64,000 bases of DNA. Source: Cochleicola gelatinilyticus. GTDB lineage: Bacteria > Bacteroidota > Bacteroidia > Flavobacteriales > Flavobacteriaceae. Shown here in pieces: positions 1 to 64,000 of the stretch. Within the stretch, counting starts at the first letter, position 1, and every line of letters begins with the position of its first letter. A program made the translations under genes and the position numbers. The stretch spans positions 124,001 through 188,000 of the forward strand of contig NZ_LRXL01000026.1 in assembly GCF_001637325.1 (NCBI RefSeq). The letters are read 5' to 3'. The notes under the pieces are model-generated. The model ran no database searches. It was not told the DNA's origin and was given only the letters and a program-made list of their open reading frames with translations.

Positions 1-971
1 ATGTAATCATCAATACCTTCTACCACTACTAGTTTCTGTGTTTCCGTATAAATCATATTCCCATGAGCATCTTTTAGATTAGGAATTGCTCGAACAACCG
101 CATTCTCGTGAGAATCCTTAGAAAGTTTATCGTGCAATGCTCCCCAGGTTCCAAGGTCATTCCAGTCGAAAGTTGCTTGTTTCACATATACATTTTCTGC
201 TTTTTCTAAAATACCGTAATCGATCGAAATATTTTCAGATAACGGATAGTTTTTAGAAATAAAAGAGGCCTCTTCCGAAGTATTATAAACTGGATTTCCT
301 TCAGAAAAGAGCGCATGCATTATTGGCATATTCTTTTCAAAAGAACGAATAATACTTTTTACACTCCAAATAAAAATTCCTGCATTCCACACAAAATTGC
401 CCTCAGCTAAAAATTGTTTTGCTGTTTCATAATCAGGTTTCTCTCGAAACTGTCGAACTTTTTTAATAGGTGAATGTCCCTCTTTTTCACTCTCAATATA
501 TCCATATCCAGTATTCGGAAAGGTAGGTGCGATCCCTAACGTTACCAACCGGTCATCGCGTTGTGCTGCATCGAAACAAGCTTGTACATCTGTCGCAAAA
601 GCCGCTTCATCTTCGATCCAATGATCACTAGGAGCAACAAGCATTAATGCATCGGGGTTTTCTTTCTTAATTTTTAAAGCAGAAAGTAAAATACAAGGTG
701 CCGTATTTCGCATTGCAGGTTCTAATACCACTTGTTTTTCTGAAATTTCAGGCAACTGCTGCAACGTTAATGACAAGTAACGCTCGTTGGTAAGTATGTA
801 GATGTTTTCTGAAGGCATTAAAGCGTTTAATCTAGAAAACGTTTTTTGAAGCAAGGTTTGCCCAGTACCCAACATGTCGTGAAACTGCTTAGGAAGCTCT
901 TTGGTACTTACTGGCCAGAATCGCGAACCAATTCCTCCTGCCATAATAACTGCGTAATAGTTTTTATTCAT
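1..971 (-). CDS. manC: Mannose-1-phosphate guanylyltransferase (GDP-mannose pyrophosphorylase), 3' end missing
   Basis: This enzyme makes GDP-mannose from mannose-1-phosphate and GTP for cytoplasmic nucleotide-sugar supply to glycans. Translating the minus strand from the ATG at 971 gives an uninterrupted frame to the window edge (about 323 residues). The N-terminus holds the nucleotidyltransferase signature MAGGIGSRFWPVST followed by KELPKQF. Near the edge it reads VVEGIDDY, which matches the region before the end of this family. Full-length homologs have roughly 350-360 residues, so only a short C-terminal piece lies outside the window. It is the last visible gene of a minus-strand run, 98 bases after the SprT-like gene. 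The family call is firm; whether it also carries isomerase activity is unlikely given the length. Confidence 0.9.
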   Translation of the reverse strand, partial: MNKNYYAVIMAGGIGSRFWPVSTKELPKQFHDMLGTGQTLLQKTFSRLNALMPSENIYILTNERYLSLTLQQLPEISEKQVVLEPAMRNTAPCILLSALKIKKENPDALMLVAPSDHWIEDEAAFATDVQACFDAAQRDDRLVTLGIAPTFPNTGYGYIESEKEGHSPIKKVRQFREKPDYETAKQFLAEGNFVWNAGIFIWSVKSIIRSFEKNMPIMHALFSEGNPVYNTSEEASFISKNYPLSENISIDYGILEKAENVYVKQATFDWNDLGTWGALHDKLSKDSHENAVVRAIPNLKDAHGNMIYTETQKLVVVEGIDDY

Positions 972-1069
972 ATCGATTGCCCGAGAAGTCGGGTACAATT
1001 TTATAATCTACCTATCGTATTCGAATATAAGCATCCTTCTTTAAATTACAAAGCAGCCAAATAGGCACG

Positions 1070-1666
1070 TTACTTAATAAATTCAACCTCTGCATTCGGA
1101 TTAAATAAATAAATACGTCCGGAAGCTATTTCAAGACATTCATATCTTTTTACTCTTTTATTTCCTCGCTTAAACATTCTTCCGTTGGGTAGGCGAAATG
1201 TGCCTCCCATTGGGATTTCAAATATATAGTTTTTATCGTTTGGTGGATCGAATTGTTTTAAAGCCAATGATAATCTAGCATCGGTATCGCTTGTTGCTTT
1301 CGGATTTTTAAAATGAATAGCGAGCAAAGGCAATATTTTATTCGGAAAAATCTCTGGTCGTATTAAAGGCAACATAAGCACTTGAAAGGTCCGTTTCCAT
1401 TCGAGTCCGTGCGGCTTTATCGCCCTACCGTATTTCTGAAACGCTACTAAATGCGCAATTTCATGCACCAATGTCATTAGAAAACGGTATTGATTTAAAT
1501 TGGCATTGACGGTAATTTGATGCGCGCCATCGGGTAACTTTCGGTAATCGCCATGTCGCGACACTCGTTCATTAACAATTTTAAGGTGTACATGATGTAT
1601 TCGAATTAACTCGAACACAGGTGCCACCGCAGCCTTAGGGATATATTTTTCTAACGTTTCAGTCAT
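1070..1666 (-). CDS. SprT-like zinc metalloprotease-domain protein
   Basis: 198 residues. The zinc-binding motif HEIAH (His68, Glu69, His72) is followed by a likely third ligand, His86 in KPHGLEW. This is the spacing of SprT/Spartan-type metallopeptidase domains. No signal peptide or membrane segment is visible, so the protein should be cytoplasmic. The C-terminal 70 residues are basic with FKRGNKRVKRYECL, where SprT proteins often carry a small zinc-ribbon; here no cysteine quartet is visible, so that part looks reduced. The gene starts 4 bases after the SDR gene ends and precedes the GDP-mannose gene. Eukaryotic Spartan cleaves DNA-protein crosslinks, but the role of bacterial SprT-like proteins is not established. 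Confidence 0.8.
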   Translation of the reverse strand: MTETLEKYIPKAAVAPVFELIRIHHVHLKIVNERVSRHGDYRKLPDGAHQITVNANLNQYRFLMTLVHEIAHLVAFQKYGRAIKPHGLEWKRTFQVLMLPLIRPEIFPNKILPLLAIHFKNPKATSDTDARLSLALKQFDPPNDKNYIFEIPMGGTFRLPNGRMFKRGNKRVKRYECLEIASGRIYLFNPNAEVEFIK

Positions 1667-1670
1667 ATAA

Positions 1671-2351
1671 TTAAGGCGTTGAACTGGACACCTGCAAAAT
1701 TTTTCCGTTGTAAAACTTAGCTCCGTTTAAGGCGAAATCCATAATATATTGTGCCATTTCATCTGCGGTTAATGGAGCTTCATATCCAGGGAATGCTTCT
1801 TCTAACATTTCAGTTTGCACGGCGCCAAGGGCTAGCACATTAAATGATGGACCAGATTCTTTATATTCTTCTGCTAACAGCTCGGTGAGAGTAATAAGGG
1901 CTCCTTTACTACTGCTATACGCACTCAAACCAGGAAACTTTACACTCCCTTGTATGCCGCCCATACTACTAATATTTACTACATGACCGTCGTTGTTCAT
2001 AAATGGAAGTACTGCTTGTGTTAATGCTGCAACGCCAAAAACATTTACTTCGTAGCTTTTTTTAAAATCGCTCATTTTTATTTCTGAAAACGGGGCATTT
2101 ATTAAAAAACCGGAATTATGTATGATCACATCCACCTGCTCCCATTCATTTTTTATATACTCTGTAACTATAGCAATATCATTTTCTTTAGAAATATCGC
2201 ACGACATCGAAGTGCAGTTCTGAAGCTTCAGTTTTTCTACGGGTTCTAAATTCCTAGATAGTGCTAATACTTTATGTCCTGCTTCTACGAAACATTGCAC
2301 CATTTTATAACCAATTCCCCGACTCGTTCCTGTAATAATAATGTTTTTCAT
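1671..2351 (-). CDS. Short-chain dehydrogenase/reductase (SDR)
   Basis: 226 residues from the ATG at 2351. A longer frame exists, but it would overlap the upstream acetyltransferase; the chosen start places the Rossmann strand directly at the N-terminus (MKNIIITGTSRGIG), as is usual for classical SDRs. TGTSRGIG is the cofactor-binding glycine motif. The catalytic Tyr145 and Lys149 sit in AYSSSKGAL, with the preceding Ser in NISSMGG. The protein is cytoplasmic and should oxidise or reduce a hydroxyl/carbonyl group with NAD(P)H; the substrate cannot be read from the sequence. It lies 4 bases from genes on both sides, which implies co-transcription with the GNAT and SprT-like genes. Confidence 0.85.
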   Translation of the reverse strand: MKNIIITGTSRGIGYKMVQCFVEAGHKVLALSRNLEPVEKLKLQNCTSMSCDISKENDIAIVTEYIKNEWEQVDVIIHNSGFLINAPFSEIKMSDFKKSYEVNVFGVAALTQAVLPFMNNDGHVVNISSMGGIQGSVKFPGLSAYSSSKGALITLTELLAEEYKESGPSFNVLALGAVQTEMLEEAFPGYEAPLTADEMAQYIMDFALNGAKFYNGKILQVSSSTP

Positions 2352-2355
2352 ACCG

Positions 2356-2865
2356 CTATTTATTCCACTCTTTTTTAAATAATGCAAATCGTTTGTCTGC
2401 AATCTTTCCGTCTTTATAAATATCTTTTATTTCTTTAAGATACCTGTTTAAAATCTTTAAGGAAGCAACATTTCGTATATCAGCATCGGCTGTTACCTTT
2501 TCTACTCCTATCGTATTAAAGCAATAGGCAATCATCCCTTCGGTCACTTCCTTTGCATAACCCTTCCCCCAATAGCATTCCCGAAATCGGTACCCCAATT
2601 CGGTATCTCCTTCATTGTTGGTAAGCAGCATGCAGAGTCCCAATAATTCGTCTTCTTCCTTTAACGTAACGACTCGTATCTGTTTTCCCTTTTTAGAATT
2701 ATCGAACTCAAACACTTCTTGCATCTTGGCATCACTTTCAGCTTCAGTCATTGCAGGCAACGGAATTGGATTCATCACCTTCGGATTCCCCATAAGGTCG
2801 AAAAATGCATCTCGATCTTCTGGTTTCAATTTTCGAATCTGTAAACGTTCTGTGCTAAATTCCAT
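2356..2865 (-). CDS. GNAT-family N-acetyltransferase (RimJ/RimL-like)
   Basis: 169 residues. It opens with the pattern of the RimJ/RimL-like branch (FSTERLQIRKLKPEDRDAF) and has the acetyl-CoA-binding core ELGYRFRECYWGKGYAKE, where the WGKGYA segment corresponds to motif A. Late Asn and Leu residues (IRNVASLKILNR) fit motif B. Cytoplasmic. Members acetylate ribosomal proteins, antibiotics, amino acids or other amines; nothing in the context fixes the substrate. It is the first gene of the run that continues through the SDR, SprT-like and GDP-mannose genes. No clear promoter is seen between it and the terminator of the E2 gene upstream. Confidence 0.85.
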   Translation of the reverse strand: MEFSTERLQIRKLKPEDRDAFFDLMGNPKVMNPIPLPAMTEAESDAKMQEVFEFDNSKKGKQIRVVTLKEEDELLGLCMLLTNNEGDTELGYRFRECYWGKGYAKEVTEGMIAYCFNTIGVEKVTADADIRNVASLKILNRYLKEIKDIYKDGKIADKRFALFKKEWNK

Positions 2866-2882
2866 AATTGAGTTTCAGTAAT

Positions 2883-2925
2883 AAAAAAACCCGCTGCTTC
2901 AAAAGAGAACAGCGGGACATTTTTT
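2883..2925 (-). terminator. Rho-independent terminator of the pyruvate dehydrogenase genes
   Basis: CCCGCTG (2890-2896) pairs with CAGCGGG (2910-2916) around a 13-base loop. On the minus strand the stem is followed by seven T (2889-2883), about 50 bases after the E2 stop codon. A T-run also follows on the plus strand, so it could work in both directions. Confidence 0.85.
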
Positions 2926-2965
2926 AAATAATTTAGAATGCATTCCGAAGAAATTATGCTAACAA

Positions 2966-4696
2966 TTACACAAACATTGTCACAGGATTCTCAATATACT
3001 GTCGTACGGTTTGAAGGAATTTTGCTCCAGTCGCACCATCTACTGTTCTATGATCGCATGCTAATGTCACAGTCATCGTATTTCCTATGGCGATCGCTCC
3101 GTTTTTAACAACCGGTTTTTGCACGATCGCTCCCACCGAAAGAATCGCAGAATTAGGTGCATTAATAATTGAAGTAAACTCTTTAATACCAAACATTCCT
3201 AAGTTCGAAACAGTAAATGTACTTCCAGACATTTCATCGGGAGAGATCTTTTTATTTCGAGCTTTTCCTGCTAGTTCTTTTACTTGGGCTCCAATTTGTG
3301 AGAACGTCATTTGGTCGGTGTATTTTAAAACCGGCACTAATAAGCCTTCATCAACTGCTACAGCAACGCCTACGTGAATGTGCTTTGCTATTTTTGTAGC
3401 ATCTGCAGTCCATTGACTATTTACCTGCGGATGCTTTCTAAGCGCCATTGCACATGCTTTCACAATCATGTCATTGTAAGAAATTTTCACCTCGGGAACT
3501 GAATTGATCGCTGTACGTGCCGCAATAGCCCCATCCATATCGAGTTCGACCGTTAGATAGTAATGCGGTGCCGAAAACTTCGATTCTCCAAGACGCTTGG
3601 CAATGGTCTTACGCATTTGCGAATTTTTAACCTCTTCGAAGCTCTCTTCTCCCACTGGTGTATAATCTGTACCACCTGTTCCGGGCTGAAAGTTTTCGAT
3701 ATCGCTTTTAACAATGCGTCCGTGATCACCACTTCCATTCACTTGATTTAAATTAATGTTTCGTTCTTCAGCCAGTTTTTTAGCTAAGGGAGAAGCAAAA
3801 ATTCTTCGGTCGTTTGATCCACTTGTTGAACTTGATTTTTTCTTAGAATCTTCTCCAGATTTTTTCTCTTCGGAAGCCCTATTTTCTTCGGAAGTGTCCT
3901 TTTTTGAAGCTGCTTTTTTATCGGAAGTTTTATCTGAAGTTTCCTTTTTCGCTTCCGGTTTTTTCTTCTCTTTTTTAGGAGCGCCAGAAATTCCTGAAAC
4001 ATCGGTTCCTTCGGGTCCAATAATTGCCAGCAAGGTATCAACTTTAGCCGTCTCACCTTCTTGAATACCTATTTTCAGTAAGGTTCCCGAATAAAAACTT
4101 TCGAATTCCATCGTTGCTTTATCGGTTTCGATTTCGGCAAGAATATCACCTTCTTCAACCGTATCTCCTTCTTTTTTAAGCCATGATGCCACTGTACCTT
4201 CTTCCATGGTATCGCTTAACCGAGGCATGTTGATTACCTCTACACCTTCAGGCACTGTTCCTTCGGAAGTGTCTTCTGTATCCTCATCTGCTTCAGTTGT
4301 ATCTTCTTCATCTTTATCTTCTTCCGAAGTGTCTTTTTTAGAGTCTTCTTTATCTGAAGCATCCTTATCAGACTTTTCTTCCGAAGTATTTTTTTCTGTA
4401 TCATTTTCCGAAGTTTTCTTATCAGCCCCACCTTTAAGTAGTTCTGAGATATCTTCGCCTTCCTCACCAATAATCGCAAGTAGTTTATCAACCTCTGCTG
4501 TTTCGCCTTCTTCAATACCAATATGCAACAATGTTCCTTCGTAAAAAGATTCGAATTCCATTGTAGCTTTATCGGTTTCGATCTCTGCAAGGATATCTCC
4601 TTCTTCAATTTTATCTCCCTTCTTCACGAGCCATTTGGCTACGGTACCTTCTTCCATTGTGTCGCTTAATCGCGGCATGTTAATTACTTCTGCCAT
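2966..4696 (-). CDS. pdhC: Pyruvate dehydrogenase complex E2, dihydrolipoamide acetyltransferase
   Basis: 576 residues. E2 carries acetyl groups on swinging lipoyl arms from E1 to CoA. Two near-identical lipoyl domains are visible (about residues 1-80 and 152-230), with lipoyl lysines Lys43 and Lys193, both in ETDKATMEF. Long flexible linkers very rich in Asp, Glu, Ser and Lys separate them and follow the second. Next comes a peripheral subunit-binding domain (FASPLAKKLAEERNINL, about residues 300-340), then the catalytic acyltransferase core ending in DHRTVDG with catalytic His549. The gene begins 6 bases after the E1 alpha gene. The E1 beta and E3 genes are not in the window. LipB, which supplies octanoyl groups for lipoylation, is encoded at 36.7 kb. 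Confidence 0.95.
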   Translation of the reverse strand: MAEVINMPRLSDTMEEGTVAKWLVKKGDKIEEGDILAEIETDKATMEFESFYEGTLLHIGIEEGETAEVDKLLAIIGEEGEDISELLKGGADKKTSENDTEKNTSEEKSDKDASDKEDSKKDTSEEDKDEEDTTEADEDTEDTSEGTVPEGVEVINMPRLSDTMEEGTVASWLKKEGDTVEEGDILAEIETDKATMEFESFYSGTLLKIGIQEGETAKVDTLLAIIGPEGTDVSGISGAPKKEKKKPEAKKETSDKTSDKKAASKKDTSEENRASEEKKSGEDSKKKSSSTSGSNDRRIFASPLAKKLAEERNINLNQVNGSGDHGRIVKSDIENFQPGTGGTDYTPVGEESFEEVKNSQMRKTIAKRLGESKFSAPHYYLTVELDMDGAIAARTAINSVPEVKISYNDMIVKACAMALRKHPQVNSQWTADATKIAKHIHVGVAVAVDEGLLVPVLKYTDQMTFSQIGAQVKELAGKARNKKISPDEMSGSTFTVSNLGMFGIKEFTSIINAPNSAILSVGAIVQKPVVKNGAIAIGNTMTVTLACDHRTVDGATGAKFLQTVRQYIENPVTMFV

Positions 4697-4702
4697 GGTA
4701 TT

Positions 4703-5701
4703 TTATAATTTATGAGATAAAAAAGGGTAGTCTTCTTGTTCGTAGACTGCATCGTACATAACATTTTTCTCTGGGTATGGAGATTCTTCAGCAAATTTCT
4801 CACATTCCAGTACGCGTTCTTTAACGTTTTTATCTATTTTTTTGATCTCGTCTTCGGTCGCCCACTTATTTTCGTAGATCTTATGTAGTACCCATGAGAT
4901 TGGGTCTTCTTCTTGCTTTTGTTTTACTTCGTCTTTGGTTCGGTAATGTTGCGCATCACTCATGGAGTGCCCGCGGTATCGATAGGTTCGAATTTCTAAA
5001 AAGGTAGGTCCTTCTCCTCGACGTGCGCGTGCGATCGCTTCATCCATTTCTTTGGCAACCACTTCTGGTTTCATACCATCAACGGGTTTGCAAGGCATTT
5101 CGTAACCTAGTCCTAATTTCCAGATATCGGTATGGTTTGCTGTTCTAGCAACAGAGGTTCCCATTGCATAGCCGTTATTTTCACAACAAAACACAACGGG
5201 TAATTTCCAAAGCATCGCAAGGTTGAATGTTTCATGCAGAGAACCTTGACGAACGGCTCCATCTCCCATATAAGTTAGCGTCACAGCATCTCGATCGAAA
5301 TATTTATCGCCAAATGCAAGCCCCGCTCCCAATGGAATTTGCCCACCTACAATACCATGCCCACCATAAAATCGGTGTTCTTTAGAAAAGATATGCATAG
5401 AACCACCAAGTCCTTGAGAAGTACCCGTTGCTTTTCCATAAAGTTCTGCCATCACTTTCTTGGGATCTACTCCCATACCAATAGGTTGTACGTGATTTCT
5501 ATAGGCGGTAATCATTCGGTCTTTATCCAGATCCATTGCATGCAACGCACCCGCAAGCACAGCTTCCTGACCGTTATACAAATGGAGAAAACCTCTCACT
5601 TTTTGTTTTATATATACCTGTGCGAGTTTATCTTCAAACTTTCGCCAGAAGAGCATGTTCTCGTACCAATCTAAATAGGTTTTTTTGGTGATTTTTTTCA
5701 T
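4703..5701 (-). CDS. pdhA: Pyruvate dehydrogenase E1 component, alpha subunit
   Basis: 332 residues. This is the thiamine-diphosphate-binding subunit that decarboxylates pyruvate and passes the acetyl group to E2. The ThDP motif begins at MGDGAVRQGSLHET and closes at CCENNGYAMGTS (GDG followed about 27 residues later by NN). The conserved loop YRYRGHSMSDAQHYR, equivalent to the regulated serine loop of mitochondrial E1 alpha, is intact. The length is typical of a heterotetrameric E1 alpha, so a separate beta subunit must be encoded elsewhere. It has its own strong promoter at 5749-5778 and is followed after 6 bases by the E2 gene. A small CCCT/AGGG hairpin at 5720-5730 lies in the leader, 19 bases before the start codon. 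Confidence 0.95.
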   Translation of the reverse strand: MKKITKKTYLDWYENMLFWRKFEDKLAQVYIKQKVRGFLHLYNGQEAVLAGALHAMDLDKDRMITAYRNHVQPIGMGVDPKKVMAELYGKATGTSQGLGGSMHIFSKEHRFYGGHGIVGGQIPLGAGLAFGDKYFDRDAVTLTYMGDGAVRQGSLHETFNLAMLWKLPVVFCCENNGYAMGTSVARTANHTDIWKLGLGYEMPCKPVDGMKPEVVAKEMDEAIARARRGEGPTFLEIRTYRYRGHSMSDAQHYRTKDEVKQKQEEDPISWVLHKIYENKWATEDEIKKIDKNVKERVLECEKFAEESPYPEKNVMYDAVYEQEDYPFLSHKL

Positions 5702-5748
5702 CGCGTTTTTGCTGGTAATCCCTGCAAGGGAATTTAATGCATAAGTAA

Positions 5749-5778
5749 CAAAAATACTATTTTATAAAAGTTCTGCAA
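5749..5778 (-). promoter_or_regulatory. Bacteroidota-type promoter for pdhA-pdhC
   Basis: On the minus strand TTG (5778-5776), exactly 19 bases, then TATTTTTG (5756-5749). This is a perfect match to the Bacteroidota primary-sigma consensus TTG-N19-TAnnTTTG. The expected start, about 6 bases downstream, leaves a leader of around 40 bases. Confidence 0.8.
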
Positions 5779-5870
5779 AAGAAGAGCAACTTCAAATTAA
5801 AAAAAATAATAGGATAAAATTCGTTTAAACATTTGAAAAGAAATGCCTGAACCGTTGCTTTTAATTACTA

Positions 5871-6353
5871 CTAAAGATACGAACTATCGAAGATAAGCGG
5901 CAGCAAATCTTTTATAGAATTTGCTTTAACAATTTTTCCTGATTCTCCCATGAAATAGAGAATTATAGGTGCATTTTGTTTTACCTCGTACTCCACCAAA
6001 GACTGCCTACAAGCACCGCAAGGCGGAATAGGTGTCGTAACTTTTTGTTTAAGAGATCGTGCTGTAATTGCCATCATTTTAATTATCGCACTTGGGTAGG
6101 ACGCTCCTGCATAAAATACTGCAACCCGTTCTGCACATAAACCAGACGGAAATGCTGCATTTTCTTGATTATTCCCGATTACAGTTTCGCCAGAAGCTAA
6201 TTGAAGGGCTGCTCCCACTTTAAAATGTGAATAAGGCGCATAAGCATTTTCACGTGCTTGCTGCGCCTTATTCATAAGATTTTGTACTTCTAAAGGAAGT
6301 TCTGAAAAGGTTTCAAAAACCTCCAGATGTGTTTCAATAGTTAGTTTTTTCAC
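5871..6353 (-). CDS. cdd: Cytidine deaminase
   Basis: 160 residues, homotetrameric-type length. It deaminates cytidine and deoxycytidine in pyrimidine salvage. The zinc site is clear: GLCAERVA (Cys and catalytic Glu) and PPCGACRQ (two further Cys). The N-terminal AYAPYSHFKVGAAL is the usual substrate-side motif of this family. The start codon is GTG at 6353; it lies 4 bases after the porV stop, and no ATG lies near the family N-terminus. Translation is therefore probably coupled to porV. It is separated from pdhA by 169 bases holding a promoter, so it closes the porU-porV-cdd unit. Confidence 0.93.
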   Translation of the reverse strand: MKKLTIETHLEVFETFSELPLEVQNLMNKAQQARENAYAPYSHFKVGAALQLASGETVIGNNQENAAFPSGLCAERVAVFYAGASYPSAIIKMMAITARSLKQKVTTPIPPCGACRQSLVEYEVKQNAPIILYFMGESGKIVKANSIKDLLPLIFDSSYL

Positions 6354-6357
6354 ACGT

Positions 6358-7533
6358 CTAGTATTCGTCGTATTCGTCTCCGAAGTTGAAAGTTAATCCG
6401 AAACGAAGGGTTCCTTCTAATGGGCTTCTTACTGCCGATGTAGAGAAAAGATACGATAGATCTATATTGATGGCTGTGTATTTGAACCCTGCTCCTAATG
6501 AGACAAATTTACGAGAACCTTTTTCATCGCTTTCATTAAAATATCCTGTTCGTAAAGCAAACACATCTTGATACCAATATTCTGCTCCTAATGCCCAAGT
6601 AAATTCTTTTAACTCTTCGCTAAATCCGTCGGGTGCATCACCAAACGATTGAAAAATTCCAGAGAAAAAGCTAATATCCTCGTAGTCTGCTTGATTCTGT
6701 AGCACTTCTTCTGAAGTAACCTCACCATCCCCATTTAGATCTGGATCTTGAGGAGTTGGCACTAATAATTTATTAACTTCAGCATGAACGCCTACTTTAT
6801 TATATTCATCCAATATGAAATCGAACCCTGCACCTAAAGCCATGTTTGTTGGCAAATTGTTTTCTTGTCCAACATCATCATATTTTATTTTTGGTCCAAT
6901 ATTAGAGAAGTTAAAACCTGCTCTCCAACGTCCATCAAAATCACTGTAAGCGATCTCTTCACTCTGATAAAAACCTGCAATATCAACTGCGAATGAACCC
7001 GCTGCTGAAGCATCTTCTTGAGACACCTGAAGTTTTAAATCGGAACGTAAATAACGCCCAGCTACCGCCATAGCAAATCGATCACTTAATCGAAGTGAAT
7101 ACGAGAGATCGAAAGTAAATTCGTTTGGACTTAAAATTAATGGATCAACTTGTTGCGCATCGACTCTAGAATCGATATCTCCTAAACTAAAATAGCGCAA
7201 ACTACCTGCAATAGCACTTCGCTCATTAATTCTATTATAGTACGTAAGATTTCCTAAGAAAATATCGTTTACTAAGTTACTTAGATATGGTGTATAGGTA
7301 ACCCCTACTGCTTGTTTAGATAGTGCAAAAGCATATTTTGCAGGATTCCATTGTTGTGAGAAAGCATCAGCAGAACTAGCTACACCAATATCACCCATAC
7401 CCGCAGCACGGGAATCGGCAGCAATAAGTATAAAAGGAACACCAGTGGTAATAACACGGTTGTTCTCTTGTACTTGAGCAAAGGATTTAACAGTAAATAA
7501 ACAAAGTAATATAAGGATAAAGAACTTCTTCAT
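6358..7533 (-). CDS. porV: Type IX secretion outer-membrane protein PorV (LptO)
   Basis: 391 residues with an N-terminal signal peptide ending around FAQ (residue 20). The mature start (VITTGVPFILIAADSRAAGMG, with SSADAFSQQWNPAKYAF following) is the recognisable PorV opening. The rest alternates short strands and turns like a 14-strand FadL-type barrel and ends with an aromatic-rich last strand (LRFGLTFNFG). PorV shuttles folded T9SS cargo from the translocon to the attachment complex with PorU. It is encoded 34 bases after porU, with a possible minor minus-10-like box TATATTTG (7558-7551) in the gap, and 4 bases before cdd. An internal acidic stretch (DLNGDGEVTSEE, about residue 265) looks like a calcium-binding loop. 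Confidence 0.93.
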   Translation of the reverse strand: MKKFFILILLCLFTVKSFAQVQENNRVITTGVPFILIAADSRAAGMGDIGVASSADAFSQQWNPAKYAFALSKQAVGVTYTPYLSNLVNDIFLGNLTYYNRINERSAIAGSLRYFSLGDIDSRVDAQQVDPLILSPNEFTFDLSYSLRLSDRFAMAVAGRYLRSDLKLQVSQEDASAAGSFAVDIAGFYQSEEIAYSDFDGRWRAGFNFSNIGPKIKYDDVGQENNLPTNMALGAGFDFILDEYNKVGVHAEVNKLLVPTPQDPDLNGDGEVTSEEVLQNQADYEDISFFSGIFQSFGDAPDGFSEELKEFTWALGAEYWYQDVFALRTGYFNESDEKGSRKFVSLGAGFKYTAINIDLSYLFSTSAVRSPLEGTLRFGLTFNFGDEYDEY

Positions 7534-7567
7534 GAGGTTTAAATTTTGGACAAATATAATTTAATTT

Positions 7568-10500
7568 TTAAAGGATCACCAGTTTTTCAAATTTTTCAAC
7601 TTGCTGATTGGTTAACGTAGATTTTACAGTTATCTTATAAACATAGACACCTTTTCCAACCCGGTCTCCAAAATCGTCTAATCCATTCCATGAAATGCTT
7701 CTAAATAAATTACTTCCAGTAGGAGCGAATGTGTCTGTTTTAGTCCAAACTATTTTTCCCGTCACAGTAAATACTTGCACCTGTACATCAAGTGGTTCAT
7801 TTTCTCGATTATGACTAAACCAAAACTCGGTATAGTTAACAAATGGATTGGGATAATTTAATACGCGTTCGATTACTAATTGATCATTTCCAGCAACGAC
7901 AAATTGTATTTCTGCCGTTGATGAATTATTGTAAACATCCCATGCTTTAAATGTTAGTGTATGCAACCCATCTTCAAGATCTCTGAATGGGAAATTGGCA
8001 ATTCCTCGTGTATAATCATCTACTTCTGCCTGATAGTAATCGTTTAACACAAATGGGTTCGATTCATCCCCGTCTAGTATTGCAACCATATCATGCCCAA
8101 TTCCACTCGATGTATTAATTCCATTTTCGTCTTCGAGTTTAGCAATAAATATTGGGGAATCGTTAGTGACTCCTCCGGACACAAAACTCTCATCATTCAT
8201 AAAAAGTTGAATTACAGGCCCCACATTGTCTTCGGGAGCATTTTCATTAATTCCCCCAACATTAATATCTAAGTTGAACCCAGTATGATCTTCCAATTCG
8301 TTATTTTTTTGTGCGTATAAACTAATTTTACCTTGCCCTACAGGAATACGAATATCTCTGGGCACGACAAATTCGAAATTAAATTTTCCGTTAGTCACTG
8401 TGGCTTTTCCATTAAAGATTACGTTTCCTAAAGTGGTAAAATTTAATATTTGAAGTTCACCATTATTAGGCCCACTAGTAAATCTTATTCCGTCATTTCC
8501 TAAGGTTTGACGTTCTACTCGTTTGTCAAATACCTGAGCTTCCAACACACCGTTGTAATCGGCTTGGAGAGTTCCAGCTACATCCACCACTTCACCCCCA
8601 AATCGCACTCTACTTAACGCTTTTAAAGTATCTGTAGCTTGTTCAATCGGCACGTCGTTTAACGAGGTAATTCTAATTTTTTGATTAGGAAAGGCTAAAT
8701 GCATAGCGGGATCTCCAATATAATGAACCACTCGTTTTAGCCCATCGGAAATATCATTTTTAGAGATACGAAGCCCTTCAGCGGGAGGAGCAGGGACATT
8801 AACATCGAATCCAAATAACTGAGCTGCTAATTTTTCATTAAAGGTAACCCCTAACGAAACACTAATAGACCTCGTTGTTGTTATAAGAGCAATAGCACCC
8901 CCATCCTTATTCCAATAGGTAAGCTCTCCTGCGGTAACTCGCGTGGGCAAATCAAACTTTGTAAACTCACAAGTTACCGTAACAATGAGCGGTAACTTCT
9001 CTTTATTCTTAAGACTCTGTGCATCTTGTTTTGTAAAAATAAATTCTTTTGCGAGCCCATCTTCTCCACCATGTCCAAAGTAATCGACAATTAAAGATCC
9101 TACTTCAATGTTGTTTAAAATTTCTTTATTTACTTCTGGATATCGATTTCCACCAGCAGAGGTCTCTTGCTGGAACGCATCGCTATGAATTTTCTTAACA
9201 TTTACAAATGGCTTTTGTCTCGTTATTTCTTGACCTAAAGAATCTAAAGTAGCTTCAATTCTTCTATATTCATAAGAACTTTCATCGACATCGTCTGAAA
9301 TAAGGGTAAAGGTATTTCTCCAGTTTCCATATGCCTTTTTAGAATCGTAAGTAATAATTTTATCGACCAGACTGTTCGCAAGAGACACCTCATCTGCCAC
9401 AATTCTTCCAACAGCAATATCTAATAATTCATTAGATTTCATAAACCCATCCATAGGATCCATACTTCCGTAGAAATCATCTGTCATAAAATCTGAAGTA
9501 GTACTTATACTTTTTAAGGTATGAAACACAGGAACAATATTATTATTCCCAGTTAGCCTGTTTTTATAATCTACCGATGTATCCCCAAACAAGCAAAGAT
9601 ACTTTACTCGTTTTTCATCTGAAGACGCGTTTTCATACACGTATCGCACGAAATTACGAATCGCACCAATATCTTGTTTTCCAGAACTAAATTCTTCATA
9701 AATCTTATCGGTAGTAACTACTTTTATATTTAACCCATCAACACTGCTTCTGTGATTAGCAAGACGTAATGCGGGTTGTAATAAAAACGGAGAAGTAATT
9801 ATTAAATAATCTATATCTTGAAAATTTCCAGAGGCATCTTTAAAAACAGTGCCTTTTACATCTTGATTCTGCACGAGTGGGTTTGGCACTCGAAGTGGCG
9901 CAAAGTAATCATTAGGATTTACGGCAACATAATTTCGCAGTTGCCCTAAAGGAGCTTTGAAAGTAAATACACCTTCACTATCTTGATTTTCTACAGCACT
10001 TACAGCATATAAGTTCGTTACATCCCAAACTTGTGAAAATTGAGCGGCATTACTTATTTGATATTGCCCAATACCAGATAGATTTTCAGAAGCATTATAT
10101 TTAAAAGCCAATTGCCCCTCTACACCAGTAAGCTCACGAAGTGCTTCGATACTAATGAAATCTAAATAACCAATGCTCGCAGGGTTTCCTCCATTATTAT
10201 AATTCATCTCTACCGTAGCTGTTTCCTCAGATGCTGGAATATCCACCTCGACTCGTTTTGTTAATAAAAGAGTTCCATTTAAGCCGGTGAATGTAATGGC
10301 GTTTAAACTGGTTTGATTTACAGAAACAGCGAATGAGGTCCCAATCTCAGAAGCAGCAGCAGCCTCAATCACCACGTCCATAGGAGCACTCGAGACTATG
10401 TTTGGAAATAAAAACTCGAAAGTTTGATCATTTTCTATATCAAATCGGTTACCATACCACCTTCTTCCTACTTTTGCAGGACTAAAGTCGTCTTCTTCAT

Positions 10501-11455
10501 AAAACTGATAATCGTTAAAGGTTGTAATAACTTCATTAGCAGCCCCAGTAGGTTGCACCATAGGCTGAATACGTAACCCTTGTCCTCCACTTACCGTCAC
10601 ATAATAATAAGCATTATCATCATAGGGATTTACATGGGTATCTATTTTAGTTGCTTCGCTAGTACCATCTTTATAATTTATAGGGCCTCTCGTACCTACC
10701 GCATAAAATAAGATGTGATCTCCATTATTAAAAGTTCCATCTTCCTCCCCTACAACTTGAATCGGATTTTCAGGTAAATCGAATATTGTATTATCAATGT
10801 TTAACAGCGGAAGTGGCATTCCTCCGTTTCCGTATACTTTAAGATTTCTAGGGTTAATTCCGCCGGTATTCATTCCCAAATCCTCTAGAAAATCTTTGGT
10901 AAGGCGATATACACCTGTTTTTTCGACTTTAAATTTATACCAATCTCCTGTCGCCAAAACAGAATTAGATAAAGGTAGTCGTGCCCCAATCGATCTATTT
11001 TGAATAGACTTACTATAACTTATGGAGAAACTAAGAACTTTCTTAAATACCCCATTTTGTTTTACTATAGATGAAATAGCAACTTGCGTAAATAACTTTT
11101 CACGAGCTTTTGTTGAATTAATAGAATATTGAAGTGTTTCAGGAATTGTAGCACTATCTATCCTTTTTAATTCTTCGGAAGAAAGATTTCCATAACGTAC
11201 GTTACTTATTTGAAGTGAATTTTTATCAGCATACCCTGTATCTTCCCATTGTTCAACATACGTCGTACTGCCTCCTTCATAAACCCCAAAAATAGAAGTT
11301 TTGGCATTCTTACTACTTTGAGAATTCGTTTTACTGGCAACACTACTTTTTGAAGGCACCTCTTGCTGCCAATTAATGGTAACCGTTTTTACTTGTGCTT
11401 CAACAATAAAAGGAAACACTAAAAAAACTATTAAAAATAAAATTCTTTTCATCAT
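7568..11455 (-). CDS. porU: Type IX secretion system sortase/C-terminal signal peptidase PorU
   Basis: 1295 residues, typical of the large flavobacterial PorU. PorU removes the C-terminal sorting signal of T9SS cargo at the cell surface and helps attach the cargo to lipopolysaccharide. A signal peptide (MMKRILFLIVFLVFPFIVEA) is followed by a long N-terminal beta-rich region. The gingipain-like C25 peptidase domain follows (about residues 540-920), with catalytic His795 in DYFGHGGEDG and Cys829 in TVTCEFTKFD. Then come Ig-like segments and, over the last 80 residues, a sorting-type domain (NYPNPFVNYTEFWF ... VQVFTVTGKIVWT). It is transcribed away from gldJ; a TATATTTG box lies just upstream at 11477-11470. 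The pairing with porV and gldJ is conserved in flavobacteria. Confidence 0.93.
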   Translation of the reverse strand: MMKRILFLIVFLVFPFIVEAQVKTVTINWQQEVPSKSSVASKTNSQSSKNAKTSIFGVYEGGSTTYVEQWEDTGYADKNSLQISNVRYGNLSSEELKRIDSATIPETLQYSINSTKAREKLFTQVAISSIVKQNGVFKKVLSFSISYSKSIQNRSIGARLPLSNSVLATGDWYKFKVEKTGVYRLTKDFLEDLGMNTGGINPRNLKVYGNGGMPLPLLNIDNTIFDLPENPIQVVGEEDGTFNNGDHILFYAVGTRGPINYKDGTSEATKIDTHVNPYDDNAYYYVTVSGGQGLRIQPMVQPTGAANEVITTFNDYQFYEEDDFSPAKVGRRWYGNRFDIENDQTFEFLFPNIVSSAPMDVVIEAAAASEIGTSFAVSVNQTSLNAITFTGLNGTLLLTKRVEVDIPASEETATVEMNYNNGGNPASIGYLDFISIEALRELTGVEGQLAFKYNASENLSGIGQYQISNAAQFSQVWDVTNLYAVSAVENQDSEGVFTFKAPLGQLRNYVAVNPNDYFAPLRVPNPLVQNQDVKGTVFKDASGNFQDIDYLIITSPFLLQPALRLANHRSSVDGLNIKVVTTDKIYEEFSSGKQDIGAIRNFVRYVYENASSDEKRVKYLCLFGDTSVDYKNRLTGNNNIVPVFHTLKSISTTSDFMTDDFYGSMDPMDGFMKSNELLDIAVGRIVADEVSLANSLVDKIITYDSKKAYGNWRNTFTLISDDVDESSYEYRRIEATLDSLGQEITRQKPFVNVKKIHSDAFQQETSAGGNRYPEVNKEILNNIEVGSLIVDYFGHGGEDGLAKEFIFTKQDAQSLKNKEKLPLIVTVTCEFTKFDLPTRVTAGELTYWNKDGGAIALITTTRSISVSLGVTFNEKLAAQLFGFDVNVPAPPAEGLRISKNDISDGLKRVVHYIGDPAMHLAFPNQKIRITSLNDVPIEQATDTLKALSRVRFGGEVVDVAGTLQADYNGVLEAQVFDKRVERQTLGNDGIRFTSGPNNGELQILNFTTLGNVIFNGKATVTNGKFNFEFVVPRDIRIPVGQGKISLYAQKNNELEDHTGFNLDINVGGINENAPEDNVGPVIQLFMNDESFVSGGVTNDSPIFIAKLEDENGINTSSGIGHDMVAILDGDESNPFVLNDYYQAEVDDYTRGIANFPFRDLEDGLHTLTFKAWDVYNNSSTAEIQFVVAGNDQLVIERVLNYPNPFVNYTEFWFSHNRENEPLDVQVQVFTVTGKIVWTKTDTFAPTGSNLFRSISWNGLDDFGDRVGKGVYVYKITVKSTLTNQQVEKFEKLVIL

Positions 11456-11469
11456 AACAAATAACGTTG

Positions 11470-11477
11470 CAAATATA
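11470..11477 (-). promoter_or_regulatory. Probable minus-7 box of the porU promoter
   Basis: The minus strand reads TATATTTG, a full TAnnTTTG match 15 bases before the porU start codon. No TTG is found at the preferred 19-base spacing, so only half the promoter is convincing. Confidence 0.4.
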
Positions 11478-11669
11478 GACTTAGTATGATTGTTTCTAAT
11501 AAATCAGAAAGGAAAATTTAGGAATGTATACTATTGTAAAAAAATATACGTTAACAATACGTTAGTGGGAAAAACCTTCCAAAACTAACATTGCATTATA
11601 TGTAAAATAATATTGCATTTTTGTCGTTAATTATTATATTGCAAACCCAATTTTTTCATATTTGAAAGC

Positions 11670-13343
11670 ATGAACTTGAGAAAAACCTTAGTATTACAGC
11701 TATTAATCGCAATAGTTGCAACCGCCTTTTTATCCAGTTGCAACAAGTCTCGTGATTACAAAGACAGTTCGAGAGCAACCGGTTGGAAAATGAACTCCAA
11801 AGACGGTGGCTTCCAGTACAACCCCAAAGCAAAAGAGCAGGAAACTGGTCCTGGTCTTGTCTTTATTGAAGGAGGAACCTTCACTAAAGGTAAAGTGCAA
11901 GATGATCCTATGCACGACTGGAACAATTCTCCAACCCAACAACATGTTCAGTCTTTTTACATGGACGAAACAGAAGTTACCAATTTAATGTATCTAGAAT
12001 ACTTAGATTGGCTTAAAAGTGTGTTCCCTCCGTCTGACGAAAACTTTAGACGTATCTATGAAGGTGCACTTCCAGACACTCTTGTATGGAGAAATCGTCT
12101 TGGTTATAATGAGGTGATGACCAACAACTACTTAAGACACCCGGCATACGCTGATTATCCTGTGGTGGGAGTAAGCTGGATTCAAGCTGTTGAATTTAGC
12201 AACTGGAGAACCGATCGTGTGAATGAGCTAATTTTAGAGCAAGAAGGATATACTGCAAGAAACGCTCGTTTCGACGTAAAAGCAGGAGAAACCTTTAATA
12301 CTGAAACTTATTTAAATGCACCAACCTTAACGTACGGAGGAAAAGATTCCTTGACAAGAGGTGGAAAAAAATCTGAAGGTCTTCTTAGAAAGAACGAAGA
12401 TAGCACTGGTTTATTCGTACAACGAAAAGACGGATTGTTAATGCCATCTTACAGACTTCCAACTGAAACTGAGTGGGAATATGCTGCTCTTGGATTAATC
12501 GAACTTAGAAACTACAACGTATATCGTGGTAGAAAGAAATATCCGTGGGATGGACAATATACTCGTTCTGGAAACAGAAGATCTCGTGGCGACCAATTAG
12601 CCAACTTTAAACAAGGGGATGGTGATTATGGTGGTATTGCAGGATGGAGTGATGATGGTGCCGATATCACAGCTGAAGTAAAATCTTACGAACCAAACGA
12701 TTACGGATTGTACGATATGGCAGGAAATGTTGCCGAATGGGTAGCCGATGTATATAGACCAATTGTAGATGACGAATTTAACGACTTCAACTACTATCGT
12801 GGAAATGTATATACCAAAAATGCGATAGACAAAAACGGTAAAGTAAGAGTTATTACTGCAGATTCAATCGTATACGATACGTTAAGCAATGGAAAGATCA
12901 TCGCAAGAAATCTTCCTGGAGAAATTTTACAAGTACCTGTAGACGAAAAAGAAACGTATTTAAGAACACAATTCTCAGAAAGTGACAATCGCGATTATCG
13001 AGATGGTGATAAACGTTCTTCACGTTACTTTCAAACTTTTGGAGAAGACGAAGAAATCGATGAATCGAAACGTATGTATAATTCACCTAAACATCGGGTT
13101 GCTTCAGATAGTACTGGAACATTAGATCGTCAGTTTGACCAATCTTCTAATAGAACTACCTTAGTAAATAATGAAGTACGTGTTTACAAAGGAGGTTCTT
13201 GGAGAGACCGTGATTACTGGTTAGATCCCGCTCAAAGAAGGTATTTTCCACAAGATATGGCAACAGACTATATCGGATTTAGATGTGCAATGTCACGTGT
13301 AGGATCAAAATCTAAAGAAGGAAAAAGACCAAGAAACAAATAA
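11670..13343 (+). CDS. gldJ: Gliding motility lipoprotein GldJ
   Basis: 557 residues. A lipoprotein signal peptide ends in LSSC with the lipidated cysteine at residue 24. From about residue 60 the protein is a formylglycine-generating-enzyme/sulfatase-modifying-factor fold, as in GldJ and GldK. Landmarks are MDETEVTNLMYLEYLDWL, RLPTETEWEYAALG, DMAGNVAEWVADVY, and the ending VYKGGSWRD ... GFRCAMS. GldJ has no known catalysis; it is a structural part of the gliding/T9SS machinery, and its loss destabilises other Gld proteins in Flavobacterium johnsoniae. It is divergent from porU. A hairpin at 13368-13400 separates it from murF, which follows 70 bases later. Confidence 0.93.
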   Translation: MNLRKTLVLQLLIAIVATAFLSSCNKSRDYKDSSRATGWKMNSKDGGFQYNPKAKEQETGPGLVFIEGGTFTKGKVQDDPMHDWNNSPTQQHVQSFYMDETEVTNLMYLEYLDWLKSVFPPSDENFRRIYEGALPDTLVWRNRLGYNEVMTNNYLRHPAYADYPVVGVSWIQAVEFSNWRTDRVNELILEQEGYTARNARFDVKAGETFNTETYLNAPTLTYGGKDSLTRGGKKSEGLLRKNEDSTGLFVQRKDGLLMPSYRLPTETEWEYAALGLIELRNYNVYRGRKKYPWDGQYTRSGNRRSRGDQLANFKQGDGDYGGIAGWSDDGADITAEVKSYEPNDYGLYDMAGNVAEWVADVYRPIVDDEFNDFNYYRGNVYTKNAIDKNGKVRVITADSIVYDTLSNGKIIARNLPGEILQVPVDEKETYLRTQFSESDNRDYRDGDKRSSRYFQTFGEDEEIDESKRMYNSPKHRVASDSTGTLDRQFDQSSNRTTLVNNEVRVYKGGSWRDRDYWLDPAQRRYFPQDMATDYIGFRCAMSRVGSKSKEGKRPRNK

Positions 13344-13367
13344 TACCTTTAAAAAAATATTATAACA

Positions 13368-13400
13368 CCCTCCTTTGCACTATGCGTCGGAGGGTTTTTT
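13368..13400 (+). terminator. Terminator or attenuator between gldJ and murF
   Basis: CCCTCC (13368-13373) pairs with GGAGGG (13389-13394) and is followed by six T (13395-13400). It lies 25 bases after the gldJ stop and ends only 13 bases before the murF ATG, so murF needs readthrough or a very close promoter. Confidence 0.75.
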
Positions 13401-13413
13401 GTACCCGTTTGCC

Positions 13414-14694
13414 ATGGAACTAAAACAACTTCACACCCATTTTCTAAATAGTTCTGGTGTTTCTACCGACACTAGAAATATAGAACCAGGAATGCTCTTT
13501 TTCTGTTTAAAAGGAGATAATTTTAATGGCAATAAATTTGCACAAGAAGCCCTAGATAAAGGAGCATATAAAGTTATAATAGACGAAACTCGCTATCATA
13601 AAAATACTGGAGAAACTATTTTATGTGCTGATGTACTTGAGGCACTTCAAAAGTTAGCACACTATCATAGAAACTACTTAAAGGTTCCTATAATCGCTCT
13701 TACAGGGAGTAATGGTAAAACTACCACTAAAGAGCTAATTAACGCCGTAATTTCAACTTCTTATACCACTACAGCAACCAAAGGAAATCTAAATAATCAT
13801 ATTGGAGTTCCCTTAACATTGCTTGCTATGAATAACGATACACAATACGGCATTGTTGAAATGGGAGCAAATCACCATAAGGAAATTGAACAATTATGTG
13901 CGATAACCGCACCCGATTTTGGATACATCACCAATTTCGGCAAAGCTCACCTAGAAGGGTTTGGAAGCCTCGAAGGAGTTGTTCAAGCAAAAACCGAATT
14001 GTACGACTACTTGAAAGACCACAAAAAAACTGTGTTTGTGAATGGAAACGACCCCAAGCAAATGATACACTCTAAAAATATCAATAGAGTTGTTTTCGGC
14101 ACAGATCAACAATACATCCCCATTAGTCTTAAAGATGCTTCTAATGAATTAATTGTTCAATATAACAACGAAGTTATACAAAGTAAGCTTATAGGCTCCT
14201 ATAACTTCCATAACATTGCTGCAGCCATTGCTATAGGATCCTATTTAAACATCCCTACTGCAGCCATAAAAAAAGCTATTGAGAGTTACACCCCAACCAA
14301 TAACCGATCACAGGTAATCGATAAAGACAGTAATAAAATTATTTTGGATGCTTATAATGCAAATCCCACTAGCATGATAGCCGCTTTAGAAAATTTTAAA
14401 CAGTTTGCGGGGAGTAATAAAAAAATGTTTTTAGGAGATATGTTTGAGGTTGGAAAAGATACTGCAGAAGAACACGAAGCAATAATCTTATTTCTGAAAG
14501 AAAACCCCTTCGGAGAAGTATATGTAATTGGCTCCAATTTTTACAACACCAACACTGAAGCACCTCACATTAAAAAATTTATCACTTTTGAAGACTTAAA
14601 AGAAAAAATAAATGAACAAAAAATAACAGATAGTACGCTGTTAATTAAAGCTTCACGTGGAATGGCACTAGAACGGATTTTAGATTTACTATAA
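13414..14694 (+). CDS. murF: UDP-N-acetylmuramoyl-tripeptide--D-alanyl-D-alanine ligase
   Basis: 426 residues. MurF adds D-Ala-D-Ala to the UDP-MurNAc-tripeptide in the cytoplasm, the last soluble step of peptidoglycan precursor synthesis. It shows the Mur-ligase ATP loop LTGSNGKTTTKE, the NLNNHIGVPLTLL motif typical of MurF, and EMGANHHKEIE. The C-terminal domain contains DAYNANPTSM. The frame is open from 13375, but the ATG at 13414 is the better start: the earlier one sits inside the gldJ terminator, and MELKQLHTHFLNSSGVSTDT aligns with the normal MurF N-terminus. The gldJ-murF order is common in flavobacteria. The two tRNA genes follow. Confidence 0.93.
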   Translation: MELKQLHTHFLNSSGVSTDTRNIEPGMLFFCLKGDNFNGNKFAQEALDKGAYKVIIDETRYHKNTGETILCADVLEALQKLAHYHRNYLKVPIIALTGSNGKTTTKELINAVISTSYTTTATKGNLNNHIGVPLTLLAMNNDTQYGIVEMGANHHKEIEQLCAITAPDFGYITNFGKAHLEGFGSLEGVVQAKTELYDYLKDHKKTVFVNGNDPKQMIHSKNINRVVFGTDQQYIPISLKDASNELIVQYNNEVIQSKLIGSYNFHNIAAAIAIGSYLNIPTAAIKKAIESYTPTNNRSQVIDKDSNKIILDAYNANPTSMIAALENFKQFAGSNKKMFLGDMFEVGKDTAEEHEAIILFLKENPFGEVYVIGSNFYNTNTEAPHIKKFITFEDLKEKINEQKITDSTLLIKASRGMALERILDLL

Positions 14695-14711
14695 TTTTTT
14701 TAAAATAATGT

Positions 14712-14741
14712 TTGCGGGTTTTAAAAACTACCTTATATTTG
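14712..14741 (+). promoter_or_regulatory. Bacteroidota-type promoter of the tRNA-Val gene
   Basis: TTG (14712-14714), 19 bases, TATATTTG (14734-14741): a perfect consensus promoter. The predicted transcription start is about a dozen bases upstream of the tRNA 5' end at 14760. Confidence 0.8.
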
Positions 14742-14759
14742 CAACCGCTAACAAGTTAA

Positions 14760-14834
14760 GGGCGTTTAGCTCAGTTGGTTCAGAGCACTTGGTTTACACC
14801 CAAGGGGTCGGGGGTTCGAATCCCTCAACGCCCA
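14760..14834 (+). tRNA. tRNA-Val (anticodon UAC)
   Basis: 75 bases folding into a complete cloverleaf. The acceptor pairs GGGCGTT with AACGCCC, the D stem GCTC with GAGC, and the anticodon stem CTTGG with CCAAG. The loop is TTTACAC (U33 present, anticodon UAC). The T stem pairs GGGGG with CCCTC around TTCGAAT. The discriminator is A and the CCA tail is not encoded. A perfect promoter lies upstream and a hairpin terminator follows directly. Confidence 0.95.
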
Positions 14835-14836
14835 CT

Positions 14837-14864
14837 AAAAGACTTCCATTTGGAGGTCTTTTTT
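14837..14864 (+). terminator. Terminator after tRNA-Val(UAC)
   Basis: GACTTCC (14841-14847) pairs with GGAGGTC (14852-14858), with one G-T pair, and is followed by six T (14859-14864), two bases beyond the tRNA discriminator base. It would separate the first tRNA from the second. Confidence 0.8.
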
Positions 14865-14917
14865 GGTTTTAGATAACTCTACAATTAATCTTAATTAAGA
14901 TTTTAGGTAGTACTTAA

Positions 14918-14992
14918 GGGGCATTAACTCAGTTGGTTCAGAGTGTCACGTCGACAACGTGGAAGTCGCTGGTTCGAATCCTGCATGCCCCA
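14918..14992 (+). tRNA. tRNA-Val-like gene (anticodon GAC), with atypical positions
   Basis: 75 bases in cloverleaf form. The acceptor pairs GGGGCAT with ATGCCCC, the D stem ACTC with GAGT, and the anticodon stem TCACG with CGTGG. The loop is TCGACAA, giving anticodon GAC. The T loop TTCGAAT is normal and no CCA is encoded. Three things are odd: position 33 is C instead of the near-universal U; the T stem GCTGG/CCTGC has a central T-T mismatch; and the first anticodon pair is T-G. No TAnnTTTG promoter is seen between the preceding terminator and this gene; only a palindrome AATCTTAATTAAGATT (14887-14902) lies there. It may be a working tRNA-Val(GAC), or one that is decaying. Confidence 0.75.
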
Positions 14993-14997
14993 CTTAA

Positions 14998-15020
14998 AGG
15001 CAAACATGTTGCCTAATTTT
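14998..15020 (+). terminator. Weak terminator after the second tRNA
   Basis: AGGCAA (14998-15003) pairs with TTGCCT (15009-15014) around a five-base loop and is followed by AATTTT. The stem is short and the T-run is imperfect. It could serve the tRNA or the converging folC gene. Confidence 0.4.
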
Positions 15021-15043
15021 AGCTCAACTAAATAGCTTTTAAA

Positions 15044-16216
15044 TTAAACAACTTCCGCTACCACAAACGTACTCCCTCCAATATAAATGAGATCATTTTC
15101 CGACGCATTTTGTAAAGCTGCATTATAAGCATCCAATACACTTTTATAGACACTTCCCTTTAATTGATACTTTGCTGCTTTTTCAGCTAAATAAGCAACC
15201 GCCAAACCTCTGGGAACATCTGGTTTGCAAAAATAGTAGGTCGCATGTACAGGAAACATAGGGAGCATGCCATCCAAATCTTTATCATCCACCACCCCAA
15301 GCACCATATGTAACTTATCATATTGTTCCTCAGAAATTTGTTCTAAGACAATTGCTAATCCCTCCTTATTATGCGCAGTATCGCAAACTACCTTTGGCAC
15401 TAAATTTAAAATCTGATAACGCCCCATCAATCCAGTATTCCTAACGACATTCAACAAGCCCCTTGTGATTGCAGATCCTGAAATTTGCCAGCCTTTTTCG
15501 ATAAGAATTGAAAGTGTTGTTACGACTGTACGTTGGTTTTTTTCTTGATACCTTCCCAAAAGATCGGTCTGATATTGAGAATGATTTTGTTCTTCTGAAA
15601 AAATTATAGGTGCATTTTTTTCTTCTGAAACCTTTTCGAAAACTAGTTTGGTTTCGGGAGTAGTTTCGCCAATAACTACAGGGATGTTAGTTTTTATAAT
15701 TCCAGCTTTTTCTGAAGCAATTTCACGTAGTGTAGTACCTAAGAATTTGGTATGATCCAAGCCAATATTGGTAATTACTGAAACTTCAGGAAGAATAACA
15801 TTAGTACTATCTAGCCGACCTCCTAATCCTACTTCGATAATGGCAATATCAACTTTTTTATTTCTAAAGTAATCGAACGCCATTCCTACAGTCATCTCAA
15901 AGAATGAAAGCTGATGGGTTTCGAAAAATAAGCGATGCATAGTTACAAACTCCGTTACAAATTGCTTCGGAATCATTTCCCCATTTATTTTAATACGTTC
16001 TCTAAAATCTTTTAAATGCGGAGAAGTATACAAACCAACGGTATATCCAGCCTCCTGAAGCACTGAAGCTAACATATGACTGGTAGAACCTTTTCCGTTA
16101 GTACCTGCAACATGAATGCTCTTAAAGCCTTCCTGAGGGGCGTTAAGCTTCGACATTAATAGATTCGTATTATTTAGATCGGCTTTATAGGCTGCATTTC
16201 CAATGCGTTGGTACAT
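15044..16216 (-). CDS. folC: Folylpolyglutamate synthase / dihydrofolate synthase
   Basis: 390 residues from the first ATG. FolC attaches glutamate to dihydropteroate and folates in the cytoplasm. The ATP loop is HVAGTNGKGSTSHML; further Mur-ligase-family motifs are TSPHLKDFRERI, EVGLGGRLDST and TNIGLDHTKFLG. The C-terminal domain carries CDTAHNKEGL. The ATG at 16216 is probably internal. Upstream, the same frame reads NYQDTLQWLFSQLP before MYQRIG, and this matches the conserved FolC N-terminus, but the extension contains no ATG, GTG, TTG or CTG. The likely real start is ATT at 16259-16261 or 16262-16264. The gene follows the membrane-protein gene at 16273 closely. Function is secure; the start is the open point. 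Confidence 0.9.
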   Translation of the reverse strand: MYQRIGNAAYKADLNNTNLLMSKLNAPQEGFKSIHVAGTNGKGSTSHMLASVLQEAGYTVGLYTSPHLKDFRERIKINGEMIPKQFVTEFVTMHRLFFETHQLSFFEMTVGMAFDYFRNKKVDIAIIEVGLGGRLDSTNVILPEVSVITNIGLDHTKFLGTTLREIASEKAGIIKTNIPVVIGETTPETKLVFEKVSEEKNAPIIFSEEQNHSQYQTDLLGRYQEKNQRTVVTTLSILIEKGWQISGSAITRGLLNVVRNTGLMGRYQILNLVPKVVCDTAHNKEGLAIVLEQISEEQYDKLHMVLGVVDDKDLDGMLPMFPVHATYYFCKPDVPRGLAVAYLAEKAAKYQLKGSVYKSVLDAYNAALQNASENDLIYIGGSTFVVAEVV

Positions 16217-16272
16217 GGGTAACTGAGAAAAAAGCCATTGAAGTGTATCCTGATAATTAATAATCTGTAGAA

Positions 16273-16962
16273 TTAAATGAGTTCTGAGGTAACGGTTCTT
16301 TTTTTATAATAGTGTACTGCAAAATACGCAAAAGAAAACTGAGCTATAATTTCAGAAAGATTCACTAGCCCCATTAATAATGGATGTTGAAAAAATAATT
16401 CATGAATGAGCGTACCAACCACGGTAATAATATAACAGCACCCTACTAGAAATAACGAAAGTCTTTTAGGATGTGTATTGAATGCCGCAATGTAAAAGCA
16501 TGAAGCTATGTAAACGATAAAAGTTGCAGAGACCAACCCAAATTGCACATATTCCTGTAAGCGATTAGTAAATATATTGAACATTAGAACCATGATATAA
16601 CCCACCCCAAATATCACAATACATGTGGTAATTATTTCGGGTAACTTAAACTTTAAAACGGTTTTTCCTAAAAAAGGATACACCACTACGATACCACTCG
16701 CAAAACAGACTGTAAAAAGAAAAACAATAAACTGATAATTTTCTTCAAACCCCTTAGCTACAAGGGTCTCTCCTACCATCGCACATACAAAAAACACCAA
16801 GACTGGTATTTTTATATGTTTTACCGATACAATGTAATAGGCTAAAAGCAACAAATGAAATATAGGTTTTATATTTACAGTAAACTCATTACCTAATAGA
16901 ATAGATATCACTACAGATGTAATTCCTACAGCAAATATTAAAAGACTATAAACTTGTGACAA
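16273..16962 (-). CDS. Uncharacterised multi-pass membrane protein
   Basis: 229 residues from a TTG start at 16962; the frame is closed by a stop three codons upstream, so no other start is available. About seven or eight hydrophobic segments run through nearly the whole length, with a short basic tail (KKRTVTSELI). The KPIFHLLLLAYYI segment and the overall plan resemble the YhhN/lysoplasmalogenase-like family, but the match is weak and I would not assign an activity. It lies between tonB and folC on the same strand and ends about 10 bases before the probable folC start, which suggests coupled expression with folC. Confidence 0.6.
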   Translation of the reverse strand: MSQVYSLLIFAVGITSVVISILLGNEFTVNIKPIFHLLLLAYYIVSVKHIKIPVLVFFVCAMVGETLVAKGFEENYQFIVFLFTVCFASGIVVVYPFLGKTVLKFKLPEIITTCIVIFGVGYIMVLMFNIFTNRLQEYVQFGLVSATFIVYIASCFYIAAFNTHPKRLSLFLVGCCYIITVVGTLIHELFFQHPLLMGLVNLSEIIAQFSFAYFAVHYYKKRTVTSELI

Positions 16963-17019
16963 CGGCTTCTAAGATTATTTAAAGCCGTAATGTAAGAAAA
17001 ATCTTAAAAACAGATTAAC

Positions 17020-17841
17020 TTATTCGGAGAGACTAAAGCGGTATATGATCTTTCCTATTTGTTTTGCAGGTGCTTTATCGTCGCTATTAAAACGCGTGGC
17101 CATTGCTGCCCTTTTAGCGGGTTCTAACAAACATCGTGAGTTATTAGTAGTACCCCGCACTCCTGGTGTTGCTTTAATAACATTTCCATTTCTATCTACT
17201 TCGATACTAACAACAACTACGCCTGCTTCATTGCAATCTTGAACAAATTTTTCTTTATTAAGTGCCTTACGCCCACCTAAAAGATAATTTCCGTCACCAT
17301 CAAGACCCTTTCCAGTACCGTAATAACTACTTGCGTTTGGATCGCCATTGGGGTCGCCTTTGTCACCAGGCATTTTATCGTTTCCCTCTCCTCCCTTTGC
17401 CGTACCATCGCTTTTAGGACCATTGATTAAACTAGACAATGCATCTTTGGTGGATTTGTCGGGAGTGGGGTCTGGTTTTTTAACGGGTTCTTTTTTGGGT
17501 TGCTCTTTTACTGGAGTTTCCTTTTGTTCTTTTACAGGTTTCTCTTTTTTAATAACGGGAGCATCTTCGGTATTTTGTGTGACGACCTCTTCTTTGATTT
17601 CTGCCTTCGGCTGGGTTACAGGTTCGGGATTTGATTGTTTTGGAGCGGACTGAATTTTTTCTCTCGGCTGGACATTTCCACTTCCTGTCTCGGTGGTTCC
17701 AAAATTTACAGCGATTCCATTTTCTGGTGGAGGATCTAAATACGTTAAACCCACATAAAATAATAATAGTAGCACCAGCACGTGAAGAATCACTGTGATG
17801 ATCATACTTTTTCTCTTATGTTTTGTATTTAGTAGGCTCAA
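17020..17841 (-). CDS. tonB: Energy transducer TonB
   Basis: 273 residues. TonB spans the periplasm and passes proton-motive force from ExbB/ExbD to outer-membrane TonB-dependent transporters. A short basic cytoplasmic head (KHKRKS) precedes one transmembrane helix (about residues 14-34). Then comes a long Pro/Lys/Glu-rich periplasmic spacer (residues 60-145), a Gly/Asp-rich stretch, and a C-terminal TonB-like domain (residues 195-273) ending in GKIIYRFSLSE. The start is TTG at 17841; the first ATG would remove the basic head. It is the last gene of the exbB-exbD-tonB set, separated from exbD by 92 bases that hold a structured element. Confidence 0.85.
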   Translation of the reverse strand: MSLLNTKHKRKSMIITVILHVLVLLLLFYVGLTYLDPPPENGIAVNFGTTETGSGNVQPREKIQSAPKQSNPEPVTQPKAEIKEEVVTQNTEDAPVIKKEKPVKEQKETPVKEQPKKEPVKKPDPTPDKSTKDALSSLINGPKSDGTAKGGEGNDKMPGDKGDPNGDPNASSYYGTGKGLDGDGNYLLGGRKALNKEKFVQDCNEAGVVVVSIEVDRNGNVIKATPGVRGTTNNSRCLLEPAKRAAMATRFNSDDKAPAKQIGKIIYRFSLSE

Positions 17842-17869
17842 GGAATGTTTTATTTATTTTTTTGCAAGA

Positions 17870-17914
17870 GGGATAGAATACGCTACCGTGTAGCGATGAT
17901 AGCCCGACCCGACC
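17870..17914 (+). repeat. Structured GGGATAG...AGCCCG intergenic element, copy B
   Basis: The plus strand reads GGGATAG (17870-17876), then a CGCTAC/GTAGCG hairpin (17881-17886 with 17890-17895), then AGCGATGATAGCCCG ending at 17906, followed by ACCCGACC. The same frame words occur in a second copy at 25420-25486. It sits between exbD and tonB and is antisense to that operon if read in this direction. Confidence 0.55.
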
Positions 17915-17933
17915 TAGGGTCTTGCCACATTAA

Positions 17934-18326
17934 TTAATTAGGCCGTACTGCTAAAACGACTTTATAACTATTTTTATTGGCAATGTCCATCACAAAAACA
18001 GCGTCTTCGATCGGAACCCCTTCTTCAGCACGGAGGATAATCGTGGGATCCTCTGTTCCGGCTAGTACCGTTTTTAATTCTTTTTCTATACTGTATTCGC
18101 TTACTCGTTCTTTGTTAACGTAGTAGGCACCGTCTTTGGTTATACTTACGGAAGCTTTCTGTACGTTGGTACTTTTCCCTTTTGCCTTTGGCAGAATAAG
18201 GTCAAGCGCATCGGGGGTAATTGCAGGCGATGTTAATAGAAAAAATACCAGCAACAGAAATACAATATCTGTCATGGAACTCATGCTAAATTCGGCACTT
18301 ACTTTATTTCTTCCTCGTAAATTCAT
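17934..18326 (-). CDS. exbD: Biopolymer transport protein ExbD
   Basis: 130 residues. ExbD has one transmembrane helix and a periplasmic domain and works with ExbB as the ion-driven motor for TonB. The helix (about residues 18-38) begins SMTDIVFLLLVFFLL and contains Asp20, the ion-pathway aspartate of the family. The periplasmic part includes VNKERVSEYSIEKEL and ends in VVLAVRPN. Its ATG overlaps the exbB stop codon by one base (TAATG), so translation is coupled. Only one exbD is present; flavobacteria often have two in tandem. Confidence 0.9.
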   Translation of the reverse strand: MNLRGRNKVSAEFSMSSMTDIVFLLLVFFLLTSPAITPDALDLILPKAKGKSTNVQKASVSITKDGAYYVNKERVSEYSIEKELKTVLAGTEDPTIILRAEEGVPIEDAVFVMDIANKNSYKVVLAVRPN

Positions 18327-19024
18327 TACGCCGGTTCGTTTAAGATGTCTAAAAAGTCGACTGCCGTAGCTTCCATTTGGTGCACCACTTTATCTGTTTT
18401 AACTACGATGTGGTTGTACCCCATATAGGCGATAATTCCAACAATTAATCCAGCAACTGTGGTTGTCATGGCGGTGTAAATTCCTTCGGCTAAGGTTCCC
18501 ATTTCCGCTTGTCCACTGCTGGTTGCTAATTGGTGAAAAGCCAATACCATACCAATTACGGTACCTAAGAAACCAATCATAGGTGCTGCTCCGGCAATGG
18601 TTGCAAGCACACTTACATTTTTCTCTAATTTGTATACTTCAAGTTTCCCTGCGTTCTCGATCGCTGTATTAATGTCTTCTAACGGACTTCCGATTCTTGA
18701 TATACCTTTTTCGGTAAGTCGCGACACTGGTGTGTTTTGCTGTGCGCAAAGTACTTTTGCCGCTTGAATATTCCCGGTTGCTACGTTATCTCTAATTTGA
18801 TTCATAAAATTACCATCTACATTGGAGACTGCTTTTATAGCAAACAAACGTTCAAAATAAATATATACTGCTACAAAAAGTAAAATAAATAGAACGCCAA
18901 TTATGACTTGTCCTGCGACACCTCCATTTAGGAGCAGTTCCATGACAGAAAGGGTTTTTTCTTCAGGGATTGTTTCCAGGTCTTGAGCAATTTCGGCTCC
19001 TTCCTGAATTAGAAAGTTAAGCAT
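18326..19024 (-). CDS. exbB: ExbB/TolQ/MotA-type proton channel protein
   Basis: 232 residues. There are three transmembrane helices: about residues 35-60 (VIIGVLFILLFVAVYIYFER), 135-165 (IAGAAPMIGFLGTVIGMVLA) and 185-210 (TTTVAGLIVGIIAYMGY). The GFLGTVIGM segment and the following TTVAGLIVGI helix are the hallmarks of the MotA/TolQ/ExbB family. It forms the inner-membrane stator that energises TonB. The short acidic N-terminus (QEGAEIAQDLETIPEE) is typical of flavobacterial members. The gene comes 47 bases after nhaD and overlaps exbD by one base. Confidence 0.9.
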   Translation of the reverse strand: MLNFLIQEGAEIAQDLETIPEEKTLSVMELLLNGGVAGQVIIGVLFILLFVAVYIYFERLFAIKAVSNVDGNFMNQIRDNVATGNIQAAKVLCAQQNTPVSRLTEKGISRIGSPLEDINTAIENAGKLEVYKLEKNVSVLATIAGAAPMIGFLGTVIGMVLAFHQLATSSGQAEMGTLAEGIYTAMTTTVAGLIVGIIAYMGYNHIVVKTDKVVHQMEATAVDFLDILNEPA

Positions 19025-19071
19025 AGTGTGTTTCGGTTTTTAAGAATAACGAATGGGTTTACTATAAATTG

Positions 19072-20454
19072 TTAGGTGTGGGCAAATAACACTCTTTCTA
19101 TTAAAAGGAAGACTCCTGCTCCAGCAATAAACCCAATAAAAGCAAGCCATGTAATCTTTTTAAGATACCAGATAAAATCGATACGCTCCATTCCCATGGC
19201 TGCAACTCCTGCGGCAGAACCAATAATAAGCATACTTCCTCCTGTACCAGCAGAATAGGCTATAAAATGCCACAATACCGAATCGGTTGGTGAATCGTAC
19301 ATTCCCATAGAGGCCGCTACTAATGGCACATTATCGATTATTGCAGAAAGTACTCCTAATAAAATTACAACCACATCCTGATTAGGAATTGCGGCTTGCA
19401 ATACTTCTGCCAAATAACGCAATGTTCCTACTGGATCACCATTTTCAGCAACTCCATATACTAAACTTTCCAGTCCAGCTACTGCCATTAGAATTCCTAA
19501 GAAGAACAGGATACTAGATATTTCAATTCGTGATAAGGCTTTATGGGCTGAATATAAGTGACGACGTTCTTTTGAAAAGTCCTCTTCAGGGTGAATATAT
19601 TCTGAAACTAACCATACAACTCCCAAAGCAAGCATCATTCCTACATAAGGAGGTAGATGAGTAAGTGTTTTAAATACTGGTACTGAAACGATCATACCCA
19701 ATCCTAAAAAGAGCATTGTCTTACTACTTAAAAGACGCTCAGCAACTTCATCTGAGGAGCTATCTACCTGTATTTGTCCTCGGAAGGCTGGCAAATAACT
19801 TGCAATAAAAAAGGGTATAACAAAACAAACGATTGATGGAATGACCACGTATTCTATAAGTCCGGCGGCTGTCACATTGTCTGCGATCCAGAGCATAGTG
19901 GTTGTTACATCTCCAATTGGCGACCAAGCTCCACCTGCATTCGCGGCAATCACAACCATGGCAGCGTACCATAGGCGTTGTTCTCGAACTACAATAAGCT
20001 TTCTTAGTAATGTAATTAATACAATTGTTGCAGTTAGGTTATCGATAATTGCTGATAAGATAAATGCAAGAATCCCTATAATCCATAATAATTTTCTCCT
20101 GCTCTTGGTCTTTACAGCACCTTTTAATACTTCAAAACCACGGTGTAAATCGATGATCTCAACAATCGTCATAGCACCAATTAGGAAAATTAGAATCTCT
20201 GCAGTTTTACCAAGATGATGCAATAAAGTATTATCAAAGCCTTCTTCTGCAGCCTCTCCTCCTTTAAGGAAATTATATGCATGTTCATGGGTGTCGATAA
20301 CATCGAACCAGCCGGCATGAAAACCTATAGCTAATACTGCCCATATTAAAGCTGCCATAATCAAGGCAGGCACAGTTTTATCTAATTTTAAAGGGTGCTC
20401 GAGGGTAATTGAAAGATACCCAATAATGAAAATTAAAATAATAATCGATTCCAT
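19072..20454 (-). CDS. nhaD: Sodium/proton antiporter NhaD
   Basis: 460 residues with about 12 hydrophobic segments of the ion-transporter superfamily. Diagnostic stretches are SAIIDNLTATIVLITLLRK and, in the second half, LLGVLSAIIDNVPLVAASMG: the paired IIDN motifs of inverted repeats. Between them lie ANAGGAWSPIGDVTTTMLW and, later, SAGTGGSMLIIGSAAGVAA. NhaD exports sodium in exchange for protons at the inner membrane and is widespread in marine bacteria. It is directly upstream of exbB on the same strand, 44 bases after the dehydrogenase gene. Co-transcription with exbB-exbD-tonB is plausible. Confidence 0.9.
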   Translation of the reverse strand: MESIIILIFIIGYLSITLEHPLKLDKTVPALIMAALIWAVLAIGFHAGWFDVIDTHEHAYNFLKGGEAAEEGFDNTLLHHLGKTAEILIFLIGAMTIVEIIDLHRGFEVLKGAVKTKSRRKLLWIIGILAFILSAIIDNLTATIVLITLLRKLIVVREQRLWYAAMVVIAANAGGAWSPIGDVTTTMLWIADNVTAAGLIEYVVIPSIVCFVIPFFIASYLPAFRGQIQVDSSSDEVAERLLSSKTMLFLGLGMIVSVPVFKTLTHLPPYVGMMLALGVVWLVSEYIHPEEDFSKERRHLYSAHKALSRIEISSILFFLGILMAVAGLESLVYGVAENGDPVGTLRYLAEVLQAAIPNQDVVVILLGVLSAIIDNVPLVAASMGMYDSPTDSVLWHFIAYSAGTGGSMLIIGSAAGVAAMGMERIDFIWYLKKITWLAFIGFIAGAGVFLLIERVLFAHT

Positions 20455-20498
20455 AGAAAATGAGGTTGGATTAGATTATGATCGAAACCATAATCATG

Positions 20499-21725
20499 TT
20501 ATAATAATTGTTTAAGTGCTATTTCGAAAGCAGTTTTACTAATATTAGTCTTTGTACTATTGTTGTCGAATGTGTTCTGAATGGCATTGCGAATGGTCAT
20601 TGAGGTGTCATTAAAGATGGCCTCATCGGTCATTTGTACTTTCCGTTCCATAAAATAAGCAAACACTCTTGCCATTCCACAGTTGCTAATAAAATCGGGA
20701 ATAAGGCTCACACGTTCGTCTGTGAATTCCATAATAGAACCAAAGAAAATTTCTTTGTCGGCAAATGGAACATTGGCACCACAGCTAATTACTTCAAGTC
20801 CTGTATCGATCATTGAAGCAATTTGTTCTTTGGTAATTAGACGAGAGGCAGCACATGGTGCAAACACCTCACATTCTAATGTCCATATTTTTTCATTTAT
20901 TTCTTCAAAAGAAAGCATATTGTCAGCCTTAAGCGTATTGCCATCTTTTCTTAAAAAAAGTTGTTGTATCTCTTCAAAAGAAAAACCGTCTTTATTTATA
21001 ACCCCTCCAACACGGTCTATAATTCCTACCACTTTAGCTCCCATTTGTGCTAAATAATAGGCTGCTGCTGCTCCTACATTACCAAAACCTTGTACTATAG
21101 CACGTTTGCCTTTTACATCACCTCCATAAATATCGTAATAATGACGTACTGCTTCGGCGACACCGTATCCTGTGATCATGTCGGCAACGGTATACTTTCG
21201 TGATACATCTGGTGAATACGTTTGATTTTCCAATACTTTAATTACTCCCTGACGTAATTGACCGATGCGATTTATTTTATCAGCTTCTGAAGGTGTAAAA
21301 TGGCCGTTAAAAACTCCTTCTTGCGGATGCCAAACACCGCTTTCTTCGGTAATTGGAATTACTTCATGAATTTCATCTACATTAAGATCTCCACCCGTAC
21401 CATAATATGCTTTTAGCAATGGGGAAACTGCTTTATACCAGCGCTCCAAAACTCCTTTTTTACGAGGGTCACTTGGATCGAAATTAATTCCCGATTTTGC
21501 ACCCCCAATAGCAGGGCCTGACACGGTAAATTTAACCTCCATAGTTTTAGCCAGTGAAAGGACTTCATTTTCGTTGAGACCTTCCCTCATTCTCGTACCA
21601 CCACCAGCGGCACCTCCTCGTAAGGAATTAATCACCGTCCAGCCTTCGGCTTCTGTTTCGGGGTCGTTCCAGTGAAAAACAATTTCGGGTTCTTTATTTT
21701 CGTACTTGGTAAGTAATTCTTTCAT
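20499..21725 (-). CDS. Glu/Leu/Phe/Val dehydrogenase family protein
   Basis: 408 residues. It catalyses reversible NAD(P)-dependent oxidative deamination of an amino acid. The dimerisation/catalytic domain has GGAAGGGTRM and the catalytic-site lysine Lys77 in GPAIGGAKSGINFDP; GTGGDLNVDE follows. The Rossmann half begins at RAIVQGFGNVGAAAAYYLAQ. The length, shorter than typical glutamate dehydrogenases (about 450), and the motif style fit the leucine/phenylalanine dehydrogenase-like branch common in flavobacteria, but specificity cannot be read with confidence. A TATATTTG box (21782-21775) lies about 50 bases upstream of the start. The next gene downstream is nhaD. Confidence 0.85.
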   Translation of the reverse strand: MKELLTKYENKEPEIVFHWNDPETEAEGWTVINSLRGGAAGGGTRMREGLNENEVLSLAKTMEVKFTVSGPAIGGAKSGINFDPSDPRKKGVLERWYKAVSPLLKAYYGTGGDLNVDEIHEVIPITEESGVWHPQEGVFNGHFTPSEADKINRIGQLRQGVIKVLENQTYSPDVSRKYTVADMITGYGVAEAVRHYYDIYGGDVKGKRAIVQGFGNVGAAAAYYLAQMGAKVVGIIDRVGGVINKDGFSFEEIQQLFLRKDGNTLKADNMLSFEEINEKIWTLECEVFAPCAASRLITKEQIASMIDTGLEVISCGANVPFADKEIFFGSIMEFTDERVSLIPDFISNCGMARVFAYFMERKVQMTDEAIFNDTSMTIRNAIQNTFDNNSTKTNISKTAFEIALKQLL

Positions 21726-22150
21726 TAAATGGGTGGTTATACAACTTCTTGAAATAGATTATGAAGTTGGAAGACAAATATAAAAAACTTCAAAAGGGAT
21801 TTAGCTCAATTTTAGAGAATTTTATTTATCACAAAATAAATAGATCCGATTCATCTAATTCAATTAATAAAGTTACTTCAAAAAATATTTTATAAAGTTT
21901 TTTTAAGTCATTAAAATTACTTTTAAACAGTTCTTTAATTATAATTAATGAATTTATAATGTTAGGATATGCATTCTTTTTTGAAGCTATTACTTTATAT
22001 AAAACAAATGCACCCATTACCTCTCATCGATAAAAAAGGAGTTTCGTCGAAAAAATTAACATTTTATCGAAATATTATTTTTTCATTTTAAAAAAAAAGG
22101 TGTAGTGAACTGATAGTTATATATTTGGCTCCCTAAAGACCCCAAATCTT
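21726..22150. other. Divergent intergenic region, no convincing gene
   Basis: 425 very AT-rich bases between the dehydrogenase (minus) and the secreted protein (plus). On the minus strand TATATTTG (21782-21775) and on the plus strand TATATTTG (22120-22127) look like minus-7 boxes for the two flanking genes. Neither has a TTG at 19 bases. A 62-codon frame at 21829-22017 (minus) is low-complexity and is not called a gene. Confidence 0.5.
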
Positions 22151-22903
22151 ATGACTAATTTTCTAAAATTATCACTTTTTTTTAGTTATTTTATTGTCCA
22201 AGCTCAAGTAGGCGTTAACACAACTACTATTAGTGATGGAGTGATGTTACAAATAGAAAGTTCCAATTCTGGTGTCCTATTACCAAGAGTAGCTTTGGTT
22301 TCCAGATCGGCAACTACACCACTCACGGGTACATTAACTACTGGAACTTTAGTTTTTAATACGGCTGTGTCGGGCGTTTTCCCTAACAATGTAATACCTG
22401 GATTTTATTTTTGGGATGTTAATCAATGGCGTAATATTAACGACACGAAGGTTAATAGAACCGTTAAATTTTCTAACGCAAGTACCTCATTAAATACAGA
22501 CTTTAATAGTTCTTCCACTACAGGAACCCGAATCGATATATTTGGTACGCAACGATGGAATGAGGACACTACTCTGTATCAATTTATAAATGATGAACAA
22601 GTTCGAATTTTAGATTCAGGGTATTATGAGGTAACAGTTAATCTATCCTTAAATTCAGATCGCATAGAGCGTTATATTGAATTACGTCTTCAACTTAATG
22701 GCACTAGTACTGGAGACCGCGTGTATGGAGTAGCACCAGAAGATTCTGGTAATGGGGGCGATTTTTCAATTCATTTTACACAAACAATTCAAATAAACGC
22801 CAATCAAATCTTAAGCCTTCGTTCTTTTAGACGCGGTGATGATGATCCTATTAATTTTAAAGACACTGGAACTTCAAGTATTACGATTCGAAAAATAAGA
22901 TGA
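22151..22903 (+). CDS. Secreted surface-type protein with QVGVNTTT N-terminal module
   Basis: 250 residues, uncharacterised. A signal peptide (about residues 1-18, ending VQA) is followed at the mature N-terminus by QVGVNTTTISDGVMLQIES, then SGVLLPRVAL, GTLVFNTA and GFYFWDVNQWRNI. This roughly 85-residue opening recurs in many secreted flavobacterial proteins and in the two neighbours at 53-54.7 kb here. The second half (about residues 100-250) looks like an all-beta domain, with YYEVTVNLSLNS and an ending in TIRKIR, reminiscent of TNF/C1q-type jelly rolls, but this is only a shape impression. No T9SS sorting domain is visible. It converges on anmK with 13 bases between. Confidence 0.65.
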   Translation: MTNFLKLSLFFSYFIVQAQVGVNTTTISDGVMLQIESSNSGVLLPRVALVSRSATTPLTGTLTTGTLVFNTAVSGVFPNNVIPGFYFWDVNQWRNINDTKVNRTVKFSNASTSLNTDFNSSSTTGTRIDIFGTQRWNEDTTLYQFINDEQVRILDSGYYEVTVNLSLNSDRIERYIELRLQLNGTSTGDRVYGVAPEDSGNGGDFSIHFTQTIQINANQILSLRSFRRGDDDPINFKDTGTSSITIRKIR

Positions 22904-22916
22904 TGTTGAAAGGCTC

Positions 22917-23984
22917 CTACGATTTACGGGGATAAACAGTTCCCGAAGAATGATCCTTATTTGCGCCGGTTACGCTCGACAAACAATTTACCTCATTGCG
23001 TAGTTTTAATAGGCCCAATAAACCAAATATTAACGCTTCTTTATATTCTATAATTTCTTCGGAAGGAATCACAATTGCTACTGTTGTGTGTACTTTTAAT
23101 CTTGAAATTAAAAAATCGTTATACGCTCCTCCCCCTGTAATTAATACTGAAGCTTCCTCTTTAAACTGAGCCGCAATTTGTAGGGCACAATGTTCAACAA
23201 ACGTTCTTAAAAGGTCTTTTTCAGACAATTCTGAAGCCTCTAATATCGGAAAGACTTGATCTTGAACCCATTCTAGCCCTAACGATTTTGGCGCACTTTG
23301 TTTATAGAAATCTAATTCATTTAATCTTTTTAAAAGTGCTTCATTTAAGGCACCCGACGCTGCTATATTCCCTTTATCATCGTAAGGAAATCCCAGTTTT
23401 TCTACCAAAGAATTCAGTACAATATTCACCGGACAAATATCGTACGCAATGCGTTTGCCATTTACTTCCGAAGAAATATTTGCAAATCCACCAAGGTTTA
23501 AACAATAGTCATATTCAGAAAAAAGCAATCGATCTCCAATAGGAACCAAAGGAGCTCCTTGCCCGCCCAGAGCAACATCTTGCACTCTAAAGTCACACAC
23601 CACTTGCTCATTTATGGCATTTGCCAATTCCGGCAGATTTCCGATTTGAAACGTAACTCCCTGCTCCGGCTGATGTAAAATTGTATGTCCATGACTACAA
23701 ACCGCATCAAGATCTGTAATATGGTTCTTTTTAATAAATGATAAAATTACCTTGGAGAGATACACGGTATAGTCTTTATCAAGTTGTATTAATTCAGCTT
23801 CAGAGTTGGTAATACCCTGAGTGAGCTTTTGTTTCCATGTTGCCGCATACGCAATGGTTTCACAAGTTTTAATTACAAAATCCCATAGTCCTTTTTCAGA
23901 AACAAATAAATCAACCTCCACCAAATCGATCCCGTCGAGGGATGTTCCGCTCATAATTCCTAGTATGTGGTACTGTTCTTTCAT
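22917..23984 (-). CDS. anmK: Anhydro-N-acetylmuramic acid kinase
   Basis: 355 residues. AnmK phosphorylates and hydrolyses 1,6-anhydro-MurNAc during peptidoglycan recycling in the cytoplasm. Family marks are GIMSGTSLDGIDLVEVDL at the start, the ATP/sugar kinase motif CSHGHTILHQPEQG, FRVQDVALGGQGAPLVP, LNLGGFANIS, and VLITGGGAYNDFL near the end. The length is as expected. It is divergent from the acyl-CoA dehydrogenase and convergent with the secreted-protein gene. No other recycling genes are adjacent. Confidence 0.93.
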   Translation of the reverse strand: MKEQYHILGIMSGTSLDGIDLVEVDLFVSEKGLWDFVIKTCETIAYAATWKQKLTQGITNSEAELIQLDKDYTVYLSKVILSFIKKNHITDLDAVCSHGHTILHQPEQGVTFQIGNLPELANAINEQVVCDFRVQDVALGGQGAPLVPIGDRLLFSEYDYCLNLGGFANISSEVNGKRIAYDICPVNIVLNSLVEKLGFPYDDKGNIAASGALNEALLKRLNELDFYKQSAPKSLGLEWVQDQVFPILEASELSEKDLLRTFVEHCALQIAAQFKEEASVLITGGGAYNDFLISRLKVHTTVAIVIPSEEIIEYKEALIFGLLGLLKLRNEVNCLSSVTGANKDHSSGTVYPRKS

Positions 23985-24142
23985 GGTCTATTAAATAAAT
24001 AATATATTGCTCGACATCGCGTATGCTACGTAATTCGTTCCCGAAAGATACAAATCGAAAGAAGCGGAACACACTAATTTTTCAAATAATTAAATAGGTA
24101 TATTTTCAATATCAATCGTTTTCGATTTTCTTTTTTTAGAAG

Positions 24143-24150
24143 TACCTTTG
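24143..24150 (+). promoter_or_regulatory. Probable minus-7 box for the acyl-CoA dehydrogenase gene
   Basis: TACCTTTG matches TAnnTTTG, 38 bases before the ATG. At 19 bases upstream the sequence is TTC instead of TTG, so the minus-33 half is one base off. Confidence 0.5.
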
Positions 24151-24188
24151 CATCACTTTTTTAAAACTAATTCAAACGATATACTAGC

Positions 24189-25331
24189 ATGGATTTTAGT
24201 CTTTCCGAAGAGCACTTAATGATTCGCGACGCAGCACGTGATTTCGCTAAAACCGAATTATTACCCGGTGTCATAGAACGTGATAACGAACAACGCTTTC
24301 CAGCCGAACAGGTAAAAAAAATGGGAGAGCTAGGATTTCTAGGCATGATGGTCGACCCAAAGTACGGCGGTGGCGGAATGGATACGATTTCGTATGCGAT
24401 TGTTGTGGAAGAATTAAGTAAAATTGATGCTTCGTGTTCGGTGATTGTTTCTGTAAATAATTCATTAGTATGTTACGGAATTGAAGCCTACGGAACCGAA
24501 GATCAAAAACAAAAATACCTTACCAAATTAGCGACCGGTGAAAAATTAGGAGCGTTCTGCCTAAGCGAACCGGAAGCAGGAAGTGATGCAACTTCGCAAC
24601 GCACTACAGCGATCGACAAAGGCGATCACTACGTACTTAACGGAACAAAAAACTGGATCACCAACGGAGGTTCTGCAGATTATTATCTAGTAATCGCACA
24701 AACCGATAAAGAGAAAAAACACAAAGGAATTAATGCTTTTATCGTTGAAAAAGGCTGGGAAGGATTTGAAGTAGGTCCTAAAGAGGACAAACTCGGAATT
24801 CGCGGAAGCGACACCCACACCCTTAATTTTAACGACGTAAAAGTTCCTAAAGAAAACCGCATTGGCGAAGAAGGATTCGGATTCAAATTCGCAATGAAAA
24901 CTCTTGCCGGAGGACGTATTGGTATCGCCGCTCAAGCTTTAGGAATTGCAGCAGGTGCGTACGATCTAGCGCGAGAATACAGTAAAGTGCGTAAAACGTT
25001 CGGAACCGAAATCTGTAATCATCAGGCCATCGCTTTTAAACTTGCCGACATGCACACCAGCATCGAAGCAGCACGTCACTTGGTAATGAAAGCAGCTTGG
25101 GACAAAGACCAAGGTAACAACTACGACATGAGTGGTGCTATGGCAAAATTATACGCTTCACAAGTGGCAATGGATGTTTCGGTAGAAGCTGTTCAGGTAC
25201 ACGGTGGAAACGGATTCGTAAAAGAATACCACGTAGAACGTATGATGCGTGACGCAAAGATCACACAGATCTACGAAGGGACTTCAGAAATACAAAAGAT
25301 CGTAATTTCTAGAGGACTATTAAGAGACTAA
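24189..25331 (+). CDS. Acyl-CoA dehydrogenase (short/branched-chain type)
   Basis: 380 residues, the normal length. It introduces a double bond at C2-C3 of acyl-CoA with FAD and passes electrons to an electron-transfer flavoprotein. It shows the N-terminal helical domain, the FAD/substrate motif GAFCLSEPEAGSDATSQRTT, WITNGGSADYYLV, and the C-terminal QVHGGNGFVKEYHVERMMRD. The probable catalytic base is Glu363 in QIYEGTSEIQ, the position used in short-chain, butyryl- and glutaryl-type enzymes. Specificity (butyryl, isobutyryl and so on) is not resolvable. It stands alone with its own promoter box and terminator; codon use is noticeably GC-richer than its neighbours, suggesting high expression. 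Confidence 0.92.
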   Translation: MDFSLSEEHLMIRDAARDFAKTELLPGVIERDNEQRFPAEQVKKMGELGFLGMMVDPKYGGGGMDTISYAIVVEELSKIDASCSVIVSVNNSLVCYGIEAYGTEDQKQKYLTKLATGEKLGAFCLSEPEAGSDATSQRTTAIDKGDHYVLNGTKNWITNGGSADYYLVIAQTDKEKKHKGINAFIVEKGWEGFEVGPKEDKLGIRGSDTHTLNFNDVKVPKENRIGEEGFGFKFAMKTLAGGRIGIAAQALGIAAGAYDLAREYSKVRKTFGTEICNHQAIAFKLADMHTSIEAARHLVMKAAWDKDQGNNYDMSGAMAKLYASQVAMDVSVEAVQVHGGNGFVKEYHVERMMRDAKITQIYEGTSEIQKIVISRGLLRD

Positions 25332-25352
25332 ATCTAAAAACACTTATAGAAG

Positions 25353-25382
25353 AACCCGGCCATTTTTTGTGTCGGGTTTTTT
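25353..25382 (+). terminator. Terminator of the acyl-CoA dehydrogenase gene
   Basis: AACCCGGC (25353-25360) pairs with GTCGGGTT (25371-25378), with one G-T pair, and runs into six T (25377-25382), 22 bases after the stop codon. Confidence 0.85.
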
Positions 25383-25419
25383 ATTGGGGCAACTTTGCTT
25401 CCGCGCTGCTACAGCAAAA

Positions 25420-25486
25420 CGGGCTATTCGCTTTTACGCCTCGCACCTCCCTTTAGTCGGTACTGTGGGGTAACCGCTGCTATCCC
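25420..25486 (-). repeat. Structured GGGATAG...AGCCCG intergenic element, copy A
   Basis: The minus strand begins GGGATAGCAGCGGTTACCCC (25486-25467) and ends AGCGAATAGCCCG (25432-25420). The outer words match copy B at 17870-17914. The TAG inside GGGATAG is the stop codon of the acetyltransferase gene. Elements of this look, placed directly behind genes, are as I recall common in flavobacterial genomes; a homology search would settle it. Confidence 0.55.
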
Positions 25487-25932
25487 TGTCGCAACTCGAA
25501 ACGCACTTTCCGGATTCCGAAGTCAGTATCCCATTGTTTTACTTCGGTAAAGCCATATTTTTTATACAACTGAATCGCTGGAAGATTTGCCACTCCTGTT
25601 TCTACCATAAACAAATTGGTATCGAACGACTTCAGAACAAACTCCATAACTACTCCTGCAATTCCTCTTCTAAAAAACTTAGGAGCTACCACCAAGCTTT
25701 GTATGTGAAGAAACGTATCTCGATGCGCAATCTCAACAACCGCCGCAAGGGTGTCATTTTCAAAATATCCAAAAAAATCATTGCTGCTAGAAATAAAACT
25801 TTCCAACTCTCTTTGTAAGGGAGGAAAATCGACCGCTTTTAAGAGTTCTGCTTCCACCGCATACGACACCTGAAAAACAGCACGTATTTGTTTTGCCATC
25901 TCAAGATCTGTATGTTGCAGTTTTTTAATCAT
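25480..25932 (-). CDS. GNAT-family N-acetyltransferase
   Basis: 150 residues from the ATG at 25932; a TTG seven codons upstream is a weaker alternative. The acetyl-CoA site is IQSLVVAPKFFRRGIAGVVM, with a slightly altered Q/RxxGxG/A loop (RRGIAG). The tail GVANLPAIQLYKKYGFTEV is the classical motif B with conserved Asn and Tyr. Cytoplasmic; substrate unknown. The stop codon lies inside repeat element copy A, so the last residues (LRQG) may be set by the element. It follows the putative porin gene by 49 bases on the same strand. Confidence 0.85.
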   Translation of the reverse strand: MIKKLQHTDLEMAKQIRAVFQVSYAVEAELLKAVDFPPLQRELESFISSSNDFFGYFENDTLAAVVEIAHRDTFLHIQSLVVAPKFFRRGIAGVVMEFVLKSFDTNLFMVETGVANLPAIQLYKKYGFTEVKQWDTDFGIRKVRFELRQG

Positions 25933-25981
25933 TTCTAAATCACAGTACGCCAAAATTCACGAACAACTGTTTGGTAAAAGG

Positions 25982-27892
25982 CTACAAAAAGAAATCCCAA
26001 ACCAGACCAAAACGAAACGAAGCATCGCGGTACGGATATCCAGGGGCAGTAAAGTAATTATTCGTAGTATTAAACAACGAATTAAGATGTTCGTATTTAA
26101 AATAAATTCGGGTTTGCCGAACTTTTGCATTAAAGAACACATCGACTAGCGGAAACCCTCCAAGTTGCTGTCCCGTCTGCACAAAAAACTCTCCCAACAC
26201 CGGATCGTAATCGTTCATTTCGTATTCGGTAAAATATTTAAATGTGACCCCAGCCTGAAGAAATAAGGCCTTTTTAAATAATTCATCTTGATAATAAAGG
26301 GTGTTCCGAGTTATAAGCTCTGGGACCTTAAAAACATTTGTACCATTGGTAACTTTCTGATACATAATCGTATTGGCAAGTCCGAACTTCCCATACCGAA
26401 ACTCCTTCCCTACTTTAACTTTTAGGTAATCCACACGATCTCCCGACTGTTGTGGTGTAGGAGTAGAATCGTTTTCTTTTACCCCAAAATAAGTGTAATC
26501 ATCGATTCCCGTATAGCTTACAGAAATAGCAGCAATCTTTTTTGAATTGAGATCGAACTTTAGTTCCTGTGTTTTTACATTTTCAAAATTATTCTGCCAA
26601 TTGTAATTTACATAATCACTTTGAAATAAGAGAAAGTTAAAATTGGGGGCTACGCTATGCACCGTGATCGAAGCCTCTGCAACGTTATCGGGATCTAAAC
26701 GATACGAAGCAGCTCCTTGTAAATAATTCCCGTCAAAATCTCCCGCCACATTAATCGCGCCTTTTCCGTAGAGTTGAAATCCTTTGTAAACTTTCCGATA
26801 TTCGGCTCCTGCTTCAAGAATAGTTCCTTTTAAACGGTTGTTAATACGGCCTTCATCGAATATCAACACAGCATCGTACCCATAATTATAGTCTGTGTAG
26901 CCAATATGCGCTCTCAAGTTTCCGAGCAGTGAGTTATCGAACCGGACAAAAGCCTTTGTATTAAAGTCCTCTAGTTTTACTTTGTCTTTTAAATTAGCCG
27001 TTTGATAGGATTCACCAAAGTCTGCAAAAGGAACTGCTTGTTTGTATTGATAGTATTTATCTTCATACGTAATTTCATTTCCTATCGCCAGTACATTATA
27101 CCCTGTACTGTCTTTTTTACTTATAAGTTCGTATTCGTGAATTCCGTAAAAACGCAATCCTTCTAGTTTGTTTTCACCATCTTCAAATTGCACATCTAAC
27201 CTGCCACGATCGTCAAAATCGGGATCATCATTAATAAATAAAGGGAGTGAGTCATCTGCCAATCCACCGTTCTGCTCGTTGGTATTATCTTGAGCTGCGA
27301 CATGCGCCCTAATGTTGTAACGATTGTCTTTTGTATGATAGTTTGTGGTAAATCTAAAATTCCCGGTACTTGTTAAAATATTCTGATACGCACCTAAAGA
27401 GCGCACCCCTTTATACCCAATAAAAAAATTAAACTGTTCGGAGGTATTAATAGTAAATGTAGCGTCTAATTGTTGTCCTTGTTCAAAAGCTGTTCTATAA
27501 TATAATTCAGTTAGGGGTGTAGGCACATTAAAATACCGCATGTCTTCTATTTCCAAATACGCAAAGTGTTGTGCTTGCCCTGCAAATAAAGGCTTCAGGT
27601 TAAGCCGATCAAATGAATAAGCCAAGGAGTTATAGGTTTGTCCGACGTTCGAAAACGGCAGCAATTCGAAGGCATCTTTTCGAAGATAATTAAATTTATA
27701 ATCCTTTTTTATAGACAGCGTAGTGTCGAGAAAAGTGGTATCGCGATCGGCTGAAATAATTTTATACAGATCGATCGGTGGTTTTTCTATTTTTTCGGTC
27801 GGAACTGCATCCCGTATTTCCCCTTCATCTTCTTGAGAATACACAGACCCTGCTACAAAAATCAAAAAAAGTACTAAAAGCGTTCTATTCAT
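25982..27892 (-). CDS. Putative outer-membrane porin
   Basis: 636 residues with a signal peptide ending near SVYSQ (residue 20). The mature part starts with an acidic stretch, then DTTLSIKKDYKFNYLRKD and FELLPFSNVGQTYNSLAYSF. It continues as repeated amphipathic beta strands, ending in FRFGLVWDFFL with a terminal aromatic as in outer-membrane barrels. This matches the Bacteroidota putative porin family; substrate and channel activity are untested. It is divergent from rnhB, a neighbourhood often seen in flavobacteria. The region between (27893-28057) is AT-rich and shows no clear promoter. Confidence 0.75.
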   Translation of the reverse strand: MNRTLLVLFLIFVAGSVYSQEDEGEIRDAVPTEKIEKPPIDLYKIISADRDTTFLDTTLSIKKDYKFNYLRKDAFELLPFSNVGQTYNSLAYSFDRLNLKPLFAGQAQHFAYLEIEDMRYFNVPTPLTELYYRTAFEQGQQLDATFTINTSEQFNFFIGYKGVRSLGAYQNILTSTGNFRFTTNYHTKDNRYNIRAHVAAQDNTNEQNGGLADDSLPLFINDDPDFDDRGRLDVQFEDGENKLEGLRFYGIHEYELISKKDSTGYNVLAIGNEITYEDKYYQYKQAVPFADFGESYQTANLKDKVKLEDFNTKAFVRFDNSLLGNLRAHIGYTDYNYGYDAVLIFDEGRINNRLKGTILEAGAEYRKVYKGFQLYGKGAINVAGDFDGNYLQGAASYRLDPDNVAEASITVHSVAPNFNFLLFQSDYVNYNWQNNFENVKTQELKFDLNSKKIAAISVSYTGIDDYTYFGVKENDSTPTPQQSGDRVDYLKVKVGKEFRYGKFGLANTIMYQKVTNGTNVFKVPELITRNTLYYQDELFKKALFLQAGVTFKYFTEYEMNDYDPVLGEFFVQTGQQLGGFPLVDVFFNAKVRQTRIYFKYEHLNSLFNTTNNYFTAPGYPYRDASFRFGLVWDFFL

Positions 27893-28057
27893 CTATCTTT
27901 TTTCTAGGGTCAAAGGTAATTTTTAAATTATAATTGAAGGATTCGAAAATTTGAAAATTTGAAAATTCTATTCTCAATGCATTTACACGCCGTTTAAAGA
28001 CTAAAAAAATCATGCTATATTTTAATTTTTCAAAAGGCTTATTTGTATTTTCCCGCC

Positions 28058-28657
28058 ATGCTATCACTTAAAATACATCCTCATCTAATCGAATGCGGCA
28101 CCGATGAAGCAGGCCGCGGATGTTTGGCAGGCCCTGTAACTGCAGCTGCAGTAATTCTTCCAGATGATTTTAACCACCCGTTTCTAACCGATTCGAAACA
28201 ACTTTCAGAAAAAAAACGTTTGGAATTAAAAGAAATTATTGAAGCAGAAGCAATTTCTTTTGGTGTTACCCATGTTATGATGGATGAGATCGATACACTA
28301 AACATTTTAAATGCTTCCATTTTAGGCATGCATCGTTCGATCGAGCAACTTGTCTCACCGCTTCAATTTATTGCAATCGATGGCAATCGGTTTAAGCCAT
28401 TCGGGAAAATCCCGTACGAATGCGTTATAAAAGGAGACAGTAAATATTTACACATCGCTGCCGCTTCAATTTTAGCAAAAACCTATCGGGATGAATACAT
28501 GGCAAATCTACACGAGGAATTTCCTGCCTATAATTGGAAAAAGAACAAAGGCTATCCCACAAAAGAACACCGACAAGCCATTCGGGATTTTGGCCCAACG
28601 CCTTATCACCGAAGAAGCTTCAAATTATTACCCGAACAATACTGTTTTGATTTTTAA
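28058..28657 (+). CDS. rnhB: Ribonuclease HII
   Basis: 199 residues from the ATG at 28058; a TTG five codons earlier also opens the frame. RNase HII cuts RNA in RNA-DNA hybrids and removes single misincorporated ribonucleotides. The active-site carboxylates appear as Asp16 and Glu17 in [14 protein letters not shown], Asp108 in IAIDGNRF and Asp145 in [18 protein letters not shown] and [13 protein letters not shown] are standard family blocks. It is a compact cytoplasmic enzyme of usual length, placed 85 bases before the large lipoprotein gene on the same strand. Confidence 0.95.
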
Positions 28658-28742
28658 ATTGCTTTACAAAACTGTTGAAAACACGTCGATAAACTCTTTC
28701 ATAAAATAAAGGAACACGAAAATTCCTTCCTATTTTTGTAGT

Positions 28743-31193
28743 ATGAAACAACTGCTGAAACTACTAGTTCTGGTCTGCACTTCTCTATTGTTGTGGAACT
28801 GCAACGAAGCACCCGTAACCAAAGGAGCATTATCGTCGTATCTTCCTGAAGGTACTTCGGTGGTATTTAAGATTAAAGACTGGCAGTCACTTCAAAACGA
28901 CCTTCGTAATAGCGATCTTCTTTCGGAATATTCTAAAACCAATGCGTTTACTTTCTTTTCTGAAGATGCTCCATTACTATCTCAAATCGCACCTTCTCAA
29001 GAAAGTATTCTTTGTGTCTCAAAAAATACAGATAGCACCTCAGCTTATACTTTCATTACAAGGCAAACACCAGATCTATTTGAAAGCGATTCGATACCAA
29101 ATACCAGCGTCGAGACATTTACCTACGGAGATTTTAGTCTAAAAAAAGTTACCATACAAAACAACGATGCCTATGTAGCAGTAAAGGACAGCATGTTTAT
29201 TGCGTCTTCTTCTCAAGCTCTGTTACAGTCGATTTTGGAGGGAAAAATTGAAAAAGATCCTACTTTTTTGAAATTGTATAACATGAACGACCCTTCAAAC
29301 CTCACCGCTCTTATTTCTCTCCCGAAAAAAAGACGCATTAATAGCGCCACTCCTTCGTTTGCTTCACACACCAATTTACATATCGAAGTTCTTTCTAATG
29401 GAATAACCGCTACTGGGGTTGCTCTTGCAAGAGATACCATTCCGCAAATTCTCTCTATTTTTAAAGGGCAACAACCGCAAAAAAACGACCTTGCTACCCT
29501 ATTACCAGCAACGGCACGCAAGGGTATTTCTTTAACATATAGCGATGCAGAAAAATTACAGCAAGAACTAAAAATAGTTCGTGGTGACAGTCTCAATAAA
29601 CCCGCAAATGGTTTGTTAGAATCTATTAATGAAGTTGGTTATATCGAATTAGATAACGGAACTGCCTTAGCACTAAAAAGTATCGATCCCGACTTGACGA
29701 ACCAATCGGTCGCTCGGTATATTTCTGAAGCAGATAGTTTTCGAGAAATTAAACTATATACTTTCAATGAACCAAATTTACTAGCCAATGCATTTTCACC
29801 TGTGCTTCCTTCTGTAACAACCAACTACATGTTTGCATTAGAATCTTTCTTTATTTTTACTGAAACGCAAACAGAAGCAGAAGCCATTATCTCTGCCTTC
29901 ATTAATGGAAATACAATGGCAAAAACAGGTTATTTTGAAACTTCAGCAGCACAGTTAAGCACCTCTTCTTCGCTATTGTATTATAACCTAAAAGGATCTG
30001 AAGCATCGCTCCTCACCGACTATTTTTCAGAAGAAACAGCTGCTCAACTTGTTAAGATAGCTGCAGACGATTATCCCCTTACGGCACTTCAGTTTACCTA
30101 CGACCGTGATTTTGCACATGTAAATTACAGTGCTACACATGGCACAACCTCAGACAAACAAACTATTGGAACAGTTTCAGAACAATTTAATTCCACGTTA
30201 AAAAACGAGATTCTTGGTCTTCCATCCCTATTTAGCAACCACCGAACCAAAGGAAATGATGTCGTGGTGCAAGATGTTACCAATACGTTGTATTTATATT
30301 CAGACACAGGCAATGTTTTATGGTCTAAAAAATTAGATGCTCCCATTCTTGGAACGGTTCAAGAAGTAGATTTGCTTCGAAATGGCAAAAAACAACTTGC
30401 GTTTGCTACTAAAAACAATTTCTACGTTTTAGATAGAAATGGAAATCCAGTCGCACCTTTTCCTATTAAATTTAAAGATGACATCACGCAGCCGCTCTCG
30501 GTGTTCGATTACGATACGAATAGAAAATACCGTTTTATAATTACTCAAGGCAATGAAGTTTTTATGTACGATAAAGACGGTAAAATCGTAAAAGGCTTTA
30601 CATATAAAAAAGCGGCTTCGAACATTGTACTCCCACCAGTGCACATTCGAATGAACAACAAAGACTATATTGTTATCGCCGAAGAAAATGGAAAACTAAC
30701 TATTTTAAGTCGCACTGGAAAATTAAGAGTACCGGTTAAAAATACATTTCAGTTTTCTGAAACTCCGGTGCTAGCCGAAGAAGGCAATTTTATTGTAATT
30801 ACTAAAGGACTTACAAAAGAAACGATTTCACAAACGGGTACTATAAATTCGCAACCCCTTAACGTTACTGCAAATTACGGGTTTTCTATTTTGGGAAATA
30901 CAAAAGCTACCTTAGATGATAACTTACTCCGCATCAACGGAAAATTAGCCGAACTACCCTTTGGAATTTACACCAAACCCATGGTTTTTAATGCCAATAG
31001 AACAACATATGTAACAGTTACAGAAACACAAGAGAACAAAGTATATGTGTTCGACAAAAATGGAACCTTAGTTTCGGGCTTTCCTATTTATGGTACGTCA
31101 CAAGCGTATAGTAAAGACGCTGCCCAACGAGGATCTTTAGATATCGTAGTAAAAGGAGAAGACAAAGAACTTATTTTATACCGTTACCGATAA
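28743..31193 (+). CDS. Large lipoprotein with C-terminal propeller-like repeats
   Basis: 816 residues, no named family recognised with confidence. A lipoprotein signal ends LLWNC (Cys20). Residues 30-470 look like a DUF3352-style region (SYLPEGTSVVFKIKDWQSL), found in bacterial proteins of unknown role. From about residue 500 blade-like repeats appear: NTLYLYSDTGNVLWSKKL, NNFYVLDRNGNPVAPFP, NEVFMYDKDGKIVKGF and NKVYVFDKNGTLVSGFP, an eight-strand PQQ/WD-like style. It is therefore probably a periplasmic or surface-exposed scaffold. A TATTTTTG box (28731-28738) sits only 4 bases before the ATG. It follows rnhB, a pairing I recall from other flavobacteria. Confidence 0.65.
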   Translation: MKQLLKLLVLVCTSLLLWNCNEAPVTKGALSSYLPEGTSVVFKIKDWQSLQNDLRNSDLLSEYSKTNAFTFFSEDAPLLSQIAPSQESILCVSKNTDSTSAYTFITRQTPDLFESDSIPNTSVETFTYGDFSLKKVTIQNNDAYVAVKDSMFIASSSQALLQSILEGKIEKDPTFLKLYNMNDPSNLTALISLPKKRRINSATPSFASHTNLHIEVLSNGITATGVALARDTIPQILSIFKGQQPQKNDLATLLPATARKGISLTYSDAEKLQQELKIVRGDSLNKPANGLLESINEVGYIELDNGTALALKSIDPDLTNQSVARYISEADSFREIKLYTFNEPNLLANAFSPVLPSVTTNYMFALESFFIFTETQTEAEAIISAFINGNTMAKTGYFETSAAQLSTSSSLLYYNLKGSEASLLTDYFSEETAAQLVKIAADDYPLTALQFTYDRDFAHVNYSATHGTTSDKQTIGTVSEQFNSTLKNEILGLPSLFSNHRTKGNDVVVQDVTNTLYLYSDTGNVLWSKKLDAPILGTVQEVDLLRNGKKQLAFATKNNFYVLDRNGNPVAPFPIKFKDDITQPLSVFDYDTNRKYRFIITQGNEVFMYDKDGKIVKGFTYKKAASNIVLPPVHIRMNNKDYIVIAEENGKLTILSRTGKLRVPVKNTFQFSETPVLAEEGNFIVITKGLTKETISQTGTINSQPLNVTANYGFSILGNTKATLDDNLLRINGKLAELPFGIYTKPMVFNANRTTYVTVTETQENKVYVFDKNGTLVSGFPIYGTSQAYSKDAAQRGSLDIVVKGEDKELILYRYR

Positions 31194-31304
31194 TTTTAGC
31201 GTCTCACCTAAGTAAGCTTAAAATGTTACAATAGTACTAGCGCTATCCTTCTGATTTACATATTATTGCCTATCTTAGTAGAAATGATACTATGATTTCA
31301 GGGC

Positions 31305-34130
31305 ATGAAAAAAATACCTTTACTGTTTATTTTTTTGGCTTCATTTTCTTTTGGACAATCACAAGAGAAAAGAGAAGACGCCCTATTATCGTTAAATGCT
31401 TCAGAAAAGTTATACGCTGAAAAAAAGTATGATGAGGCCTACCAAAAAGCTAAAAGTGCTTTCGATTATTTTAGTCAGTCAGAAAACGATTCCCTCCTTC
31501 ATATTGCTCGTAACCAACTCATTTTAGTTTCTGCAAAAACAAATTCCGAAGAAAAAGAAATAGTATACCAACAAGCAGTAGATGCAGCACTTCAAAAAAA
31601 GAACTGGACACAACTGGCAGAGGTCTACTATACCAAAGGAAGAACTTATTTTCTAGAACGTGAAATGGGTACGGCACAACCCTATTACATAAAAGTGGAT
31701 TCTCTTGCACGCATTTATAATTTTCAGAATGAGATCATGGTAAATGCCATTCTAGATCGATCTGAAATAGCTAGAACAACCTTTACATATGAAGGAGTAG
31801 AACAGGCCTCAGCGTTGCAGGAGACTGCATTAAAATTGGCACAGCAACTCGAATCTGAAGAACTCATTAACAACATTTATCTACGCCTTGCCGATATGAG
31901 AGGACTGCAAGGAGATGTTTCTGAAGCCAAACGATATACTGACCTCGCCTTTAAGTATTATAGCACTAAAGACAACCCCAAACGCCTCACTAAGGTGTAT
32001 CTAACCTATATGAATTACTATTACGCAATAGATGATTATGATGCAGCGGGCAAGAAATTAGAAGAAGGAATCGCTTATCTAAAAAACAAAAACAACCCAT
32101 ATGAATTAGCAAGTGTTTTAACCGCGTATGGCACCTATTTTAGAAAACGTCGTAAAAACTGTACCAAAGCAATCGAACAGTTTGAAAAGGCAAAAGCCAT
32201 CTACGACACCTTAGCAGAAAAAGAAAGTGACCGATACATGTACCTCATGGAAGGCCTGGCGTTATGCAATGCAGAAATTGGTGATTACAAAGCGGGTTAT
32301 GCGTATTACCAAAAGACGTACGAAACAAAAAAAGCTCTGGTTAAAAAAGAAAACAATAGTTTAACACGTTCTCTTGAAACCCGTTATGAAAGTGAAAAGA
32401 AAAAACAGGAAATTGCCCTCTTAAAATCTAAAAATGAACTCTCGGAGCAACGCAGAAAGAATCAGAAAACCATCTTGTTAAGTGGTTTAATTTTAGTTGC
32501 ACTCGGGGGACTCTTTTTATTTTTTCAACTTCGAAACCGTAAAAAAGTGTCGAATAAATTAAAAGAACTAGATGCCGCAAAATCTAATTTCTTTGCTAAC
32601 ATTTCTCATGAGTTTCGCACTCCATTAGCTTTAATAAAAGGACCTATAGAAGATCAATTAGAACTTTCAAACCTAACAACATCTCAGCGAAAAAATTTAA
32701 GATCGGCACAACGCAACACTGCTCGACTCGAAGCTTTAGTAGAGCAACTATTAGCTCTTTCGAAACTAGAAAACGGAACCATCCCTTTACAAGTACAACC
32801 TGGAAACCTCCCTCGTTTTATAACGGCTCAAACCGAAGCCTTTTCGTACCAATGCCTTGAAAAAAAGATCGATTATTCCGTAAAGATTGAAAACGACGAG
32901 AACACCGATTGGTTCGATCGTGACATGCTAGAAAAAATAACATTCAATCTTATTGGAAATGCTGTAAAATACACTCCCGAGAATGGTAGCGTTGAGGTAT
33001 TGGGAAAACGTATAGGGCATCAATTCGAATTAAGTATTATCAACTCTGGAGCTTACATTTCCATAGAAGAACAACAATCTATTTTTAAACGTTTTTATCA
33101 ATCTAATCCAAAAAACTCTGGGACAGGCATTGGTCTTGCTCTTACAAAAGAACTTGTTGAACTTCATAAAGGACAGATTACTTTAGACAGTGAAGAAAAT
33201 GGATACACGCAGTTTACAATTTTACTACCCACTAGTAAAGAAGATTTTATAGATACTGAATTACTTTCTGAAGTTTTACAAACTAAAGATTCCATTACTT
33301 TAGAAACAGAAATTATTTCTTCTGAAATTCAAAAAAAGACAACCGAAGTAACTGAAGCATTATTACTGCATCCAGATGATGCCCCAGTCCTTCTTATTGT
33401 TGATGACTCGAAAGACATTCGTGATTATGTAACTTCTGTGTTTGAAACTACCTACAAAGTCTTACAGGCTGCAAATGGTAATGAAGCTTTCGAGCAAGCA
33501 GTTATAGAAATTCCCGATTTGGTAATTAGCGATGTAATGATGCCCGAGGAAGATGGCTTTAGTTTGACAAAAAAGCTCAAAGAACACGAACTTACAGCAC
33601 ACATTCCAATTATCTTATTAACCGCTAAAACAAAAGTAACAGACAAGCTAGAAGGAATGGGTGTTGGCGCCGATGCATATTTAACCAAGCCTTTTAGTTC
33701 TCAATTGGTAAAAGCCACAGTAGCCAATCTTATTGAAAACAGAAGAAAACTACAACAACGGTTCTCACAAGAAGTAATTTTACGTCCAAAGGAAATTGCT
33801 TTGTCTTCTGCAGATGAACAGTTTTTAGAACGACTTCAAGTGGTTATGGACGATCATATTACAAATTCAGAATTCACCGTAGAACGTTTTGGAAAAGAAA
33901 TGGGTGTAAGCAGAATGCAACTTCACCGAAAATTAAAAGCACTCACAGGTCAGTCTACAAGTGAATTTTTACGTTCACAGCGCTTAAAGCTCGCCATAGT
34001 ATTATTAAAGAAAAACACGGTTACAATTTCTGAAGTGGCCTATTCGGTAGGATTTAATGATCCTTCTTATTTTACAAAATGCTTTAAAGAAGAATTTGGA
34101 TGTTCTCCTACGCAATATGTTTCGAGATAA
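31305..34130 (+). CDS. Hybrid two-component regulator: TPR sensor, histidine kinase, receiver, AraC-type DNA-binding domain
   Basis: 941 residues combining a whole signalling pathway in one chain. A signal peptide (residues 1-17) is followed by a periplasmic helical region with TPR-like repeats (about 30-370), a coiled coil, and a transmembrane helix (about 387-407, LLSGLILVALGGLFLFFQ). The kinase core has phospho-acceptor His435 in NISHEFRTPLALIKG, the N box NLIGNAVKYTPENG and the G box GTGIGLALTKEL. The receiver (about 690-810) has LIVDDSKDIRDY and phospho-acceptor Asp743 in ISDVMMPEEDG. The C-terminal AraC domain has SRMQLHRKLKALTGQST and SYFTKCFKEEFGCSP. Such proteins often control polysaccharide-use loci by the sensor binding oligosaccharides; here the sensor is TPR-like and no SusC/SusD genes are near, so the target is unknown. 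Confidence 0.92.
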   Translation: MKKIPLLFIFLASFSFGQSQEKREDALLSLNASEKLYAEKKYDEAYQKAKSAFDYFSQSENDSLLHIARNQLILVSAKTNSEEKEIVYQQAVDAALQKKNWTQLAEVYYTKGRTYFLEREMGTAQPYYIKVDSLARIYNFQNEIMVNAILDRSEIARTTFTYEGVEQASALQETALKLAQQLESEELINNIYLRLADMRGLQGDVSEAKRYTDLAFKYYSTKDNPKRLTKVYLTYMNYYYAIDDYDAAGKKLEEGIAYLKNKNNPYELASVLTAYGTYFRKRRKNCTKAIEQFEKAKAIYDTLAEKESDRYMYLMEGLALCNAEIGDYKAGYAYYQKTYETKKALVKKENNSLTRSLETRYESEKKKQEIALLKSKNELSEQRRKNQKTILLSGLILVALGGLFLFFQLRNRKKVSNKLKELDAAKSNFFANISHEFRTPLALIKGPIEDQLELSNLTTSQRKNLRSAQRNTARLEALVEQLLALSKLENGTIPLQVQPGNLPRFITAQTEAFSYQCLEKKIDYSVKIENDENTDWFDRDMLEKITFNLIGNAVKYTPENGSVEVLGKRIGHQFELSIINSGAYISIEEQQSIFKRFYQSNPKNSGTGIGLALTKELVELHKGQITLDSEENGYTQFTILLPTSKEDFIDTELLSEVLQTKDSITLETEIISSEIQKKTTEVTEALLLHPDDAPVLLIVDDSKDIRDYVTSVFETTYKVLQAANGNEAFEQAVIEIPDLVISDVMMPEEDGFSLTKKLKEHELTAHIPIILLTAKTKVTDKLEGMGVGADAYLTKPFSSQLVKATVANLIENRRKLQQRFSQEVILRPKEIALSSADEQFLERLQVVMDDHITNSEFTVERFGKEMGVSRMQLHRKLKALTGQSTSEFLRSQRLKLAIVLLKKNTVTISEVAYSVGFNDPSYFTKCFKEEFGCSPTQYVSR

Positions 34131-34131
34131 C

Positions 34132-34238
34132 TGTAAGCGCTTTACTAAAAATGAAACTCAATACTAAAAGGCGTCATTAAATTTGATTTATAGTTGAAGC
34201 ATTTCTTTTATAATTAATTGCTGATAGTAAGCGCTTAT
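34132..34238. promoter_or_regulatory. Two AAGCGCTT palindromes in the gap before the OmpA-type gene pair
   Basis: TGTAAGCGCTTTAC (34132-34145) and AGTAAGCGCTTATT (34227-34240) share a palindromic AAGCGCTT core 95 bases apart in a 233-base non-coding stretch. The core resembles LacI-family operators. The first copy starts just behind the hybrid regulator's stop codon. Binding is speculative. Confidence 0.25.
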
Positions 34239-34363
34239 TAGATAGCTCATAATTCTAAAAAAACTCCTTTTCTTCTAATCCAAATAACCCAAAAGAACAC
34301 TTTTTTAAACCTCTTAACCCCTATAATCACTACGCTGTTACATATTTCACAGCATTGGTTACA

Positions 34364-34579
34364 ATGGTACTATTACTTGTATTTGTATCCGCATACATTT
34401 GTTTCGAACTACTTCCCCAAGGTATGGCAAAAAAGAAAAAAGTGTATTCCGGAACGCTCAAAGCAATTCCAGAAATGGAAGTGTTATTAAATGTAACACA
34501 CATGCAAAAAGGTTCCTATACACTTAAAATTTTACATAAAAATAAAGTGATTAAAGTAACCTCATTTAAAAAAGTATAG
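34364..34579 (+). CDS. Small exported protein with sorting-domain-like tail
   Basis: 71 residues from the ATG at 34364; a TTG three codons upstream also opens the frame. A hydrophobic N-terminus (MVLLLVFVSAYICFELL) could be a signal peptide or anchor. The rest, especially LNVTHMQKGSYTLKILHKNK followed by KVTSFKKV, resembles the last half of T9SS type A sorting domains, where a GxYxxKI turn precedes a basic end. No cargo domain precedes it, so it may be a remnant or a stand-alone small protein. It lies 19 bases before the OmpA-type gene on the same strand. Existence as a gene is probable, not certain. Confidence 0.5.
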   Translation: MVLLLVFVSAYICFELLPQGMAKKKKVYSGTLKAIPEMEVLLNVTHMQKGSYTLKILHKNKVIKVTSFKKV

Positions 34580-34598
34580 TGACCTAATTCTAAACATT

Positions 34599-35903
34599 AT
34601 GAAAAAAATAATCCTATTTACTGGTATTCTATTTGCATGTTGCACGACAAATTCTAATGCTCAATTTTTCAAAAAATTAGGCGAGAAAGTTGGAAAAGCC
34701 GCAGAACGTGGTGTTGAGAGAACTGTAGAGCGTCGGGTAGAAAGAGAAACAGAAAAATCGACCGACAGAACGCTCGATACTATAATAGAAGCACCAAAAT
34801 CTAAAAAGAAGCGCAAACGAAATCGCCGTAACAAAAACGACTCGGGCAATGTAATTGGTGGTGCACCCAATCAAGAAAACAACACTTCTAACGAACCTGA
34901 CTACACGGTATCCTCAAATTTCGACTTTACTCCGGGAACCGTTTCCATTTTTAATGATGATTTTTCAAAAGATGGTCCAGGCGATTTTCCTGCTAAATGG
35001 GACACCAATGGCTCAGGAGAATTAGTGACCATAAATGGAAAGAAATGGTTTCGGTTAGGGAACAGCAGCACATTTATCCCCATGACAACAACTACGCTGC
35101 CAGAAAACTACACCGTACAATTTGATTTATTAACACAGGGACTAGATAAAAAAACAAGTTCACAGGCTTATGTAACACTTGCTTTTGAAGATACTAAGGG
35201 CTATGAAAAACCTTCCACATGGAGTATGGTAGAAATATCTCCTTGTCAATTTATAGGTAATTTAGGGGTTGTAGAAAAGCAAGTAAACGGAAAACGCATA
35301 CTTCGCAACCAGATCGGAAAAGATTATCGAAATACCATTAACGGAAAATCTACTGTAAGCGTTGCGGTCAACAAAACACGAATTCGAGTTTGGCTTAACG
35401 ATAATAAAATAGTAGATGTGCCAAGATTGCGAGATGAAGCTGCAGATGTGTTTAAAATAAAAACTAGAGGACTACGCGACATGAGAAATGTAGATGAGGT
35501 ATACATTACCAATGTAAGAATTGGAAAAGCTGGAGCCGATAACCGAAGTAAATTACTAACAGAAGGACGTTTATCTACAAATGCCATTTTATTTAACACG
35601 GGTTCCGCAACGATTAAAAGTGGTGCAGATGCTGTACTTCGTGAAGTAGCTGGTGCTATGAAATCAAATCCTGAATTAAAGATAATGATTGTTGGACACA
35701 CAGACTCCGATGGTAACGATGCTACCAATCTTACATTATCTAAAGATCGCGCTACCGCTGTAAAAGAAGAATTATTTCTTCAATATGACGTAGAAGCGAA
35801 TAGAATTCAGGTTGACGGAAAAGGAGATACGCAACCCGTAGCCGATAATACTTCTGCTTCTGGGAAAGCACAGAATAGACGGGTAGAATTTATTGCTATG
35901 TAG
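34599..35903 (+). CDS. OmpA-family outer-membrane/peptidoglycan-binding protein
   Basis: 434 residues. The signal peptide (about 1-21, ending SNAQ) is followed by a strongly charged segment of repeated ER/VER units (GKAAERGVERTVERRVERET) and a KKKRKRNRR patch, probably a flexible spacer. Residues 105-310 form a beta-rich domain with FNDDFSKDGPGDFPAKWD and VRVWLNDN-type strands, reminiscent of laminin-G-like sandwiches. The C-terminal 110 residues are an OmpA domain: LFNTGSATIKSGADAVLREV, IMIVGHTDSDG and AQNRRVEFIAM, with the conserved Asp and Arg that bind diaminopimelate. It thus likely links envelope and cell wall. It is followed 69 bases later by another secreted-protein gene. Confidence 0.85.
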   Translation: MKKIILFTGILFACCTTNSNAQFFKKLGEKVGKAAERGVERTVERRVERETEKSTDRTLDTIIEAPKSKKKRKRNRRNKNDSGNVIGGAPNQENNTSNEPDYTVSSNFDFTPGTVSIFNDDFSKDGPGDFPAKWDTNGSGELVTINGKKWFRLGNSSTFIPMTTTTLPENYTVQFDLLTQGLDKKTSSQAYVTLAFEDTKGYEKPSTWSMVEISPCQFIGNLGVVEKQVNGKRILRNQIGKDYRNTINGKSTVSVAVNKTRIRVWLNDNKIVDVPRLRDEAADVFKIKTRGLRDMRNVDEVYITNVRIGKAGADNRSKLLTEGRLSTNAILFNTGSATIKSGADAVLREVAGAMKSNPELKIMIVGHTDSDGNDATNLTLSKDRATAVKEELFLQYDVEANRIQVDGKGDTQPVADNTSASGKAQNRRVEFIAM

Positions 35904-35972
35904 TAAGCTTCAGAAGTAAGAATAATTAAATTATTAAATTCAGTATTTAAAATAACCATTAAACCTATCACG

Positions 35973-36662
35973 ATGAAAACAAAACTTCTATTTACATTCA
36001 TTCTAACTTTTTGTAGTGCCTTGAGCTTCGGGCAAAGTCAATGCAGTGATTATTATCCTTTTTCCGAAGGAACTACGAGTCAAATCACAACTTATGACAG
36101 ACGCGGTAGAACTGCAGCGATTGTCGATTATACCGTAACACAGGTTTCAAATACGGGAGGGAGCGAAGTTGCCGCAATGCAGTCTGTAGTTAAAGATGAA
36201 GATGGAGAGACCATCGCAGAGACCACCTTCGACATTATTTGTTCGGGAGAAACGGTTGCCATAGATTCGAAATCTTTAATATCCCCTCAATTATTTGAAC
36301 AGTACCAATCGATGGAGTATGAAGTCTCGGGTACAAATATCGAGTTTCCAAACAACCTTCAAGTGGGCCAAACACTCCCAGACGCTGACATGCAAATGAG
36401 AATTAATATGGCAGGTATTAATATGAATATGAATGTAGGCATTACAGATCGTAGAGTCACTAACCTTGAAAGTGTAACAACCCCAGCAGGAACTTTTAAC
36501 TGTTTTGTAATAGAGTATACAATGGATATGAGAATGGGAATGAGTCGTACCGGAACTTCCAAGCAATGGATTGCCGAAGGAGTAGGTATGGTTAAGCAAG
36601 AAGATTATAATAGGAGTGGGCGCGTGACCAGTAGCAGTTTACTTACCGCTTTTTCAAATTAA
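35973..36662 (+). CDS. Secreted protein of the DUF3108/TapB-like type
   Basis: 229 residues, function unknown. A signal peptide ends at about residue 20 (LSFGQ). The mature protein starts CSDYYPFSEGTTSQITTYDR and continues as beta strands, including TVTQVSNTGGSEVAAMQSVV, a Met-rich middle (MQMRINMAGINMNMNVGITD), and SVTTPAGTFNCFVIEYTMDM. It ends WIAEGVGMVKQEDYNR followed by GRVTSSSLLTAFSN. The pattern of a purpose-built beta sandwich ending in a GxGMVK motif fits DUF3108/TapB-like proteins, where a similar ending occurs. It lies downstream of the OmpA-type gene on the same strand and converges on lipB. Confidence 0.6.
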   Translation: MKTKLLFTFILTFCSALSFGQSQCSDYYPFSEGTTSQITTYDRRGRTAAIVDYTVTQVSNTGGSEVAAMQSVVKDEDGETIAETTFDIICSGETVAIDSKSLISPQLFEQYQSMEYEVSGTNIEFPNNLQVGQTLPDADMQMRINMAGINMNMNVGITDRRVTNLESVTTPAGTFNCFVIEYTMDMRMGMSRTGTSKQWIAEGVGMVKQEDYNRSGRVTSSSLLTAFSN

Positions 36663-36684
36663 ATTTTTTTTATGTTTATTTAGG

Positions 36685-37401
36685 TTAAGAGGCCGGATTA
36701 GTTTGTACTAGTTCGGCTTCAAACAATGTAGAAAAATGAGTTAGTAATTTCTCTTTAACTTCTTCTGTAGATACTTCTGCAATTCCTAGTTCCACATTAA
36801 GGGAAGTTACAGCTTTGCCTTTAATTCCGCAAGGAATCATATGATCGAAATACCCAAGATCGGCATTCACATTAAGTGCAAATCCATGCATGGTTACCCA
36901 GCGACTAGCACGAACTCCCAATGCACAAATTTTACGTGCAAATGGTGTACCCACATCGAGCCAAACTCCAGTTTCTCCTTTAGATCGTTCTGCTTTAAGA
37001 CCGTATTCTGCCAAAGTTAAAATTACCATTTCTTCTAAAAACCGCAGGTATTTATGAATATCGGTAAAAAAGTTTTCAAGATCTAGGATTGGGTACCCAA
37101 CAATCTGCCCCGGCCCGTGATAGGTAATATCTCCACCTCTATTAATTTTATAAAATGTAGCATTTATTTCTGAAAGTTTCTCTTCTGAAATTAATAAATT
37201 AGAAAGATCACCGCTTTTCCCTAATGTATATACATGGGGGTGTTCTACAAAAAGAAAGTGATTTGAAGTTGGCAACTCTGAAGCTTCCCTCCGATTCTTA
37301 ATCTTGGTATCTAATACTGATTGAAACAGCTTTTCTTGATATTCCCAAGTCTGTTTATAATCTTTTAAGCCTAGATCTTCAAGTATGATTTTTTTATTCA
37401 A
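36685..37401 (-). CDS. lipB: Octanoyl-[acyl-carrier-protein]:protein N-octanoyltransferase
   Basis: 238 residues. LipB moves octanoate from ACP to the lipoyl domains of E2-type proteins, the first step of lipoate assembly. Key blocks are FLFVEHPHVYTLGKSGD, INRGGDITYHGPGQIVGYPI, RKICALGVRASRWVTMHGFA with the conserved lysine, and FDHMIPCGIKGKAVTSL with catalytic Cys191. The start is TTG at 37401: no ATG or GTG fits, and NKKIILEDLGLKDYKQTWEY matches the expected N-terminus. It stands alone, converging on the gene at 35973. The pyruvate dehydrogenase E2 at 3 kb is one of its substrates. Confidence 0.93.
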   Translation of the reverse strand: MNKKIILEDLGLKDYKQTWEYQEKLFQSVLDTKIKNRREASELPTSNHFLFVEHPHVYTLGKSGDLSNLLISEEKLSEINATFYKINRGGDITYHGPGQIVGYPILDLENFFTDIHKYLRFLEEMVILTLAEYGLKAERSKGETGVWLDVGTPFARKICALGVRASRWVTMHGFALNVNADLGYFDHMIPCGIKGKAVTSLNVELGIAEVSTEEVKEKLLTHFSTLFEAELVQTNPAS

Positions 37402-37576
37402 AATTCCTAGTGATTTGATAGGGTGTAAAGATACTCAATTATATAATGACAGTAGGCTTAAGCAAATCGTATTAATTACCATGATTATATGTTAAAACGC
37501 ACGTTGTCTTATACTTTTATTAACACTTTCATTATCTTGCATCTTCAAAATTAATTTTTCAATAAAATAATCTTAA

Positions 37577-39826
37577 ATGAAAAGAATTACCCTACAATCA
37601 ATTTTGGCGGTATCCTTCCTGTTCTTTAGTATGGGGATGGCTGCTCAAAATTCATCTTTCTGGACAGCTGTTTCGGAAAACGATGTAGCCAGCCAACAAT
37701 TACAGCAACGTGTTTCTACTCCTGCTGATTATGAATTATTCAGACTAAATAGTGAAAACTTATCGGCAGCGTTACATACTGCACCACAGCGTAGCGAGGT
37801 TGCAACTTCAAATGTGATCATTCAACTTCCTAATGAAAATGGAGAATTGCAAAATTTTAAAGTAGCCAGAGCCGATGTTCTTAGCGAAGGTTTAAGAGCT
37901 CGTTTTCCAAATATTGGTTCGTATGTAGCTCAAGGAATCGACGATCCAACTGCAATAGCTCGTTTTAGCTATTCTACCATTGGTCTTCATGTAATGATTA
38001 CTTCAGGAGTTCGTGGAACCTATTATATGGATCCGTATACTGCAGATAACAGTACTTATATTGGATATTCTCGAAGAGATGTATCCCAAACAGAGAACAA
38101 CTTTGCCTGTCTTATTGATGACAATGAAGGTCCCGAATTAGATGCTGCACTATTTAACGCGGATGATGGTATGTTACGTACTTACCGTCTTGCAATTGGT
38201 GCGACAGGAGAATACTCTCAATTTCATTTAAATCAACAGGGAGTTCCTTCTACTGCAACCGATGAAGTAAAAAAAGAAGCAGTACTTTCTGCTATGAATG
38301 TTACGATGACCCGTGTAAATGGACTTTTTGAAAGAGATGCTGCACTTACTATGATCATTATAGATAACAATACAGATATCATCTTTTTAAATGCTTCTTC
38401 AGATCCATATACCAATAACAGTGCATTTGCTTTATTAGATGAGAACCAAGAAACCTGTGATGACATTATAGGGTCAGAAAATTACGACATTGGTCATGTT
38501 TTTAGCACCGGTGGTGGTGGTGTTGCACAATTAAATTCTCCTTGTACTACAAGTAAAGCTCGAGGTGTGACTGGAACAAACAGTCCGATCAACGATCCTT
38601 TCGATGTTGATTATGTTGCACATGAGATGGGTCACCAATGGGGAGCTACACACACTTTCAACAATTCGTGTGGCGGAAACAGAACCAATTCTACTGCTTA
38701 CGAGCCAGGAAGTGGATCTACTATTATGGCATACGCAGGGATTTGCGGACCAAATGTACAGAATGCAAGTGATGATTACTTTCATGCAGCAAGTATCAAC
38801 CAAATGTGGAATAATATTTCGGCAGGATCGGGTAGCACATGTGCTATGTTAAGTGAAACGATGAATGCAGCACCTATTGCAGATGCTGGTGAAAATTATG
38901 TAATTCCTCCATCGACACCTTTCGTATTAACTGGAACAGGTACCGATAGTGATGGTGATGCATTAACTTACTGCTGGGAACAATATGACAATCAAATTGC
39001 AACTATGCCTCCAAGTACTTCTTCTACGGTAGGACCTACTTTTCGTTCTTTAGACCCTTCGACCGACACACAACGCTTTTTTCCAGATTTTGAAAGAGTA
39101 TTGTTAAACGGAAGCACAGGAACTACATGGGAACGTTTACCTGCAGTCTCAAGAATCATGCGTTTTCGCCTTACGGTACGTGATAACGTAGCGGGTGGAG
39201 CAGGAACTGCAAGTGATAATACTATTATTACTGTTAATGATACCGACGGACCTTTTGCGGTAACATCTCCTACAGCTACTGCAGAATGGCAAATTAACAG
39301 TACTCAAACGGTTACATGGGATGTAGCAGGAACCGATAGTGCTCCATTTAACACTCCAACCGTAGATATTCTTTTATCTGTAAATAATGGTGAATCTTTT
39401 GATTTTCAATTAGCTACTGGAGTATCAAATAACGGATCAGCAGATATCACAGTTCCTGATATTCCGTTTACAGACGAAGCGAAAATCATGGTACGTTCTG
39501 TTGATAATGTTTTTTATGCATTAAATGCAGGGCAATTCGACATCGACCCATCATTATCAGCTGAAGAATTTGCTTTCGACAATTTCGCATTATGGCCAAA
39601 CCCTGCTAATGGGACGTTTAACCTATCTTTTATTCCTGAGTCTTCAGACAAAGTAGAAGTAGCGCTTTACGACATTAGAGGTCGAGTAATTAGCCAACAA
39701 ACATTCGAAAATGTTTCAGGAACTTTTTCTGAAAGCTTCGATGCTTCTAAGTTAAATACTGGAATGTATTTTGTAAAAATCACAAATGGTGACAAGCAAT
39801 TAACTTCAAAATTAATGAAGAACTAA
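37577..39826 (+). CDS. Secreted reprolysin-like (M12B) zinc metalloprotease with T9SS sorting domain
   Basis: 749 residues. A signal peptide (about 1-22, ending MAAQ) is followed by a propeptide-like region, then a metzincin domain (about residues 205-430). Its zinc motif is HEMGHQWGATH (His349, Glu350, His353, His359), with a downstream IMAYAGICG Met-turn. Next are PKD/Ig-like beta domains (AGENYVIPPSTPFVLTGTG; ITVNDTDGPFAVTSP). The last 80 residues are a type A sorting domain: NFALWPNPANGTFNLSF, VALYDIRGRVI and GMYFVKITNG. The protein should be folded in the periplasm, exported by T9SS and have its tail removed by PorU. The gene is single and ends in a strong terminator. Confidence 0.9.
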   Translation: MKRITLQSILAVSFLFFSMGMAAQNSSFWTAVSENDVASQQLQQRVSTPADYELFRLNSENLSAALHTAPQRSEVATSNVIIQLPNENGELQNFKVARADVLSEGLRARFPNIGSYVAQGIDDPTAIARFSYSTIGLHVMITSGVRGTYYMDPYTADNSTYIGYSRRDVSQTENNFACLIDDNEGPELDAALFNADDGMLRTYRLAIGATGEYSQFHLNQQGVPSTATDEVKKEAVLSAMNVTMTRVNGLFERDAALTMIIIDNNTDIIFLNASSDPYTNNSAFALLDENQETCDDIIGSENYDIGHVFSTGGGGVAQLNSPCTTSKARGVTGTNSPINDPFDVDYVAHEMGHQWGATHTFNNSCGGNRTNSTAYEPGSGSTIMAYAGICGPNVQNASDDYFHAASINQMWNNISAGSGSTCAMLSETMNAAPIADAGENYVIPPSTPFVLTGTGTDSDGDALTYCWEQYDNQIATMPPSTSSTVGPTFRSLDPSTDTQRFFPDFERVLLNGSTGTTWERLPAVSRIMRFRLTVRDNVAGGAGTASDNTIITVNDTDGPFAVTSPTATAEWQINSTQTVTWDVAGTDSAPFNTPTVDILLSVNNGESFDFQLATGVSNNGSADITVPDIPFTDEAKIMVRSVDNVFYALNAGQFDIDPSLSAEEFAFDNFALWPNPANGTFNLSFIPESSDKVEVALYDIRGRVISQQTFENVSGTFSESFDASKLNTGMYFVKITNGDKQLTSKLMKN

Positions 39827-39847
39827 TTGATCTAACTTATTGATTTT

Positions 39848-39883
39848 AAAAAGGCTCGGAATGTATTCCGAGCCTTTTTTTTT
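39848..39883 (+). terminator. Terminator of the metalloprotease gene
   Basis: GGCTCGGAAT (39853-39862) pairs perfectly with ATTCCGAGCC (39865-39874) and is followed by nine T. The remaining 200 bases to 40084 show no gene. Confidence 0.92.
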
Positions 39884-40084
39884 ATCTTAATTTCAGAAAC
39901 TAGAACCTCATATCGTGCAGCGGTAAACTTCAGAAGAGTTCAAAGGAAATACGCTTTCTAATATTAGCGTCTTTTACTAAATATACTTCTAAAGTATTCA
40001 ACCACTAAATACAAACTAAGACCGATTGTTTCAACAAAGAACACATGTATTCTTTGAAGGTTTAAAATGCCCAGTTTATTTCAA

Positions 40085-40116
40085 TAAAAAAAGCCGCACT
40101 TGTCAGCACGGCTTTT
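40085..40116 (-). terminator. Terminator of the 40137 lipoprotein operon
   Basis: On the minus strand AAAAGCCG (40116-40109) pairs with CGGCTTTT (40096-40089), followed by T-rich sequence, about 20 bases after the stop codon at 40137. It faces the plus-strand terminator at 39848, closing a 310-base gap that otherwise holds nothing recognisable. Confidence 0.8.
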
Positions 40117-40136
40117 GTATGGTAATATTAGATCAC

Positions 40137-40679
40137 CTACATTGAAATCATTCGCGAGATCGAAGTAACTCGCTGTTCTGTTACTTCAGGCACTTTAAAA
40201 TCCAAATGCATCATAATTCCTTTATTTGTTTTTTCTAACTTTAGGCTTCCGTTAGTTACTCTATAATGCCCTGCCTCTCCTTTGCAGTAACATTGTTTTC
40301 CGAAGAGCAATTGTACATCTTGCAAATTAGAATCGCTCAAGCTCATTGTATTAGTTACTTCAGGAAGTTCAAATTGAATAGTTTCAGAATAATTTCCATC
40401 TGCCGTTCCTGCAGGCCCCTTTTTTGCATAGGTATAGGTTACAACGGTTTTATTTCCTGCTTCTATTACCGAATACAAACCTCCAGTGGCTTCATCATCG
40501 GCAACAGTTAACGTTGCATTTTCTCTTACTTCCACAGTACATTCACCGCCTTCAGGACACATTTCTTTCATATTCATAGAGGTTTCGGTGGTGTTTCCTT
40601 GTTGCTCTGCTTCTTTCTCTGAAGTAGATTTACATGAATTTGCCAGGATAAGCGCTAAAGAAATTAATAATACTTTCAT
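40137..40679 (-). CDS. Uncharacterised lipoprotein
   Basis: 180 residues. The N-terminus MKVLLISLALILANSC is a lipoprotein signal with the lipidated Cys at residue 16. A Ser/Thr/Glu-rich spacer with MCPEGGECTVEV follows. The body (about residues 50-180) is beta-rich: LYSVIEAGNKTVVTYTYAKK, ETIQFELPEV, GHYRVTNGSLKLE and MMHLDFKVPEV. Four further cysteines (MCPEGGECT and KQCYCKGEAG) could form disulfides. I recognise no family. It is the last gene of a three-gene envelope operon, 21 bases after the next lipoprotein gene. Confidence 0.7.
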   Translation of the reverse strand: MKVLLISLALILANSCKSTSEKEAEQQGNTTETSMNMKEMCPEGGECTVEVRENATLTVADDEATGGLYSVIEAGNKTVVTYTYAKKGPAGTADGNYSETIQFELPEVTNTMSLSDSNLQDVQLLFGKQCYCKGEAGHYRVTNGSLKLEKTNKGIMMHLDFKVPEVTEQRVTSISRMISM

Positions 40680-40700
40680 ATATAATGGTTTAAATTTAAA

Positions 40701-41441
40701 TTATTCGTTTTCTAGAATGACTTCCAAGTCGAGTACATCGGGATTTCTTATATACGCTGTAAAAGATCGTTCTATTACAATGGTTTTTCCGTCTAAGGAA
40801 AATGTTGCATCTTCTACAGAGGCTTCCTTAATTTTCTTCGGAAAGGTATATTTTAATTTATAGGTCGAACTCCCCATAAAGGCTTCCATTCCCTGCATGC
40901 TATCGAGTTGTTTTTTATGCGCTGCTTCATCGATAATATAGGCATCTCGTTTAAAAACATCGTTTGTAAACGAAAAACTTGTACCAAAAACCTCACCTGA
41001 AGCATCTTCGGTTTTACTCACATTGGTATCTCCCATAGAAGGCATTAAGCGCGAAGAGTTTTGCATGCCATTCATTAATTCATTTGCTTCAGCTACATTA
41101 GAAAAATCGGTAAACATATCGAAGACCATAGTACCTTCATCGGTATCTATTACCATATGTAATTTATAATTTTCTAATTTTTTCAATTTGCGCTGCTCAG
41201 CTTCAGGAAGCGTCGCAATACTATCCTTTTTTTCTTCTAAAAATTGTTTAAATGAGATAATAGAATCGATACGTTTCGGAATAGAGTCTTTCATTAAATC
41301 ACCCCCAAATGCCATCATTTCACTTAAATCCATTTCGATCGCCATACGTCCGCTTCCATCCTCTTGTAAGGTCATAGTTTCAGTAAAAGAGCAACTGGCA
41401 AAAAAAACAACAATACTTATTAATGCTAAAAACTGCTTCAT
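40701..41441 (-). CDS. Uncharacterised lipoprotein
   Basis: 246 residues from the ATG at 41441. The frame extends 21 codons further, but that extension would overlap the YqaE gene, and the chosen start gives a perfect lipoprotein signal (MKQFLALISIVVFFASC, Cys17). The mature part begins SFTETMTLQEDGSGRMAIEM, contains a methionine-rich acidic helix, and has beta-rich segments such as HMVIDTDEGTMVFDMFTDF and YKLKYTFPKKI. No family is recognised beyond similarity in style to other flavobacterial lipoproteins. It lies 7 bases after the YqaE stop and 21 bases before the next lipoprotein gene, so all three are probably co-transcribed. Confidence 0.7.
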   Translation of the reverse strand: MKQFLALISIVVFFASCSFTETMTLQEDGSGRMAIEMDLSEMMAFGGDLMKDSIPKRIDSIISFKQFLEEKKDSIATLPEAEQRKLKKLENYKLHMVIDTDEGTMVFDMFTDFSNVAEANELMNGMQNSSRLMPSMGDTNVSKTEDASGEVFGTSFSFTNDVFKRDAYIIDEAAHKKQLDSMQGMEAFMGSSTYKLKYTFPKKIKEASVEDATFSLDGKTIVIERSFTAYIRNPDVLDLEVILENE

Positions 41442-41448
41442 CAAAAAT

Positions 41449-41604
41449 TTATTTAGGATTGTTAAGAATAATAAGTGCAGCAATAACTCCAGGAATCCAT
41501 CCACAGATGGTCAATATTAAAACAATTAACACCGACCCGCAACCTTTATCGATTACAGCAAGAGGCGGAAATAAAACAGAAAGCACAACTCTCCAAAAAC
41601 TCAT
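41449..41604 (-). CDS. YqaE/Pmp3-family small membrane protein
   Basis: A 51-residue gene below common ORF cutoffs. Translation from the ATG at 41604 gives MSFWRVVLSVLFPPLAVIDK, then a glycine-cysteine turn and a second hydrophobic helix containing LTICGWIPGVIAALIIL, ending LNNPK. The two-helix hairpin with FPPLAV and CGWIPG is diagnostic of the YqaE/Pmp3 (UPF0057) family. In yeast and plants Pmp3 affects membrane potential and salt tolerance; the bacterial role is unknown. It is the first gene of a three-gene envelope operon with the two lipoproteins. An unrelated plus-strand frame here is only its shadow. Confidence 0.85.
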   Translation of the reverse strand: MSFWRVVLSVLFPPLAVIDKGCGSVLIVLILTICGWIPGVIAALIILNNPK

Positions 41605-41806
41605 AGAAACAAATTTACAAATTAATACTATAGCCTATATGTCTTTTGTTAAGGCAAATGTTACACATTTAGCGAATAGTAAAATTATAACTAGTTATTT
41701 CAACAAACTTTAAATAGTGAAAAAGTTAAGAAGGTTTTAGGAAAGCCATATCGGTTAATTCTGCGAAATACCCTAATTTTGCAGCTTTAAATTAAAGAAC
41801 CACTGT

Positions 41807-43501
41807 ATGCAACTTTCTGAACAGGAACAAGTACGTAGAGAGAAACTCTCACAATTACGCCAGCTAAACATCAACCCGTATCCAGCCGATTTATACCCAG
41901 TAGATCACACAACAAAACAGCTGAAACAGGACTTTAAAGAGGGTAAAAAGGTTGTAATTGCAGGCCGATTAATGTCGCGACGTATTCAAGGGAAAGCCTC
42001 TTTTGCAGAACTACAGGATTCTGAAGGCCGTATACAGGTTTACTTTAACCGGGATGAAATTTGTACTGGAGAAGATAAATCTTTGTACAACGATGTGTAT
42101 AAAAAATTACTGGACATCGGTGATTTTATCGGTATCGAGGGTGAGTTATTTACAACTCAAGTAGGGGAAAAAACGGTCATGGTGAAAAACTTTGTATTGC
42201 TTTCTAAAGCATTGCGCCCACTCCCCTTACCAAAAGTAGATAGCGAAGGAAACAAACATGACGAGTTCAACGATCCTGAATTACGATACCGCCAACGGTA
42301 TGCAGATTTGGTCGTGAATCCACATGTAAAAGAAGTTTTTAAAAAAAGAACAAAACTTTTTAATGCCATGCGTACGTTTTTTAACGAACGTGACTATTTT
42401 GAGGTTGAAACACCAGTATTGCAACCTATAGCTGGTGGTGCAGCAGCACGTCCCTTTGTAACGCATCATAATTCTCTTGACATGCCGCTTTACATGAGAA
42501 TTGCAAACGAACTTTATTTAAAACGTCTTATCGTAGGTGGATTCGATGGGGTGTACGAGTTTTCTAAAAACTTTAGAAATGAAGGGATGGACCGTACCCA
42601 CAACCCAGAATTTACCGCTATGGAAATTTACGTGGCGTATAAGGATTACAATTGGATGATGGACTTCTGTGAGCAATTACTTGAATTCTGTGCTACGGAA
42701 GTAAATGGAACTTCGAAAGCTACCTTCGGAAAGCATGAAATCGATTTTAAAGCGCCCTATCCAAGAGTGACCATGGCAGATGCTATTAAAAAATTCACAG
42801 GTTTCGACATTAACGGAAAATCTGAAGACGAATTACGCCAAGCCGCAAAAGATCTGGGAGTCGAAGTGGATGCTACCATGGGGAAAGGAAAATTAATCGA
42901 TGAAATTTTTGGTGAAAAATGTGAAGGAAACTTTATTCAGCCAACCTTTATTACCGATTATCCAAAGGAGATGAGCCCGCTTTGTAAAGAACATCGCGAC
43001 AATCCGGAGCTTACAGAACGTTTCGAACTAATGGTCTGCGGAAAAGAGATCGCCAACGCATATAGCGAATTAAACGACCCAATAGATCAAAGAGAACGAT
43101 TTGAGGCACAATTAAAACTTGCCGAAAAAGGAGATGACGAGGCTACAGCTTTTATCGATTATGACTTCTTACGAGCATTAGAATACGGAATGCCACCTAC
43201 GAGTGGAATGGGAATTGGAATGGACCGACTTATTATGTTTTTAACCAATAATGCGTCAATACAAGAAGTATTATTTTTCCCTCAAATGAAACCGGAAAAG
43301 AAAAAAGTTGCCATGACCGAAGAAGAGAAAGCTGTTTTTACACTTCTTAAAGCGAATTCTCCTATTGAACTAGAAGCACTAAAAACCCAAAGCGGATTGA
43401 GTAATAAGAAATGGGATAAGACCATTAAAGGATTAACAAAAAGCCAAGTTGCAAAAGTTAGTAAAACCGACGATGGCTTGTTTGTAGAAGCCGTTTCTTA
43501 A
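41807..43501 (+). CDS. lysS: Lysine--tRNA ligase, class II
   Basis: 564 residues. It charges tRNA-Lys with lysine. The N-terminal OB-fold anticodon-binding domain occupies about residues 55-150 (VVIAGRLMSRRIQGKASFAE). The class II core has motif 1 around FEVETPVLQPIAGGAAARPF, motif 2 in FRNEGMDRTHNPEFTAMEIY, and motif 3 in GMPPTSGMGIGMDRLIM. A C-terminal extension of about 65 residues (AMTEEEKAVFTLLKANSPIE onward) is an extra winged-helix-like piece seen in several Bacteroidota enzymes. A TAATTTTG box at 41776-41783 is a possible minus-7 element. A strong terminator follows. Confidence 0.95.
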   Translation: MQLSEQEQVRREKLSQLRQLNINPYPADLYPVDHTTKQLKQDFKEGKKVVIAGRLMSRRIQGKASFAELQDSEGRIQVYFNRDEICTGEDKSLYNDVYKKLLDIGDFIGIEGELFTTQVGEKTVMVKNFVLLSKALRPLPLPKVDSEGNKHDEFNDPELRYRQRYADLVVNPHVKEVFKKRTKLFNAMRTFFNERDYFEVETPVLQPIAGGAAARPFVTHHNSLDMPLYMRIANELYLKRLIVGGFDGVYEFSKNFRNEGMDRTHNPEFTAMEIYVAYKDYNWMMDFCEQLLEFCATEVNGTSKATFGKHEIDFKAPYPRVTMADAIKKFTGFDINGKSEDELRQAAKDLGVEVDATMGKGKLIDEIFGEKCEGNFIQPTFITDYPKEMSPLCKEHRDNPELTERFELMVCGKEIANAYSELNDPIDQRERFEAQLKLAEKGDDEATAFIDYDFLRALEYGMPPTSGMGIGMDRLIMFLTNNASIQEVLFFPQMKPEKKKVAMTEEEKAVFTLLKANSPIELEALKTQSGLSNKKWDKTIKGLTKSQVAKVSKTDDGLFVEAVS

Positions 43502-43522
43502 AATCACACACCTAGAATTAAT

Positions 43523-43562
43523 AAAGCTCCAAAGGAACCTATGTCCCTTTGGAGCTTTTGTT
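43523..43562 (+). terminator. Terminator of lysS
   Basis: AAAGCTCCAAAGG (43523-43535) pairs with CCTTTGGAGCTTT (43546-43558), thirteen perfect pairs, then T-rich sequence. It lies between the converging lysS and YiaA-type genes and may serve both. Confidence 0.9.
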
Positions 43563-43572
43563 GTTACCAAGC

Positions 43573-44082
43573 TTATCTATCCTGCTGATTTGCCCATTGA
43601 ACATCCCGTGTATTTTTTTGAACAGCAACGGCTGCAAATAAACTTAACAAGAAAGACATTCCGTAGAATCCTTTTTCGCTTAACTCGAGGTCCGCATTCC
43701 AGAGTCCGATAATGAGTAATAAAATAGATGCGATGGTCGTGAACCAACTAATTCCGTAGTAAATATCGGTTACTGGGATTTCTTCCATGCGGTCTCGTAC
43801 ACTTTTTTGTACAGAAACCACAGAGAACAAACCAAAGAGCAAAATCGTAAAATAATAGCCTTTCTCATTCAGCCACATGTCCGCATTCCATAATCCGATG
43901 CAGTACGAGATCATCCCTGCGAATAAAGCGGTCCAACTCGCCGATATAAAAGCAGGAGTTGGCTTACAGCTAAATGTTGGGTTCTTTTTAGTTTCACTTT
44001 TCATGTTTTCAATAAGCGATGCATTTACGGGCTTTTTATCTGATTTTCCCATGATCGGAGAATTTGAAATCTCATGTTCCAT
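43573..44082 (-). CDS. YiaA/YiaB-type inner-membrane protein with two repeats
   Basis: 169 residues. After a short hydrophilic N-terminus with a basic [11 protein letters not shown] stretch, the protein contains two similar modules of two helices each. Each module ends in a recognisable block: [20 protein letters not shown] with SVQKSVRD, then [20 protein letters not shown] with AVQKNTRD. This is the YiaAB two-helix domain duplicated in one chain. The protein should sit in the inner membrane with four helices; its function is unknown. It diverges from the helical-protein gene at 44247 and converges on lysS. Confidence 0.85.
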
Positions 44083-44246
44083 AATCTTAAGTTTTAAATG
44101 AATTTATTTCGATTCTAAAACAAAGATGCTTCAATCGATGGCATTGAAAAAAGAAAAATAATCCTAACACTTACGATTAAAATAGTAATTTTAGCGTGTT
44201 TACTACTGAAATTAAAAACAGCTGTTTTCATATAACTTACGATTAA

Positions 44247-45713
44247 ATGAGCACAATTTCAAAAATAATACATACCCTTTCTGAAGCAGACCGAAAAGAA
44301 TTCGTGGCTTTTCTTAACAAAAAGAATCGTCGAGGAGACACAAAGAACGTACAGCTCTTTCAGTTAATCGCTAAAGATTTTAAAGGACAAATCGATGAAG
44401 AGCTATACGGAAAACCTTCCAAAAATGCCTATCACGCCTTATCGAAACGCCTTCAGGACGCGTTGATAGATTTTATCGCTACAAAAGGATTTTCAGAAGA
44501 AACGAGCGAAGAAATGGATATTCTTAAATTCCTTCTAGCTGCTCGTATTTTCTTTGAATACAAAGAATATAAGATTGCATTTAAAACCCTTCAGAAGGCA
44601 GAAAAACTTGCCTTATCATTAGATGTGTACACCCTTCTTGCCGAAATTAATCATACTAAAATACAGTATGCCCATTACAATGAATATTGGGATTTAAACG
44701 AGCTTATTGCTTCAACGCAACACAACCTACACTTAGTGCAACGTGAACAACATCTTAACATGGCATATGCGAGTATAAAAGCGCAACTTAAGTCGAATAC
44801 CACAAAGCCCGTAAACGAAATTATCCTTGAGGCATTTTCTAAATTTAATATTGAAGTCGACACCACACTTACCTTTAAATCATTGTACCAGCTTCTTAAT
44901 ATTACAGCCACAGCAGCTACGCTTCAAAGTGATTACCATCAAATTTCTCCGTACATGCTCACCTTGTACAAGATTGTTTCAGAAAAACAAAAAGAAACCC
45001 TCACTAAAGACAAACATTTGTATTATCATATTGAGATTCTCAATTTAATGGCGATCACTAATTTCAGAAATAAAAATTTTAGAGCTTCTTCGGAATTTAC
45101 CACGCTCATGAAAACGCAAATGCTGAAACAGAATAGCACGTATTACAATCGTTTTCTTGAAAAATGGACTGTTCTAAAAGCGCTAAACCAAAATTACACA
45201 GGTGCTTCCAGTAATGCCATTTCACTACTTCAAAAATATAAAGGCGATTCGCTAGACATAAAACTTACTCTTGTAATGTGTCATTTTCAACAAAATAACT
45301 ACAAGGAAGCCTATGCAATACTGAAGCATTTTCAGCACAGTGATCGATGGTATGAAAAAAAAACAGGGTGGATCTGGGTACTAAAGAAAAACATCATCGA
45401 AATTTTACTTCTTATGGAATTAGACAAGTTAGATTTGGTGTTAACGCGCTTAGAGAGTTTTAATAAACGGTTTGGAAAACGGCTTAAAAAAGTAGGAGAA
45501 AATAGGGTGATTCAATTTATGAAATTGGTGCGTTTATATTACGAAAACCCAATGGCAGTAACTTCAGAAAAGTTTAAAAATAAGGTTGAAAATTCGTTCG
45601 AATGGATTGGGAAAGAACAAGAAGATATTTTCGTAATGAGTTTCTATGCTTGGTTGAAATCGAAGATGGAACAAACCTCATTGTATGAAACTACATTGAA
45701 GTTAGCACAATAA
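44247..45713 (+). CDS. Uncharacterised all-helical (TPR-like) protein
   Basis: 488 residues with no signal peptide or membrane segment. It begins MSTISKIIHTLSEADRKEFV, a basic patch (NKKNRRGDTKN), then continues as a long series of amphipathic helices. Some segments resemble TPR helices (FEYKEYKIAFKTLQKAEKLA; MCHFQQNNYKEAYAILKHF). It ends in a WLKSKMEQTSLYETTLKLAQ helix. I do not recognise a named family, and predictions of partners would be guesswork. Cytoplasmic by appearance. It lies between the divergent YiaA-type gene and the convergent secreted toroid protein. The following 235 bases are non-coding and hold a short GC-rich inverted repeat. Confidence 0.65.
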   Translation: MSTISKIIHTLSEADRKEFVAFLNKKNRRGDTKNVQLFQLIAKDFKGQIDEELYGKPSKNAYHALSKRLQDALIDFIATKGFSEETSEEMDILKFLLAARIFFEYKEYKIAFKTLQKAEKLALSLDVYTLLAEINHTKIQYAHYNEYWDLNELIASTQHNLHLVQREQHLNMAYASIKAQLKSNTTKPVNEIILEAFSKFNIEVDTTLTFKSLYQLLNITATAATLQSDYHQISPYMLTLYKIVSEKQKETLTKDKHLYYHIEILNLMAITNFRNKNFRASSEFTTLMKTQMLKQNSTYYNRFLEKWTVLKALNQNYTGASSNAISLLQKYKGDSLDIKLTLVMCHFQQNNYKEAYAILKHFQHSDRWYEKKTGWIWVLKKNIIEILLLMELDKLDLVLTRLESFNKRFGKRLKKVGENRVIQFMKLVRLYYENPMAVTSEKFKNKVENSFEWIGKEQEDIFVMSFYAWLKSKMEQTSLYETTLKLAQ

Positions 45714-45948
45714 GAAACACCACTACCATTATTTCCATCCTTTTGGCATAGGTGGCCCGAAATCGCTTCGGGAATGTTAGTGATGTTTTTAATAAATATG
45801 AATTACAGTATTTGTCTCGAAAAAAGGAAACTACTTTCAGACCTTAGTAAAAACGCCATTCGCATATAACTCTTCTCGGCAAAAAAGCTCAATATTTCTA
45901 TTGAAATCACGAACGGCGTTCATCCAACCTACTACTTAAATTTTCACG

Positions 45949-47247
45949 CTAAGCTCCTACTTTACGAAGATATGCGATGTCATTTTCTACGGTTAGTAGT
46001 AAAACACTAGTTGCTGTGCAAAACACTGGGCTTGTTATACAATGATGCCCATTCCAACTACCATCTTCATTCTGAATTTTTAGAATTCGTCCACTCATAT
46101 CATCGTACCATTTTTTCCAATCTTTATCTTTATTCACCACTAAAGACTCTCCCGTTTGCAGAAAACTTAAAAACTCTTCTCCCCCGTTGTTTCCAAATCC
46201 ATTAAGCACATCTTGTTGTTGGGCAGTCTCTTTCGCCGCTTGATACACATTGTAAGAAGCCGCATATTCGATTGCTTCGGGTTTCGAATACCCAGCTTTT
46301 TCGAGGTTAGATACTGTAACAGCTTCTTCTTGAATAGCACCATTTTTAGAAGCTTTTTTAATTGCCTCTTCAGCTTTACGGGCTTGTTTGGCACTTGCAC
46401 GAACACTTCCACTTACCGAGTATAGCATTACCCCTGCTCCGTCTTCGGTCTTTATTGCTCCCGAAGAAGCATTGTAGTTGTCTTTTTGATAGTCTCTGGT
46501 TCGCTTTAAAACATCTTTATCTACAGTTACTCCCACAGCTTCTGCAGCTTCTAACGCGCTGTTTGCCAATCCACTTTGCAACACACCTGCCCAACCTGCT
46601 CCGTTTTGTCTTCCCGAAGCATCGGTTCCTCTTTCAATTTTCGAGATACAGCGATCTAATGCTCGTACTATTCGCTTTTCTTCTGCCCCTTTCACGTTGC
46701 GATCTAACAAAGCTGAGAAGAACTGAGCCGTTAATACAGCATCGATATTTTCACCTAATTTTGTTTGAATCTGAGTACCTCGAACAGTAGTAATAAAAGG
46801 GCTATCACTCGAACTTTCTTCTACTGTTTTTAATAAGAACTGCAATGCCCTCTGAAGGTTCTCAGCATAGGGTCCAGTTTTTAAGGTGGTACCGCTGCGC
46901 AACAAAGCCATAGCAACCATCGAAGTCGTGGCAGGATCTGCTTCGACAGCATGTGGATCTCGAATACTCTGCGCATTGTGACTTCCGGCCCCGTACCCAC
47001 CATTTTTTAATTGAGCCTCCGCCAGCCATGTGAGTCCGTCGCGTACCGACAGGTTTAGATTTTCATTAGTTTTATAAACATTAAATCCTTCCGAAGATTG
47101 TTCCCCCATAGTGGTCATAAAAACACACCCTTCAATAGGCTCAAGAGTTCGTTTGGTTTCTGCGTAGCTTTCTGTGGAGAAATCGAGTAATAAAAAAGTG
47201 CTAACTACCAAGGCAAGAAATGCAGTTAAGATCAATTTTGTTTTCAT
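45949..47247 (-). CDS. Secreted alpha/alpha-toroid (prenyltransferase/squalene-cyclase-like) protein
   Basis: 432 residues. A signal peptide (about 1-28, ending YA) is followed by repeated motifs typical of six-helix toroid folds: VRDGLTWLAEAQLKNGGYGA, NLQRALQFLLKTVEE, DAVLTAQFFSALLDRN, and a late QW-like block ILKIQNEDGSWNGHHC with SPVFCTATSVLLL. The two Cys near the end might form a disulfide. A Lys/Ala/Glu-rich helical insertion (about residues 285-320) interrupts the fold. The family occurs in flavobacteria as secreted proteins of unknown role; no catalytic DxDD-type cyclase motif is seen, so cyclase activity is not implied. It is divergent from the heme lipoprotein gene. Confidence 0.7.
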   Translation of the reverse strand: MKTKLILTAFLALVVSTFLLLDFSTESYAETKRTLEPIEGCVFMTTMGEQSSEGFNVYKTNENLNLSVRDGLTWLAEAQLKNGGYGAGSHNAQSIRDPHAVEADPATTSMVAMALLRSGTTLKTGPYAENLQRALQFLLKTVEESSSDSPFITTVRGTQIQTKLGENIDAVLTAQFFSALLDRNVKGAEEKRIVRALDRCISKIERGTDASGRQNGAGWAGVLQSGLANSALEAAEAVGVTVDKDVLKRTRDYQKDNYNASSGAIKTEDGAGVMLYSVSGSVRASAKQARKAEEAIKKASKNGAIQEEAVTVSNLEKAGYSKPEAIEYAASYNVYQAAKETAQQQDVLNGFGNNGGEEFLSFLQTGESLVVNKDKDWKKWYDDMSGRILKIQNEDGSWNGHHCITSPVFCTATSVLLLTVENDIAYLRKVGA

Positions 47248-47425
47248 AGCGTTTCAGTTTTAATTCGTACCGAAACTATCGCAATCCCTTTCATTATAAA
47301 AACACCCCTGAGGGAATCGAGGTTTTTGATGAGGGAACCACCCATTCGAGGTAGTTTAGAATTAACACGCTTATGGTCTCACTTTCAACCGAATTTTCTA
47401 TTTTTAGAGAAAATTACTTTAAAAT

Positions 47426-48703
47426 ATGAAAACTTACTACGCTTTGCTTTGTATGGCACTGTGCATGCTTACTGCCTGTGGAGGAGATGATGAGTATGTA
47501 CCTGTTGAGGAAACCGATATGGAAGCTCCAACGGCTCCCGTTAACTTAGAGGCTACGACGGTTTCTGAAAATTCGATAAGCCTTTCATGGGGAGCAGCAA
47601 CCGATAATGTGGCGGTAACAGGATATACGCTGTATCAAGACAACGTAATTGTTTTAGACAATCTAGAAACCACATCGGTTCTAGTTAGCGATTTAGAAGA
47701 AGATGCAACTTATACTTTTTACGTAACTGCTTCTGATGCAAAAAACAATGAATCGAATGCCAGCAATACTCTTTCTGTAACTACGGCACTAACACCAATT
47801 GCTTTTACAGAAACACTTTCTGAAATGGGTATTTTCACGGGAACTCTTTCTGAAATTACTCCTGCGGAAGGGGTTCAATTGTATGAGATTAACAGCACAT
47901 TATTTACCGATTACGCTTCCAAACAACGCTTAATCCGCCTTCCTGAAGGGAAATCGATGGAATATAACGGAGATGAATTACTTCCTTTATTTCCAGACAA
48001 TACACTTATTGCAAAAACATTTTATTATAACATTGATGATCGTGACCCTAACCTTGGGAAGCAACTTATTGAAACACGTGTTTTTCTGAAAATTCAGGGC
48101 TCATGGAAAACTGGGAATTACATTTGGAATTCAGATCAAACGGAAGCTACCTATCGCGAATTGGGAAGTATTGAAGCGATTAGTTATATCGATAGTGATG
48201 GAGCTACTCAGAATATAGCGTATGAAATTCCTTCACAGCAGGATTGTGCCACGTGCCATAACAATAATGACATGGTGTTTCCTATCGGAATGAAGCTACG
48301 AAGCATGAATTTTAATCCAGATAATGAAACTATTAACGAAAATCAATTAGACTATTTTATTAATAACGGATTACTTACTGGACTTAGCTCAAGCTCCTTA
48401 GTAAGCACCCTGCCCGATTGGACCGATGAAGCAACATGGGATGTTTTTGAACGATCACGCGCCTATATGGATGTAAATTGTGCACATTGTCACCAACCCG
48501 GAGGTGAAGTAAGTAATTTTGATATCGATTTTAGATTTGAAACTCCTTTCGATGATACTGGTATTTATGCAAATCGTGGTGAAATAGAAGCACGAATACA
48601 AAGTACGGCACCCACCTACAGAATGCCACAGTTGGGTCGCACCATAGTTCATGAAGAAGCAGTTGCCATGCTATTAACATACCTCGAAGCAATCGAAGAT
48701 TAG
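47426..48703 (+). CDS. Fibronectin-III/di-heme c-type lipoprotein (SO2930-like)
   Basis: 425 residues. A lipoprotein signal ends LTAC (Cys18). One fibronectin type III domain follows (about residues 33-118; APVNLEATTVSENSISLSW, TASDAKNNESNASNTLSV). The rest resembles the SO2930-family di-heme cytochrome: LYEINSTLFTDYASKQRLIR, then two heme-binding CxxCH motifs, CATCH (residues 274-278) and CAHCH (352-356), and a possible distal Met (YRMPQLG). It is therefore likely an outer-membrane-anchored, periplasmic or surface electron-transfer protein. No partner enzyme is adjacent. It ends with a terminator and precedes two Spy-like genes. Confidence 0.82.
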   Translation: MKTYYALLCMALCMLTACGGDDEYVPVEETDMEAPTAPVNLEATTVSENSISLSWGAATDNVAVTGYTLYQDNVIVLDNLETTSVLVSDLEEDATYTFYVTASDAKNNESNASNTLSVTTALTPIAFTETLSEMGIFTGTLSEITPAEGVQLYEINSTLFTDYASKQRLIRLPEGKSMEYNGDELLPLFPDNTLIAKTFYYNIDDRDPNLGKQLIETRVFLKIQGSWKTGNYIWNSDQTEATYRELGSIEAISYIDSDGATQNIAYEIPSQQDCATCHNNNDMVFPIGMKLRSMNFNPDNETINENQLDYFINNGLLTGLSSSSLVSTLPDWTDEATWDVFERSRAYMDVNCAHCHQPGGEVSNFDIDFRFETPFDDTGIYANRGEIEARIQSTAPTYRMPQLGRTIVHEEAVAMLLTYLEAIED

Positions 48704-48724
48704 TTTTTGCTATCTAGATATTTT

Positions 48725-48751
48725 AAAGCCATCTTTTGTAGGTGGCTTTTT
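48725..48751 (+). terminator. Terminator of the heme lipoprotein gene
   Basis: AAAGCCATC (48725-48733) pairs with GGTGGCTTT (48741-48749), with one T-G pair, and runs into T-rich sequence, 21 bases after the stop codon. Confidence 0.8.
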
Positions 48752-48826
48752 CTATTTCAACAAATTAAATTAAACCTTTTTTCATTTTTATCGTCCAAAC
48801 AACGTTGAACATAAAAAAAATAAATT

Positions 48827-49273
48827 ATGAAAAAGGTATTAATTGTATGCATCGCTTTAATAAGCATGAGCACATTTGCGCAAGATCGCATGAAAGAAGG
48901 AAAAGAAAACCGAAAAGAAATGCGAGAAAAAATGAAATCGCTTTCTCCTGAACAAAAAGCGCAGTTAAAAGCTAAAAAAATGACATTAGCGCTAGATCTT
49001 TCAGAAAAACAACAAACTGAAATTACTAAGGTTTTAACGCAAGCTATTTCAGAAAGAAAAGATGTAATGGCAAAGAAAAAAGAAACTACCGATAAAACGG
49101 CAGATCAACTCTTTGAAAATCGCCAGCAGTTTTTAGATCAAGAAATTGCCATGAAGAAGAAAATGAAAGAGATTTTAAATGAAGAACAATTTGAAAAATG
49201 GGAGCAGATGGATAAAAAACGTAGAAAACACATGGGAAAGAAAGGAAAACGGTCTAATAACAGAAAAAAATAA
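48827..49273 (+). CDS. Small periplasmic Spy/CpxP-like helical protein
   Basis: 148 residues. A signal peptide ends at about residue 18 (STFAQ). The mature protein is almost entirely helical and very rich in Lys and Glu. LSPEQKAQLKAKKMTLALDL and LDLSEKQQTEITKVL resemble the LTxxQ/Spy-like repeats, and ILNEEQFEKWEQMDKKRRKH forms the second. It ends in a strongly basic tail (KKGKRSNNRKK). Proteins of this type act as periplasmic chaperone-like or stress-sensing factors in other bacteria; the role here is unproven. The next gene, 84 bases downstream, encodes another small protein of the same style. Confidence 0.7.
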   Translation: MKKVLIVCIALISMSTFAQDRMKEGKENRKEMREKMKSLSPEQKAQLKAKKMTLALDLSEKQQTEITKVLTQAISERKDVMAKKKETTDKTADQLFENRQQFLDQEIAMKKKMKEILNEEQFEKWEQMDKKRRKHMGKKGKRSNNRKK

Positions 49274-49357
49274 TTAAATCGATTCCTGTTTTTGGCTCAG
49301 TTTTTGGATATTATCTTAGAAATTGGTTACTTTAGTAATCTCAAAAACAATAAACAA

Positions 49358-49711
49358 ATGAAAAATCTAATTACAGGAATTGCTTTCGCATTTGCAATGG
49401 TGCTAAGTATACAAACTACTACAGCACAAACTAAATTGTCGCAGGACCAAGATAGACCTGAGGTTATTGCAAAACAACAAACTGCCGAATTAACAGAGCA
49501 GTTGAGCTTAAACGGAGAACAAAGCCGTGCTGTTTTCAGAGCTTTAGTTGCAAATGAAATTAATTATAAGAAGCATGTTAATGGAAAAAAAGCAAGTGAC
49601 CCTACCGTAGTAGCTTCCAAAAAGAAGTTTGATAGCTCGCTTGACGAAAACATGAAAAAAACCCTAACTAAAGAACAATATGAAAGTTGGGTTAAAATGA
49701 AAAAAGGATAA
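49358..49711 (+). CDS. Small secreted helical protein, Spy-like
   Basis: 117 residues from the ATG at 49358; the frame opens earlier at a TTG, but the ATG gives a clean signal peptide (MKNLITGIAFAFAMVLSIQ, cleaved near TTTAQ). The body repeats the theme of its neighbour: a helix TAELTEQLSLNGEQSRAVFR and a final LTKEQYESWVKMKKG that parallels the LNEEQFEKWEQM block of the gene before it. The two are probably diverged duplicates. The function is unknown. The gene ends 60 bases before the hemL stop, with a shared terminator between. Confidence 0.65.
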   Translation: MKNLITGIAFAFAMVLSIQTTTAQTKLSQDQDRPEVIAKQQTAELTEQLSLNGEQSRAVFRALVANEINYKKHVNGKKASDPTVVASKKKFDSSLDENMKKTLTKEQYESWVKMKKG

Positions 49712-49734
49712 ATATAATTTCTCCTAAAAAGAAG

Positions 49735-49773
49735 AAATCCCTCTTTAACGAATGTTTTAGAGGGATTTTTTTT
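49735..49773. terminator. Bidirectional terminator between the Spy-like gene and hemL
   Basis: AATCCCTCT (49736-49744) pairs with AGAGGGATT (49759-49767), followed by an eight-T run (49766-49773) on the plus strand. It abuts the hemL stop codon at 49772, so it may serve both converging transcripts. Confidence 0.85.
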
Positions 49774-51061
49774 AATGCAATGTTGCTGCTATCTTTCCGC
49801 AAGCAGCAATGGTTCTATCAAGATCTTTATAGCTTAACGCCTCTGTAATAAACCAGGTTTCAAAAGCGCTTGGAGCAATGTAAATTCCTTCCTTGAGCAT
49901 GCCGTGGAAAAAAGCCTTAAAGGTTTCGTTATTTCCCTGAGCAGCAGTTTCAAAATTAGTCACGGGTGTTTCAGAAAAATGCACCGATATCATAGATCCT
50001 ACACGATTTATAGTATGCACTACGTTATTTTGTTCTAATTGCTTTGCGATACCCTCATGCAAATAAGCTGTTTTTTCGGCTAGTGAAGTGAACAATTCTG
50101 GCTTCGAATTTAATTCAGACAGCATCGCATATCCTGCAGCCATAGCTAATGGGTTACCGCTTAAGGTCCCTGCTTGATAAACGGGTCCTTCTGGCGCCAA
50201 CATTTTCATGAATTCATCTCTCGCAGCAAATGCACCTACAGGAAGTCCTCCACCAATTACTTTTCCGAAGGTTACAATATCACAAGCTACATCATAGAGT
50301 TCTTGAGCGCCTCCTTTTGCCAGTCTAAAACCAGTCATTACCTCATCAAAAATCAATAAGATATTATTTTTATCACACTCTTGTCTTAAGTCTTGTAAAA
50401 AGGATTCACTCGGTGGAATACACCCCATATTCCCTGCAACTGGTTCTATAATAATGCAAGCAATCTCATTTGTATGTTCAGCAATAAGTTTCCGAACGCT
50501 ATCAATATCGTTGTAAGTAGCCAACAAGGTATCTTTCGCTGTTCCTTTCGTTACACCCGGACTGTTAGGTGTTCCAAAGGTAACCGCCCCACTTCCTGCT
50601 TGAATGAGAAACGAATCACTATGACCGTGATAACAACCTGCAAATTTTATTATCTTATCTTTTCCAGTATAGCCCCGTGCCAGTCTTACAGCACTCATAC
50701 AGGCTTCGGTACCACTATTCACAAAACGGATTTTATCAATATTAGGCACCATAGAAACCGCTAAAGCAGCAATTTTAGTTTCAATTTCGGTAGGCATTCC
50801 AAAAGAAGTACCATTCTCTGCAGCTTCAGAAACTGCTTTTACAACAGGATTATGAGCATGCCCTAATATCATAGGGCCCCAAGAATTTATATAATCTATG
50901 AAAGTATTTCCGTCAACATCATAAAGATAAGCCCCCTTTGCTTTTTCAACAAAAATAGGATCTCCTCCAACAGCTTTAAATGCTCTTACAGGTGAATTAA
51001 CTCCACCAGGAATAACTTGTTGTGCCTCGTTAAAAAGCTCACTACTTCGTTTGTAAATCAT
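49772..51061 (-). CDS. hemL: Glutamate-1-semialdehyde 2,1-aminomutase
   Basis: 429 residues. This PLP enzyme makes 5-aminolevulinate, the committed haem precursor, in the C5 pathway. The cofactor lysine is Lys267 in [17 protein letters not shown]. Other family blocks are [20 protein letters not shown] at the start, [52 protein letters not shown] and [16 protein letters not shown]. The motif set and length are those of GSA aminomutase rather than an ornithine or GABA aminotransferase. It follows the glucosaminidase gene by 9 bases, the last of a three-gene minus-strand run. Confidence 0.95.
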
Positions 51062-51070
51062 ACTATAGGT

Positions 51071-51934
51071 TTAATTTTGGGACGTAATTAGTTTTTGTCC
51101 AATTGAAATTTCGTTAGAGGTCAAGCCATTAAGTTGCTTTAACCTATCGACAGAAAGTCCGTAACGTTTAGAGATACTATAAAGCGTATCTCCTTTAATA
51201 ACAGTGTACGTAGAACTTGAATGTCTTTCGGTAGAAGTGTGGGAGGCTACAGGAAGCATCCCTTTACCGGTTTTATTTAAAACTGCATCATCGAGTAATG
51301 CTAAATTATAACGTTCTATAATGCTTATTAATTTATCTGGATACTTAGGATCTGTGGCATAACCCGCTTTTCTTAATCCTTTTGCCCAACTTTTATAATC
51401 ATCTTTTTTAAATGTAAAAAGGTCAGCATACCTACTTCTTCCCGATAAAAAAAGCGAATGATCACGGTAAGAATGTTTAGGATCATCATACTTTCTAAAA
51501 CATTCTTGAGATGCGTCATCATCGTGATAAACGCGCCCTCCTGTCCATCCTTTATGGCATTTAATTCCGAAGTGATTTTTTGCTTTTCTAGTTAACTCCC
51601 CTCTACCAGCGCCGCTCTCTAAAATTCCTTGAGCTATCGTAATGCTGGCAGGAATGCCATATTGCTCCATTTCTTCTTTAGCGATTGTACCATAATTGCT
51701 AATATATGCTGCAACCACCTCATCGTAACTTGCGTTTGTTGCGGGCACTACTACCACTGTAGGAGACTCTTCCACCTTATCTGGTGCGGTATTTTTAGTT
51801 CCAGCAATTTTTACGGGTCTTTTAATTCTTTCGGATCTTGGTACTTTTTTATAACCAGTTGCCCCCTTTTTAGATTTACAGCCTGTAAAGCATAGTAATA
51901 GTATAATAAGCAGTGTACCTATTTTTACATTCAT
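51071..51934 (-). CDS. LysM-containing glucosaminidase lipoprotein
   Basis: 287 residues. A lipoprotein signal ends LCFTGC (Cys19), followed by a basic, Pro/Thr-rich spacer. The glucosaminidase (GH73/FlgJ-like) domain covers about residues 72-210, with [20 protein letters not shown] carrying the probable catalytic glutamate, [32 protein letters not shown] and [20 protein letters not shown]-terminal LysM module (about 240-287; [18 protein letters not shown]) binds peptidoglycan. It is probably tethered in the envelope and cleaves glycan strands. It lies one base after the desulfhydrase-like gene and 9 bases before hemL. Confidence 0.88.
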
Positions 51935-51935
51935 A

Positions 51936-52853
51936 TCACACGATAATTTGTGGTAAATTTTTCTTTTCTAATTTCACATTCATGCCAGGAATTCCTTGTA
52001 GTCCACCCGTATGAACGGCTAAAATACGGCTATTTTTTTTGAAATACCCTCTTTCTACCATAGCTATAATTCCAAAAATCATCTTCCCAGTGTAGACAGG
52101 ATCCAGTAATATATTTGTATTTTTTTTAAATAAATTTATAAACTGAATTAACTCTGGAGTGACTTTAGAATAGCCTCCAAAACAATAACGATCGGTAAGC
52201 ATAAAATTGTTTTTAGAAGTGTATTTTTTTATTTCTGAAAGCTGAAAGGTTCCTTTTAATGCAGAAAAACCAATCACTTCTTGTGTTTCATCTGAAGCTT
52301 CAATAATTCCTGCCATGGTGCCTCCCGTTCCTACTGAAACCGCTAGATAGTCAAACTCTTTATCCTTTTCAGTAATAATCTCTTTACAGCCATTCACCGC
52401 TAAGGCGTTGGTACCGCCTTCAGGAATACGATAAAAATCTCCAAATACATTCCGAAGTAAATGAATTTCTTCAGGCGTTTCTTTTAATCGATAAGCTTCT
52501 CTAGACACAAAATGCAATTGCATTCCGCAGGCTTCTGCATAACGAAGGGTTGAATTTAATGGTTTATCAGCAAGTTCTTCTCCACGAATAATCCCTATGG
52601 TCTTTAGATTAAACATTTTTCCTGCCGAAGCAACAGCCGCTATATGATTAGAAAAAGCACCTCCATAGGTAAGTAGTACATCTTTACCTTCAACCTTAGC
52701 CTGCTGTAGATTGTATTTTAATTTTCTGTATTTATTCCCTGAGACAAATGGATGAATTAGATCTTCCCGCTTTAAAAATAGTGAAACTGAAGCATCTTCA
52801 AGAACAGGATGCTTAATGGCCATATTTGAAATCATTTCGGGGAATAAATTCAT
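51936..52853 (-). CDS. PLP-dependent ACC deaminase/D-cysteine desulfhydrase-like enzyme
   Basis: 305 residues of the tryptophan-synthase-beta fold. The N-terminus has [20 protein letters not shown], with the PLP-binding lysine in [10 protein letters not shown]. The phosphate-binding glycine loop is [11 protein letters not shown]. Members split D-cysteine, ACC or related amino acids into a keto acid and ammonia (and sulfide for cysteine); the exact substrate cannot be told from sequence, and several residues that distinguish true ACC deaminase would need an alignment. It is the first gene of the run leading to hemL. Upstream, TAGCTTTG (52869-52862) is a possible minus-7 box just before the start. 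Confidence 0.85.
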
Positions 52854-53039
52854 AGTGTTTGCAAAGCTAATCTGAAAAATTTTACTCAGGTATAAAATAC
52901 GACAATACCTATTCTTAATTAATATATATTTTACAGACTACTGAAAACTTGTTAATAAATATTGCTTTTAATCGATTTAATTTGTTTTTAATCGACAATA
53001 TAATTATCATTGACAATTATTAATCATGCCCCAATTAAT

Positions 53040-53858
53040 ATGAGAAAAAATAGTTCTGCAAATCTTTGCGCTTTTTTATGCTTATTTATTTTCTTTCTAT
53101 ACGGCAGCCATGCCCAAGTAGGAATAAATACAACAACACCTGCGGACGGTGCTCTGTTAGATGTTTCAAGTTCTAATAAAGGTTTTTTAATGCCGCGTGT
53201 TGAACTTACAGGAACCAACGATGTAACCACAATTACTCCCTCAGCTACTACTGGTTTGTTAGTTTACAATACAGTAACTGCGGGCCCCTTAGCAACACAA
53301 GTTACTCCAGGTTTCTATTACTGGAGCGGAGTACAATGGAGACGACTCTATAATCAAGGATATACTCTTAAATATGATCAAACAAGTGAAGCAAGGGCTA
53401 GTGCACTTTCTACAGTTTACACAAATTTACCAGGCTTAAATACTGGAACTATCACAGTACCTTTTAGCGGAACGTACCAAATTATAATACATGGTTTTTA
53501 CGCCGCAGGAAATCTTATAAGTAACTCCTACGATGGCGCAGCACAAGGCTCAATAAGTTTAGCGGTAAGTGAAAACGGTGGAGCGCTCTCTACTCTTAAA
53601 GAGGCGTATGTAACAACCACTTCGAAAAGTGTTAATGGGACTGTTGTAAATAATTTAGCACAAAGTGTTACAATTCTCGTAAACATTGATCTTGATGTAA
53701 CCAAAACATACCGATTTCAAGTACGAGGAAGAGAATGGAAAACAAATAATGTTTCTAGAGGGTACTATGGAAAAAACACGAGTAGCTATTCAGGCGCTAG
53801 CAGTGTTAACGATGCTCAAAGAGGCACTATGAGTATTTCACTTATCAAGCAATTTTAA
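53040..53858 (+). CDS. Secreted surface-type protein with QVGINTTT module, paralog 1
   Basis: 272 residues from the ATG at 53040; a TTG ten codons upstream also opens the frame. A signal peptide (MRKNSSANLCAFLCLFIFFL, ending near SHAQ) leads into VGINTTTPADGALLDVSSS, KGFLMPRVELTG, TTGLLVYNTVTAG and GFYYWSGVQWRRLYN, the shared opening module. The second half (about 110-272) is a beta-rich domain: GTITVPFSGTYQIIIHGFYA, SVTILVNIDLDVTKTYRFQV, and an ending DAQRGTMSISLIKQF. No T9SS sorting domain is visible. It is followed 11 bases later by a close paralog and then by the DUF1028 exoprotein, so the three form an operon. Confidence 0.72.
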   Translation: MRKNSSANLCAFLCLFIFFLYGSHAQVGINTTTPADGALLDVSSSNKGFLMPRVELTGTNDVTTITPSATTGLLVYNTVTAGPLATQVTPGFYYWSGVQWRRLYNQGYTLKYDQTSEARASALSTVYTNLPGLNTGTITVPFSGTYQIIIHGFYAAGNLISNSYDGAAQGSISLAVSENGGALSTLKEAYVTTTSKSVNGTVVNNLAQSVTILVNIDLDVTKTYRFQVRGREWKTNNVSRGYYGKNTSSYSGASSVNDAQRGTMSISLIKQF

Positions 53859-53869
53859 AACATACATTC

Positions 53870-54703
53870 ATGATACATTCACAAAAATTTCGTGAGCAGC
53901 TATTATTGTTTGTAATAGTTATTTCAACGTCTCTCACCTTACATTCGCAAGTAGTTATTGGTGGTGTAGACGCTGCCGATGGTGCAATGTTGCAGTTAGA
54001 CAGTGAAGATAAAGGGTTTATGATACCTAGAGTCGCATTAACTGGCAGAGATGATCATACTACAATTACTGGAGTTGAACCTGAAGGCTTATGGGTTTAT
54101 AATACAGCAGACTCAGGCATTGGTGAGAATAGAGTAAATGAAGGTTTCTATTTTTATGATGGTACCGAATGGGTACGACTGTACAATGAAGGCTACACTC
54201 GACAATTTGAACAAACCTCAGCGGTGCGATCTGCAAACCAATCTTTCACCTATATTATTCCAGGTTTAAATCAAACTATTGTAGCTCCATATACTGGACT
54301 CTATCAAGTTCATATCACTGCTTATTATGCGGCACCTTATGGAAGATTTTCCTCAAGAAAGGCTCTTGGGTATGGGTCTGTAATGTTATATGTAGATGGT
54401 ACTAAAGTTTCTGAAAGCTTTATCCAATCAATATCAAAAACAACTCCTGGAGCATTTCGAGCTCTTGGAGAGCAAACCACTATAATCCATAATGTCGATA
54501 TGGTTGAGGGTCAATCCTATAACCTTTTTGCCGCTGTGAGAGAATGGAGACAAGTAAATCAAGACACTAGAGACCTTGATTTTATCGTAAATGGTAATTA
54601 CGGAATATGGGGCATTCGTACCGATGTGTATGAAGGTGGTTTACCCACGATCGACAACGCCCAAAACGCCTACATGACCGTAACCTTATTAAGACAATAT
54701 TAA
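53870..54703 (+). CDS. Secreted surface-type protein, paralog 2
   Basis: 277 residues. The plan is the same as the preceding gene: a signal peptide (about 1-26), QVVIGGVDAADGAMLQLDS, KGFMIPRVALTGRDDHTTIT, LWVYNTADSG and GFYFYDGTEWVRLYNEGYTR, then a beta-rich domain with IIPGLNQTIVAPYTGLYQVH, LYVDGTKVSES, VDMVEGQSYNLFAAVREWR and an ending NAQNAYMTVTLLRQY. It aligns by eye with paralog 1 over its whole length (for example the REW motif and the final LLRQY/LIKQF), so a tandem duplication is likely. There is no sorting domain. Function unknown; context suggests assembly or display with the DUF1028 exoprotein. Confidence 0.72.
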   Translation: MIHSQKFREQLLLFVIVISTSLTLHSQVVIGGVDAADGAMLQLDSEDKGFMIPRVALTGRDDHTTITGVEPEGLWVYNTADSGIGENRVNEGFYFYDGTEWVRLYNEGYTRQFEQTSAVRSANQSFTYIIPGLNQTIVAPYTGLYQVHITAYYAAPYGRFSSRKALGYGSVMLYVDGTKVSESFIQSISKTTPGAFRALGEQTTIIHNVDMVEGQSYNLFAAVREWRQVNQDTRDLDFIVNGNYGIWGIRTDVYEGGLPTIDNAQNAYMTVTLLRQY

Positions 54704-54734
54704 CCCCCAATTTATATTTATTAAAATCTATATT

Positions 54735-57700
54735 ATGAAAAATAAGTTACCCCGCAATTTTTCAGCATTACTAGCTGTTGTCGCTTTGGCTTCAGTTTCA
54801 GTTTTGGCAATTAACAAAAGTTCTAAAATTAATTCAGAAAAATCAGATCTTGTTGAAATAGATCGTTCAAGAGATTCTGAAGGAGACACCTTCTCTATTG
54901 TTGCTTACGACTCGAATACCGGCGAAATTGGTGGTGCTGGTTGTAGTTGTTACAGTGGCGAAATAGATTTCTTAAATGATATTATTCGCGCCAACGACGG
55001 TACGCTTTTAGGAGCTATCCACTCTCAGGCTGCCTATAATGCAACCAATCAAGCTAACGCAAGAGCTAGAATGCGTAATGGAGATACTCCTGCTCAAATT
55101 ATTAATTGGCTTAGAAATAACGATGTTAATACTGGAGGATCCATTGCAAACAGGCAATACGGTATTGTTGGAATCGACGGTGCTGGCACAGTTCGAACTG
55201 CAGGATTTACAGGAAATTCTAATGGAAATTATGCAAATGATTTACAAGCGAGTGATGACGGTTTTTATTTCTCAGTACAAGGAAATATTCTAGACACGCA
55301 GAACGGTCAGGATTTACTTGAAGATATGAGAGCCGCTTTCGAGAATGCCAACGGAACCCTAGCGCACAAACTCATGGCTGCTTTACAAGGCGCTAAACGA
55401 GTTGGAGGAGATAATCGATGTCAAGGTGAAGGTATTAGCGGTAGAGCTTCATTTATTAAAGTTCTACGCCCTCAAGATGCTTTAAACAACCCATATATAG
55501 ACATTTCTGTTTATCCGAATATTGCCCAAGTTGAGCCAATTGATGTACTTCAATGTAGTTATGACGCTGCAGTTAGTACACCTTTATGTCGTGAAACAAT
55601 TAACACATTTCCTTATATAATGGATTTTGAAACAAAATCTTGGGAAGAAGAACAAACGTGCAGTACTAACAGTTCGTGGATTAGAAGTCGATTTCCAACA
55701 CTATCAAGCAATACAGGTCCAAATGGAGCTAATGAAGGTACACTTTATGCATATGTGGAAGCTTCAGATATCAATAATCAAGGATTTGAAAATAGAGTGG
55801 TCATGGGATCTCCATGTTTTGAAATTCCTTTAAACCATACTGCAACTATGAGTTTCGATTACCATATGTTTGGTGCGAATATGGGAACACTAAAGGTAAC
55901 CGCAAATGACGGTACAGGTTGGGTAGAGCTCTGGTCTGAATCTGGAAATAAAGGAGCTAGTTGGTTTAATGATACCACGATAGACCTAAGCCAATTTGCA
56001 GGTGGAACTGTGAAACTACGATTCGATGCAACCACAGGTGCCGGTTTTGCTAGTGACATGGCGGTTGATGATGTAAATATTACAGTGACTGAAATTCCAT
56101 GTACTATCGCAACACAATATAATTCTGGAGGATGGACAAATGGGCTTCCAATTGCAACCCGCCCTGCCATTATAAACGAAAATTACAACACAACGATTGC
56201 CAACATTGAAGCTTGTACGCTTACTGTAAATACAGAGAAAACCTTAACAATTTCTTCTGGAACACATATTTTGATCGACGGTGATATCACGATCGACGGT
56301 ACGCTTGTTATCGAAGATGGGGGAAGTCTTGTGCAATTAGATGATAGTGCGACTGTAATTAACAATGGTACAATTTCAGTACAAAAAGGAATTACCGACA
56401 TAGGAAACAGAGGATTCTTTATAGGTGCGAGTATGATGACGACAGAAAATAAAGATGCATTTGGAGCACCTATTCAATTTAGAAATCACGTTACTGGAAA
56501 TTTTATTCCACATCCAGAAGTAGAGGATAACTATCCAGGAGCTTCAAATTTTGCAGATAATGACGGAAATAACTGGCTACACTATGCAGGCACCATGAAT
56601 CCGGGAGAAGGATATTTAGTAATGCCTCAAACCACTCCTACAATTGGAGGTCCAGCAGATTATACTTTTAATTTTGAACAAACTAGCGCAGAAGGTACGC
56701 TTAACAATGGAGAAGTAACCTTCGATATTCTATACAACGGAACCCAAAATGCAAGTCCGAACATTTTAGGAAATCCTTATGCATCTGCTATCGACGCAGA
56801 GATTTTTATGGGAGTTAATGATGAAATTGAGGTAGTGTATCTTTGGAATCATTTAACGGGTCCTTCAAATACGTATAATGGATACAACGCTAACAACTAT
56901 AGTATGGGCGATATCTCTTTGTATAATGACGTGTTAAAAATGGGATTACCAGCAGCAAACGGAGGCGCTACGCCAAACAAGTATATTGCTTCAGGGCAAG
57001 GGTTTGGTGTGAAGGCGGTATCGGGAACCGATGTTGTATTTAACAACAGCATGCGTGTTGTCGATAATAATGACACATTTAATAGAGATGAAGAAATTAG
57101 AGATCGCTTATGGATCAATATTTTCAACGATACATATCATATAGGAAGTACTACTGGAGTAGCATTCACCAACGTCACTACAGATCAATTTGATCAGGGA
57201 GCAGATATTTCTCGTTTAGCAACACCAGTTTCTCTTTACTCAGAATTAAGCACTGGTGAAGAGCTAGGAATTCAAGGAAGAAAATTGTTTGAATTTAGCG
57301 ACTCGGTTTCATTAGGGTTCTCAACTCAAGTTGAAGAAAATGTGACTTACCGTGTATCACTTCATGATTTTAATGGACAAAACCTTGAAAATGCCGATAT
57401 CATTCTTATCGATAATTTAAATAGCACGCAAACTCTATTAAATGAAACCGATTATGAATTTACCAGCAATGCAGGGACGTTCTCTAACCGCTTTACCGTA
57501 ATCTTTAGAGATCAAACCATTTTAAACACCAACGAAACCAATTTAGATACAGTTCGTGTATACCCTAATCCAACACAAAATGAAGTGCATATTGTAGCTC
57601 CAAATACTGTTGTGACCAGCGTTAAACTTTATGATATTCAAGGAAGAAAAGTAAGTGAGAAAAAGTACCATGTACAAAACAACAACACTATAGATCTTTC

Positions 57701-57779
57701 AAATCTAACTACTGCCATGTATTTTATTAAAATTACTACAGAAAGTGGATCGACTACTAAAAAGGTCATGAAATTATAA
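54735..57779 (+). CDS. DUF1028-domain exoprotein with T9SS sorting domain
   Basis: 1014 residues. The N-terminus is a hydrophobic signal (residues 1-25), then a DUF1028 domain of Ntn-hydrolase-like fold (about 48-260): DTFSIVAYDSNTGEIGGAGC, GTLLGAIHSQAAYNATNQAN, ANRQYGIVGIDGAG and AHKLMAALQGAKRVGGDNRC. Residues 290-450 look like a MAM/jelly-roll domain (MDFETKSWEEEQTC ... MAVDDVNITV). A further region has SGTHILIDGDITIDGTLVIE and repeated GNPYASAI-type blocks. The last 80 residues are a type A sorting domain: VRVYPNPTQNEVHIV, VKLYDIQGRKV and TAMYFIKITTESGS. Exported by T9SS. Function of DUF1028 unknown; some resemble proteases by fold. Confidence 0.85.
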   Translation: MKNKLPRNFSALLAVVALASVSVLAINKSSKINSEKSDLVEIDRSRDSEGDTFSIVAYDSNTGEIGGAGCSCYSGEIDFLNDIIRANDGTLLGAIHSQAAYNATNQANARARMRNGDTPAQIINWLRNNDVNTGGSIANRQYGIVGIDGAGTVRTAGFTGNSNGNYANDLQASDDGFYFSVQGNILDTQNGQDLLEDMRAAFENANGTLAHKLMAALQGAKRVGGDNRCQGEGISGRASFIKVLRPQDALNNPYIDISVYPNIAQVEPIDVLQCSYDAAVSTPLCRETINTFPYIMDFETKSWEEEQTCSTNSSWIRSRFPTLSSNTGPNGANEGTLYAYVEASDINNQGFENRVVMGSPCFEIPLNHTATMSFDYHMFGANMGTLKVTANDGTGWVELWSESGNKGASWFNDTTIDLSQFAGGTVKLRFDATTGAGFASDMAVDDVNITVTEIPCTIATQYNSGGWTNGLPIATRPAIINENYNTTIANIEACTLTVNTEKTLTISSGTHILIDGDITIDGTLVIEDGGSLVQLDDSATVINNGTISVQKGITDIGNRGFFIGASMMTTENKDAFGAPIQFRNHVTGNFIPHPEVEDNYPGASNFADNDGNNWLHYAGTMNPGEGYLVMPQTTPTIGGPADYTFNFEQTSAEGTLNNGEVTFDILYNGTQNASPNILGNPYASAIDAEIFMGVNDEIEVVYLWNHLTGPSNTYNGYNANNYSMGDISLYNDVLKMGLPAANGGATPNKYIASGQGFGVKAVSGTDVVFNNSMRVVDNNDTFNRDEEIRDRLWINIFNDTYHIGSTTGVAFTNVTTDQFDQGADISRLATPVSLYSELSTGEELGIQGRKLFEFSDSVSLGFSTQVEENVTYRVSLHDFNGQNLENADIILIDNLNSTQTLLNETDYEFTSNAGTFSNRFTVIFRDQTILNTNETNLDTVRVYPNPTQNEVHIVAPNTVVTSVKLYDIQGRKVSEKKYHVQNNNTIDLSNLTTAMYFIKITTESGSTTKKVMKL

Positions 57780-57800
57780 CACATCAATTCCCTTAAATTT

Positions 57801-57832
57801 AAAAGCCTGAACTTAATGTTCAGGCTTTTTTT
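57801..57832 (+). terminator. Terminator of the surface-protein/DUF1028 operon
   Basis: AAAAGCCTGAAC (57801-57812) pairs with GTTCAGGCTTTT (57818-57829), twelve perfect pairs, then more T, 21 bases after the stop codon. It touches the end of the minus-strand gene at 57831. Confidence 0.92.
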
Positions 57833-58157
57833 ATAAATAGGTTAAGAAATTCCAAAAATGTCGTTTCTCTAAATACTGAAGATTCCCTTCATTGGCGTAT
57901 GCTTCTCGCTCAAAGCTAATGTTCTTATATGCTTTATATCGATCTTTATATTGCAATAAACGAACCCCATATTCCACTACATACCAGATGTAAAAAGGTA
58001 CGACAAGCAATTCTGTTTGCTGCTTTAAATGAATCCGCTCATGATTTAGAAAAGTAAGGTCTTTTTTCATTTCTCTGCTTCGAACAATCACAAAAGGCCA
58101 AAGGCTGATTCCCGTGAAATGCTTCCGAAGTAAAAAACGATTTACTAAAATTATCAT
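57831..58157 (-). CDS. Small protein with an HERIH zinc-type motif
   Basis: 108 residues, uncharacterised. HERIHLKQQTELLVVPFYIW contains an HExxH motif followed by a hydrophobic helix. Downstream is NISFEREAYANEGNLQYL, in which the EREAYANE block could provide the third zinc ligand. The pattern is like a reduced M56 (BlaR1-type) peptidase core without its transmembrane bundle. It begins MIILVNRFLLRKHFTGISLW, which is hydrophobic and basic. The family is, to my recollection, a conserved flavobacterial hypothetical. Its stop overlaps the terminator of the preceding operon. Catalytic activity is unproven. Confidence 0.65.
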   Translation of the reverse strand: MIILVNRFLLRKHFTGISLWPFVIVRSREMKKDLTFLNHERIHLKQQTELLVVPFYIWYVVEYGVRLLQYKDRYKAYKNISFEREAYANEGNLQYLEKRHFWNFLTYL

Positions 58158-58266
58158 TCAGAAAAGATACTAAAAAACTAAACATCACCATTTATTTAGC
58201 CCCTGCTTAGCTATAATTGTTTCCGTTTCATGAAGTTCAGAAATTGTAAAATGTTATTTTTGTTAG

Positions 58267-58446
58267 ATGTTGTTTCCGAAGAAAAAAATAGAACTAGAAG
58301 AAGGTGATTACTACCTCACGCCCGAAGGTTATAAATGCTTTACAGAACAGTATCACCTAAAAAGAGGCTATTGTTGCGAAAGCGGATGCCGTCATTGTCC
58401 CTACGGATTTAACAAGAAAACGAACACCAGGAATAAGGAAAATTAA
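58267..58446 (+). CDS. DUF5522-family small cysteine-rich protein
   Basis: A 59-residue gene below a 60-codon cutoff. Translation gives MLFPKKKIELEEGDYYLTPE, then GYKCFTEQYHLKRGYCCESG and CRHCPYGFNKK before a basic tail. The YLTPEGY...RGYCC.SGCRHCPYG pattern is that of DUF5522, with four clustered cysteines that could bind a metal or an iron-sulfur centre. No role is known. A TATTTTTG box ends 4 bases before the ATG (58255-58262), suggesting a near-leaderless transcript. It precedes the urocanate hydratase by 38 bases on the same strand. Confidence 0.82.
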   Translation: MLFPKKKIELEEGDYYLTPEGYKCFTEQYHLKRGYCCESGCRHCPYGFNKKTNTRNKEN

Positions 58447-58484
58447 AAAACTGCTCTAAATATAAATTCTGAATATTAAGTACT

Positions 58485-60467
58485 ATGACTTTTAAAGAAG
58501 AGATACAACAAGGCATTCCCGAACAACTTCCCGAAATAAAAGCATACGATACGGAAGTAAATCACGCACCAAAGAGAAAAAAGATTCTTACTTCGGAAGA
58601 AGAACAACTCGCTTTACGCAATGCACTTCGATATTTCGATAAAAAACATCACGCTACACTCCTACCAGAATTTAAAGCAGAACTGAAGGAGTACGGTCGA
58701 ATTTATATGTATCGCTTTCGTCCCGAACACAAAATATATGCTCGGCCTATTTCTGAATATCCAGGGAAAAGTGAACAAGCAAAAGCGATTATGCTTATGA
58801 TTCAGAATAATTTGGATCATGCCGTGGCGCAACATCCACACGAATTAATCACCTATGGTGGAAATGGCGCCGTTTTTCAAAATTGGGCACAGTATCGATT
58901 GGTATTATTCTACTTATCTCAAATGACCGATGAACAAACGCTGGCAATGTATTCGGGACATCCGCTTGGCTTGTTTCCTTCTCACAAAGACGCGCCTCGC
59001 GTTGTAGTAACCAACGGAATGATGATTCCCAATTATTCACAACCCGATGACTGGGAAAAATTTAACGCGCTCGGGGTAACGCAATACGGACAAATGACCG
59101 CGGGAAGTTATATGTATATTGGTCCACAGGGTATTGTGCACGGAACCACGATCACGGTATTAAATGGTTTCAGAAAAATTAAAAAAGCTCCTAAAGGAGG
59201 GTTATTTGTTACATCTGGATTGGGAGGAATGAGCGGTGCGCAACCCAAAGCAGGAAACATTGCTGGATGTGTTACAGTATGCGCCGAAGTAAATAAAAAA
59301 GCGACCCAAACAAGACACAGTCAAGGCTGGGTCGATGAAGTGATCTCGAATGTAGATCAACTTTGCAAACGCGTAAAAGAAGCAACTAAAGCCAAAGAAA
59401 CGGTTTCTATAGCCTACAATGGAAACATTGTCGACGTTTGGGAAGCATTCGATACTCACGACATAAAGATCGATCTGGGGAGTGACCAGACCTCTCTGCA
59501 TAATCCGTGGGCGGGTGGTTATTACCCGGTAGGACTTACCTATGAAGAAGCTAATGAAATGATGGCGAACAATCCCGAAGCATTTAAAAAGGAAGTTCAG
59601 AAGAGCCTTCGAAGACAAACCGATGCCATAAATAAACACACAGATAAAGGGACGTATTTTTTTGACTACGGAAATGCGTTTCTATTAGAAGCTTCCAGAG
59701 CTGGTGCCGATATCATGGCGAAAGGATCTGAAAAAGAATTTAGATATCCGTCGTACGTTCAAGACATTATGGGCCCAATGTGTTTCGATTATGGGTTTGG
59801 CCCTTTTCGTTGGGTGTGTGCTTCAGGAAAGCCAGAAGATCTTCAAAAAACAGATACGATTGCTTCAGAAGTGCTCGAAACCCTTAAAAAGGATGCTCCA
59901 GAAGAAATTCAGCAGCAAATGGCCGATAACATTCAATGGATTCAAGGGGCGCAAGAGAATAAACTTGTGGTTGGTAGCCAGGCACGTATTTTATATGCCG
60001 ATGCAGAAGGCAGAATGAAGATTGCTTCGGCATTTAATAAGGCTATTTCTGAAGGAACCATAGGGACAGTTATTCTAGGGCGTGATCATCATGATGTTTC
60101 GGGAACCGATTCTCCGTACCGAGAAACCTCGAATATCTACGACGGAAGCCGTTTTACTGCAGACATGGCAATACAAAATGTTATTGGAGATAGCTTTCGA
60201 GGTGCTACTTGGGTTAGCATTCATAATGGCGGCGGTGTAGGATGGGGAGAAGTTGTAAACGGCGGATTCGGTATGGTTCTTGATGGTACTAAAGACGCTC
60301 AACGACGTTTAGAATCTATGCTATTCTGGGATGTAAATAACGGGATCGCACGGCGCAGTTGGGCACGAAATGAAGAAGCAGTATTTGCAATTAAAAGAGC
60401 GATGAAGAACAATCCTCAATTACAAGTAACACTTCCTAATTTTGTAGATGACACATTGTTTAACTAA
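58485..60467 (+). CDS. hutU: Urocanate hydratase
   Basis: 660 residues. It converts urocanate to imidazolone propionate with tightly bound NAD, the second step of histidine breakdown. Blocks recognised include ELITYGGNGAVFQNWAQYRL, MYSGHPLGLFPSHKDAPRVV, GQMTAGSYMYIGPQGIVHGT, FVTSGLGGMSGAQPKAGNIA, DQTSLHNPWAGGYYPVGLTY and GVGWGEVVNGGFGMVLDG. It is longer than the roughly 550-residue proteobacterial enzymes but matches the longer Bacteroidota type. HutH, HutI and the formimidoyl enzyme are not in the window, so the pathway genes are split or lie elsewhere. A lipoprotein gene follows 14 bases later. Confidence 0.94.
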   Translation: MTFKEEIQQGIPEQLPEIKAYDTEVNHAPKRKKILTSEEEQLALRNALRYFDKKHHATLLPEFKAELKEYGRIYMYRFRPEHKIYARPISEYPGKSEQAKAIMLMIQNNLDHAVAQHPHELITYGGNGAVFQNWAQYRLVLFYLSQMTDEQTLAMYSGHPLGLFPSHKDAPRVVVTNGMMIPNYSQPDDWEKFNALGVTQYGQMTAGSYMYIGPQGIVHGTTITVLNGFRKIKKAPKGGLFVTSGLGGMSGAQPKAGNIAGCVTVCAEVNKKATQTRHSQGWVDEVISNVDQLCKRVKEATKAKETVSIAYNGNIVDVWEAFDTHDIKIDLGSDQTSLHNPWAGGYYPVGLTYEEANEMMANNPEAFKKEVQKSLRRQTDAINKHTDKGTYFFDYGNAFLLEASRAGADIMAKGSEKEFRYPSYVQDIMGPMCFDYGFGPFRWVCASGKPEDLQKTDTIASEVLETLKKDAPEEIQQQMADNIQWIQGAQENKLVVGSQARILYADAEGRMKIASAFNKAISEGTIGTVILGRDHHDVSGTDSPYRETSNIYDGSRFTADMAIQNVIGDSFRGATWVSIHNGGGVGWGEVVNGGFGMVLDGTKDAQRRLESMLFWDVNNGIARRSWARNEEAVFAIKRAMKNNPQLQVTLPNFVDDTLFN

Positions 60468-60481
60468 ACATAGAAATTACT

Positions 60482-61018
60482 ATGAAAGCATTAAAATTTT
60501 TACCGCTTTTAGTTCTTTTTGTATTTGCTTCCTGTACGAGTGTTCGTGTTGCAAGTGATTACGATAAGAAAGCAAACTTTAACAGCTATGGATCGTTTGC
60601 GTTTTATAAGCCTGGGATTGACAAAGCAAAAATATCTGACCTTGATAAGAAAAGAATTCTTCGTGCAATCGAATCGGCAATGACCTCGAAAGGCATGATT
60701 AAATCTGAATCACCCGATCTGCTCGTGAGTATCTTTACTAAAGAACGCGAACGTGTAGATGTGTATAATAATAACTTCGGGTATGGTTGGGGTTGGAATC
60801 CTTGGTTCTACGGAAATTATGGAAATAGTGTTTCCCGTTCTACGGAAGGATCTTTATACATAGACCTTATCGACACTAAAACAAACGAATTGGTATGGCA
60901 AGGAATTGGAACTGCTAGCTTGCATACCGGAAGTGACATCGATAAAAAAGATGAACGTATTCGGGAAATTGTAAATGAGGTATTGGCAGAATATCCACCA
61001 AATAAAATGAACAATTAA
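60482..61018 (+). CDS. DUF4136-domain lipoprotein
   Basis: 178 residues. A lipoprotein signal (MKALKFLPLLVLFVFASC, Cys18) is followed directly by SVRVASDYDKKANFNSYGSF, the opening of the DUF4136 domain. Later blocks are ILRAIESAMTSKGMIKSESP with DLLVSIFTKERERV, a Trp/Tyr/Asn-rich insertion (GYGWGWNPWFYGNYGNSV), and SLYIDLIDTKTNELVWQGIG. The end IREIVNEVLAEYPP is usual for the family. The protein is tethered to a membrane in the envelope; its role is unknown. It is 14 bases after hutU and closed by a terminator, so the two may share a transcript although no functional link is apparent. Confidence 0.88.
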   Translation: MKALKFLPLLVLFVFASCTSVRVASDYDKKANFNSYGSFAFYKPGIDKAKISDLDKKRILRAIESAMTSKGMIKSESPDLLVSIFTKERERVDVYNNNFGYGWGWNPWFYGNYGNSVSRSTEGSLYIDLIDTKTNELVWQGIGTASLHTGSDIDKKDERIREIVNEVLAEYPPNKMNN

Positions 61019-61027
61019 AATAACTTC

Positions 61028-61052
61028 AAAGCCCTCGATCGAGGGCTTTTTT
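61028..61052 (+). terminator. Terminator after the DUF4136 lipoprotein gene
   Basis: AAAGCCCTCG (61028-61037) pairs with CGAGGGCTTT (61040-61049) around a two-base loop, followed by more T to 61052, 9 bases after the stop codon. Confidence 0.92.
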
Positions 61053-61286
61053 AATTTTAAAATGTTATTTATGAGCTTTAATCAACTCGGCTTACAAATC
61101 CAAAAGTATTTTCATTCAATTAGCATTCGTAGAGAGGTACAGCTTCTTTTTAAACCGACTTAAGAACTGTAAGGATTAAAATTATAAGCGTCCAACACAA
61201 TTAGCAACACCGAAAATACAAAACTTCATTTTGTAATACTACTTACTGAAGATTTTAAAAATGAAATAGTAAACACCCTCCTATTT

Positions 61287-62147
61287 GTGAATTTAATTTA
61301 TGAAAGCGCTTCAGAAAATAGCAATATCACTATTACAGATTTTTCCTGTGCAGATGGGAGAAGTTTATTAAAACAAAAAGGACTCTATAAAATTATATGG
61401 GCTCGAGGCTCAGATTTAAAATTGTTGATCGATGGCTGTTATACTACTTTAAAAAAAGACCACCTTATTTTTTGCACCCCATTAAACGTTATTACTTTAT
61501 TCGATGCTGAAAGTAAAATTGTATCTTTTGTTTTTAATAGAGAATTCTACTGCATTTTAGATAATGATGATGAGGTTTCATGTAATGGATATTTATTTTA
61601 TGGTTCCTCAAACCCTGTAGTCATAAATCTAGAATCTAAAGATTCAGTGGATATACATGATATTTTTGAAAATTTTAAAAGTGAATTTAATTTTATAGAT
61701 AGTTTTCAAGGAGAGATGTTGCGCACATTATTAAAACGACTCTTAATAAAGTCTAATAGGTTATTAGATAAAAAGAAATTTGAAAATGAATTAAATCTTT
61801 CAGAAAAGGATGTAATTCGACGGTTCAACATTCTAACTGAAAAGCATTATAAATTACTTCACAAAGTTTCAGATTACGCTTCATTACTTTCAAAATCACC
61901 AAAGACCATAGCAAACGTGTTTTCAAAGTATACCAAAACTACACCTCTCATGGTAATTAATGAGCGTATTTTGTTAGAAGCAAGAAGAATGTTATTGTTT
62001 TCAGAAAAACCAGTGAAAGAAATCGCTGAGAATTTAGGATATACATATGTAAGCCATTTTTCATCTTTTTTTAAAAAAAATCAAGGCTGCAGTCCTGTTC
62101 AGTTTAGAAAAAAAAATGAATTCTATCAACAAAGGAACAATCCATAA
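61287..62147 (+). CDS. AraC-family transcriptional regulator
   Basis: 286 residues from a GTG start. The N-terminal half (about 20-140) looks like a small cupin-type sensor (GLYKIIWARGSDLKLLIDG; DHLIFCTPLNVITLFD). The C-terminal 100 residues are the AraC DNA-binding domain with two helix-turn-helix units: LLSKSPKTIANVFSKYTKTT and VKEIAENLGYTYVSHFSSFF, then KKNQGCSPVQFRKKNE. It is a cytoplasmic regulator that probably binds a small ligand. The upstream 268 bases after the terminator contain no gene. The next gene, 134 bases downstream on the same strand, is a propeller lipoprotein, a possible target. Confidence 0.88.
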   Translation: MNLIYESASENSNITITDFSCADGRSLLKQKGLYKIIWARGSDLKLLIDGCYTTLKKDHLIFCTPLNVITLFDAESKIVSFVFNREFYCILDNDDEVSCNGYLFYGSSNPVVINLESKDSVDIHDIFENFKSEFNFIDSFQGEMLRTLLKRLLIKSNRLLDKKKFENELNLSEKDVIRRFNILTEKHYKLLHKVSDYASLLSKSPKTIANVFSKYTKTTPLMVINERILLEARRMLLFSEKPVKEIAENLGYTYVSHFSSFFKKNQGCSPVQFRKKNEFYQQRNNP

Positions 62148-62281
62148 CCTTTCGGGAAATATCTTCATAAGCCGCATTATTATTGACCTTATTTGTGTTA
62201 AGTCCTTCACAAAAAATACTATTCAGGAAATTTCATCTATTTATTAGCGACCTAAAAATTCTAATAAATAATAAAATTACA

Positions 62282-63658
62282 ATGAATATGAAAAATTTAT
62301 CTTTAATACTTTTAAGTGCTTTGGCATTTACTTTTTACTCCTGTAGTGACGATGACAATGGAAACACTCCTCCCGATGGAGAAAACACAGTAGCTGGATA
62401 CATCTATACTACTACAAATGGGCAAGGAATAAATCAAGTTATTAGATTTGACAGGTTGCAAGATGGCTCTATCGAAAATGAAACTGCTTATGCGACCAAC
62501 AGTCAAGGGGGTTCAAACATAGGTGTAGGTGGCGATGCATTTGGAGATTTCGACTCTCAGGGTGCTATTCAAATTATTGATGACTATTTACTTAATGTAA
62601 ATGCTGGAGGAAATACTGTTTCGGTATTTTCTTTAGATAGAAGCAATGGTGATATTTCGCTACTAGGAAACACAGCTTCCGGCGGAACACGTCCTGTAAG
62701 CATTAGCAGCACTCCTGTGAATGGGAGTGAAACAGAATTCTGGGTGATGGTTGGTAATCAATGGAACAATCCTAATGTGCAAAAGAATGTACCCGATGTT
62801 GAACGTTATCCAAACGATGCCTTCCATATGATGGATCTCACTGAGGCAGACGCATCTGACGCCGAAAGAAATATTGCTCTATTTAGATTTAATACAACTG
62901 ATGGGACTTTAAGTCCACAAGGAGTAATGGATAATTACGTAAGAGAAAACGGTGGACCCGTACAAGTGCTTTTTAGTGAAGATGGATCTAAGGTAGCAGT
63001 TTCTTTATGGGGTATTGCTCACTTTTTAACAGACAGTCCTTCATTAGATGAGCAACACCCAAGCCGAGTTTATGTATATGATTTTAATAACGGTACAGTT
63101 TCTAACCCTCGATTTTTTGAAGAATCTGGAGTTGCTGGAACCATTGGGATTAGCTGGGCTCCTAATAGCAATACAAATCTGTATTCAACCAATTTTAACG
63201 TTACTGTTGCGAAAGCTGAGAACAGTGTTATTTCACTTAACGACACAGGTTCTGAGGTTGTAAAGACTGCTAATTTTAATGCGGGTAATGGTGATGATCT
63301 TGATGAAGCATGCTGGACGGTAATAAGCCCAAACAACGATAGGTTATACGTTTCCAGTTTTAAGGCAAATGTGATTACTCCTTACGCTTTAGGTGCAGGT
63401 GGCGCAATAACAGAAACGCTTCCATTTGAGACGCGTGAAGGTACAATGCCAGCTGGGGATTCAAAAGATATGTGGATTACCTCAGACAATTCCTATTTAT
63501 ATCATATAGGAGCTTTTCAATCTTTTTCAATGAATGTATTTGACATTACTAGTAATGGACTTGATTTTAGAGAACAAATACTTTTAAATACAACCCAAAG
63601 TGGACAAGGTCAACCAGGAGCCTTTAATTTCTTAGGGTTAACTGGTTTTGATCTATAA
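62282..63658 (+). CDS. Beta-propeller lipoprotein (lactonase-like)
   Basis: 458 residues from the ATG at 62282; the frame opens 33 codons earlier but that part has no signal-like features, whereas the ATG gives a lipoprotein signal (MNMKNLSLILLSALAFTFYS, Cys21). A short Asp/Asn/Pro-rich linker follows. The body shows repeated blade-like units: GYIYTTTNGQGINQVIRFDR, NAGGNTVSVFSLDRSNGDIS, IALFRFNTTDGTLSPQGVM, SRVYVYDFNNGTVSNPRFF and DRLYVSSFKANVITPYAL. This is the style of seven-bladed YVTN/lactonase-like propellers. Catalytic residues cannot be assigned. It probably sits at the cell surface or in the periplasm. It is downstream of the AraC regulator. Confidence 0.72.
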   Translation: MNMKNLSLILLSALAFTFYSCSDDDNGNTPPDGENTVAGYIYTTTNGQGINQVIRFDRLQDGSIENETAYATNSQGGSNIGVGGDAFGDFDSQGAIQIIDDYLLNVNAGGNTVSVFSLDRSNGDISLLGNTASGGTRPVSISSTPVNGSETEFWVMVGNQWNNPNVQKNVPDVERYPNDAFHMMDLTEADASDAERNIALFRFNTTDGTLSPQGVMDNYVRENGGPVQVLFSEDGSKVAVSLWGIAHFLTDSPSLDEQHPSRVYVYDFNNGTVSNPRFFEESGVAGTIGISWAPNSNTNLYSTNFNVTVAKAENSVISLNDTGSEVVKTANFNAGNGDDLDEACWTVISPNNDRLYVSSFKANVITPYALGAGGAITETLPFETREGTMPAGDSKDMWITSDNSYLYHIGAFQSFSMNVFDITSNGLDFREQILLNTTQSGQGQPGAFNFLGLTGFDL

Positions 63659-64000
63659 TAAATTATAGATAAACAGCTAAAGCAGTTTAATTAAAAGAGC
63701 AAGTACTTTTCTTATTCGATTTTACTTAGTAGTTATTTTGCTGTGGGAAGTAATTTTAAAATTTACTCAATATGAAGCGCAAGACATTTATTAAAAATAA
63801 TATTTCAATGTCTTGGGGCATGATCTAACTACTATCTATCTTTTATATAATTTTAAGTTTGTTTTTAACCTCCTTAGTCATTGGATTAAGGGGGTTTTTA
63901 TTTTATTAAAAAACACCTGTTCTTGATGCTCGAAATTTAAAAACAGGTCACAGAATACACCTTGTAGGAATTTTCGTCGGTAATATTTGCATGTTGTCGA
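63659..64000. other. Terminal intergenic region
   Basis: 342 bases after the propeller lipoprotein. A hairpin terminator lies at 63867-63899. The rest is AT-rich and no frame is convincing up to the window edge. Confidence 0.5.
63867..63899 (+). terminator. Probable terminator
   Basis: AACCTCCTTA (63867-63876) pairs with TAAGGGGGTT (63887-63896), with one T-G pair, and ends in a five-T run. It is about 210 bases after the preceding stop codon, so it may serve a transcript with a long 3' tail. Confidence 0.6.

Follow-up and report, generated by a model that had tools for sequence, protein, structure and literature searches.

A probable dispersed DNA repeat of the Flavobacteriaceae, with three arms and a changing hairpin core, at the end of a GNAT acetyltransferase gene

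Results

Layout of the locus

The DNA analysed (the window) is a stretch of 64 kb from Cochleicola gelatinilyticus that carries two copies of a structured element, the first of which overlaps the end of a minus-strand gene. The product of this gene is a GNAT protein by Pfam. R1, a covariance model of the whole element, matches the first copy at 25383-25498 on the minus strand (all 94 positions of the model, with flanks; E 1.5e-9, 48.3 bits) and the second with an E value of 3.7e-6, and nothing further in the window falls below an E value of 1. The model was built from 52 copies, including three rows from the same genome (L016, L017 and L020) and neither of the window copies. The parts of the two copies and the genes that they touch are as follows.

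25384..25493, minus strand: complete three-armed element, copy 1 (R1 match and the end motifs T|GC...GC|CCAAA of 160 copies)
25488..25492, minus strand: 5' arm of stem P1, GCGAC, overlapping the GNAT codons L, R and Q (predicted in RNA and DNA minimum-energy folds)
25421..25486, minus strand: P2, a long mismatched hairpin GGGATAG...ATAGCCC, equivalent to the arm in Rfam Flavo-1 (sequence, Flavo-1 score of 22.2 bits, fold)
25480..25482, minus strand: TAG stop codon of the GNAT gene, within P2 (sequence and reading frame)
25394..25418, minus strand: P3, a second hairpin TTTGCT...AGCAAA (RNA and DNA folds)
25389..25393, minus strand: 3' arm of P1, GTTGC (RNA and DNA folds)
25384..25388, minus strand: 3' tail CCCAA, an end that copies share (profile of the ends of 160 copies)
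25480..25953, minus strand: GNAT acetyltransferase gene, its last codons and stop within the element (PF00583, E 4.6e-11; C-termini of 12 relatives)
17864..17925, plus strand: complete element, copy 2 (R1 34.1 bits, E 3.7e-6; RNA fold z -3.52)
17870-17905, plus strand: P2 of copy 2, flanked by P1 arms GCAAG/CTTGC and followed by P3 at about 17906-17921
17934-18326, minus strand: exbD gene, antisense to copy 2 (ExbD, PF02472)

The original prediction described a GGGATAG-type element at 25420-25486 that on the minus strand starts with GGGATAGCAGCGG and ends with AGCGAATAGCCCG. Both words are present in the sequence and the interval is a genuine arm of the element, but it is the middle arm only, and the whole element extends over 25384-25493. 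A second copy with the same outer words, GGGATAG...ATAGCCCG, was also correctly recognised; these words span 17870-17906 on the plus strand rather than 17870-17914, and 8 nt separate the 3' end of the complete copy from the end of exbD, which is antisense to it. The minimum-energy fold of copy 1 has the three stems both as RNA and as DNA, with an unremarkable fold energy in either case (z -0.69 as RNA, 1.45 as DNA); the RNA fold of copy 2 does have an unusual energy (z -3.52). An intrinsic terminator (a GC hairpin followed by a T run) was rejected as an identity for the element since a pattern scan of 25300-25560 returned zero matches, although a hairpin and T run at 25354-25384 likewise escaped the scan. 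That hairpin lies behind an acyl-CoA dehydrogenase gene (24189-25331, plus strand), adjoins the end of the element and resembles a terminator by eye.

The end of the GNAT gene

The reading frame at 25480-25953 on the minus strand closes at 25482-25480, so that the TAG of GGGATAG is, as had been proposed, the GNAT stop codon. Within the element lie this stop, the codons for R, Q and G, and two bases of the preceding L codon. GNAT proteins of 12 related genomes have similarly short tails (...KVKFELKKG and ...KVKFELRKP versus ...KVRFELRQG here), and the element was not found in the 137 bases 3' of the stop in any of the 12; the element therefore did not shorten the protein. Judging from these C-termini, the last codons and stop of the gene were either replaced or accommodated, and the gene takes both from P1 and P2. 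The locus illustrates how such a repeat can turn into the coding end of a gene.

The P1 arm of this copy is itself unusual. GCGAC is absent from the 114 P1 arms compared, and it fits its partner GTTGC with one G.T pair; a copy on a viral contig (L376) carries the same GCGAC paired with GTCGC. The combination GCGAC/GTTGC would be accounted for if one arm were constrained by coding and the other had compensated. The supply of stops or the capping of open frames, which had been suggested, is not supported as a general property of the element: just 5 of 160 copies contain the end of a gene, which in two of them comes in from the 5' side, like the GNAT gene, and in three from the 3' side.

Structure and covariation

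Alignment with flanks of copies from this and related genomes gives a conserved layout that reads, from the 5' end, T|GC-NNN-A, GGGATWG...AWAGCCC, GACC..GG and NNN-GC|CCAAA, where the two NNN are complementary. Among 160 copies, which range from 60 to 147 nt in length, the element ends have only T|GC and GC|CCAAA in common and there is no further strong base preference outside them. Conserved terminal inverted repeats of the kind found in MITEs were considered and rejected, as the ends are just 5-6 bp long and, apart from GCGTT in 76 of 114 copies, vary with compensation.

The set of 160 copies was defined by an exact match to GGGATWG..AWAGCCCG and at least four of five P1 pairs, with G.T allowed on the strand that corresponds to Flavo-1 (the Flavo-1 strand). 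Because this set was chosen by P1 pairing, P1 figures taken from the 160 copies or from the 52 rows lean towards structure, while the tests on 61 and 114 copies described next, and likewise a strand test on 189 copies, are free of that choice. With the P1 partner fixed by anchors, three of three pairs form in 59 of 61 copies compared with 33 in shuffles (the 61 are those with a GCCnA anchor among 87 copies from 103 matches). All five P1 pairs form in 92 of the 114 copies with a usable anchor; 22 have fewer, and among the 15 of these that were listed, 10 are one-base register slips and 5 have a wrong anchor. In P2, the sixth base and its partner (W6) form a Watson-Crick pair in 155 of 160 copies versus 93 in shuffles (110 T-A and 45 A-T; the other 5 are A-A). 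Pairs x10 (152/160, shuffled 104) and x11 (115/160, shuffled 58) behave in the same way; beyond W6, x10 and x11, the outer letters of P2 are set by the search pattern.

For a structure of 20 pairs in three arms, 95.9% of cells in the 52 copies are paired compared with 82.1% after shuffling, and changes on both sides occur at 12 pairs versus 7.2. Its covariation score is 0.360 as opposed to 0.112 in shuffles, none of 500 shuffles equals it, and sliding the partners by 1-3 columns lowers the score to 0.067 or less. Seven rows of this alignment, A1, have a wrong 3' end (L016, L017, L020, L036, L254, L257 and L259). RNAalifold, applied to the same 52 copies, which include three core types, predicts P1 and most of P2 and does not predict P3. 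P3 is the weakest arm, with 88.2% of cells paired and, over its three pairs, just one cell in which both sides have changed. Covariation in P1 and P2 is far above that of shuffles, so that the absence of covariation that would have refuted the original prediction is not observed for these two stems. One strand, the Flavo-1 strand, can probably fold into a three-way junction consisting of P1, P2 with its variable core, and P3.

The evidence tilts modestly, short of proof, towards the Flavo-1 strand. This strand is the better folder in 134 of 157 copies in a set chosen with P1 pairing, and for P2 with no P1 condition in 144 of 189, or 129 of 189 after dinucleotide shuffles; when flanks are included the figure is just 105 of 189. 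Over the 114 P1 arms, G.T occurs 23 times compared with about 38 in shuffles, 14 of the 23 being at one pair, and A.C occurs 5 times compared with about 19, which is a stronger depletion than that of G.T. At two P2 pairs of the 160 copies there are 8 G.T and 2 A.C.

Relation to Flavo-1

P2 resembles Rfam family Flavo-1 (RF01705) in having GGGATTG...AAAGCCC with the same mismatch pattern, and it is a covarying mismatched hairpin of the form GGGAT..AGCCC. The Flavo-1 model scores the first window copy at 22.2 bits, under its gathering cut-off of 42. The model has 16 matches in the C. gelatinilyticus genome, 10 of them above the cut-off, and 15 of the 16 coincide with R1 matches, including all of those 10; at one of them, C44:112385, the R1 match is partial (positions 15-69, E 0.033). 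Based on this coincidence, Flavo-1 corresponds to the P2 arm. Rfam models P2 alone, whereas the element adds P1 and P3 and accommodates several alternative cores in one frame, and Flavo-1 is thereby extended by an outer stem and, probably, a third arm.

Flavo-1 is given in a 2010 table as a likely RNA that is not cis-regulatory (Weinberg et al. 2010, PMC2864571). The parts consulted of a transcript study in F. psychrophilum describe Flavo-1 matches that lie indistinctly sense or antisense to transcribed regions, with many in none (PMC9723704), and a review counts Flavo-1 as one of the most abundant families of small RNA in bacteria, giving no function in the part available (PMC9029176). No description of the three-arm form was recognised in the literature searched, a body of work that most subscription papers fall outside. 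Many Bacteroidota annotations of small RNAs would need revision should Flavo-1 prove to be a single arm of a dispersed, three-armed repeat of DNA.

Copies in this genome and others

In the genome, which is 3.39 Mb long, the loose pattern GGGATWG..AWAGCCC matches 37 times, compared with 3 times when read backward, where the original prediction might have failed through fewer copies than expected by chance. The covariance-model search that had been proposed for the genome and its relatives gave 38 R1 matches in the genome itself at E <= 0.1 and, at E <= 0.001, matches in 78 of 149 genomes, this one included; at most 28 candidates were scored per genome, and counts across genomes are therefore lower bounds. 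Copy number together with covariation bears out the view of the element as a dispersed structured repeat.

Copy number varies among lineages. The strict pattern matches 77 times in one of the other genomes, designated G043, and not at all there when reversed as a control; 70 of the 149 genomes have one match or more, where singletons may be due to chance as in some genomes the control also yields between one and three. Most genomes that lack the element are small (median 1.8 Mb versus 3.4 Mb). In a further genome, G033, the P2 arms of different copies are near-identical and their flanks unrelated. Two copies of the C. gelatinilyticus genome, L009 and L012, have identical P2 arms and differing P3 arms and flanks, as if P2 had been homogenised separately.

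The idea that the element is a mobile non-autonomous unit is consistent with copy numbers that differ by lineage, but neither a clean empty site nor a partner enzyme was found for it. None of five comparisons of filled with unfilled sites gave a clean insertion, the difference being larger than the element or the flanks failing to align, and no target duplication or exact junction was obtained from these five empty-site alignments. By eye, no mobile gene was found near copies among the 12 most recurrent clusters (480 ORFs from 136 loci). Reverse transcriptase (PF00078) is absent from the genome at E <= 0.01, and for this reason a retroelement or retron RNA was rejected. A search of PLSDB plasmids and INPHARED phages with one B-type copy as the query returned no match. 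Thirteen stretches of viral contigs hold one of two scanned patterns, and copies occur on contigs labelled viral in IMG/VR (L367:1623, L368:9015, L371:3815, L376:2854 and L379:54), two pairs of which are identical across samples.

Position relative to genes

All four arrangements of neighbouring genes occur around copies. Gene ends, however, are unevenly distributed: for the 3' end of the element, 38 of 87 cases have a gene that ends inside the element or within 20 nt, and for the 5' end 12 of 76 do (p 0.0003 for 38 versus 12). In the 62 copies of G043 and of G150, a related species, the corresponding figures are 22 of 37 and 4 of 30. Genes for these counts were called as longest ORFs of at least 80 amino acids, and both counts share the copies of G043 and G150. 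The 38 gene ends are antisense to the Flavo-1 strand and the 12 are sense; the 3' end of the element often lies directly behind a stop codon, antisense to the gene concerned.

One site recurs upstream of a thioredoxin gene. Seven genomes, which represent four or more genera and include two Dokdonia species, have a copy in the same orientation roughly 70-200 nt upstream of thioredoxin.

L322:2733, L338:2790, L332:2823, L013, L033, L052 and L229: copies upstream of thioredoxin, with several different P2 cores

A conserved cis element of thioredoxin, which the four genera had seemed to indicate, was rejected on finding a copy at just 3 of 78 named loci. The site could be either a hotspot or an old site with losses.

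Different cores at shared sites

The frame of the element, consisting of P1, the outer part of P2, and P3, carries differing P2 cores. Species of the genus of G043 have differing cores at one and the same site: at site A, G043 and G155 have core B and G150 has core D, and at site B, G043, G155 and G150 have core B and G157 has core D. A length of 820 kb of G043 was also compared with 800 kb of G150, with flank identities of 70-98%. Together with sites A and B, this comparison gave 23 sites that hold an element in both genomes, in identical orientation. When the sequences of these were read, 12 had the same core, 10 had different cores and 1 was degraded in one species; automatic core labels gave 10 same and 13 different. 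The clearest case is position 324902 of G043 versus 106752 of G150, where the frame is nearly identical on both sides and encloses core C with a long insert in one genome and core B in the other. At four of the 10 sites with different cores (297430, 774380, 799625 and 816275) the alignment of the flanks begins only some way out from the element, which makes these sites less certain, since separate insertions into one intergenic region could account for them. In the two Dokdonia species, the copies upstream of thioredoxin have in common the infrequent P1 arm GCGTG (2 of 114 arms) and a similar P3 and differ in the P2 core.

A short core, G, is found in 17 of 34 copies from the C. gelatinilyticus genome and in 2 of 126 from others; most of the others were found by a pattern that is too long for core G, and the contrast was therefore set aside. 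Core G is absent (0/62) from the G043 and G150 copies, which were found with no such limit on length. In one species a palindrome, CCCGATAGCTATCGGG, is present in the tips of several P2 hairpins, for example in G150 near 495746 of C1 (175747 in the block), as though other hairpins could be slotted into the tip.

Discussion

The element is probably one instance of a structured, non-coding DNA repeat that is dispersed in the Flavobacteriaceae and whose hairpin core is exchanged between copies. Copies would spread and be overwritten at the DNA level by a process acting on the folded single strand, candidates for which are template switching, gene conversion between copies, or some further enzyme, and they would sit between genes because they are least harmful there. 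Spread as DNA is suggested by the copy numbers, by near-identical arms within unrelated flanks, by the lack of a consistent gene context and by the published transcript pattern of Flavo-1, as far as the consulted parts of that study describe it (PMC9723704). Several observations count against this reading. Neither a clean insertion nor a mobilising gene was found in the comparisons above, P3 has little covariation, the fold energy is weak and the difference between strands is modest, and sites such as that upstream of thioredoxin recur in several genera. A more specific version, put forward here only tentatively, is that the folded frame stays fixed in place while its P2 core is replaced by unrelated cores of other copies, either through a structure-guided process on a single strand or by a dedicated enzyme, and that Flavo-1 is a by-product. 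Replacement of cores at fixed sites, if true, would be testable and would amount to a fast form of concerted evolution for which ordinary insertion is no simple explanation.

Alternatively, the element could be a functional RNA, either cis-regulatory or a small RNA as in Rfam, transcribed from the Flavo-1 strand. The covariation of P1 and P2 would equally arise from an RNA, the modestly better folding of the Flavo-1 strand is in keeping with one, and sites that recur in several genera, as upstream of thioredoxin in seven genomes, could mean a function in cis. The neighbouring genes vary, though, and copies occur in both orientations; nearby gene ends are mostly antisense, the P2 core differs at shared sites, and few of the named thioredoxin loci have a copy. 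Published Flavo-1 matches, in the parts of the study consulted, are likewise sense or antisense and often outside transcribed regions (PMC9723704). A functional RNA is unlikely on this evidence.

It is also conceivable that the element belongs to the 3' untranslated region of its neighbours, as a terminator, a stabiliser or a supplier of stops, in which case it would probably be read from the strand opposite Flavo-1. The clustering of gene ends at its 3' end, seen in both of the partly overlapping counts, and the stop codon inside the element in the window point in this direction. The mRNA of those genes, however, would carry the strand that folds somewhat less well, and relative to shuffles A.C is rarer than G.T on the Flavo-1 strand (5 of an expected 19 versus 23 of 38). 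No terminator was found by the pattern scan around the element, and few copies contain a gene end. A 3' RNA structure of the neighbouring gene, which the original prediction had offered, is accordingly doubtful given the excess of antisense gene ends, the better folding of the Flavo-1 strand and the indistinct sense and antisense placement of Flavo-1 in the consulted parts of the F. psychrophilum work (PMC9723704), and a role in the 3' untranslated region is altogether quite unlikely.

It is very unlikely that the element is a classical REP whose movement depends on a REP-associated tyrosine (Y1) transposase, even though it is palindromic, extragenic, of high copy number and often just behind stops. 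Across the 149 genomes the Y1_Tnp domain does co-occur with the element (41 of 78 genomes with the element versus 11 of 71 without, p 2e-6), but the association is gone among the 80 genomes of at least 3 Mb (34/65 versus 7/15, p 0.78), and among the 18 genomes that have 19 matches or more, 8 lack any Y1 hit. The C. gelatinilyticus genome has no Y1_Tnp at E <= 0.01, and the P2 pattern was found at none of 30 Y1 loci of relatives within about 1.5 kb on each side. Finally, a chance resemblance of two short words can be dismissed, for although the end word A[AT]AGCCCG by itself is common (5 in the window versus 2.5 expected, an insignificant excess), the E values of the whole-element model and the genome-wide excess over the backward pattern rule it out.

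The reading as a DNA repeat with exchanged cores invites comparison with known repeat systems. E. coli REP elements are described, in the part of the source consulted, as dispersed extragenic palindromes often close behind stop codons (PMC12306157). The element shares their dispersal, palindromic form, extragenic location, large number of copies and frequent position close behind stops, and it differs from REP/RAYT systems in having three arms instead of a single hairpin, in the absence of Y1 from the genome and in the absence of its pattern from the 30 Y1 loci. The repeat behaves like REP, ERIC or BOX and, by the tests made, is not a member of the REP/RAYT class. ERIC and BOX are structured intergenic repeats of about 100 nt with many copies, and BOX is modular; compared with them by description, the modularity of the element consists of a changing hairpin core within a fixed frame. 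The attC sites of integrons form a folded single strand with a variable tip and conserve structure more than sequence, and in these respects the element is similar. It differs from attC in that P1 varies with compensation and has no fixed core site, and at the loci examined copies stand singly between ordinary genes.

Two further sequences accompany copies in other genomes. A word resembling TTAGCAAATATGCCC lies just upstream of many copies in G043. Beside site A, at L119:9019-9155, there is a different dispersed repeat that is about 85-92% identical among its occurrences at many places in the genus of G043.
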